From Polaromonas sp. UBA4122 (GTDB lineage Bacteria; Pseudomonadota; Gammaproteobacteria; Burkholderiales; Burkholderiaceae_C), in assembly GCA_002381615.1 (NCBI GenBank), contig DFWY01000035.1, positions 8,341 through 43,466 on the forward strand: DNA of 35,126 nucleotides, read 5' to 3'. The notes beneath the pieces were generated by a model. The model was not told where the DNA came from. It saw nothing but the letters and a program-made list of their open reading frames with translations, and did no database searches. Position 1 is the first letter of the stretch; each line of letters starts with the position of its first letter. The translations under genes were made by a program, and so were the position numbers. Shown here piece by piece: positions 1 through 35,126 of this stretch.

Positions 1-24
1 GCCGCGCTTCGCTCGCAATGACAG
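1..24. repeat. Truncated dispersed repeat of the 'TCATTGCGAGCGAAGC' type
   Basis: Read on the minus strand, the first 24 bases give the end of a sequence containing TGTCATTGCGAGCGAAGCGC. Sequences of this form (TCATTGCGAGCGAAGCGAAGCAATC) are dispersed in intergenic regions of many bacterial genomes. Only one half lies inside the window, so its full extent and any palindromic partner cannot be seen. It sits directly after the stop codon of the hsdS remnant. The match is from memory of the motif, not from a search. Confidence 0.5.
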
Positions 25-129
25 TCAGAGGGTTGGCGGTTCATGGAAAGCTTCCGGCAGCGTGGAAACGTCCAGATCGCCGGAACTGGCGGCAGATGTG
101 AATGAACGGACTTCCTGCGATATCTCTTT
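25..129 (-). pseudogene. 3' remnant of a second hsdS (specificity subunit) gene
   Basis: On the minus strand an open stretch of 34 codons runs from just after an in-frame stop (130-132) to a TGA at 25-27. Its product contains SGDLDVSTLPE, which lines up with the last residues of the intact HsdS in this window ([11 protein letters not shown]), and the DNA is visibly similar as well (compare about 50-92 with 1922-1956). The upstream part (KEISQEVRSFTS) does not match the intact gene and there is no start codon context. I read it as the tail of a duplicated or recombined hsdS. An alternative is that it is the end of some other gene of the same locus that has picked up this tail. Confidence 0.55.
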
Positions 130-201
130 TTATCCAAGAAAAAATGTTTAAAATCAACAACTTAAGAAAAATAATCCACATCGAACCGGATAAATCCTTG
201 G

Positions 202-1903
202 CTAACTTTGGCCTTCTTTAGCCACTTTATCCAAGCCCGCGGGCAGCAATCGCCACACCGCCGTTGGCCCGCGTTTGCCGTCTGGGGTGATGAGCAAGCT
301 GCGTGACATTTCTGCCAGCAGGTTTTTCACCTTGTTCCTTTTCTGCTCGGCGTCCAAAATCTCTGGCAGTTTGCTTAATAACACCCGCTCCAGATCGGCC
401 CGCTTGCACGGCTCCATGCGCAAGCGTTTGAGCACCCACATCAAATAAAAGTCTTTCTCAAAGCCTTTGTCCAGGATGTATTGAGCCTGATCGCCCATCA
501 CCTTGGCCATCTGTGCCGATACATGGAGATTTGTCACCCGGCCCTCAATAAGTTTGCGCGCACGCAAGGCCTTGGCCTCAGCAGTGCTGATGGGCAGGCG
601 CTTTTGCACTTTGTCCAGTAAAAAAACGTCCATCAATGACAGTTCGGGATGTTGCACCAGCACCTGCGCGTAGCGTTCATCGACGATGCGCCCGGTAATG
701 CGTACCTCCACCCGCCGCTGCTCTGGCTCAATCAGGTAATCCGGCAGCGGAAACAAGCGCTTGCGCTGCTCAACAAACATGCGCCGAATACCACTACCCA
801 CCGTGTCAATCAGCTTCAAAGCCACCATCGCCTGGGTTAGACAAGGATTGCGATACTGCTCAGGCGAGCGGTCCTGCGCCAGCAGGCTCTCCACCTTACC
901 GGGTAGGAAACTACCCATATTGCTGAACGCCAGTTGGTCTGGTTTCTGAACCACATTGACCCGTCCGTTTACCGCATAGTCTTGGTGCGCAATGGCGTTG
1001 TGCAAAGCTTCGCGGATCACCCAAGGGTCGTACCTGGGGCACCTCGGTGGGAAACAGCGTGCCCGGCCGCAGGTAGCGCACGGTCAGGTTTTGTATGCGA
1101 GCAAACAGCGCATCGGGCACCAGCAGCAGCAGCAGGCCATAGTGGTGGTAATCCAGCATCGTGCCATCGGCATCCTTGAGCACCCACGACACCTGGGGCG
1201 GTAGTGGCAGGTACTGCGCCGCCTCGTCTTTGCCGAATAGCAGCAGCGCGGCACGGGTCAGTTGCCCACTCCGGCTGAGCTTGAGCTTGGACAGCAACGT
1301 GGGTACATCCCAGTCCGTCACCTCGTCCGCCAGGTGCGGATGCTTCTCGGCAAAGCGCAGGCGGCCCTCGGCCAGCGCGGTGGGGTCCAGGTCGGCCACG
1401 CTGGCCGGGCTCACCAATTCGGCCGACCAATCGCCCCGGGTGTTGAGCCGCGCCCACAACCGCGCTTCTTTGTCGGCGTGGCTGGCGAGTTTGACCTTGG
1501 CGCTGTGGATACGGATGTACTCCACCTCATGGAAGCTCACCGGCTGCGCCACCGCCGCCGGCACGCGCAGTAACACCACGGGCAGGCCTTGGTAGTCAAA
1601 AGCCTCAAAACGAAAATCCAGCTTGGGGCGCAGGTACTGGTGCAGCCAGAGGTCGAGAATCTGGCTCTTGTGCTTGGTGGTGGCCGGTTTGAATGTGGTG
1701 CCCACCACCCGGCGCGTACCGTCCTCAAGGCCCCACACCTGGTAGCCGCAGGGCTCGCCATCCAGCGCGGCGGCATTGGCCAGCGCGGAGATGTATTCGC
1801 CAATGGTGTGCGGGTCGTCGTTGTGCTTGAACTCCAGCCACTCGTGTTCATCCGTTTGAGCCAGCAAGCGGTCGAGCAGCAGGGTCAGATCACCAGAGTT
1901 CAT
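202..1903 (-). pseudogene. AlbA_2 / ATPase-domain protein of the hsd locus, frameshifted
   Basis: Two overlapping reading frames together encode one protein of about 566 residues. The first (from ATG at 1903) has an N-terminal Schlafen-type AlbA_2 domain (EWLEFKHNDD, then ISALANAAALDG) and runs correctly to about 1034. There it slips into a meaningless tail. The second frame, entered near 1032, continues with YDPWVIREALHNAIAHQDY, the conserved N-box-like motif of the HATPase_c_4 'putative ATP-binding/transcriptional regulator' family, and ends in a winged-helix-like region before a TAG at 202-204. Removing one C at 1033/1034 (CCAGGTACG on the coding strand) restores a single frame reading TEVPQYDPWV. 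The start overlaps the hsdS stop as ATGA, so it belongs to the hsd operon. Such proteins often accompany type I restriction genes; their role is unclear. The frameshift may be a real inactivation or a sequencing error. Confidence 0.8.
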
Positions 1904-3186
1904 GCGGTTTCGGCCTGTGGTTCCGGCAGCGCGGACACGTCCAGCTCGCCGGAGATGAGTTTGGGGAGCAGGAAATCGCGGGTGGTGCGGAGGTTGGCGT
2001 TCTTGTCTGCAAGGATTTCACGCTGTCGGAAGATATCACCGGCAATCTTTCCAAACTTGCGTAGCGTCCCGTGGTCTGGTAATAAAACTGCGAACTGCGA
2101 CATCATTTCCCTTGTCAACGCCTCGCGAGTAGAGCCGGTCTGCGCATAGGCTAGCAGTTGGCGCTTCATCTCCACCGAGTTGATTGCACACAGTAAGTAA
2201 CTTGGTTCCATCCTTACTGAGTCTGCTCGAATGAGCATGACGTGCTGATTGACTCGGGCGGGCAAATGGCGTCGTGCCACCATGCAGCACCGTGCAACAG
2301 AAGCGCCGGTAATATTTAAGAGGACATCATCAGGCTCGACCGCCACGCCTTGCAACTGCGCCGCCTGATCGTCATCAAGAAAAGCCAAGCCTTTATCGAC
2401 GAAGTTGTAGTCAAAGATGTTCTGGCTCCGAATGAGCGTGACCCCGGAATCAAAGTAGGCTGACTTGCCACCGCGCGGCGTAGCGCCGCTACCGATCTTG
2501 GTCGTGATGCTGCCAAGAGTCGCTCGGCACCATCCGGCGGGCAGCCCCCCAGTCATAGCTGATCCCTCATGGCCGGGAAAACGGAAGCGGACAAACCACT
2601 CTTCGTAGAGGCGCCGGGCCATCTCCTCCAGAATCGCGATGCGCCGAGTGTTGTTTTCGATCAGGTCGTCGTAGGCGGAGAGGATGGAGGCGATGCGGCG
2701 CTGCATTGGTAGCGGTGGAAGCCGGAACTCAAAGCTCTTGATCTGAGCTCCACTGATGTGTGGCACGCTGGTGCCAGTAACGATTGGCTTGATGTAGTCC
2801 GTGAACATTGAGCTACCAATCAGGTGGCGCAAATAGTCCGTTAAAAGTCCGTTTTCACCACGCAGTCTGCTTACTCGCTGGACAAGAAGCGAGGCTGGGT
2901 CGTGTTCGCAAATGCACGCCTGCTTGAGCCCAGCTTCGATCCACGGGCGATCCATTGCAAGAACCACGTCGCCGGGTTTAAGCCAGTACTTATCCAACCC
3001 ATCAACTTGATTTTTGGGCCATCGCTTCGCCTTGTTCCAGTCGATGAAGCCCTGATGCACGTTCTCTCCCTTGACGAGAGGAATGTCATCAGACGCCGTG
3101 CTGAAACCTGCACTCTTGAATGGAAAGCCGCTTAACAAATCAACATAGTCAGCCAGTTTCACTTTCGGCCATTCAATGGGGCTCAT
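1900..3186 (-). CDS. hsdS: Type I restriction-modification specificity subunit HsdS
   Basis: A 428-residue protein of normal HsdS length with the classic two-repeat layout. The first target-recognition domain covers about residues 1-155 (it opens [18 protein letters not shown]). The central conserved helical region follows ([21 protein letters not shown], then [21 protein letters not shown]). The second recognition domain starts at [14 protein letters not shown], and the distal conserved region ([21 protein letters not shown]) closes the protein. HsdS determines the bipartite DNA sequence methylated or cut by the HsdM/HsdR complex. The ATG overlaps the hsdM stop by four bases (ATGA), indicating translational coupling, and its own stop overlaps the next start the same way. 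The target sequence cannot be read from the protein. Confidence 0.95.
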
Positions 3187-4742
3187 ATGACGCGCTCAAG
3201 CATTGAAGCAACATTGACGGCAATCTGAGCCTGTAAGTCGCTGGCTTCTATGTTGAGTAGTTCAAGCCCTTCATTCAACTCTTCCAGCCGCTCCACAAAA
3301 TCAAACTCATCCGCCGCCCTTGCCCCCACGCCGACATAGCGCCCCGGATTCAGACTCCAGCCCTGCGCCTCAATCTCGGCCCGCGAAGCCGCCTTGCACA
3401 GCCCCGCCACATCGGCATACACGCCGCCCGGAAAGCGATCAATCAGCAGCGCCTGACTGCCCGCGTCGAACTCCGGCGCTTCTCCGCGATGCAGCCGCAC
3501 CACGTTGGCCAGCAACTCCAGTTGTTCGGGCGTGAACTCGCGCGTCGAGCGAGTGACCTGTTTGAAGAAGGGCCGCGCATCCAGAAACAGCACTTGGTCC
3601 TTGCGCGGGCTGGTCTTGGGCAACTTGGCTTTGGCCTTGTCAAAAAACCACAACGTGCAGGGCAGCGCGACGGTGTAGAAAAAGTTGGAGCCAATGCTGA
3701 CGATCACGTCCACGCTGCCGCTCTGGATCAGCTTTTTGCGGATTTCCATCTCGCTGCCCCGGGCGTCGCCCGCCGAGTTGGCCATCACGAAACCGGCGCG
3801 CCCGGTGTCGTTCAAGGCCGAGTGAAAGAGCTGAATCCACAGGTAGTTGGCGTTGTCGGTGCTGGGCAGGCCGAGCGGGAAGCGGGCGTCGTCCTTGATG
3901 CGGTCTTTGTCCACGCCCGAGACATTGAACGGCGGATTCGCCATCACAAAATCGAACTTGCCCAGCACCTTGTGCGGGTCTTCGTAGTAGGTGTTGGCCT
4001 CGCGAATGTCGCCCGACAGGCCATGCACCGCCAGGTTCATCTTGGCGAGCTTGACGGTGTCGCTGGATTTTTCGGTGCCGAACACGGTCAGCTCGGTGGT
4101 GGCGTTGCGTTTGTGGCGCTGCACAAAAGCGGCCGACTGCACAAACATGCCGCCCGAGCCGCAAGCCAAGTCGCCAATGCGGCCGTGGTAGGGCTGCAAG
4201 ATTTCCACAATCAGTTTGACGATGCTGGTGGGGGTGAAGAACACGCCGCCCTTTTGCCCCTCTTTCAGCGCAAAGTTGCCGAGGAAGTATTCATAGACCT
4301 TGCCGAAGGCGTCGCCATCCAGATCGACCGCCGCTAACAGGCGCAGCAGTTCGACCAGCGTGGCGTTGGGCAGCAGGTTGTAGCCGCGCGGCAGCACGCC
4401 CTGCAACTCGGGGTTGTGCTGCTCCACCAGCGCCATGGCGGTGCCAATCGCCTTGCCCAGGTTGGCGCTTTCGGTCAGGGTGACCAGATACGAAATGCGG
4501 GCCTCCAGCGGCAAGTAGAGCACGCCCTCGGCGTGGTAGTCCATGGCCTCGCGCTCGTCCGCCGGGATGCCCTTGGCGGCCAGCGCGGCCTCAACCTGGG
4601 TGAAGCGCTTGTCGGCATGGCGCAAAAAGATCAGGCCCAGCACGGGCGTGGAAAATTCGGAAGGTTTGAGGCCGGTGTTGGCCCAGAGTTGGTCAGCGGT
4701 AGCCCAAAGGCGGTTTTCGACTGCGACGAGATCAGATGCCAT
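3183..4742 (-). CDS. hsdM: Type I restriction-modification DNA methyltransferase subunit HsdM
   Basis: A 519-residue N6-adenine DNA methyltransferase. An N-terminal helical HsdM_N region (about 1-140) precedes the catalytic N6_Mtase domain. The SAM-binding motif I is [10 protein letters not shown] (about 191-200), and the catalytic motif IV is NPPF (269-272) within [11 protein letters not shown]. The C-terminal helical region ([18 protein letters not shown]) fits the part that packs against HsdS. Length is typical of the family. With HsdS it would form the M2S1 methyltransferase. The start at 4742 has only a weak ribosome site (CAGGGA), but the N-terminus [13 protein letters not shown] aligns with the family. 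No hsdR is present in the window; it may lie left of position 1. Confidence 0.96.
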
Positions 4743-4787
4743 GGAGTCCCTGTGTGTATTTGGGGGTAATGGTAGCGGCTGGGAACA

Positions 4788-6014
4788 TCAACTCGCCCGC
4801 GGCCGGCTCCAGCCCTCCACGTTGACCGCATACCGGGTGGCCTTGCCGATACCTTCAACCCTGAGCAAGCCTTTGCTCAGCAGGTCTGCGAGATCACGTG
4901 TGGCTGTCGCTTTGGACGCGCCCGCTATCTTGCTGTACTTCTCGGCGCTCATGCCGCCCAAAAAACCGCCCCCCAATTCACTGCTCCCGGCTTCCAGCAA
5001 ACGGTTCAACACTTTGGTCTGACGTTCATTGATCGAGCAGCTGGAAGCACGCAGCCTGAACGCGGCCTTGTCCACGGCCTGCTTCACCACCGCCTGGGAC
5101 TGGATGCAGCCGTTGGTGAAAGCCTGCACAAACCATTGCACCCAGGGCGTCACATCCAGAGAGTCCGCCGGCGTGCCAGATTGCGCCTGGCTCAAGGCGT
5201 CGTAATACGCGACTCTGGACGCCAGCAGTTGCCGCGACATGCCAAACATTCGGGCGGGAGAGCCCAAATCCTGCGCCAGTGCCATGTCCACAATGGCGCG
5301 CCCAAGTCGACCATTGCCGTCTTCAAACGGGTGAATGGATTCAAACCACAGGTGAGCGATCGCCGCGCGGGCAATGCCGTTGATGCCGGGTGTAGCGACG
5401 CGCGGCGGCGTTCCATTGACCTGCGTGTGTGCGGGCCGCGTGGCCTCAAACCACGCAAGGAACTGCTGCATCTCAACCGCCACCCGGCTTGAGGGTGGCG
5501 CGGTGTAATGCACCACCTCGTGCCCCAAACGTCCGCTGACGATCTGCATCGGGTCGGTGTGGTCGCGCAAGCGTCCAACAGCAATGCGACGCAGGCCCGA
5601 GGTGCCCCCCGGAAACAGGGCAGACTGCCAGCGGCACAAGCGGTCACTGTCCAGCACCGCCTGGTAGCCGTTTGTGGCGTCTTGCATGACCTGCACCAGG
5701 CCGTCCACATGGCGGTCATGCGTGGGTGCGTCGGCCAAACCCAGCCTGTGCGCCACGGAAGACCGCACCGCCGCCAGATCGAGTTTTTCGCCTTCAATCG
5801 CCGCCGTGGCCATCGCTTCTTGCACCCATAGCTCGCGGGCGATCTCCTGCGAGTCGGACAAGCCAATGGCATCCAGCAGGCCCAGCAAGCGACCCTGCTG
5901 CAGGTGGGCCAAATTCAAGTCATTGGCCAGTGCCCCGGCTTCAAACACGAGCTTCGGCCAGCCGGGGTGTTGCCAGATGTAGGTTTTTTGAGCGGGGTAA
6001 TCTTGGGTGGTCAT
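4788..6014 (-). CDS. Fic-domain protein with N-terminal DUF4172 and C-terminal winged helix
   Basis: A protein of about 408 residues. The N-terminus (YIWQHPGWPKLVFE) is typical of the DUF4172 segment of Fic proteins. The catalytic Fic motif is HPFEDGNGRLGR (228-239), complete, so AMPylation or a related nucleotidyl transfer to a protein target is expected. A class II intrinsic inhibitory motif, (S/T)xxxE(G/N), is present as TAAIEG at 70-75, so activity is probably self-restrained. The last 80 residues look like a winged helix (SAEKYSKIAGASKATATRDLADLLSKGLL), suggesting DNA binding and autoregulation. I prefer the ATG at 6014; an ATG at 6023 and a TTG at 6032 are also possible. It lies 45 bp upstream of hsdM on the same strand. 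Fic genes are frequent neighbours of type I systems, but a functional link is inference. Confidence 0.9.
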   Translation of the reverse strand: MTTQDYPAQKTYIWQHPGWPKLVFEAGALANDLNLAHLQQGRLLGLLDAIGLSDSQEIARELWVQEAMATAAIEGEKLDLAAVRSSVAHRLGLADAPTHDRHVDGLVQVMQDATNGYQAVLDSDRLCRWQSALFPGGTSGLRRIAVGRLRDHTDPMQIVSGRLGHEVVHYTAPPSSRVAVEMQQFLAWFEATRPAHTQVNGTPPRVATPGINGIARAAIAHLWFESIHPFEDGNGRLGRAIVDMALAQDLGSPARMFGMSRQLLASRVAYYDALSQAQSGTPADSLDVTPWVQWFVQAFTNGCIQSQAVVKQAVDKAAFRLRASSCSINERQTKVLNRLLEAGSSELGGGFLGGMSAEKYSKIAGASKATATRDLADLLSKGLLRVEGIGKATRYAVNVEGWSRPRAS

Positions 6015-6073
6015 GAGCCGCATTCTAGTCAATACGGCTCAATATGTGAGCCGTATTTTTGTTGAATCGGCTC
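6015..6073. promoter_or_regulatory. Four alternating half-sites forming overlapping palindromes at the fic start
   Basis: Four copies of a 9-10 bp half-site alternate in orientation: GAGCCGCATT (6015-6024), AATACGGCTC (6031-6040), GAGCCGTATT (6048-6057) and AATCGGCTC (6065-6073). The central pair forms a perfect 10-bp inverted repeat with a 7-bp spacer (AATATGT). The outer pairs form near-perfect palindromes with 6- and 7-bp spacers, so every adjacent pair can act as an operator. The array abuts the preferred fic start codon. Autoregulation by the winged-helix domain of the Fic protein is the simplest reading. Confidence 0.75.
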
Positions 6074-6100
6074 ACGCGACGTGGGCTGAAAGCCAAAACT

Positions 6101-6163
6101 TTATGCAAAATCAGGCTCTAGCCCGCGTCTCACCTGCGTGAGAAGCTACTAAATCGAGAGTAA
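6101..6163 (+). repeat. Dispersed intergenic repeat, copy A (diverged)
   Basis: Shares AAAATCAGGC.CTAGCCC and the following AAGCTA(C/T)TAAA segment with copies at 12411, 13712, 21819 (inverted), 27093 and 27701. This copy is the most diverged in its second half, where the GGGCGC arm is not recognisable. It lies between the end of the GST gene and the fic operator, downstream of the GST gene. Confidence 0.6.
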
Positions 6164-6174
6164 ATTACGGTCAA

Positions 6175-6879
6175 TCAAGCCCGCTGCGGAATCCCAATCC
6201 CGCGCACCACAGCCGGCCGTGCCACAAACGCCGCCAGTGCTCGCGTGACATGCGGAAAATCGTTGATGCCCACCAGCTCACCCGCCTCGTAGAAGCCGAT
6301 CAGGTTGCGCACCCAGGGAAAGGTGGCGATGTCGGCGATGGTGTAGGCATCGCCCATGATCCAGGTGCGGCTGGCGAGCCGCTGGTTCAGCACGCCCAGC
6401 AGGCGCTTGGCCTCCGCCACGTAGCGGTCACGCGGGCGTTTGTCCTCATAGTCTTTGCCAGCGAACTTGTGGAAGAAGCCCAACTGCCCAAACATCGGGC
6501 CAATGCCGCCCATCTGCCACATCAGCCACTGGATCGTCTCGTAGCGCTGCGCCGCATCCTGCGGGATGAATTGGCCGGTTTTCTCGGCCAAATAGATCAG
6601 AATCGCGCCGGACTCGAACAGCGCCAGCGGCTTGCCACCGGGCCCGTTGGGGTCGAGGATGGCCGGAATCTTGTTGTTGGGGTTGAGCGACAGAAATTCC
6701 GGCGACAGCTGGTCGTTGGTCTCGAAGCTGACCAGATGCGGCTCGTAGGGCAGGCCGGTCTCTTCCAGCATGATCGACACCTTGACGCCGTTGGGCGTGG
6801 GCAGCGAGTAGAGCTGCAGCCGCTCGGGATGCTGGGCGGGCCATTTGTGGGTGATGGGGAAGGTGGAGAGATCGGTCAT
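6175..6879 (-). CDS. Glutathione S-transferase family protein, YfcG/YghU (nu-class) type
   Basis: A 234-residue protein with a thioredoxin-fold N-terminal domain and an all-helical C-terminal domain. The segment TPNGVKVSIMLEE near residue 30 and SPNNKIPAI-like SLNPNNKIPAIL, followed by LFESGAILIYLAEKTG, are the glutathione-site signature of the YfcG/YghU group. That group uses Thr/Asn rather than Cys or Tyr and has disulfide-bond reductase activity with glutathione. WLMWQMGGIGPMFGQ is also typical of the group. I chose the ATG at 6879 because AAGGAA precedes it and the upstream 16 codons look like leader sequence. It probably has its own transcript; no functional link to the flanking defence genes is apparent. 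Confidence 0.9.
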   Translation of the reverse strand: MTDLSTFPITHKWPAQHPERLQLYSLPTPNGVKVSIMLEETGLPYEPHLVSFETNDQLSPEFLSLNPNNKIPAILDPNGPGGKPLALFESGAILIYLAEKTGQFIPQDAAQRYETIQWLMWQMGGIGPMFGQLGFFHKFAGKDYEDKRPRDRYVAEAKRLLGVLNQRLASRTWIMGDAYTIADIATFPWVRNLIGFYEAGELVGINDFPHVTRALAAFVARPAVVRGIGIPQRA

Positions 6880-6984
6880 GGGGGTTCCTTGGGATGGGAG
6901 CGGGCGGCAGCGCGATACTGCCCGCATCTGTACATCGACGCGGGCCTACCTGTAGTCCACCGTGCGTCAGCGAGAGCAGCACGA

Positions 6985-8667
6985 CTACTTGTACCACTCC
7001 GCCTTGATCGCTGCTATCTCCATCTCCTTCCATTCTTCTTTCCACAATTCCCAGTAAGGTATGTCGTTCGAAGAAGGAGCATTCGAGCACGGATCAATTT
7101 GAACGATGGACGGCAGAATAATTGACTCTCCGACTAGCAAGGCTTCGCCTTGCCTAAACGAGGTCATCTTGTCGATCAACGAACCGAGCGAGTCCGGCAG
7201 CAGTTTCTTGACGTACCCCTGATCCACAGGATTCGTAAGCCGCATCGCGATGAAGTTATTGCACTGTGAGAATATCGTCTCCGAAATTTCGGACGGCCTC
7301 TGGCTGGCCAACAGCAAGGTGACCCCGTATTTCCGGCCTTCCTTCGCGATTCTCTCGATTGATATCTTCGAAGATCGATATTTTGAAAGCTCGCTGTTCG
7401 GGACGTACTTGTGTGCCTCTTCGTACACCAGGAGAATTGGGACGTCGTTATTGATCTTTTCATTCGGATCCTTCGCGCATCTCAGGCGCTTATAGAAGTA
7501 TCCGTATTCGAAGACCAGCCGCGAGATAAGCGACACCGTGATACTCAAGACTTCGAACGGCACACCGCTCAGATCGATCACGGTCACGTTTGATTTGTTC
7601 AGGGATGAGTACCCGAGTAGGGTCTGAAGGGTCTCTTCGAATGTGATACTTTTCGATTTCTCGCCCAGAAAAAAGTCCAGCCTGCTGTCATTGACCTTGT
7701 TTTCCAAGCGGCTAACGAAATTGGTGAGCTTCCCATGAAGGCTGCCTTGGGTCATTTTCGGTTGTCCGGCTTTTTCTTTGTTGCTGGCGGCGTATACCTC
7801 GCCAGAGTCGATATATTCCGTATTCTTTTCAATCGCGTATTTGAGAACATTTCGAATATCGAACAGGCACGGAGAATCCAGGTGGATCTTCTGCTTGTCG
7901 CCCTCAGTTCCTTTGAAATTTGCCCGCCGATCCTGAACGATCGCTTCCTTGAATATGTTTCTTTGGTTGTGGTCGTTAGCTTCAGTATCCAGGAAGAACT
8001 CTTCCAGTTCTTCGCTGTTCAGCATCCAGTAGGGCAACGTCAAGTTGGAAATGTCGATGAAATTCGCATCTGGAAAAGCCGATTTGTATTCGGAGTGGAT
8101 ATCAAAAATGATTACATGTGAGTTGTTGAGCGAGAAATTCCCGTTTTTCTCAGCGACCGCGTTCTGAATGATTTTCGCTACCGTATGAGATTTGCCAGAT
8201 CCAGTGGAACCAACGATGGCAATGTGTTTGTTGAAGAACTTGTTTCCGTTTATCGGAACCTTCACTTCTTTGTTGGAGGCGAGGGTTGAGAAGCAGAAAC
8301 TCTCAGACGGTTTTATTGAGTCTTCATAAATCTTCTTGATATCGTCAATCGTGGCTGGTTGGACCTCCTTGGGGGGTATGGCAAGCGAATCGCCTCCTCG
8401 TTCGAACTTTCCGTCCCTGAGTATGCCCAGCGGGAAAGCCTCGATGACATAGTCCCTCTTCCCTTCGCTGACGGCGATTTGGAAATTCTCGATGATCGCG
8501 ATTAGTACTGCATTTTCGTTGTCGGCGATCTTCAAATACGACCCGACCTTCAAGGACTCTTCCGCGATTTTAAAGTTTTCGAGATCATCTACGACGATCC
8601 TGACCTTATCAGGAAAGACCGCGATTACCTGCGCGTTGATGTTGTCAGTCGTAGTTTCGTTTTTCAT
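6985..8667 (-). CDS. herA: HerA-type hexameric ATPase / DNA translocase of a two-gene defence unit
   Basis: A 560-residue protein of the FtsK/HerA superfamily. The N-terminus (about 8-65) resembles the HAS-barrel of HerA. The RecA-like core has a Walker A GSTGSGKSHT (153-162), a Walker B ILLVYEEAHKYVP (411-423) with the catalytic Glu, a candidate arginine finger region AKEGRKYGV, and the sensor motif ASQRP (454-458), all in HerA order. HerA proteins form hexameric rings that pump DNA and activate partner nucleases. The start follows the upstream nuclease stop with one base between them (TAATATG), so the two are translationally coupled. Base composition is visibly lower in GC than the flanks (one 60-base line I counted at 8101 is 42% GC), suggesting horizontal origin. 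The antiphage role is inferred from the partner. Confidence 0.9.
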   Translation of the reverse strand: MKNETTTDNINAQVIAVFPDKVRIVVDDLENFKIAEESLKVGSYLKIADNENAVLIAIIENFQIAVSEGKRDYVIEAFPLGILRDGKFERGGDSLAIPPKEVQPATIDDIKKIYEDSIKPSESFCFSTLASNKEVKVPINGNKFFNKHIAIVGSTGSGKSHTVAKIIQNAVAEKNGNFSLNNSHVIIFDIHSEYKSAFPDANFIDISNLTLPYWMLNSEELEEFFLDTEANDHNQRNIFKEAIVQDRRANFKGTEGDKQKIHLDSPCLFDIRNVLKYAIEKNTEYIDSGEVYAASNKEKAGQPKMTQGSLHGKLTNFVSRLENKVNDSRLDFFLGEKSKSITFEETLQTLLGYSSLNKSNVTVIDLSGVPFEVLSITVSLISRLVFEYGYFYKRLRCAKDPNEKINNDVPILLVYEEAHKYVPNSELSKYRSSKISIERIAKEGRKYGVTLLLASQRPSEISETIFSQCNNFIAMRLTNPVDQGYVKKLLPDSLGSLIDKMTSFRQGEALLVGESIILPSIVQIDPCSNAPSSNDIPYWELWKEEWKEMEIAAIKAEWYK

Positions 8668-8668
8668 A

Positions 8669-9880
8669 TTAAATCACTCCCTTGATGTCAGACAATTGCT
8701 GTACTTGGATCTTGACGTGGCTTATTGACGGGTTCTCGTATGCGAAGTAGCTTTGCCCAAGGTGGAATTGGTAGATTTTTCTAGTCTTCACAATCGATTT
8801 CACGGTTTCCTCCAAATTACTTAACGAGTTCAGTATCTTGATTTTTATGCCATTGACGTGGGTCGCCTTCTGAGCGATTGAGTTGGCGCTGAAGTCCGCG
8901 TCCTTGTAGTCGTATCCATCTACAAACTTGAACCCCTCCTCTCTGAGTTCATTTTTCAGAGTAAGCAGTTCCCCTTCAGGAATGCCTTGGATGAACAGGT
9001 ACGGACAGAACGAGTTTGGTTCGAGTTTTAAGGTTTTCGACCATTTCTTGGACAGGACGAAAACGAGTTCTTTCAATTCATCGCGGATATACGAAGCCGA
9101 ATCTATTTCGACGAGGAAGAAACGCTCGAACGGCGAAATGTTGAGGGCTGTGAAATATTCTTTGCGAAGCGCAGCCAGGTGCATCTTTTTCCCTTTCTTC
9201 TGCACGAACCATTCGTTGAACAGAATGCTGGAAGTATTCACTCTTTGCAAGAACGCTTTCTTTGTGATCGTGCGGTCGGCGGGACTTGGCCGGATCGACA
9301 GTTCCCTTATGACGCGAAGTGCGTTGTTGTAGTAGAAAAATTCCGCGGAGAACGGCTTGCAATCGAACGTCACTTGCAGCTGCTTGATAACCTCCTGAAA
9401 TTGCTTGTCGAACTCCAGCGCGTTTATGTCCACAGTCAGGAGCGCTAGGAATTCGGTCAGATCGCAATCGGTGAGGCCCAGCTCAACATGGCGGCAATGC
9501 TCTACCTTCTTGGTCGTGTACGTGAGGAAGTGCTTTTTTAGGAACTCGATGTCGATGCCGTCGATTAGTTTCTCTTGGCCGGAAGCGTAGTGTCCCCGAA
9601 TTACATACGATACTTTCGGCTTGGTTCCGGCCTTGGCTTCCTTGAAGTGGGACAGCATGTATCTCATTGCCTCCTTGATGACCGAGTGGTTGTATTCCGT
9701 CTTGGCGTAATACTTGCACTGGACCGCCGTCACGTCGGATGCTGTTCGTAGGTCTATGTCCTCGACGCATTCGATCGAAATCGAATCGGTGTCGTTTGCC
9801 AAGCCCAACACACTCCGTATCGACATGTCGAATTGGTAGAAATATCCTCTTATCGTATCAACGGCACTTCGGTCAGTCAT
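8669..9880 (-). CDS. DUF4297/Cap4-like dsDNA endonuclease, HerA partner
   Basis: A 403-residue protein. The N-terminus carries the layout of DUF4297/Cap4 nucleases: TIRGYFYQFDMSI (9-21), then ISIECVEDIDL with acidic residues E37, E40, D41 and D43, then VQCKYYA with Q54 and K56. This matches the E...QxK form of the PD-(D/E)xK fold. The remaining 340 residues are not recognised and may mediate oligomerisation or HerA binding. The start at 9880 is set by a strong GGAGAA ribosome site; a longer reading from 9928 lacks one. The coupled HerA gene downstream makes this a HerA-DUF4297 arrangement, a class reported to protect against phage. The nuclease assignment rests on motifs alone; a different nuclease family with the same motif layout is possible. 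Confidence 0.78.
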   Translation of the reverse strand: MTDRSAVDTIRGYFYQFDMSIRSVLGLANDTDSISIECVEDIDLRTASDVTAVQCKYYAKTEYNHSVIKEAMRYMLSHFKEAKAGTKPKVSYVIRGHYASGQEKLIDGIDIEFLKKHFLTYTTKKVEHCRHVELGLTDCDLTEFLALLTVDINALEFDKQFQEVIKQLQVTFDCKPFSAEFFYYNNALRVIRELSIRPSPADRTITKKAFLQRVNTSSILFNEWFVQKKGKKMHLAALRKEYFTALNISPFERFFLVEIDSASYIRDELKELVFVLSKKWSKTLKLEPNSFCPYLFIQGIPEGELLTLKNELREEGFKFVDGYDYKDADFSANSIAQKATHVNGIKIKILNSLSNLEETVKSIVKTRKIYQFHLGQSYFAYENPSISHVKIQVQQLSDIKGVI

Positions 9881-9961
9881 ATCTTCTCCAAGGACAAATT
9901 TTGGCCATTTCTTGTCGGGACTCGCCAAAAAGCTGGCGCGATGCGACTGCGATTTCTCTTT

Positions 9962-11779
9962 TCATCCATGCAGCTTCTTGCCAAACTCCCCATCCCCACT
10001 CGCCGTAATCACCAGCCGATGCGTCGCCCGCGTCGCCCCCACATAAAACAACCTCGCCTCCTCCCGCTCATCCTCCCCTTGCGCAGGCATCTGCCCCACC
10101 CCCATCAGCGCCACCACCGGAAACTCCAGCCCCTTGCTGGCGTGCATGGTCAGCACCTTGATGGTGTCGTCATTGGGGTTGAAGCTGCCTGCGCCTTTGC
10201 GCACCTGATGCGGCAGCTGCCAGCGGCTCAGTGCTTGGGCGCATTCGTCCATCTCGTCGTAGCGTCGGCAAATAACGGCCATATCGCCCCACGCGTGGCC
10301 CTCTTGGTGGGCGGCGTTCAGCAGATCGGCAATCTTGGTCGCCTCGGCGCGCAGGTTGGGCAAGCGGATGATCAGCGGTGCCTCGCCATCGCGCCCGCAG
10401 CTGATGGGCTTGAGCAGCGGAATGCCGTCATCGTCTTTGTCGTCCGCTGTCAGCAGGTCCGCCGCAATCAGGCTGGCGGTTTGCAAAATCTGTTTGGTGT
10501 TGCGGTAGTTGATTTTCAGAATCGTGGTGCGGCCTTGCGCCTGCACGCCGACGCTTTTGAAGCTGAACTGTTTGCTGCGGCTGCGCTCATAAATGCTCTG
10601 CGCATCGTCATACAGCAGCAACAGGCTGTTGGTCGTCGGGTCCACCATTTGCGTGACGAGCTTGAGCCACTCGGGGGCAAAGTCGTGGCCTTCGTCAATG
10701 AGGATGGCCTGATACTGGCCCGACGGAATCTGCTTGCGGTCAACGCCGTGGATGACACGTTGCACAAGCTCTACAACGTACTGATCGCGCCCTATCTGTC
10801 CAGGCAGCGTTTGACCATACGTGACCAGTTGGTCTCGGCACCATTTGTGAAAATGCCGCGCATGCACCATGCTGGAAAGGCCCTTGGCCTCCATCACCGA
10901 GGCGAGCTTCACCGCCAGCGGCTCGTTGTAGCAAAGAATGAGGATGGGCTTGGACGCTGCCGTGTGCGCCTTGGCCAGGTACTCGGCGCGGTAGCCGAGG
11001 ATCATGGTTTTGCCGGAACCGGCCACGCCGTGAATCACGCGGTGGCCGTCGCCCAAGGACCGCGCCAGTTGCTCCTGCTGCAGGTCCATCACGCGCATGA
11101 TGCTGGGCAGTTCAGCCTCGCCATCGCTGTCGTCAAACAGTGCGCCCTGCGTTTGCACGCGCACTTCGGGGAACATGATCCAGCGCACGCGGTCGAGCTG
11201 CGGCAGCGACATGACGCCGCGCATCATGTAGGGGAACATGCCCCACAGGCGGCTTTGCAGGTCTTCGGCTTCCACTTTTTCCAGCATTTCGTCGCTGCAA
11301 ACAACCTGATGCGGCTCAATGACCTGATCCAGCTGGCCTTCCGTGAATTGCTTGCGCGTGATGTTGGGAAACACGACGCCATAACTCCAGGGAAAGGCCA
11401 GCCCGCCTTGGTACTTGCCGTCGGCATGCACCAACTGCGGGTCGCGCTTGAGGGCGTCTACCACCGCATGCGCATGTTGCCGGGCTTGTTCAGCGGGGTT
11501 GGGCGGGGTCTTCAGCATGCCGTCAATAAAGACCTGCCAGCTTTGCTTGTCGGCGTGCTGAATGATTTTTGTGCTCCAGTCCTTCACCTCCAGAATCAGC
11601 AGGCCACGCCGGGGATGCATCACCACAAAGTCAGGGTGTAAATGCCTGGGGCCCACCGGCACGTCGTACCAGAGCAGGTAGTCGTCGTCGAGTTTTTGTT
11701 CAAGCCGTTCGGCCAGTCGCCGTTCGCCGGGTGTCATGCGCGAAACGCAGGTACCGATTGCAGGAATAAGAGTCGCCAT
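9962..11779 (-). CDS. NERD nuclease domain fused to a UvrD-like SF1 helicase
   Basis: A 605-residue two-domain protein. Residues 15-100 fit the NERD (nuclease-related) domain, with HPDFVVMHPRRGLLILEVKDW supplying D50, E64 and K66 of the restriction-endonuclease-like site. The helicase part has Walker A GVAGSGKTMI (251-260), Walker B ILIDEGHDF (359-367), motif IV/V-like MHASKGLEFPVV and motif VI ARLFYVGATRATH. It probably unwinds and cuts nucleic acid, in DNA repair or phage defence. It is GC-rich like the host chromosome. Its stop is 81 bp upstream of the DUF4297-like start on the same strand, with only a weak 5-bp hairpin (9923-9938) between them, so co-transcription with the HerA pair is possible but unproven. 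Confidence 0.9.
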   Translation of the reverse strand: MATLIPAIGTCVSRMTPGERRLAERLEQKLDDDYLLWYDVPVGPRHLHPDFVVMHPRRGLLILEVKDWSTKIIQHADKQSWQVFIDGMLKTPPNPAEQARQHAHAVVDALKRDPQLVHADGKYQGGLAFPWSYGVVFPNITRKQFTEGQLDQVIEPHQVVCSDEMLEKVEAEDLQSRLWGMFPYMMRGVMSLPQLDRVRWIMFPEVRVQTQGALFDDSDGEAELPSIMRVMDLQQEQLARSLGDGHRVIHGVAGSGKTMILGYRAEYLAKAHTAASKPILILCYNEPLAVKLASVMEAKGLSSMVHARHFHKWCRDQLVTYGQTLPGQIGRDQYVVELVQRVIHGVDRKQIPSGQYQAILIDEGHDFAPEWLKLVTQMVDPTTNSLLLLYDDAQSIYERSRSKQFSFKSVGVQAQGRTTILKINYRNTKQILQTASLIAADLLTADDKDDDGIPLLKPISCGRDGEAPLIIRLPNLRAEATKIADLLNAAHQEGHAWGDMAVICRRYDEMDECAQALSRWQLPHQVRKGAGSFNPNDDTIKVLTMHASKGLEFPVVALMGVGQMPAQGEDEREEARLFYVGATRATHRLVITASGDGEFGKKLHG

Positions 11780-12135
11780 CCGGGAATCACCAACCTCTCA
11801 ACACATCTAATAACAGTTTGTGACAGGCATCATGCCGGTAAGCGGGTCATATAGCCAGCGCTGCGTTGCTGCAAAGGAACTCGGCGGCACGAATGATTAC
11901 GGGGAAATATGTTCCCAAACACTTGTGTGACCTCGCTGAATCTGTCGAACCGGCGCGGGTTGTCATGGCCTTTGCGGGGTGCGCCGACAGACTCTGTGGG
12001 AGCTGGCCTACTTACCACTGAGCGGGCACCGGTATCGTGGTAATTGGTTAGCGCCTAACGACGAAACGCTGACCCGCGACTCGTCGCGCCAGGCTTGGCC
12101 TGGATTTATCAAGTCGAAATTTCAAGGAGTTGAAG
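11780..12135. other. 356-bp divergent intergenic region
   Basis: Lies between the oppositely oriented NERD-helicase and CsbD genes, so it should hold both promoters. Visible elements are a short inverted repeat GTTAG-CGC-CTAAC at 12047-12059 and an AAGGAG ribosome site at 12124-12129 for the CsbD gene. A minus-strand open frame of 62 codons (11830-12018) shows no recognisable protein features and no ribosome site, and I do not call it a gene. I could not identify a convincing -35/-10 pair. Confidence 0.5.
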
Positions 12136-12315
12136 ATGAACAAGGATCAAGTCAAAGGCGCCACCAAGCAAACCGCTGGCAAAGTGCAGGAAGCTGCGGG
12201 AAAAATGGTCGGCAGCAAAGAGCAGCAGGTCAAGGGCCTTGGCAAGCAAATTTCGGGCGGTGCCCAGAAGTCCTATGGCGACGCCAAGGAAGCCGTCAAA
12301 GACGCGAACAAGTAA
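12136..12315 (+). CDS. CsbD family small stress-response protein
   Basis: A 59-residue, highly charged, Lys/Gln/Gly/Ala-rich protein without hydrophobic core segments. It begins MNKDQVKGATKQTAGKVQEA and repeats a GK-x-x-G-x-x-E/Q-x-x-x-KG pattern, which is the CsbD family signature (small hydrophilic proteins induced by general stress; molecular role unknown). The start is the ATG at 12136, placed six bases after an AAGGAG ribosome site; a TTG two codons upstream is rejected. It is monocistronic: it is followed at once by a strong hairpin terminator and a convergent transporter gene. Confidence 0.9.
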   Translation: MNKDQVKGATKQTAGKVQEAAGKMVGSKEQQVKGLGKQISGGAQKSYGDAKEAVKDANK

Positions 12316-12370
12316 ACCTTCGCGGCCGGGCCACCTGCGCAGCAGTGGCTTGGCCGGCGCTCTATATCAG

Positions 12371-12408
12371 CGCGGTACTTCGTCCACGGCGAAGTACCGC
12401 GGCTTTTT
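12371..12408 (+). terminator. Rho-independent terminator after the CsbD gene
   Basis: A perfect 12-bp inverted repeat, CGCGGTACTTCG (12371-12382) and CGAAGTACCGCG (12390-12401), with a 7-base loop, followed by GCTTTTTC. It is 55 bp beyond the CsbD stop. The T-run is on the plus strand, so it serves the CsbD transcript. Confidence 0.9.
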
Positions 12409-12410
12409 CA

Positions 12411-12470
12411 AGCATAAAAATACCGCTAGCCCAAATAGCGCGGGCGCAAGCAACTATTAAAACAATAGCC
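12411..12470 (+). repeat. Dispersed intergenic repeat, copy B
   Basis: Consists of ATAAAAATACC, a first potential hairpin formed by GCTAGCCC and GGGCGCAAGC, and a second formed by CTATTAAAACAATAG. It fills the space between the CsbD terminator and the end of the MFS gene (stop at 12475), and has the same orientation as copy C at the other end of that gene. Confidence 0.8.
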
Positions 12471-12474
12471 TGTT

Positions 12475-13710
12475 TCAGGCTTGGTGCGCCGGCCCCGGCA
12501 ACAGGGTAAACGCCAGCGCCCCTGCCGCCAGCAGCGCGGCGATGCTGGCCAGCACAGCCGTGAACGGGTCTGTGCCATGGGCGATTGCCACTGAGGCCAC
12601 GATGCCGGTCAGCCATTGCATGGCGGCCACGCCCATGAACATGGCCATGGTGAACACCGCCATGGCGCGGCCCGTGAGGGCGGCGGGGTAGGCCGCGCGT
12701 ACATCGGCGTACTGCAGCACCAGGTAACCCGACAGCGCGCCAATCATGATGGGGTCGGCCACGTCGATAAGGGTGCTGTGCGTCAAGGCAAATGCGGCAA
12801 ACAGGCCAGAGAACAGCAGCGTGAAGCCGACGATCCAGCGGCGGCGGTGGAGCGGGCCCGGGTCCAGCCGGCCAAACAGCGGCGGTCCGATCAGCGACGC
12901 CAGCGACATCACCAGCGCCACGTTGCCGCATTGCACCAGCGAGAAGCCGTGGCGCTGCATCAGCATGGGCCCGAGCCACAGGCCGCGCAGCGAAATGAAA
13001 GAGGCGTAGCCCACGCTGCCCAGCAGCACAATGCCCAGCGTATGCGGCAACAGGAGCAGCGCGCCAAATTTGCCGATGGCTTGGCGCAGGGTTTCCTTCT
13101 TGTGCGCCTGCCTCGCCTTCGTGACCGCCGCGGGCGGTGCAGGCTCGTGCACCAGCGCATAAATCAGCAGCCAGGCCAGCGCGGCCAACCCGCCCAGTAC
13201 CCAATAGCCCATGCGCCAGGATGTGGCCTGTATCAGCCATGCCAGCGGCGTGCCGGTGAGCAGCATGCCGATGCCGCCCAGGCCCAGCGTAAGCCCGGAA
13301 ATCGCGGCAAAGCGGTCGCTGGGCAGGTGCCGCGCGATAAACACGGTACACACCAGAAACGCCGGCGCGCAGCCAATGCCGATCAGCACTTGGCCGGCCA
13401 CCAGCACGCCGAAACTGCTGGCCAGTGCCGACAGGGCCGAGCCGGCAATCGCAATGGGAAACGCCGCCAGCACCGTGCGCCGCACGCCATGCAGGTCAAT
13501 GCCAATGCCCATGAACAATTGCATGGCGCCAAACGCGAAGTGAAAGGCGCCTGCGAACAGGCCCAGGTCTTGCGCGCTCAAGTGAAAGTCGGCCTGCAAG
13601 GGCGCGGCCATGATGGTGGCGACCGTGCGATAGGCCTGGCTGAGCGCAAACGCGCTCGTCAGCGCAAACAGCATGATCCAGACGGATGGCAGCGCCGGGC
13701 TGGTTTTCAT
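12475..13710 (-). CDS. Major facilitator superfamily (MFS) transporter
   Basis: A 411-residue, strongly hydrophobic protein in which about twelve membrane segments can be traced in two halves. A central cytoplasmic loop rich in basic residues (KARQAHKKETLRQAIGKFG, about 198-216) separates them. The loop between segments 2 and 3 carries the DLHGVRR form of the MFS motif A. The substrate cannot be deduced; the sequence is of the general NarK/CynX-like or sugar-phosphate-like type. The ATG at 13710 lies two bases from repeat copy C and has no good ribosome site, so AGAGG inside the repeat may serve. The stop is five bases from copy B, so the gene is neatly bracketed by two direct copies. Confidence 0.9.
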   Translation of the reverse strand: MKTSPALPSVWIMLFALTSAFALSQAYRTVATIMAAPLQADFHLSAQDLGLFAGAFHFAFGAMQLFMGIGIDLHGVRRTVLAAFPIAIAGSALSALASSFGVLVAGQVLIGIGCAPAFLVCTVFIARHLPSDRFAAISGLTLGLGGIGMLLTGTPLAWLIQATSWRMGYWVLGGLAALAWLLIYALVHEPAPPAAVTKARQAHKKETLRQAIGKFGALLLLPHTLGIVLLGSVGYASFISLRGLWLGPMLMQRHGFSLVQCGNVALVMSLASLIGPPLFGRLDPGPLHRRRWIVGFTLLFSGLFAAFALTHSTLIDVADPIMIGALSGYLVLQYADVRAAYPAALTGRAMAVFTMAMFMGVAAMQWLTGIVASVAIAHGTDPFTAVLASIAALLAAGALAFTLLPGPAHQA

Positions 13711-13711
13711 G

Positions 13712-13769
13712 TATAAAAATGGCCTCTAACCCATGCAGGACTGGTGCTTACAGCTATAAAAAACATAGC
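13712..13769 (+). repeat. Dispersed intergenic repeat, copy C
   Basis: TATAAAAATGGCCTCTAACCC, a variable middle, then CAGCTATAAAAAACATAGC with a potential 5-bp hairpin. It lies directly upstream of the MFS start codon, so it forms part of that gene's leader on the opposite strand. Confidence 0.75.
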
Positions 13770-13847
13770 GACGCGTCGCCCGGCCGCCAGCAGTGCGGCC
13801 AATGCGTTGGCGGGCGGCATCGATGGTCGGTATGGAGCACCGATGAT

Positions 13848-14483
13848 TCATCGACGCCGTGCGACGAGACCGATCAGCGCTGAGCGGCCATGATGCCTGT
13901 CGCCTTCGGTCAGCTCTGCCTCGTATTCGCGCAGGTGGAGCAGCTCAAAATCGGCGAATGCCTCGCGCAACAACGCCTCGGTGTAGAGGTGCGAAACCTG
14001 CGGTGGTCCGCCGGTCTTGTAGTCGAGTTGCCTGGGCGTGTAGCCCTGCAGCATCAGGGTACCGCCGGGCTTGAGACAGCGCTTCATGTTCGAGAACAGG
14101 CGCTCGCGCATCGCCGGATCGGCGAACTGCACGAAGACTGCCGCGACGCCATCGTAGGTGTCCAGCGGCCACGGGTAGGCGTCGCAGTCGCTGACGGCAA
14201 AGTTCACTGACACGCCTTTTTCCGCGGCCAGCCTGCGCGCCTTGGCCACGCCGACGCTGGCGATGTCAAAAGCGTCGACCACCAGGCCCTGGCCAGCCAG
14301 CCAGACGCTGTTGCGGCCTTCGCCGTCGGCCACGCACAGCACGCGCTGGCCGGGCTGCCACACGCCAGCGTACTCGCGCAGCCAGGCGTTGGGCTCGGTG
14401 CCGAAAAGGTAGAGTTCGGCCTCGAAGCGCCGGTTCCAGGTGTCTGCCGCATCGGCAAAAGGGGCGGGGGATACAGAATTCAT
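13848..14483 (-). CDS. Class I SAM-dependent methyltransferase
   Basis: A 211-residue protein with a Rossmann-type methyltransferase domain. Motif I is VLCVADGEGRNSVWLAGQG (about 49-67), followed by the acidic residue of VDAFDIA that should bind the ribose of SAM. Motif II is YDGVAAVFVQF and motif III is LKPGGTLMLQGYTP. This resembles TehB-like small-molecule methyltransferases; the substrate is unknown. ATG at 14483 is used, although no clear ribosome site precedes it. It diverges from the flavin reductase gene across about 146 bp. Confidence 0.88.
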   Translation of the reverse strand: MNSVSPAPFADAADTWNRRFEAELYLFGTEPNAWLREYAGVWQPGQRVLCVADGEGRNSVWLAGQGLVVDAFDIASVGVAKARRLAAEKGVSVNFAVSDCDAYPWPLDTYDGVAAVFVQFADPAMRERLFSNMKRCLKPGGTLMLQGYTPRQLDYKTGGPPQVSHLYTEALLREAFADFELLHLREYEAELTEGDRHHGRSALIGLVARRR

Positions 14484-14629
14484 GGGTGTTTAAAAGTGAT
14501 GGTGTCCAGACCTTCAGCGCGGTGCTGCAGTTTGCAGTGTCATCTTAATCCCGGCCGCAAGTGGGCGACACCCGTTGGGGCGGTTTCGGTTATCGTCAGC
14601 TCCACACCCAGTTCACCGCGGAGTTGCCC

Positions 14630-15250
14630 GTGCCCAATGCCATTCACTTTTACGAACCCCGTGACGGCCACCGCCTGCCGCACGATCCTTTCAATGCCAT
14701 CGTCGGGCCGCGCCCGATCGGCTGGATTTCGTCGCGCAGTGCAGCGGGCGCGCTGAACCTGGCGCCCTACAGCTTTTTCAACGCCTTCAACTACACGCCG
14801 CCCATCGTCGGCTTTGCCAGCGTTGGCCACAAAGACACGGTGCACAACATCGAGCAGACCGGCGAGTTTGCCTGGAACCTGGTGACGCGCCCGCTGGCTG
14901 AGGCCATGAACCAGACCAGCGCCGCGGTGCCGCCCGAGGTCAGTGAATTCGCTCTGGCGGGCCTGACGCCGGTGGCTTCGCGCCTGATTGCGGTGCCGCG
15001 CGTGCTTGAGAGCCCGGTCTCGTTTGAGTGCCGCTGCACGCAGATCGTGCAGCTTCAGGCTGCCAGCGGCGACAAGCTGCCTACCTGGCTGGTGCTCGGC
15101 GAGGTGGTGGCGGTGCATATCGACCAGGCTTTGCTGAAAGACGGCGTGTACGACACCGCCGCCGCCGGACATGTGCTGCGCGGCGGCGGCGCGGCGGATT
15201 ATTTCACCATCGGGCCGGAGCAGTTGTTCCGCATGCGCCGCCCCGCCTGA
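14630..15250 (+). CDS. Flavin reductase family protein (DIM6/NTAB type, FMN-binding split barrel)
   Basis: A 206-residue protein starting at a GTG preceded by GGAG at six bases' distance. The N-terminus HFYEPRDGHRLPHDPFNAIVGPRPIGWISS is the signature of the FMN-binding flavin-reductase-like family, and LAPYSFFNAFNYTPPIVGFAS and EFAWNLV follow as usual. Such proteins bind FMN and either reduce flavin for a partner oxygenase or act on a small substrate; no partner oxygenase gene is adjacent. A longer reading from 14561 adds 23 residues unlike the family and is rejected. It converges on slyD with 42 bp between the stops. Confidence 0.9.
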   Translation: MPNAIHFYEPRDGHRLPHDPFNAIVGPRPIGWISSRSAAGALNLAPYSFFNAFNYTPPIVGFASVGHKDTVHNIEQTGEFAWNLVTRPLAEAMNQTSAAVPPEVSEFALAGLTPVASRLIAVPRVLESPVSFECRCTQIVQLQAASGDKLPTWLVLGEVVAVHIDQALLKDGVYDTAAAGHVLRGGGAADYFTIGPEQLFRMRRPA

Positions 15251-15292
15251 GGTCGCTCGGGCTGCGTTGTTCCAGCCTGCCGCGCCAATACC

Positions 15293-15769
15293 TCAGTGCT
15301 GGTGCCCGTGCTCGCCATGCACATGTTTGTGCGCCATCTCTTCTTCAGAAGCGGCGCGCACATCGATGACTTTCAAGGTAAAGCGCAGGGCCTTGCCGGC
15401 CAGCGGATGGTTGCCGTCCAGCAGGACGATGTCGCCCTTGATTTTCGAGACGTTGAACACCTGCTCGCGGCCGTCGCTGCCGCGGCCTTCGAGCTGCCCG
15501 CCCACCTTTACACCGGGCGGAAACTGGCTGCGTGGAATGGTGCGCATCAGGCTCTCGTCGCGCAGGCCGAAGGCGTCTTCGGCCTGCAATGCGAGCACGG
15601 TCTGGAAGCCGGGCTCCTGGCCCTCCAGCGCTTCCTCGATCTTAGGTAGCGTGTTGCCGTAGCCGCCATGCAGGTAGACCATGGGGTCGCTGCTTTCCTC
15701 AATAAACTTGCCTTGGGCATCGGATACCTTGAAGCGCAAGGTGACGGCGGTGTTTTTTTCGATTTTCAT
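15293..15769 (-). CDS. slyD: SlyD-like FKBP-type peptidyl-prolyl isomerase with His-rich tail
   Basis: A 158-residue protein with the FKBP fold interrupted by the insert-in-flap domain typical of SlyD. It begins MKIEKNTAVTLRFKVSD, has YLHGGYGNTLPKIEEALEGQ in the active-site half, and the insert covers about residues 70-125 (AEDAFGLRDESLMRTIPRSQFP, NHPLAGKALRF). The C-terminus is histidine-rich (HKHVHGEHGHQH), as in nickel-binding SlyD, though shorter than in E. coli. Expected roles are prolyl isomerase, chaperone and metal binding in the cytoplasm. It lies 53 bp after the SPOR gene and may be the last gene of the SET-birA-SPOR series. Confidence 0.93.
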   Translation of the reverse strand: MKIEKNTAVTLRFKVSDAQGKFIEESSDPMVYLHGGYGNTLPKIEEALEGQEPGFQTVLALQAEDAFGLRDESLMRTIPRSQFPPGVKVGGQLEGRGSDGREQVFNVSKIKGDIVLLDGNHPLAGKALRFTLKVIDVRAASEEEMAHKHVHGEHGHQH

Positions 15770-15822
15770 GGTTCGCTATGTTTTGTTATCTCTGAGTGGC
15801 GGTACTGGCGTGCAACGCCCCA

Positions 15823-16491
15823 TTAACGGCAGGTCTGCAGCGTCTTGCCTTCAAGCTGCGGCTTGAGCGCTTCCAGCCGGGCCCGCAGCGAGGCATCGAC
15901 CGCAGGCAGCTTGAGCCACAGGCCGCTCTCTTCGGGCCGCTCCAGCACCACCTTGGCGGTGCGCACGCCGCGTTGGACGGCTTTGGCCAGCTCGCGCTCG
16001 GCGTCGGCTTGCGCGCTGAAGTGGCCGAGTGAAAGGCCGGGGCCCAGCGCCGGGTTGACCAGCGGCTCGACCGACAGGCCCAGCTGGCGCAGCTCGCCGC
16101 GTTTTTTGGCCAGGGCTTCTTCGTTGGTGTATTGGCCCATGTAGACAATCCAGCGACCCGGCTCCACGCTGCTTTCAAGCGACCAGCTACCGGCGGGCAG
16201 GCTGCTTTGCAGGCGGGTTCGCAGTGCGCCGGCCTGTTGCTCGGTGAAGAGGCCGGCCTGCAGGCACTCGGCGGCGGCGGGCGTCACTGCGGCGGAAGGC
16301 GGGCTGCCTGCAAGTTGCCGTGCTTCGCTCGCGCTCAGCAGGCGCATGGCCTCGGGCCGGATCTGCTGCGCCAGGCGCTGCGGCTCTGACTGGATGGCAG
16401 GGGCAAAACCGTAGTCGGCCAGCAGGCCGTGCGTCCAGGCAAAGTAGCCCGCATTGCTCAGCAGCAGCGCAAGCACCAGCACTCTCAGCAT
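15823..16491 (-). CDS. SPOR-domain-like membrane-anchored protein
   Basis: A 222-residue protein with one N-terminal hydrophobic segment (LRVLVLALLLSNAGYFAW, residues 2-19) and the rest outside the membrane. The region from about 80 to 160 (AECLQAGLFTEQQAGALRTRLQ, WIVYMGQYTNEEALAKKRGELRQLG, then SLGHFSAQADAERELAKAVQRG) shows the FxxxxxA...L pattern of SPOR repeats, which bind denuded peptidoglycan at division sites. It overlaps the end of birA by seven bases. Genes of this type follow birA in several Burkholderiales, as I recall. The specific function is unknown. Confidence 0.75.
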   Translation of the reverse strand: MLRVLVLALLLSNAGYFAWTHGLLADYGFAPAIQSEPQRLAQQIRPEAMRLLSASEARQLAGSPPSAAVTPAAAECLQAGLFTEQQAGALRTRLQSSLPAGSWSLESSVEPGRWIVYMGQYTNEEALAKKRGELRQLGLSVEPLVNPALGPGLSLGHFSAQADAERELAKAVQRGVRTAKVVLERPEESGLWLKLPAVDASLRARLEALKPQLEGKTLQTCR

Positions 16492-17369
16492 GGAGGCGCG
16501 TCTTTCAGGCGGTTCGCAGCGCTAGCCGTTGAAACAGGCCGCACGCTGACTTCGGAGCTGGTGATTTCTTTCATGCCAGCCGCAGTATGCACCAGCAGGG
16601 CGCCGTTTTCGCCGACGCCGTGCGCCGTGCCCTGGGTGCCGTCCGACAGCTGCACGGCCCGACCCGACAGCCTGTCGCGCGCGGCAAAACGGGCCTGAAA
16701 CGGCGCAAAGCCGAAGTGTTCAAAGGCCTGCACCGCCTGCACCAGCGGCGGCAACACGCGCAGCAGCGTCTCGGCCGCGTCGATACGCGGGTGCAGCTCC
16801 TGCAGGCAGCCCGGTGGGAGGGTGGCCATGGCAGGTGCCGCTTCAGAAGGCGGGGGAAGCTGAAGCCCCCGGATGTTGATGCCCACACCGATCACCACAT
16901 AGCGAAGGCCTTCCCAGTTGGCCGTTTCCACCAGGATGCCGGCCAGCTTGCGCTCACCTTGCGGACCAGAAAGCCACAGGTCGTTGGGCCATTTCAGGCC
17001 AATCCGGGTGTTGCCGGTATTTTCGGGGTCAAGGCTCTCCGCCAGGCTGATGCCGACCACCAGCGACAGGCCCGACCAGTCGGCCGGCTGCAAAGGCAGG
17101 CCCAGTGAAAATGTCAGGCTGTCGCCGCGCCGGCTGTGCCAGCTGCGGCCCAGCCGCCCGCGCCCGGCGCTTTGCTGCTCGGCCACCAGCAGCACCGGCT
17201 CGGGCCGGGGCGGCGTGCTGGCGTTGCCCCTGAAGCGCCGCATCAGCTCGGTGTTGCTCGAATCGATCTCGGGCAGTATCTCGACCGTGAAACCCGGCAA
17301 GGCGGGTGCCAAGGCCTCCCAAATAGCCTCGGCAGGCCAGCGAATGGGGGCGGTCAATAAAGAGATCAC
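16485..17369 (-). CDS. birA: Biotin-[acetyl-CoA-carboxylase] ligase BirA
   Basis: A 294-residue biotin protein ligase that activates biotin as biotinyl-AMP and transfers it to the biotin carboxyl carrier protein. The biotin/ATP loop is GRGRLGRSW (69-77), with IDSSNTELMRR upstream, KWPNDL (126-131) and KLAGILVE (141-148) in family order. There is no N-terminal helix-turn-helix domain, so this is the monofunctional type that does not repress bio genes. The GTG at 17369 is the only suitable start. It stands 36 bp after the SET gene and overlaps the SPOR gene, indicating co-transcription. Confidence 0.95.
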   Translation of the reverse strand: MISLLTAPIRWPAEAIWEALAPALPGFTVEILPEIDSSNTELMRRFRGNASTPPRPEPVLLVAEQQSAGRGRLGRSWHSRRGDSLTFSLGLPLQPADWSGLSLVVGISLAESLDPENTGNTRIGLKWPNDLWLSGPQGERKLAGILVETANWEGLRYVVIGVGINIRGLQLPPPSEAAPAMATLPPGCLQELHPRIDAAETLLRVLPPLVQAVQAFEHFGFAPFQARFAARDRLSGRAVQLSDGTQGTAHGVGENGALLVHTAAGMKEITSSEVSVRPVSTASAANRLKDAPPC

Positions 17370-17405
17370 AAGCGTTCACAAGGGGACCACGGCAAATTCC
17401 CCGGC

Positions 17406-18020
17406 TCAGACCTTCTTGCTCTTTTTCTTGCCGGCGTTCTTTTCAGCCTTCTTTTCGGACTTCTTTTTGTCTTTGTCCTTGGGTGCCAGCAGGGTGCCCC
17501 GGCAGCTTTTGGCGCCGCACCAGCAGGGGTATTCGGCCAACAGCTTCTTGGTGTACTTGGCGTCAATGATCAGGCCGTAGTCGTAAAACAGCTCTTCGCC
17601 CGCCAGGATGTTGCGCAGCGCCTTGATGAACACGCGCCCGCCCTCTTCGTCGGCCTCGCAGTTGGGTTTGCAGCTGTGGTTGATCCAGCGCGAGGAGTTG
17701 CCGCCCTGCTTGGCATCAATCACATGGTCTTCGTCGATGTGAAAGTAAAACGTGTGGTTGGGGTCGGTCGGGTCGTGCGGGTGGCGGCGCAGCGCCTCTT
17801 TCCAGTTGATGACCTCGCCCACATACTCAATCAGTGTCTCGCCTTCGGCCATGTCCTGCAGGGCGTATACGCCCTTGCCATGCACGCCCGAAAGTCGGGT
17901 TTGAATGCGGCGGCTGTCGCTGCTGCTTGCCCGCTGAGCGGACTTTGCAGACGGGGAAGGGGGTGCGGAGGCCTGGATTTTTGACACGGCGTATTTTTTT
18001 GGTATGGTTAATTCATGCAT
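17406..18020 (-). CDS. SET-domain protein lysine methyltransferase with lysine-rich tail
   Basis: A 204-residue SET-domain protein. The SET core runs from about 38 to 150 (RLSGVHGKGVYALQDMAEGETLIEYVGE). It has the pseudoknot motifs RWINHSCKPNCEA (111-123) and GEELFYDYG (141-149). A post-SET zinc motif, CWCGAKSCRG (166-175), follows, using C166, C168 and C173 with the motif cysteine. The C-terminal 24 residues are almost all lysine, glutamate and alanine. Family members transfer methyl groups from SAM to protein lysines; in Chlamydia a SET protein modifies histone-like proteins. I prefer the ATG at 18020 over a GTG at 18038. It is divergent from topB, whose product has a lysine-rich H1-like tail, a conceivable substrate (inference). 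Confidence 0.92.
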   Translation of the reverse strand: MHELTIPKKYAVSKIQASAPPSPSAKSAQRASSSDSRRIQTRLSGVHGKGVYALQDMAEGETLIEYVGEVINWKEALRRHPHDPTDPNHTFYFHIDEDHVIDAKQGGNSSRWINHSCKPNCEADEEGGRVFIKALRNILAGEELFYDYGLIIDAKYTKKLLAEYPCWCGAKSCRGTLLAPKDKDKKKSEKKAEKNAGKKKSKKV

Positions 18021-18059
18021 GTGCGCGTGTGCGTGCACACCCGCGAGCGCATGCGCGCG
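18014..18059. promoter_or_regulatory. Long alternating purine-pyrimidine (Z-DNA-prone) tract in the SET-topB spacer
   Basis: Positions 18014-18040 are 27 bases of unbroken purine-pyrimidine alternation, mainly CA/TG and CG steps. A second run of 13 bases follows at 18047-18059 (GCGCATGCGCGCG). Such tracts adopt left-handed Z-DNA under negative supercoiling. The tract begins inside the SET start region and lies about 135-180 bp upstream of topB. A perfect inverted repeat, GGGAAA-TT-TTTCCC (18151-18164), stands in the topB leader. Confidence 0.6.
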
Positions 18060-18193
18060 AGAAGTCGTATTGTAGTGAGGCGCTTGAGGCGCCCGGCTGT
18101 AGAAGCTTTTTTGGCGGGCAAGATGAAAAAAGTCATCGCTACGGAAAGCGGGGAAATTTTTCCCGAAGAAGTAATAAATTTGAAGAAGTACTT

Positions 18194-21154
18194 ATGAAAA
18201 CTCTGGTCATTGCAGAAAAACCCTCGGTGGCACAAGACATTGTGCGTGCCATCACGCCCACTGCGGGCAAGTTTGAAAAGCACGACGAGTACTTTGAAAG
18301 CGACGACTGGCTGGTCACGTCGGCGGTCGGCCACCTGCTGGAGATCCAGGCGCCCGAGGAGTTTGACGTGAAGCGCGGCAAGTGGAGCTTTGCCCACCTG
18401 CCGGTGATTCCGCCTTACTTTGACTTGAAACCGATCGACAAGACCAAAACCCGGCTCAACGCCATCGTCAAGCTCGCCAAGCGCAAGGACGTGGGCGCCA
18501 TCGTCAACGCCTGCGACGCCGGCCGCGAGGGGGAGCTGATCTTTCGGCTGATTCAGCAGTACGCCAAAAGCACCCACCCGGTCAAGCGGCTATGGCTGCA
18601 GTCCATGACGCCTGCCGCGATTCGCGACGGCTTTGCCTCGCTGCGCACCGATGCGCAGATGCAGCCGCTGGCCGACGCGGCGCGCTGCCGCTCGGAGGCC
18701 GACTGGCTGGTCGGCATCAACGGTACGCGGGCCATGACGGCCTTCAACTCGCGTGACGGCGGTTTCTTTTTAACCACCGTGGGCCGCGTGCAGACGCCGA
18801 CGCTGTCGGTGGTGGTGGAGCGCGAAGAAAAAATCCGCAAGTTTGTCAGCCGCGACTACTGGGAAGTTCACGCCACGTTTCTGGCCGAAGCCGGTGAATA
18901 CAACGCCAAGTGGTTTGACCCGAAGTGGAAGAAAGCCGCAGCCAATGCAGACAATGCCGAACCCGATGCCGAGCTGAGGGCCGACCGCGTCTGGTCCGAG
19001 CGTGAAGCGCGGGCCATTGCCGAGGCGGTGCGCGGCAAGACCGCCACGGTGACCGAAGAATCCAAACCCACCACGCAGGCGGCGGGGCTGCTGTTTGACC
19101 TGACCTCCTTGCAGCGCGAGGCCAACGGCAAGTTCGGCTTTTCCGCGAAGACCACGCTCTCTATTGCGCAGAGCCTGTACGAGCGCCACAAGGCGCTGAC
19201 CTACCCGCGTACCGATTCACGCGCGCTGCCCGAAGACTACGTTCCGGTGGTCAGGCAGACCTTTGAAATGCTCGCCAACAGCGGCATGAAGCACTTGGCG
19301 CCGCATGCGGCGACGGCGCTCAAGGGCAACTACATCAGGCCCAGCAAGCGCATTTTTGACAACGCCAAGGTCAGCGATCACTTTGCCATCATCCCCACGC
19401 TGCAGGCGCCCAGCGGTTTGTCTGAGGCGGAGCAAAAGATTTATGACCTGGTGGTGCGCCGCTTCATGGCGGTGTTTTTCCCGAGCGCCGAATACCTGGT
19501 GACGACGCGCATTTCGTTGTCGGTCGGCCACAGCTTCAAGACCGAAGGCAAGGTGCTGGTCAAGCCCGGCTGGCTGGCGATCTACGGCAAGGAAGCGGCC
19601 GAAGAAGTGGCTGACGCCAAGGAAGGCGACAAGGGGCAAAGCCTGGTGCCGGTCAAACCCGGCGAGCGGGTAGCGGCCGAAGCGGTGGACGCCAAAGGCC
19701 TGAAAACCCGGCCCCCGGCCCGCTATACCGAGGCCACCTTGCTGGGCGCCATGGAAGGCGCCGGCAAAACCATTGACGACGACGAGCTGCGTGAAGCCAT
19801 GCAGGAAAAAGGCCTGGGCACGCCGGCCACCCGCGCCGCCACCATCGAGGGCCTGATCGCCGAGAAGTACATGCTGCGCGAAGGCCGCGAGCTGATCCCG
19901 ACGGCCAAGGCCTTCCAGCTCATGACGCTGCTGCGCGGCCTGGGTGTGGAGGAGCTCTCCAAGGCCGAGCTGACGGGCGAGTGGGAGCACAAGCTGGCGC
20001 AAATGGAGCATGGCCAGCTGAGCCGTGAATCCTTCATGGCCGACATCGCGACCATGACGGAGCGCCTCGTCAACAAGGCCAAGGGCTACGACAAGGACAC
20101 CATTCCCGGTGACTACGCGACGCTGCAAACCCCCTGCCCCAACTGCGGTGGCGTCATCAAGGAAAACTACCGGCGCTACACCTGCACCGGCAAAAACGGC
20201 GAGGACGGCTGCGGCTTCAGCTTTGGCAAAACCCCCGCAGGCCGCACCTTTGAAACGGCCGAAGTCGAGCAATTTTTGCGTGACAAAAAAATCGGCCCGC
20301 TGGAGGGCTTTCGCTCCAAGGCGGGCTGGCCCTTTACCGCCGAGATGGTGATCAAGTTTGATGAGGAAACAAAAAACTACAAGCTGGAATTTGATTTTGG
20401 CGACGACAAAAACGCCGAGACCGGCGAGATTGTGGATTTCAGCGGCCAGCAGTCGCTGGGCGCCTGCCCCAAGTGCGGCAGTGGTGTGTTTGAACTCGGC
20501 AAGAACTACATCTGCGAAAAGTCAGTGCCCACACTGGCCCAACCCACGCCCAACTGCGACTTCAAGACCGGCCAGGTCATCTTGCAGCAACCGATTGAGC
20601 GCGAGCAGATGAGCAAGCTGTTAGCCACCGGCAAAACCGATCTGCTCGACAAGTTCGTTTCCATGCGCACGCGCCGCCCCTTCAAGGCCATGCTGGCCTG
20701 GGACAAGGAAGCCGACAAGGTGAACTTTGAGTTTGCGCCGTCCAAATTCCCGCCGCGCAAACCGGCTGCAGCCAGGACCGGCACCGTCAAGACCCCGTTT
20801 GGCAAGACGGTGGCCGCCAAGACAGCGGCGGCCCCCGCTGCGAAAAAAGCTGCTGCTAAAAAGGTGGCTGCCAAAAAAGTACCGGCCAAAACCGCCAAGA
20901 CCAAGGTCGCCCGCAAAACCACACCGGGCACGGGCCTTAAACCCAGCGATGCGCTGGCCGCGGTGATCGGCGCCGAGCCGGTGGCGCGCACCCAAGTGAT
21001 CAAAAAGCTGTGGGACTACATCAAGGCCGAAGGGCTGCAAGACGCCGCCAACAAGCGCGCCATCAATGCCGATGCCAAGCTGCTGCCGGTGTTTGGCAAA
21101 CCGCAGGTGACGATGTTTGAGCTGGCCGGGATTGTGGGCAAACACCTGAGCTGA
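18194..21154 (+). CDS. topB: DNA topoisomerase III with zinc ribbons, H1-like Lys/Ala tail and C-terminal SWIB domain
   Basis: A 986-residue type IA topoisomerase, much longer than the roughly 650 residues of E. coli TopB. The Toprim domain opens MKTLVIAEKPSVAQDIV and holds the acidic triad region NACDAGREGELI (D108). The catalytic tyrosine is in TYPRTDSR (Y337). Two Cys4 zinc-ribbon regions start at CPNC (C648) and CPKC (C758). Residues about 870-913 are a Lys/Ala/Thr-rich tail like bacterial histone H1 homologues. Residues about 915-986 match the SWIB/MDM2 fold (LKPSDALAAVIG, VIKKLWDYIKAEGLQD, INADAKLLPVFGK). It relaxes or decatenates DNA by single-strand passage. The ATG at 18194 is chosen because the Toprim motif starts there and AAGAAG precedes it; 120 further upstream codons are excluded. 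Confidence 0.96.
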   Translation: MKTLVIAEKPSVAQDIVRAITPTAGKFEKHDEYFESDDWLVTSAVGHLLEIQAPEEFDVKRGKWSFAHLPVIPPYFDLKPIDKTKTRLNAIVKLAKRKDVGAIVNACDAGREGELIFRLIQQYAKSTHPVKRLWLQSMTPAAIRDGFASLRTDAQMQPLADAARCRSEADWLVGINGTRAMTAFNSRDGGFFLTTVGRVQTPTLSVVVEREEKIRKFVSRDYWEVHATFLAEAGEYNAKWFDPKWKKAAANADNAEPDAELRADRVWSEREARAIAEAVRGKTATVTEESKPTTQAAGLLFDLTSLQREANGKFGFSAKTTLSIAQSLYERHKALTYPRTDSRALPEDYVPVVRQTFEMLANSGMKHLAPHAATALKGNYIRPSKRIFDNAKVSDHFAIIPTLQAPSGLSEAEQKIYDLVVRRFMAVFFPSAEYLVTTRISLSVGHSFKTEGKVLVKPGWLAIYGKEAAEEVADAKEGDKGQSLVPVKPGERVAAEAVDAKGLKTRPPARYTEATLLGAMEGAGKTIDDDELREAMQEKGLGTPATRAATIEGLIAEKYMLREGRELIPTAKAFQLMTLLRGLGVEELSKAELTGEWEHKLAQMEHGQLSRESFMADIATMTERLVNKAKGYDKDTIPGDYATLQTPCPNCGGVIKENYRRYTCTGKNGEDGCGFSFGKTPAGRTFETAEVEQFLRDKKIGPLEGFRSKAGWPFTAEMVIKFDEETKNYKLEFDFGDDKNAETGEIVDFSGQQSLGACPKCGSGVFELGKNYICEKSVPTLAQPTPNCDFKTGQVILQQPIEREQMSKLLATGKTDLLDKFVSMRTRRPFKAMLAWDKEADKVNFEFAPSKFPPRKPAAARTGTVKTPFGKTVAAKTAAAPAAKKAAAKKVAAKKVPAKTAKTKVARKTTPGTGLKPSDALAAVIGAEPVARTQVIKKLWDYIKAEGLQDAANKRAINADAKLLPVFGKPQVTMFELAGIVGKHLS

Positions 21155-21241
21155 CACCTCCTGCGCGGCCATTGATGCGGTGCAGCTAGCAAAGCGCACC
21201 GGTTCGTACCATCATCGGGTTCTCACATTCAGGAGAAACCC

Positions 21242-21793
21242 ATGAAACATACAGTTCTCGCGGCCGCCCCGGTCGGCACCGCCACACTGGCGCAGGCCAC
21301 CGGCTTTCAGCTCACCAGCCCCGACTTCAAGGCTGGCGGCATGATCCCGAAGAGCTTTGAATTCAATGGCTTCGGCTGCTCGGGCGAGAACAAGTCGCCC
21401 GCGCTCCAATGGAGCGGTGCGCCCAAGGGCACCAAGAGCTTCGCCGTCACGGTGTACGACCCCGATGCGCCGACCGGCTCGGGCTGGTGGCACTGGATGG
21501 TCATCAACATCCCGGCCGACATCACCGAACTCAAGCCCGACGCCGGCGCAGTGGGCGGCGCCAACCTGCCCAAGGGCGCGAGCCATGCGCGCATCGACTA
21601 CGGCGTGGCTGGCTGGGGCGGCGTCTGCCCGCCGCAAGGCGACAAGCCGCACCGCTACATCTTCACCGTGCATGCGCTCAAGGTCGACCAGCTCGATGTG
21701 CCAGCCGACGCCACGGCCGCGCTCACCGGCTTCACCATCAACGGCAACTCGCTGGGCAAGGCCAGCTTTACCGCCAAGTACGGTCGCAAGTAG
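21242..21793 (+). CDS. YbhB/YbcL (PEBP, Raf-kinase-inhibitor-like) family protein, probably exported
   Basis: A 183-residue protein of the phosphatidylethanolamine-binding-protein fold. It has the ligand-site motifs AVTVYDPDAPTGSGWWHWMVINI (residues about 67-89) and YGVAGWGGVCPPQGDKPHRYIFTVHAL, with the conserved Asp-Pro-Asp and His. The first 19 residues (MKHTVLAAAPVGTATLAQA) look like a signal peptide cleaved after AQA. A good AGGAGA ribosome site precedes the ATG. The function of bacterial members is unknown. It ends shortly before repeat copy D and a convergent hydrolase gene. Confidence 0.93.
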   Translation: MKHTVLAAAPVGTATLAQATGFQLTSPDFKAGGMIPKSFEFNGFGCSGENKSPALQWSGAPKGTKSFAVTVYDPDAPTGSGWWHWMVINIPADITELKPDAGAVGGANLPKGASHARIDYGVAGWGGVCPPQGDKPHRYIFTVHALKVDQLDVPADATAALTGFTINGNSLGKASFTAKYGRK

Positions 21794-21818
21794 CAGCCAA
21801 CTTGCACGCCGGCCATCT

Positions 21819-21872
21819 GAATGCTATTATTTTGATAGCTGTTTACGCCCGTGCTTATTTGGTTTGAGCCCC
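21819..21872 (-). repeat. Dispersed intergenic repeat, copy D (inverted)
   Basis: On the minus strand this reads AAGCACGGGCGTAAACAGC followed by TATCAAAATAATAGC, matching copies B, E and F over the GGGCG arm and the second hairpin; the plus strand shows GCTATTATTTTGATAGC. It lies between the convergent PEBP and hydrolase genes, where it could act as a two-way hairpin. Confidence 0.75.
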
Positions 21873-21878
21873 ATGGAA

Positions 21879-22670
21879 TCACTTTGTGTTGCTGGCGGCG
21901 GCAACCGCCGCCAGAAAGTCCTCAAGCACGGCGCCGTCGTCAATGGTGTCGGCACCGGGCTTGTGAAATTCGGGGTGCCACTGCAGCGCGGCGATATAGC
22001 TCTTGCAGGGGTCCTTGCGGCGTATGGCCTCCACGATGCCGTCCGTCACGCTGTAGGCCTCGGCTTCGAACTCGGGTGACAGGTCCTTGATGCCCTGGTG
22101 GTGAATGCTGTTGACGCGAACCCGCTCCACGCCCGGATACAGGACGGAAAGCCGCGAGCCCTGCACGATGTTCACGCTGTGGAAGTTCAGCTCGTAGGTG
22201 GCGGCGTCACGGTGCAGGAACGAGTCCGGCAGCTGCGTCTCGATGTCCTGGTAGAGCGTGCCGCCGAAGGCCACATTGAGCAACTGCAGGCCGCGGCAGA
22301 CGCCAAAAACCGGCTTGCCTGCGGCTTCGAAGGCGGCGACCAGCGCCTTGTCGTACTCGTCGCGCAAGCGGTCGCCCGACCATTTCTCTTCCAGCGGCGA
22401 TTCACCGTAGCTGCCGGGCCAGACATCCGCACCGCCGTGCAGCACGAGGCCGTCCAGCCACTGCGCGTAATGCGCATGGGTCACGTCGCCGCGCTGCGTG
22501 CTGCCGGTCGGGCACGGCACCATGACGACCATGGCGCCCGAGGACATGAGCCAATGCGCAATCGACTGCTCGACGTACTGCAGTGTCTTGCCGGAAAAAA
22601 ACGGCCGGCCCGGGTCGGCATATGAAAAACAGGCCGAAAGACCAATTTTGAGGCGGCGGGCAGCAGTCAT
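21879..22670 (-). CDS. Class-I glutamine amidotransferase-like hydrolase (gamma-glutamyl-GABA hydrolase / PuuD family, peptidase C26)
   Basis: A 263-residue protein with the class I GATase triad: nucleophile C125 in GVCRGLQLLN, and H232 and E234 in QWHPEF. LVLHGGADVWPGSYGE (76-90) supplies the oxyanion strand, and VNSIHHQGIKDL is typical of the PuuD/peptidase C26 group. These enzymes cleave gamma-glutamyl bonds, for example gamma-glutamyl-GABA in putrescine breakdown. No puu or polyamine genes are adjacent, so the substrate is open. The ATG at 22670 is used. Confidence 0.92.
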   Translation of the reverse strand: MTAARRLKIGLSACFSYADPGRPFFSGKTLQYVEQSIAHWLMSSGAMVVMVPCPTGSTQRGDVTHAHYAQWLDGLVLHGGADVWPGSYGESPLEEKWSGDRLRDEYDKALVAAFEAAGKPVFGVCRGLQLLNVAFGGTLYQDIETQLPDSFLHRDAATYELNFHSVNIVQGSRLSVLYPGVERVRVNSIHHQGIKDLSPEFEAEAYSVTDGIVEAIRRKDPCKSYIAALQWHPEFHKPGADTIDDGAVLEDFLAAVAAASNTK

Positions 22671-22737
22671 GATGGTGTGAGTTGATGCTACAGAGCTTGT
22701 TTGCCGAAACTGACGTGGTTTACCCGAACGACATCGG

Positions 22738-24186
22738 TCATACCGCGTAGGGCCGGTTCAGGCCGACGAAGCGGACGGTCACGCGCGTGCCTGGCGACTG
22801 CGGGTGACCCGGCAAGTTCGCGTTGTCTATCGTGACGGCCGCGCCGTGCTGCTGTGCAATTTCCAGGACAATAGCCAGCCCCAGACCGGAGCCATCCACG
22901 TTGGTGCCTAGCGTGCGGTAAAAGGGCTGGAACACCAACTCGCGCTCTGACTCCGAAATGCCGGGCCCCGAGTCTTCCACCAGCAGCACCAGCACGCCGC
23001 TGAAGCGGTCGGTCAGCAGCCGCAGCGTGACCTGGCCTTTTTCGGGGGTGTAGTTGATGGCGTTGTCCAGCAGGTTGCGCACCAGTTCCTTGAGCAGGGT
23101 CAGGTTGCCTTCGAGCTGGCTGGCTTGCTCACCCGCTGCCGGGCCTTCGTAGCCGAGGTCGATCTGTTTTTCAAGCGCGCGCGGCACCGAGTCGGCCATG
23201 ACTTCCGAGACGATGTGCACCAGGTCGACGCGCTGTTTGGCCAGGCTGCGGCCGGTGGTCTCGGCGCGCGCCAGCGCCAGCAGCTGGTTGACAGTGTGGG
23301 TTGCGCGCATGCTGGCGCGGCCAATGTGTTTGAGCGACTTCTTGAGTTCATCGGCGTCGGTTTCCCGCTGCGCCAGGTCGGCCTGCATGCGCAGGCCTGC
23401 CAACGGCGTCTTGAGCTGGTGCGCGGCATCGGCCAGAAAGCGTTTTTGCGTGGTGAGCGACACTTTGAGCCGACTCAGCAAATCGTTGATGGAGGCCACC
23501 AGCGGCGCCACCTCTTCAGGCACCGCCGTGTCATCCAGCGGACTCATGTCGTCGGGTTTTCGCGCGCGGATGCGTTGCTCAAGCTGCGCCAGCGGCTTGA
23601 TGCCGCGTACCAGCGCCAGCCACACCAGCAGCACGGCCAGCGGCAGCGTCACAAACTGCGGCACCATCGTGCCCTTGACGATTTCCGTGGCCAGCGTCTT
23701 GCGTTTTTCCAGCGTTTCGGCCACCTGCACCAGTACCGGCCCGGCGCCCTTCACGTCCACCCTGATCCAGGTGTAGGCCACGCGAACCGGTTCGCCCTGA
23801 ATGACGTCCTCACGCAGCCGCACCTCCCCAGTGGGGGGCTTGTCCTCGTCCGGCGGCCGTGGCAAATCGTGTTCGCCGCCCAGGTGTTCGCCATGCGTAC
23901 CCACCACCTGGTAATAGACCAGGTCGGTGTCATCAGCACGCAAAAGTTCCCGCGCGGGTGCCGTCAGGTTGAACTGGACCTGGTTGTTTTTGACCACCAC
24001 CTGCCTGGCGAGCGCCTGCACGTCGTATTCAAGCGCCCGGTCAAACGGCTTGCCGGCAATGTTTTGCGCCACCAGCCAGGTCAGTGCCAGACTGATGGGC
24101 CACAGCAGCAGCAGGGGCGTGAGCATCCAGTCGAGAATCTCGCCAAACAGGCTGCGCCGCTCGCGCTGAAAGAGTCCTAAGGCCAC
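22738..24186 (-). CDS. Sensor histidine kinase, TctE/QseC-like
   Basis: A 482-residue membrane kinase. Transmembrane segments lie at about 21-42 and 176-194. The 130-residue periplasmic part between them fits the 2CSK_N sensor domain, and a HAMP-like linker follows. The phospho-acceptor is H256 in HQLKTPLAGL. The ATP-binding domain has ELVRNLLDNAINYTP (N box), EDSGPGIS (G1) and GSGLGLAIV (G2), so it should be active. It starts at GTG (24186), 212 bp after its response regulator gene, an unusually wide gap filled by a GC-rich repeat. The similarity suggests a tricarboxylate (TctE) or QseC-type signal; no transporter genes are present to confirm it. Confidence 0.93.
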   Translation of the reverse strand: MALGLFQRERRSLFGEILDWMLTPLLLLWPISLALTWLVAQNIAGKPFDRALEYDVQALARQVVVKNNQVQFNLTAPARELLRADDTDLVYYQVVGTHGEHLGGEHDLPRPPDEDKPPTGEVRLREDVIQGEPVRVAYTWIRVDVKGAGPVLVQVAETLEKRKTLATEIVKGTMVPQFVTLPLAVLLVWLALVRGIKPLAQLEQRIRARKPDDMSPLDDTAVPEEVAPLVASINDLLSRLKVSLTTQKRFLADAAHQLKTPLAGLRMQADLAQRETDADELKKSLKHIGRASMRATHTVNQLLALARAETTGRSLAKQRVDLVHIVSEVMADSVPRALEKQIDLGYEGPAAGEQASQLEGNLTLLKELVRNLLDNAINYTPEKGQVTLRLLTDRFSGVLVLLVEDSGPGISESERELVFQPFYRTLGTNVDGSGLGLAIVLEIAQQHGAAVTIDNANLPGHPQSPGTRVTVRFVGLNRPYAV

Positions 24187-24221
24187 GGTGTCGGGTGCTT
24201 GGTCAATTCAAGGTGTCACTT

Positions 24222-24397
24222 GAAGGGCCGCAGCCCGCCGCCGGGCCGCCCCAAGCAAGTTCAGCCCCCGAGGGGCTGGAGCCTGCGGCTCCAGGCCTGT
24301 TTGAGCAGGCTTGGACAGGCGACAGAGGCGAAGCGTCTCGCGAGCCGCGGCCTGCAAGGCCTCGCGCAGCACACGCAGTGGCAAGCGTGGGGGCCAC
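24222..24397. repeat. GC-rich hairpin-forming repeat between the response regulator and kinase genes
   Basis: The spacer starts with AAGGGCCGCAGC...GGGCCGCCCCAAGCAAG and ends with GCAAGCGTGGGGGCC, so its ends are imperfectly complementary. Inside are AGCCCC-CGA-GGGGCT (263-277 of the 24000s) and CTGGAGCC-TGC-GGCTCCAG (24276-24294). I recall similar elements between genes in Comamonadaceae genomes. No gene is present in it. It may uncouple or weaken expression of the kinase relative to the regulator. Confidence 0.6.
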
Positions 24398-24398
24398 A

Positions 24399-25073
24399 TC
24401 AGTTGGGGATTTTCTCAAGGCAATAACCCAGCCCGCGCACCGTGGCAATTCGGATCGGGCCTTTTTCGATCTTCTTGCGCAGGCGATGGATGTACACCTC
24501 AATCGCGTTGTTGCTGACCTCTTCGCCCCATTCACAGAGGCGCTCGACCAGCTGGTCCTTGCTGACGAGTCGGCCCGCGCGCTGCAGCAGCACTTCCAGC
24601 AGCCCCAGCTCGCGCGCAGACAGCTCCAGCATCTGGCCGTCGATGGTGGCGACGCGCCCGGCCTGGTCATACACCAGCGGGCCGTGCTTGATGGTGCTGC
24701 TGGCGCCGCCCATGCCGCGGCGGACCAGCGCGCGCACACGCGCTTCCAGCTCCTGCAGGGAAAACGGTTTGGCCATGTAGTCGTCCGCGCCGTAATCCAG
24801 CCCCTTGACGCGTTCTTCCACACTGTCGGCCGCGGTGAGAATCAGCACCGGCAAGGTGGAGCCGCGCGCACGCAGCCGCTTGAGCACTTCCAGGCCATGC
24901 ATACGCGACAAGCCCAGGTCGAGAATCAGCAAATCAAATTCCGTGTTGGTCCTCAGTGCGGCATCGGCTTCGGAACCGCTGGCCACATGATCAGCGGCGG
25001 CGCCCGAAGCCCGCAAGGTGCGCAGCAGGCCATCGGCCAGAACCTGGTCGTCTTCGGCAATCAGAATACGCAT
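24399..25073 (-). CDS. OmpR-family response regulator, TctD/QseB-like
   Basis: A 224-residue two-domain regulator. The receiver domain has the acidic pocket E7-D8-D9, phosphoacceptor D52 in LLILDLGLS, and the conserved Lys in MAKPFSLQELEARV. The C-terminal winged-helix DNA-binding domain contains LSARELGLLEVLLQRAGRLVSKDQL and NNAIEVYIHRLRKKI, then TVRGLGYCLE. It is the partner of the downstream kinase. ATG at 25073. Confidence 0.95.
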   Translation of the reverse strand: MRILIAEDDQVLADGLLRTLRASGAAADHVASGSEADAALRTNTEFDLLILDLGLSRMHGLEVLKRLRARGSTLPVLILTAADSVEERVKGLDYGADDYMAKPFSLQELEARVRALVRRGMGGASSTIKHGPLVYDQAGRVATIDGQMLELSARELGLLEVLLQRAGRLVSKDQLVERLCEWGEEVSNNAIEVYIHRLRKKIEKGPIRIATVRGLGYCLEKIPN

Positions 25074-25225
25074 GGCAGTCTCCAGATATCACCCCGCGGC
25101 AGCGCCAGCCGGACGTGTTTTGTTTGTCACGCAAATTCTAGGCTCTTGCGGCCCTGGATATTGTTGTCAGGTGCGGGATGCTGTCCGCTCATTTTTCGTC
25201 CCGTACGCCAGGGTGTTATCCCCCG

Positions 25226-25789
25226 CTAAGCGCTGGCATAGGCTTCGAGCCCCAGCGCCACCACGGTCGCTACCTCCTGCCCCACTGCCTGCCGGAATTC
25301 GTCTTCGGCCTGCGCCACGGCGCCCTTGAAGGCTTGCAGCCACAACAATCCTGATTCGGTGAACACCACCTGCCGGGCCCGTTTGTCGTGCGGGTCATCC
25401 TCGCGCCTGACCAGTCCCCAGGCTTCGCATTGGTTGACCAGGTCGCCCATGGCCTGCTTGCTCATGCCGGCACTTTTGGCCAGGTCCGTCAGGCGCGAGC
25501 CGCCCACGGCCAGGTGGCGCGTGATGTGGATGTGCGCGGCACCCACCTGGTCGCGCGCGGCCAGGTTCGAAAGCGCCAGTGGCACCTCTACGTTGCGGGC
25601 CATGAGCCAGAGCACGCGCTCGTCAAAGCGGCGCAAGGCATGGCCGAGCAGGCGCCCCAAGTGCGTGACACGCCAGCTCTGATCGCTGGCCGAGCTGCCG
25701 CTGCCAAGGTCTTTGAGGGTGTCGAGAGTGCCATGGGCAGCATCGACATCATGGGCATTGCGCATCGGTTTGGCGTCTGTTTCCTGCAT
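25226..25789 (-). CDS. MarR-family transcriptional regulator
   Basis: A 187-residue protein with the MarR winged-helix core in its C-terminal two-thirds: LTDLAKSAGMSKQAMGDLVNQCEAWGLVRREDDPHDKRARQVVFTESG, in which the recognition helix and the wing with DPHDKRAR are plain. The first 40 residues are a low-complexity extension. No target gene lies beside it on the same strand, so it may regulate itself (see the palindrome at 25815-25835) or a distant gene. It is divergent from recA. Confidence 0.9.
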   Translation of the reverse strand: MQETDAKPMRNAHDVDAAHGTLDTLKDLGSGSSASDQSWRVTHLGRLLGHALRRFDERVLWLMARNVEVPLALSNLAARDQVGAAHIHITRHLAVGGSRLTDLAKSAGMSKQAMGDLVNQCEAWGLVRREDDPHDKRARQVVFTESGLLWLQAFKGAVAQAEDEFRQAVGQEVATVVALGLEAYASA

Positions 25790-25814
25790 CGGCTTATGCT
25801 ACTTTATGAAGCGC

Positions 25815-25835
25815 TCAGTTAATCAGGAAAACTGA
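25815..25835. promoter_or_regulatory. Palindrome TCAGTT-N9-AACTGA upstream of the marR-like gene
   Basis: A perfect 6-bp inverted repeat with a 9-bp spacer, about 26 bp upstream of the MarR-family start codon. Position and symmetry fit a MarR operator for autoregulation. It also stands just upstream of the proposed recA promoter. Confidence 0.45.
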
Positions 25836-25847
25836 CTAAAAATAGGG

Positions 25848-25893
25848 TTTACTTATTTTAACGACGCCCATAAAGTACTGGTTATGCATCCAG
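25848..25893 (+). promoter_or_regulatory. recA promoter with LexA (SOS) box
   Basis: A LexA-type site CTG-GTTATGCATC-CAG (CTG-N10-CAG) lies at 25878-25893, 70 bp before the recA start. Directly upstream are TTTACT (25848-25853) and TAAAGT (25871-25876) with a 17-bp spacer, a plausible -35/-10 pair. LexA bound at the box would sit over the transcription start, the usual arrangement for SOS control of recA. Confidence 0.75.
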
Positions 25894-25963
25894 CCTGTGA
25901 TTAAAAGCAGACGCTGGAATTGAGGTAGAAGTTTTTACATCATTGATTTTCAAGGAGATTTTC

Positions 25964-27085
25964 ATGGACGCACCGGTCAAAACCAATCCAGCCCTGAACA
26001 CCGAAAAAGCCAAGGCCCTGCAGGCCGCGCTGGCCCAGATTGAGAAGCAGTTTGGCAAAGGCACCATCATGAAGCTGGGTGCCGGCGAGGTGATTGAAGA
26101 CATCCAGGTGGTGTCAACCGGTTCTCTGGGCCTGGACATTGCCTTGGGCGTTGGCGGCCTGCCGCGTGGCCGGGTGATCGAGATTTACGGGCCGGAGTCG
26201 TCCGGTAAAACCACGCTGACGCTGCAGGTGATTGCCGAAATGCAAAAAATCGGCGGTACCTGTGCGTTTGTCGACGCCGAGCACGCGCTGGACATCCAGT
26301 ACGCGCAAAAACTCGGCGTGAACCTGCAGGAGCTGCTGATTTCCCAGCCAGACACCGGCGAGCAGGCGCTTGAGATTGTGGATTCGCTGACCCGCTCCGG
26401 CGCGGTCGACCTGATCGTGATCGACTCGGTGGCCGCCCTCACGCCCAAGGCCGAACTGGAAGGCGAAATGGGCGACTCGCTGCCCGGCCTGCAGGCCCGT
26501 TTGATGAGCCAGGCGCTAAGGAAACTGACCGCCAGCATCAAGAAAGCCAACTGCATGGTGATTTTCATCAACCAGATCCGCATGAAGATCGGCGTGATGT
26601 TCGGCTCGCCCGAAACCACCACCGGCGGCAATGCGCTGAAGTTCTACGCCTCCGTGCGTCTGGACATCCGCCGTATCGGCTCGATCAAAAGGGGCGATGA
26701 AGTCATCGGCAATGAGACCCGCGTGAAGGTGGTCAAAAACAAGGTCGCGTCACCGTTCAAGACCGCAGAGTTCGACATTCTGTACGGCGAGGGTATCAGC
26801 CGCCTGGGCGAGGTGCTGGACTTGGGTGTGGCCGGCCACATCGTTGAAAAGGCCGGCGCCTGGTACGCCTTCAACGGCGAAAAAATCGGCCAGGGTCGCG
26901 ACAACTCGCGTGAATTCCTCAAGGAGAACCCGGCGCTCGCCATCGAGATCGAAAACAAGGTGCGTGAGTCGCTGGGCATCCCGCCGGTGCAAGCGGCTGT
27001 CGCAGTGGCTGCCGATGCGAGCGACAAAACAGACAAGGCCGCCAAACCTGAAAAAGCCGACAAAGCGCCCAAAGCCGCGGCCTGA
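25964..27085 (+). CDS. recA: Recombinase RecA
   Basis: A 373-residue RecA, the DNA strand-exchange ATPase that also activates LexA self-cleavage. Walker A is GPESSGKT (76-83), with FVDAEHALD and [15 protein letters not shown] (Walker B region) and the DNA-binding loop 2 region [20 protein letters not shown]. The C-terminus ends in a Lys/Ala/Asp-rich tail instead of the acidic tail of E. coli. The ATG at 25964 has AAGGAG at 25952-25957; seven upstream codons are excluded. recX follows 112 bp downstream, with repeat copy E between. Confidence 0.98.
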
Positions 27086-27092
27086 CCCGGTT

Positions 27093-27156
27093 TTATATGA
27101 AAAATCAGGCGCTAGCCCAGGAAGCACGGGCGCAGTCAGCTATTAAAAATATAGTG
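27093..27156 (+). repeat. Dispersed intergenic repeat, copy E (recA-recX spacer)
   Basis: TTATATGAAAAATCAGGC, then GCTAGCCC and GGGCGC arms, then CAGCTATTAAAAATATAGTG. It begins seven bases after the recA stop codon. Since recX is probably read through from recA, this hairpin-bearing copy could reduce recX expression relative to recA. Confidence 0.8.
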
Positions 27157-27197
27157 ATTGCGCGCTGCGCAAGCGCCTGCTTCCCTTTGGCCCTTCG

Positions 27198-27683
27198 ATG
27201 CGCAGCTCGATGAACCCAGCCAAACCAGCGGCCCGGCCGGGCATCGGTCTTTCGCTCAAGGGTCGCGCCTTGCGCTACTTGGCGGCCCGAGAGCATTCGC
27301 GGGCCGAGCTGGAGCGCAAGCTGGCACCCCATGAGGAAACACCAGGCCAGTTGGCGCAGGTGCTCGATGACTTGCAAGCCAAGGACTTCATCAGTGAAGT
27401 GCGGGTGCTCGAGTCGGTCATCCACCGGCGCGCCGGGCGGTTTGGCGCGGCGCGCATCAAGCACGAGTTGCTGAACAAGGGGCTGGGCGCGGAGCTGGTG
27501 GCCAGTGCGATGGACCGCCTGAAGCTAAACGAACTGGAACGCGCCCGCGAAGTCTGGCGCAAGAAGTTTGCGGGGCCGGCGCCGGACGCAGCCGGGCGCG
27601 CCAGGCAAATGCGGTTTCTTGCCACCCGCGGCTTTGGCGGTGACGTGATCCGCCGCGTGGTGTCGCAAGCGGATGACGATTGA
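27198..27683 (+). CDS. recX: RecA regulatory protein RecX
   Basis: A 161-residue, basic, all-helical protein of the RecX family, which binds in the RecA filament groove and inhibits its extension. The three-repeat helical pattern is visible: GRALRYLAAREHSRAELERKL, VIHRRAGRFGAARIKHELLNKGL, and ARQMRFLATRGFGGDVIRRVV. Two possible ATGs exist (27198, 27210), neither with a strong ribosome site. It lies downstream of recA, the usual location, and should share its SOS control. Confidence 0.93.
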   Translation: MRSSMNPAKPAARPGIGLSLKGRALRYLAAREHSRAELERKLAPHEETPGQLAQVLDDLQAKDFISEVRVLESVIHRRAGRFGAARIKHELLNKGLGAELVASAMDRLKLNELERAREVWRKKFAGPAPDAAGRARQMRFLATRGFGGDVIRRVVSQADDD

Positions 27684-27700
27684 TCGCTTCCAAGAATTTA

Positions 27701-27758
27701 AGCCGAATAGGGCTATAGCCCAATGAATACGGGCGCAAGCAGCTATTACATCAGTAGC
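27701..27758 (+). repeat. Dispersed intergenic repeat, copy F
   Basis: Contains a perfect 12-base palindrome GGGCTATAGCCC (27710-27721), then ATACGGGCGCAAGCAGCTATTACATCAGTAGC, matching copies B and E. It follows the recX stop by 17 bp, in the same orientation as copy E, so recX is bracketed by direct copies. It also lies at the 3' end of the convergent argC. Confidence 0.78.
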
Positions 27759-27814
27759 AAATTGGTGCTGATGGCGAACCGCCTGATCGCGTGGACAGCC
27801 AGGCAGCCGCTACG

Positions 27815-28738
27815 TCAAAGTCCCAGCATGAGTTTGAGGTTTTGCACGGCAGCACCCGACGCGCCCTTGCCCAGGTTGTCCAGCCGCGCAATCAGCACCG
27901 CCTGGCGGTAGGTTTCGTTGCCAAACACGCGCAACTCCATCTTGTTGGTGTCATTAAGGGCCAGCGCATCGAGCTTGCCGGATTCGGGCGCAGCTTCTAC
28001 CGTCACCCATTCGCTGCCCGCGTAATGCCGGGTCAGCACTTCCTGCAGTTGCGCGGCGCTGGGCTGGCCAGGCAGCAAGTCAAGATGCAGCGGCAACTGC
28101 ACCAGCATGCCCTGCATGAAGTTGCCCACCGAGGGAATAAACACCGGACGGCGCGCCAGGCCGGTGTATTTCATGATTTCGGGCAGGTGCTTGTGCTCCA
28201 GGCCCAAGCCGTAAATCTCAAACAAGGGCGCAGTGCCGGCCTCGTAGGCCGCAATCATCTGGCGCCCGCCACCGGAATAACCGCTCACAGCGGGAAGGCT
28301 CAAGGGAAAATCAGCCGGGATCAAGCCGGCATCGACCAGCGGGCGGATCAGCGCAATCGCGCCGGTGGCGTAGCAGCCTGGGTTGGCCACGCGCTCGGCT
28401 GCGGCCACGGCTTCGCGCTGGCCTTTGACCAGCTCGGGAAAGCCGAAGACCCAGCCCGGCGCGGTGCGGTGGGCGGTTGACGCGTCAATGATCTTGGGGA
28501 TTTTCTTCGCGCCTGCCTGCTTGAGGCTGTCAATCATGGCGACCGATTCACGCGCCGCGTCGTCATGCAGGCACAAAATCACCAGATCGACCTGCGCCAT
28601 CAGGTCGCGCTTGGCCGCAGCGTCCTTGCGCAACTCGGGCGCGATGCTGACCACCTCAATCTGCGGCATGGTTTGCAGCCGTTCGCGGATTTGCAGCCCC
28701 GTTGTGCCAGCTTCACCATCAATAAAAACTTTGGGCAT
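27815..28738 (-). CDS. argC: N-acetyl-gamma-glutamyl-phosphate reductase (type 2)
   Basis: A 307-residue NADPH-dependent reductase, third step of arginine biosynthesis (N-acetylglutamyl phosphate to the semialdehyde). The dinucleotide loop is [13 protein letters not shown] (5-17), and the catalytic cysteine is C122 in [19 protein letters not shown] follows. The short length and the IDGEAGTTG start mark the type 2 ArgC of proteobacteria. The ATG at 28738 has GAAAG upstream. It is alone on its strand and diverges from sucC. Confidence 0.96.
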
Positions 28739-28827
28739 AAAGAACTTTCAGCGTCAAATCAGTGCCCGGAAGCACCCATTGTTGGTCAATTGTGTTCCCT
28801 TTCAGGTGAATTCCGGGTGTAAGGTCG

Positions 28828-28842
28828 GCACAAGAATTGTGC
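28828..28842. promoter_or_regulatory. Perfect palindrome GCACAA-GAA-TTGTGC in the argC-sucC spacer
   Basis: A 6-bp perfect inverted repeat with a 3-bp centre, in the 255-bp divergent space between argC (start 28738) and sucC (start 28994). The size and symmetry fit a dimeric regulator site. The regulator and the gene it controls are unknown; I saw no convincing -35/-10 pair nearby. Confidence 0.4.
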
Positions 28843-28993
28843 ATCGCAGCATGATACAGTTCTAGGTTGCTGCCTGCAGTGACCCGCTAACAGTGTGGTT
28901 TTGGGCCGGCGTGGCCTGCCTTAAGCGCTCCCCACCGCCTCTGCCCAACACTCTCTGTTGCACTCTTTTTTTACTGAATTCTGAAGGTTTTTC

Positions 28994-30157
<1,164 letters not shown>

Positions 30158-30222
30158 TATTGCGGGACAGACCGTAGGCCGCGCAGCGGACCAGCGCGGT
30201 CCCCAACCGATTAGGAAAAGTC

Positions 30223-31116
30223 ATGTCGATCTACATCAACAAAAATACCAAAGTCATCACGCAAGGCATTACCGGCAAGACCGGTCAGTTCCATACCCGC
30301 ATGTGCCGCGACTACGCCAACGGCAAAAATGCCTTTGTGGCGGGCGTGAACCCCAAGAAAGCCGGCGAAGACTTCGAAGGCATCCCGATTTATGCCACCG
30401 TTCTAGAGGCCGCTCAGGCCACCGGTGCGACGGTCTCGGTCATTTATGTGCCGCCTGCAGGGGCAGCGGCTGCGATCTGGGAGGCTGTTGAAGCCAACCT
30501 GGACCTGACCATCTGCATCACCGAAGGCATTCCGGTGCGTGACATGCTGGAAGTGCGCAACCGCATGAAAGCCAGGGAAGCTGCCGGCGGCAAGAAAACC
30601 CTGCTACTGGGCCCCAACTGCCCCGGCCTGATCACGCCCGAAGAGATCAAGATCGGCATCATGCCCGGTCACATCCACCGCAAGGGCCGCATTGGCGTGG
30701 TCAGCCGCTCCGGCACGCTGACCTATGAAGCCGTGGCGCAGCTGACCGAAATCGGCCTGGGCCAATCCACCGCGGTCGGCATTGGCGGCGACCCAATCAA
30801 TGGCCTGAAGCACATCGACATCATGAAAGCCTTTAACGACGACCCCGACACCGATGCCGTCATCATGATTGGCGAAATCGGCGGTTCGGACGAAGCCGAA
30901 GCCGCCCTATGGTGCAAAGCCAACATGAAAAAGCCGATCGTCGGCTTCATCGCTGGCGTGACCGCACCTGCCGGCAAACGCATGGGCCATGCCGGTGCGC
31001 TGATTTCTGGCGGCGCCGACACAGCGGATGCCAAGCTGGCGATCATGGAAGCGTGCGGCTTCACTGTCACGCGCAACCCGTCCGAGATGGCGAAACTGCT
31101 CAAGGCGCTGCTGTAA
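30223..31116 (+). CDS. sucD: Succinyl-CoA synthetase, alpha subunit
   Basis: A 297-residue CoA-binding subunit. The N-terminal Rossmann part has VITQGITGKTGQFHT and FVAGVNPKKAG, with LLGPNCPGLITP in the middle. The phosphorylated histidine is H256 in GKRMGHAGALISGG. With SucC it forms the enzyme that makes ATP and succinate from succinyl-CoA. AGGAAAAGTC precedes the ATG. It is followed by a two-way terminator. Confidence 0.97.
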   Translation: MSIYINKNTKVITQGITGKTGQFHTRMCRDYANGKNAFVAGVNPKKAGEDFEGIPIYATVLEAAQATGATVSVIYVPPAGAAAAIWEAVEANLDLTICITEGIPVRDMLEVRNRMKAREAAGGKKTLLLGPNCPGLITPEEIKIGIMPGHIHRKGRIGVVSRSGTLTYEAVAQLTEIGLGQSTAVGIGGDPINGLKHIDIMKAFNDDPDTDAVIMIGEIGGSDEAEAALWCKANMKKPIVGFIAGVTAPAGKRMGHAGALISGGADTADAKLAIMEACGFTVTRNPSEMAKLLKALL

Positions 31117-31160
31117 GCAGTATTACCCATCAGGGCGGTAAGTAAACCGGGCTAAACTCT

Positions 31161-31192
31161 AAAAAAAACAGCGCTCCCAGGTGCTTTTTTTT
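31161..31192. terminator. Bidirectional hairpin terminator between sucD and the TerC gene
   Basis: A run of eight A (31161-31168), a short stem AGCGC (31170-31174) with GTGCT (31181-31185, one G-T pair), a six-base loop, and a run of eight T (31185-31192). The A- and T-runs can extend the stem, giving a terminator that works on both strands and ends the sucCD transcript. Confidence 0.7.
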
Positions 31193-31214
31193 ACTTAATA
31201 ACAACGGAGCTGCC

Positions 31215-31916
31215 ATGATTTTCGGACTTGACCTTACTTCGCCATTGTTCTGGAGCGCTTTTGGCGCCATCGTTCTGGCCAACATTGTGCTGTCCGGCGA
31301 CAACGCCGTGGTGATTGCCATGGCGGCGCGAACGCTCAAGCCCGAACAGCGCGGCAAGGCCATTTTCTGGGGCAGCGCCGCGGCGATCGTGATGCGGATC
31401 ATCCTGACCATCGTGGCCATCCAGTTGTTGACCTTGCCCTATCTGAAGGTCGTGGGCGCGATATTGCTGGTTTATATCGGCGTGGACCTGCTCAGCGCTG
31501 AAGATGACGAAGACAGTGAGGGCAAGGAGATCAACGGTATGGCCGCCGCGATCCGGACCATCCTGATTGCTGACCTGGTCATGAGCCTGGACAACATTCT
31601 GGCCGTGGCCGCCGCCGCCAAGGGCAACCTGCCCCTGCTGGTGCTGGGCCTGCTGGTGAGTATTCCCTTGATTGTTTTTGGCGCGACGCTGCTCACCAAG
31701 GTGATGGAACGCTTCCCGATCATCATCACGATTGGTGCTGCCCTGCTTGGGTTCCTGGCGGGCGAAATGCTGCTGACCGATCCAGCCGTCACGGCCCGTT
31801 TTGGCACCATAGCTGAGCAAACGGTGACCTTCGCCGGCATCCTGGGCGCAGTTCTGGTCGTGGCGCTGGGCACTTACCTCACAAAACGCCAGCAAAAGAA
31901 GGCGTCGGCCAATTAA
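31215..31916 (+). CDS. TerC family integral membrane protein
   Basis: A 233-residue protein with about seven hydrophobic membrane segments. The family signatures are VLSGDNAVVIAMAAR (about 25-39) and DLVMSLDNILAVAAAA (about 119-134), whose Asp and Asn residues in the membrane probably bind metal. The acidic loop AEDDEDSEGKE separates the halves. TerC/YjbE-type proteins are implicated in tellurite resistance and manganese export. I looked for a yybP-ykoY manganese riboswitch upstream and did not see one; the 5' leader is only about 20 bases from the sucD terminator. GGAG precedes the ATG. Confidence 0.93.
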   Translation: MIFGLDLTSPLFWSAFGAIVLANIVLSGDNAVVIAMAARTLKPEQRGKAIFWGSAAAIVMRIILTIVAIQLLTLPYLKVVGAILLVYIGVDLLSAEDDEDSEGKEINGMAAAIRTILIADLVMSLDNILAVAAAAKGNLPLLVLGLLVSIPLIVFGATLLTKVMERFPIIITIGAALLGFLAGEMLLTDPAVTARFGTIAEQTVTFAGILGAVLVVALGTYLTKRQQKKASAN

Positions 31917-32283
31917 GACGGTCCCGACCGCCGGGCCTGCTCGCTGACCCGGCGACAGACTGTGGTCTGGCCGCGGCAGCTCCGCGTGAGGCGCTCCCCG
32001 CGCTTGCAAGCCTGAATTTGCAACAAAAGGTACGCAGGACGTGCAAAAGTCCCTTGTCCAGCGCCGCCTCGTCTGTTACTGTTAATGTCCATCATCGAAA
32101 ACCATGTAACTGGTCAGTAACACTGACTGGCGCTGACAAGTGCGCAAAAAAAGAAACCGATGTAAGCGGATATGAATAGCGAATCAGCATAAGGCGTACG
32201 CAGCCGTTTGAGAAAAACCATGGCCGCCCCAAGCGCCTGCTGCCAGCACAGGCACCACGTGACCAATTAATAACGTCAACAAA
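31917..32283. other. 367-bp intergenic region, TerC to PP2C
   Basis: Begins with hairpin candidates CGCCGGG (31929-31935)/CCCGGCG (31948-31954) and CAGAC-TGTG-GTCTG, which may end the TerC transcript, though without a T-run. Further on is a perfect inverted repeat GTCAGT-AAC-ACTGAC (32113-32127), a possible regulator site for the phosphatase gene. No open frame in it looks like a gene. Confidence 0.45.
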
Positions 32284-33069
32284 ATGATTTACGAAATTTG
32301 CACTCAAACAGACCCCGGTCTGACGCGGGACAACAACGAAGATGTCGTTGCTTTTGATGCAGCGACACGGCTTTGTATCCTGGCCGACGGGATGGGCGGC
32401 TATAACGCAGGCGAAATTGCCAGCGGGATGGCTGCGGCTTTCATCAAATCGGAAATGAGTCGCTGGCTTTCTCAGGCAGGCAGGCAGGCCAATGCCAAGG
32501 ATGTGCGCCGGGCCCTGGAAATCTGCGTGGAAAATGCAAACCACTCGATTTTCAATGCGGCCAATTCCAACCCCCAATACGCGGGCATGGGAACCACGCT
32601 GGTGGTGGGCGTTTTTCAGGGCGACCGCCTGTTGCTGGGCCATATTGGGGATTCGCGCTGCTACCGCTTGCGCGGCCAGACGTTCCAGCAAATCACCAAA
32701 GATCATTCCTTGCTTCAGGAGCAGCTTGACGCCGGGCTGATTACCCCCGCGCAGGCGCTGACCTCACCGATCAAGAATCTGATCACACGCGCCTTGGGCG
32801 TTGAAGACACAGTGCTGGTTGAAGTCAATGAACATCGTGTGGAAGCCGGCGATATTTATCTCAAGTGCTCGGATGGCCTGTCGGACATGGTCGATGACGA
32901 AGGCATCGCCGTCATCCTTCTGGGTAACGAGGCGCTGGAGCAGAAAGCCAGGCAACTGATTGCGTTGGCCAATGAGGCGGGCGGGCGCGACAACATTTCC
33001 GTATTACTGGCGCACGCAAAAGAAGACTCGGCCAAGCGCGGTCTTCTTTCCAGAATGCGGGGAAAATAG
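32284..33069 (+). CDS. PP2C-type serine/threonine protein phosphatase (Stp/PrpC-like)
   Basis: A 261-residue metal-dependent phosphatase. The metal ligands lie in TRDNNEDV (D20), LADGMGGYNAGE (D35, G36), CSDGLSDM (D197) and GGRDNISV (D236). GTTLVVG and GHIGDSRCYRL complete the bacterial PP2C set. A basic C-terminus (AKRGLLSRMRGK) may bind membrane or nucleic acid. It removes phosphate from Ser/Thr residues set by a Hanks-type kinase, which is not in this window. The FHA-domain gene follows 39 bp downstream in the same direction, which supports a phosphoprotein signalling unit. Confidence 0.95.
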   Translation: MIYEICTQTDPGLTRDNNEDVVAFDAATRLCILADGMGGYNAGEIASGMAAAFIKSEMSRWLSQAGRQANAKDVRRALEICVENANHSIFNAANSNPQYAGMGTTLVVGVFQGDRLLLGHIGDSRCYRLRGQTFQQITKDHSLLQEQLDAGLITPAQALTSPIKNLITRALGVEDTVLVEVNEHRVEAGDIYLKCSDGLSDMVDDEGIAVILLGNEALEQKARQLIALANEAGGRDNISVLLAHAKEDSAKRGLLSRMRGK

Positions 33070-33108
33070 CACAGTGACGGAAATCTTAATAACAGACCGG
33101 AGGCCGCC

Positions 33109-33765
33109 ATGCCGAAATTAATCATCTTTATTGACGGCGTCGTGATCAAGGAAGTCCAGGTGACAAAAGACCGGACCTCTTTAGGCCGCAGGCCTTACAA
33201 CGATGTCGTCATTGACAACCTCGCGGTCAGTGGAGAGCATGCCGTTTTACAAATGTCTGGCAAAGAGGTTTACCTTGAAGACCTCAACAGCACCAACGGC
33301 ACCTACCTCAATGGCAAGGCTGTCAAAAAGCAGTTGCTGAAAAACAGCGACATCATTGAAATCGGCAAGTACAAGATCACGTATGTGAATGAGGCCGCCC
33401 AGGCAGAGTTTGATAAAACCGTGGCAAACAAGGCCGACGCTGCGGGGCTCGTGACGCCTGCTGCCGGGGCGGCGTCTGCGGCTACTGCCAATGCAGGCAC
33501 AGGTTTCAATGCGGCCATCAAGGTCATCTCGGGCGCCGCCGCGGGTCGTGAGGTGGCCCTGGTCAAGGTGGTGACCACCGTCGGCAAGCCAGGCGTTGCG
33601 GTCGCAGCCATTACCAAAAGACCGCAGGGTTTTATAGTGACCCATGTGGAAGGCGCCGGCAAGCTGACGCTGAATGGTGCGCCTATTGGCACCGAGCCGG
33701 CCCTATTGAAAAATGGCGACGTGCTTGAGCTGGCCGGTACCCAGATGCAGTTCGTGCAGCATTGA
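33109..33765 (+). CDS. FHA-domain protein (one canonical, one degenerate FHA domain)
   Basis: A 218-residue protein. The N-terminal FHA domain (about 20-95) has the phosphothreonine-binding residues in SLGRRPYND (R27), SGEH (41-44) and LNSTNGTYLNG (59-69). An Ala/Thr/Gly-rich linker (about 110-140) follows. The C-terminal part (about 143-218) repeats the fold in outline (TTVGKPGVAVAAITKRPQGF, LTLNGAPIG, LKNGDVLELAG), but the key Arg/Ser/His are missing, so it is unlikely to bind phosphothreonine. It probably recruits a phosphorylated partner that the upstream PP2C phosphatase can reset. GGAGG precedes the ATG. Confidence 0.9.
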   Translation: MPKLIIFIDGVVIKEVQVTKDRTSLGRRPYNDVVIDNLAVSGEHAVLQMSGKEVYLEDLNSTNGTYLNGKAVKKQLLKNSDIIEIGKYKITYVNEAAQAEFDKTVANKADAAGLVTPAAGAASAATANAGTGFNAAIKVISGAAAGREVALVKVVTTVGKPGVAVAAITKRPQGFIVTHVEGAGKLTLNGAPIGTEPALLKNGDVLELAGTQMQFVQH

Positions 33766-34138
33766 CAGACCTGCTTGCCGGCTCCTGGCAGGAAACCGGA
33801 TCACAAGCACCTTCTACCCGAGGTCCCATCAGACTCCTCTCCCGGTCCGCTCCCGGCGCCGGCCTCGCGTAGCCGCCACGCTGATCCCGCGGTGCCGGCA
33901 AACCCGATAAACAAGAACAACGCCGCCGAATTGGAAACCTGGGGATTGGGATCAATGCACTGTGAAATTTCTCAATTTTCACCGGGAAAATGCCAAAAAA
34001 TTCCTTTACCCGATGTAGGCAGCGCGTGTAGCCTCCATGCGGTTGTTGCCTATTTCTCCAGAATGGGACGGCGCAACGCATTTTGAAACCAAATCACCTC
34101 AATATCGAGGTCAAGATCACGGCCAAGCGGAAAACCCC
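33766..34138. other. 373-bp intergenic region, FHA gene to MBL-fold gene
   Basis: Starts with a possible hairpin CTTGCC-GGCTCCT-GGCAGG close to the FHA stop, without a T-run. In the middle is an AT-rich part with the inverted repeat ATTTTC-ACCGG-GAAAAT (33975-33991). The last 35 codons of the upstream extension of the MBL frame (from 34037) are not family-like and are treated as non-coding. I recognise nothing else. Confidence 0.45.
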
Positions 34139-34930
34139 ATGAAAGTACGTGTACTAGGCTGTTCGGGAGCCATCGGCAAGGACTGTCGAACCACGTCTTT
34201 TTTGTTCGATCATGATGTACTGGTCGACGCAGGCACGGGAGTCGGGGACCTCACACTCGATGAAATGTGCCGTATCGACCATGTCTTGCTCACCCACTCC
34301 CATCTGGATCACGTGATTGCGCTGCCGCTGATGGTGGACGCCATTGCCGCCCGGCGAACCACGCCCCTACAGGTTCACGCCCTGCAAGCCACGATTGACG
34401 CACTGAAGGCGCATATTTTCAACAACACAATCTGGCCTGATTTTTCAAGAATCCCCACGCCAGCCGAGCCATTCATCAGCTTTCATCCGCTGGAACTGGG
34501 TCAAACCTTGCTGCTGGCTGGCAAACAGGTGGAAGTGCTGCCCGCCGTGCATACCGTGCCGACTGTGGGCTACGCCGTAGCCGCAGGCCAGGGTTACTGG
34601 GCGTTTACCGGCGATACCGAGCGCAATCCCGCCTTGTGGGCCCGCCTCAACCAGATGGATGTGGCGATGCTGGTCATTGAGACCGCCTTCAGCAACCGGG
34701 AGCGCGACTTGGCAAGACGCAGCCTGCACCTCTCGCCCCACGCGCTGGCCGACGAGCTTAGCTGCATTCAGCGGGGCAAAAATTACCCCATTTACATCAC
34801 CCATGCCAAGCCCGCCGAACTGGAACTCATCATGGCGGAGATACAGCGTTTTGACCAGGCAGGCCCGCTGGGTCCCGACGTAGCACACGATATCCGCTGG
34901 CTGCGGGCGGGTCAGGAGTTTGAACTATAA
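34139..34930 (+). CDS. Metallo-beta-lactamase-fold hydrolase, class II cyclic-nucleotide-phosphodiesterase-like
   Basis: A 263-residue protein. MKVRVLGCSGAIG opens the MBL fold. The metal motif is THSHLDH (52-58) with H53, H55, D57 and H58, and AVHTVPTVGY, WAFTGDTERNP and IYITHAKP supply the remaining His/Asp ligands. The order resembles class II cAMP phosphodiesterases (PDE-II type), so 3',5'-cyclic nucleotide hydrolysis is a fair guess; other phosphodiesterase or lactonase activities are possible. The ATG at 34139 has GGAAAA upstream and marks the beginning of the fold; 34 upstream codons are excluded. The position after the PP2C-FHA pair may be coincidental, as 373 bp intervene. Confidence 0.88.
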   Translation: MKVRVLGCSGAIGKDCRTTSFLFDHDVLVDAGTGVGDLTLDEMCRIDHVLLTHSHLDHVIALPLMVDAIAARRTTPLQVHALQATIDALKAHIFNNTIWPDFSRIPTPAEPFISFHPLELGQTLLLAGKQVEVLPAVHTVPTVGYAVAAGQGYWAFTGDTERNPALWARLNQMDVAMLVIETAFSNRERDLARRSLHLSPHALADELSCIQRGKNYPIYITHAKPAELELIMAEIQRFDQAGPLGPDVAHDIRWLRAGQEFEL

Positions 34931-35028
34931 GCGCCGTACTGCAGCCGGTTGCCCAGCACCGCAGCCAGCGTGTCTTCTGCGCCCTCAACGGCGCGCAGCA
35001 GGCAGCCGGCGGCCGGCGAACCAGGGGA

Positions 35029-35126
<98 letters not shown>

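Follow-up and report, generated by a model that had tools for sequence, protein, structure and literature searches.

The window analysed here, a stretch of 35,126 nucleotides from Polaromonas sp. UBA4122, carries two low-(G+C) genes, one coding for a putative nuclease and the other for an ATPase of the HerA type, between a GST-family gene and a gene for a NERD-UvrD helicase. The question is whether this pair represents a new kind of antiphage system or a known one, and what its position next to the helicase means. The pair is very probably a complete HerA-DUF4297 antiphage system of the E. coli type (PDB entries 8XAU-8XAY), at a helicase-adjacent site that many cassettes use in related genomes, the majority of those scanned having matches to defence models.

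The gene pair and its family

Both reading frames are intact and adjoin on the same strand, with the nuclease gene first (Table 1); an alternative TTG start further upstream would give a nuclease of 419 aa. An earlier note on this DNA described a TAATATG coupling of the nuclease to a complete HerA ATPase, which is exact, the nuclease stop codon occupying positions 8669-8671 and the HerA ATG 8667-8665. The note also regarded the pair as an acquired low-(G+C) cassette between the GST and helicase genes, and this is borne out by the G+C content, 0.48 in 6985-9880 as compared with 0.61 in the remaining window, and by the breaks of homology at both edges.

Table 1. Positions of the gene pair, its sequence features, flanks and edges in the window
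Feature	Positions	Strand	Basis or remarks
GST-family gene, right flank of slot	6175..6882	-	Pfam GST_N/GST_C
Right cassette edge, HerA stop to outermost GST-side homology (6913)	6914..6984	-	eight GST loci compared
HerA ATPase, second gene of pair	6985..8667	-	560 aa
Translational coupling TAATATG between DUF4297 and HerA	8665..8671	-	sequence
C-terminal assembly domain of nuclease, from about residue 230	8672..9193	-	alignment with E. coli C-terminal domain
DUF4297-type PD-(D/E)xK nuclease, first gene of pair	8669..9880	-	403 aa, ATG at 9880
Nuclease active-site stretch, residues 40-56 (E40, D41, D43, Q54, K56)	9713..9763	-	homologue alignment
Left cassette edge, 81 bp, helicase stop to DUF4297 start	9881..9961	-	homology break at helicase end
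NERD-UvrD helicase-nuclease, constant gene before slot	9962..11779	-	605 aa; Pfam NERD, UvrD

The nuclease scores 546 bits against the NCBIfam model DUF4297_antiphage (NF042945, cut-off 300) over residues 4-403, its residues 1-403 match positions 1-404 of the 404-position PADLOC DUF4297 model (E 1.2e-164), and residues 3-402 align with 8xav_G, the nuclease chain of the E. coli complex whose structure is solved (E 2.9e-86). HerA reaches 933 bits against NCBIfam HerA_antiphage_2 (NF042944, cut-off 850), aligns nearly end to end with 8xau_A (E 3.4e-208) and, like the nuclease, gives a near full-length PADLOC match. Since these family scores exceed curated cut-offs, the pairing is not a chance one, and the earlier assignment of both genes to a reported antiphage system, with a nuclease of the PD-(D/E)xK type, stands. 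Judged by its sequence, the pair is already classified, an ordinary though rare member of a known antiphage system. The profile search for DUF4297/Cap4 proposed in the note succeeded with NCBIfam and PADLOC and failed with Pfam, where no family matched the 403-residue protein at E <= 1; the likeness of the E. coli DUF4297 enzyme to Cap4 and Avs3 comes from a reported structure comparison (PMC11291478).

The ExxEDxD...QxK layout noticed earlier is confirmed: E37..E40-D41-x-D43...Q54-x-K56 is present in the nuclease and invariant in the ten aligned homologues (the window's own counted), with Q54 and K56 as counterparts of E. coli Q53 and K55, the residues mutated in PDB entry 8XAY. HerA likewise keeps its Walker A (GSTGSGKS with K159/S160) and Walker B residues and its arginine finger, with EE at 416/417 and RK at 445/446, the roles of these residues being taken from the E. 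coli work (PMC11291478).

HerA adjoins DUF4297 in all 12 other loci examined (one further marginal match, L101, being left out of this count), although in one of them an IS66 insertion splits the pair. One of 101 relatives and four of 399 genomes of the order, two of the latter above the cut-off (the source genome counted), carry the nuclease family, which is therefore accessory. Scanning of genome_contigs yielded a single relative (L001), that of viral_contigs one pattern match and no confirmed relative, and that of the phages collection no match.

Two other views of the pair have to be weighed. The earlier note called the C-terminal 340 residues of the nuclease unrecognised and suggested that the pair might be a divergent subtype of HerA-DUF4297, with a trigger of its own in that part, a reading for which the missing Pfam match and the identity of 25% with the remotest of the nine homologues in the alignment might speak. 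It is very improbable, since the C-terminal part consists of the rest of the nuclease domain and a known assembly domain: the NCBIfam, PADLOC and PDB matches cover the protein in full length, the first above a curated equivalog cut-off, and the putative C-terminal domain, whose E. coli boundary is G224 (PMC11291478), is aligned with 8xav_G up to residue 402 of the window's nuclease without large gaps. Moreover, a pair on a Paraburkholderia plasmid is 66% (DUF4297) and 86% (HerA) identical to that in the window, and its nuclease is already named antiphage-associated in RefSeq. A structure prediction for the window's nuclease from a two-row alignment was too poor for use (mean pLDDT 38.5). Scarcely credible is a housekeeping role in DNA end processing comparable to that of archaeal HerA-NurA: the HerA core is common to both, and repair HerA models do match this protein, but with 129 and 127 bits (cut-offs 970 and 800) as against its antiphage score, and the nuclease is an accessory protein encoded in a low-(G+C) acquired cassette.

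The position behind the NERD-UvrD helicase

The helicase matches the PADLOC model C3a187 NERD+UvrD (E 4e-169). Of 399 genomes sampled from the family, 63 have a homologue of it at E <= 1e-180, and of 61 genomes (the source genome counted) 29 have a GST homologue at E <= 1e-60. In four genomes of the same genus other genes lie between helicase and GST instead of the pair, and the two flanks, found on one contig in G000, G016, G024, G029 and G046, enclose differing genes. The homology with 13 other same-genus loci ends at the final helicase codons, and that on the GST side extends no further than about 30 bp ahead of the GST start. Comparison of the two edges of the window's cassette gave no direct repeat of at least 7 bp at the longest matching length, and a single 8-bp inverted match.

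For helicases of at least 60% identity (64 loci, their genes predicted with a home-made caller), a drop in G+C content of at least 8 points was found behind the helicase in 32 loci and in front of it in one, as compared with 12 of 119 genes taken from elsewhere in these loci, outside the helicase plus 5 kb (p 4e-9); half of the loci thus show no drop behind the helicase. Helicases less than 60% identical show no such effect (two behind and two in front, n=27). The low-(G+C) neighbours are co-directional with the helicase in 28 of 32 loci, with gaps from -41 to 227 bp, whereas 224 of 350 other neighbouring gene pairs lie on one strand (p 0.005). The first downstream genes fall into 63 homology clusters (n=67), but the upstream neighbours are almost equally diverse (61 clusters, n=68), so that diversity alone does not prove a slot; the asymmetry in G+C content, strand and defence genes does. 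As to the last, PADLOC matches (E <= 1e-5) were found behind the helicase in 23 of 30 genomes scanned, a count for which sometimes the second or third cassette gene was used and which includes two opposite-strand genes (G835, G1170), as against two of ten upstream genes and two of ten genes behind helicases without a G+C drop. The first slot genes of G049, G029, G032 and G046 have neither a PADLOC match nor a Pfam family above the cut-off, and that of a fifth genome, G003, has a marginal bacterial SH3 match only. Four SIR2-HerA pairs lie directly behind the helicase (G1037, G231, G914, G1084). Taken together, these findings suggest that the site following the helicase gene is a slot in which defence cassettes are exchanged.

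The cassettes are most likely exchanged by ordinary homologous recombination within the flanks, and they may be transcribed by read-through from the helicase gene. A site-specific insertion signal was considered and rejected: within 150 bp after the helicase stop codon, the best 8-mer is found in five of 32 loci, the maximum in shuffled sequences being four, and the best 7- and 9-mers do not rise above shuffles. Synonymous sites at the 3' end of the helicase gene show no unusual conservation. This end is G-rich: within its final 36 codons, GGG is used for 131 of 276 glycines (143 of 709 at the ends of other genes), and the G-quadruplex consensus occurs there in 12 of 71 cases as compared with 3 of 231.

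The helicase as possible landing site or partner

Whether the helicase itself contributes to defence is a separate matter. A three-gene system, in which it would be the partner of DUF4297-HerA and, more generally, a helper shared by many downstream effectors, would fit its location on the same strand, 81 bp from the nuclease gene, the co-direction and short or negative gaps of the low-(G+C) genes in other loci, the presence of SIR2-HerA pairs in the same place, and the conservation of D50, E64 and K66 of the NERD domain and of Walker A in all 71 aligned helicase homologues. It is unlikely, and the third-gene reading was rejected as the main one because the pair occurs elsewhere without the helicase: no helicase homologue lies near DUF4297-HerA in any of the nine loci whose wide flanks were fetched (L001 and eight plasmid records). 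The E. coli complex is a two-gene one (PMC11291478), and eight of the ten sampled helicases without a G+C drop are followed by a gene lacking a PADLOC match. Six helicase genes that are broken or partial, some perhaps through assembly errors, have readable DNA downstream. By its G+C content, this DNA is still at least 8 points poorer in four cases (G037, G423, G933, G992) and not in the other two (G095, G1186). The helicases of G153, G1023 and G892 are intact, the in-frame stops lying past the gene end. Distant helicases (38-49% identical) were inspected in the annotation of five of the 21 matching plasmid records, and none of the five has a recognisable defence gene directly behind it on the same strand. 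A Vibrio plasmid has an N-6 methylase gene behind the distant helicase, on the opposite strand, while in a Nostoc plasmid the helicase comes after a type III-B CRISPR operon.

The preferred reading thus remains a two-gene antiphage system in a slot next to the helicase. A wider proposal, put forward tentatively and with the odds somewhat against it, is that in this bacterial family the 3' end of the helicase gene is a docking point for small defence cassettes, which are swapped there and expressed in one operon, the helicase providing either the landing site and promoter or a shared helper, and that the PADLOC-negative cassettes are new defence systems; the cassettes named in this connection are HerA-DUF4297, SIR2-HerA, OLD, DRT, Mokosh, Lamassu, ApeA, NACHT and RM, together with several of unknown kind. 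As the helicase stays constant while the defence cassette changes, antiphage genes could be sought simply by reading the gene behind the helicase, and the loci form a natural set in which to tell a helper common to several defence systems from a mere landing site. The pair alone is one more rare member of a structurally solved system, and its setting matters more.

Proposed mode of action and known systems

The mode of action of the pair can be proposed by homology from the nuclease-ATPase complex of E. coli DUF4297-HerA (PMC11291478). A HerA hexamer would carry twelve nuclease subunits in two layers (12:6), assembled via the C-terminal domains of the nuclease; this assembly would make HerA planar and pair the nuclease domains, and thereby switch on ATP hydrolysis and promiscuous cleavage of double-stranded DNA. 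Phage and host DNA would both be degraded and the infected cell sacrificed.

In the E. coli system (WP_016239654.1 and WP_016239655.1; PDB 8XAU-8XAY; PMC11291478) both proteins align almost end to end with those of the window, the catalytic residues of nuclease and HerA named above being at equivalent positions; the two differ by sequence divergence, and HerA is poorly aligned around E. coli residues 284-315. The closest pair in the plasmid collection, that of Paraburkholderia sabiae mentioned above (L103; WP_201658797.1 and WP_201658800.1), has an identical gene order but follows a DUF2130 gene on a conjugative plasmid, and the 13.2-kb stretch contains no homologue of the NERD helicase. The SIR2-HerA systems resemble the window's pair in that the helicase is followed immediately by an effector gene and then by a HerA homologue, but their effector is SIR2 and not a nuclease, and their HerA homologues were assigned by sequence clustering. 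A NERD-UvrD-anchored defence slot was not found described in the consulted parts of the open-licence literature, including PMC12458937 and PMC10952713, which is weak evidence of absence. In its general plan the slot resembles defence hotspots such as those reported for Pseudomonas aeruginosa (PMC10250203), in which variable defence genes likewise lie between constant flanks; it differs from them in that one flank is an accessory NERD-UvrD helicase and the variable genes are on its 3' side.

The nuclease–HerA pair and its distribution

The two genes lie where the earlier note had placed them, with the ATG at 9880 as the preferred nuclease start (403 aa) and the HerA start one base from the nuclease stop (TAATATG). 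A Pfam search assigns the nuclease to no family and HerA to DUF87. Nuclease residues 1–403 match the 404-position PADLOC model DUF4297, and the protein is the NCBIfam equivalog DUF4297_antiphage (546 bits, cut-off 300); HerA matches PADLOC HerA over residues 6–560 and is the equivalog HerA_antiphage_2 (933 bits, cut-off 850). In a PDB search, residues 3–402 of the nuclease and 8–560 of HerA align with E. coli DUF4297 (E 2.9e-86) and HerA (E 3.4e-208), respectively, of entries 8xau–8xay. Homology thus places the nuclease within, not outside, the PD-(D/E)xK enzymes. The pair adds a new member to a defence system that is already known and whose structure is solved; the core of the earlier finding was right, and it is an ordinary one.

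The nuclease family is matched in 1 of 101 genomes of relatives, 4 of 399 of the order (2 over the cut-off) and 4 of 398 of a phylum sample (1 over the cut-off), these samples overlapping and each including G000, the window's own genome. In PLSDB, 19 plasmids match the nuclease at E <= 1e-5, and in 7 of the best 8 the next gene is annotated as DUF87, ATP-binding or HerA. In the eighth, the Rhizobium rhizogenes plasmid pColt5.8a, an IS66 insertion splits the HerA of the pair. A phage collection yielded no nuclease match.

Features and their coordinates
Feature	Record	Position	Strand
Fic, type I HsdM and HsdS, Schlafen-AlbA, RecG C-terminal-like protein	window	202–6032	minus
GST gene	window	6175–6882	minus
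Nuclease–HerA pair	window	6985–9880	minus
NERD-UvrD helicase	window	9962–11779	minus
Last 36 helicase codons	window	about 9965–10072	minus
GST copy	G000, contig C44	3354–4055	
GST copy (window 6178–6882)	G000, contig C44	14518–15222	
HerA pieces	L104 (pColt5.8a)	7225–7614, 10661–11935	
Gene behind helicase	L035	1348–2889	
Gene behind helicase	L082	6066–7418	
Gene behind helicase	L039	5840–8022	
Gene behind helicase	L097	14108–15451	
Gene behind helicase	L143	2594–4183	

Edges of the insert

The window and 13 other loci of the genus are alike up to the last helicase codons, after which each differs. On the other side, a comparison of the window with eight GST loci (seven from other genomes and a second copy within G000) shows homology running outward from the GST gene and ending at positions from 6870 to 6913. 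It extends no more than 31 bp beyond the GST start and stays at least 72 bp away from the HerA stop. Judged by these limits of homology, the acquired stretch is therefore the pair with short edges. The G+C content is 0.48 in the pair versus 0.61 in the remaining window. Helicase and GST gene share a contig, with other genes between them, in G016, G024, G029 and G046.

The two GST copies of G000, 87% identical in DNA over 813 bp, flank a block of Fic, HsdM, HsdS, AlbA and RecG-C genes together with a 1091-aa ORF, a putative HsdR. The Fic-to-RecG-C block may have been acquired through recombination between the copies. The Fic, HsdM, HsdS, Schlafen-AlbA and RecG-C genes are additional defence-like genes on the same strand as the pair and give the region the appearance of a defence island.

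The position behind the helicase

The part worth following is the position directly 3' of the NERD-UvrD helicase. Helicase loci were collected from three overlapping samples (101 genomes of relatives, 399 of the order, 399 of the family) and their flanks read; measurements cover 100 loci from as many genomes. In 71 of these the helicase has 60% identity or more; 7 of the 71 were dropped for a flank below 1 kb, leaving 64, as were 2 of the 29 below 60%. At 32/64 loci the 1.5 kb following the helicase is poorer than the helicase by 8 G+C points or more, versus 1/64 for the 1.5 kb in front (31 loci with the drop behind alone, none with it in front alone; sign test p 9e-10). With helicases 40–60% identical the drop occurs at 2/27 on either side. 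Among the other genes of these loci that reach 250 aa, a drop of this size is seen in 25/266 cases, or 12/119 outside the helicase plus 5 kb (p 4e-9 versus 32/64). Outside this count, G892 has a second, intact helicase copy with G+C-poor DNA behind it (0.49 versus 0.69), and G870 a helicase without a drop (0.65 versus 0.67).

The low-G+C neighbours are co-directional with the helicase in 28/32 cases (gap -41 to 227 bp), versus 224/350 for other neighbouring pairs (p 0.005); the values are 16/32 for downstream neighbours at the remaining loci and 28/63 for upstream ones. The first downstream genes form 63 homology clusters for 67 genes and the first upstream genes 61 for 68, so that upstream diversity is high too. 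The helicase occurs at many different sites; what sets its two sides apart is G+C content, strand and gene content. According to crude gene calls, differing genes follow the helicase in homologous upstream neighbourhoods in G000/G016/G029/G008 (MFS within 4 kb), G026/G004, G049/G056 and G032/G916. Half of the 64 loci carry a differing low-G+C cassette, mostly defence-like where scanned.

In each of 30 genomes, G000 included, one gene behind the helicase was scanned with PADLOC. It was selected by eye, not at random, as the principal gene of the cassette; the gene selected was the second in G024, G354, G153 and G951, the third in G944, and one on the opposite strand in G835 and G1170. Strong matches were found in 19.

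Genes behind the helicase with a PADLOC match at E <= 1e-30
Match	Genomes	Remark
DUF4297-HerA	G000	
SIR2	G1037, G231, G914, G1084	then HerA homologue
Mokosh MkoA	G004	next gene PLD-like, slightly under cut-off
DRT UG36	G024	
Drt3b	G1170	
OLD	G014, G354, G1193	
Lamassu LmuB	G951	LmuA before it
ApeA	G1157	
PD-T4-1	G1027	
PDC-S06	G916, G944	
PDC-S37	G835	
Type I methylase	G1053	
Type II methylase	G1159	

Weaker matches (1e-8 to 1e-21) occur in G026, G006, G048 and G153, and PADLOC gives none in G049, G029, G032, G046, G930, G003 and G1156, among which Pfam finds NACHT plus SNaCT5 in G930 and GIY-YIG in G1156. At E <= 1e-5 the eye-chosen genes match in 23/30 genomes versus 2/10 upstream neighbours (p 0.002) and 2/10 first genes behind helicases without a drop (Fic and GajA; p 0.002), the controls having been drawn at random out of 28 and 30 candidates, all 150 aa or longer. 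In G016 a type I methylase behind the helicase was recognised by its 37% similarity to the window HsdM, not by PADLOC. The five genes tabulated for L035, L082, L039, L097 and L143 lack a PADLOC or informative Pfam match (in L039 PADLOC covered the first of three genes only) and are candidates for new defence genes.

The helicase could assist its neighbours or merely mark where they insert. It is probably an active enzyme, because NERD residues D50, E64 and K66 and the Walker A motif are kept in 71/71 aligned helicases. Six helicases are broken or partial and have readable DNA downstream. Judged on G+C content alone, and with breaks that may be assembly errors, that DNA is 9 to 28 points poorer in four (G037, reduced to residues 482–603, G423, G933, G992) and not in G095 and G1186. 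DUF4297-HerA also exists without the helicase: at the nine loci compared elsewhere (L001 and eight plasmids), 0/9 have a helicase homologue in the flanks covered. We lean towards the helicase as a landing site, with possible read-through expression.

In its last 36 codons glycine is encoded by GGG in 131/276 cases (417/2789 in the rest of the gene, 143/709 at the ends of other genes); a G-quadruplex consensus occurs at 12/71 helicase 3' ends, which show no excess synonymous conservation. A NERD-UvrD helicase with 49% identity, on a plasmid of Nostoc sp. PCC 7524 (L209), lies directly after a type III-B CRISPR (Cmr) operon, a neighbourhood that fits the PADLOC label C3a187, presumably a type III ancillary name.

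Comparison with the E. coli system

In passages of An et al. 2024 (PMC11291478), the domain boundary of the E. coli nuclease is G224, and the domain after it, which joins the nuclease layers, also binds HerA at the HAS domain. G230 of the window nuclease aligns with G224 in the PDB alignment; therefore the 340 C-terminal residues once called unrecognised are the remainder of the nuclease domain together with a domain already known, and a divergent subtype with its own trigger finds no support. Residues E37, E40, D41, D43, Q54 and K56 are invariant in ten aligned nucleases (the window protein, that of the relative L001 and those of eight plasmid loci). The E. coli HerA residues K157, S158, E426, E427, R455 and K456, named in the same passages, correspond to K159, S160, E416, E417, R445 and K446. 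The system is also covered by a 2025 review (PMC12198126).

The passages (PMC11291478) further state that the E. coli nuclease and ATPase each have very low activity alone and are activated by assembly, that the active complex degrades phage and host DNA, and that defence requires both activities. By analogy, assembly would switch on the nuclease and ATPase of the window pair, with degradation of host and phage DNA.
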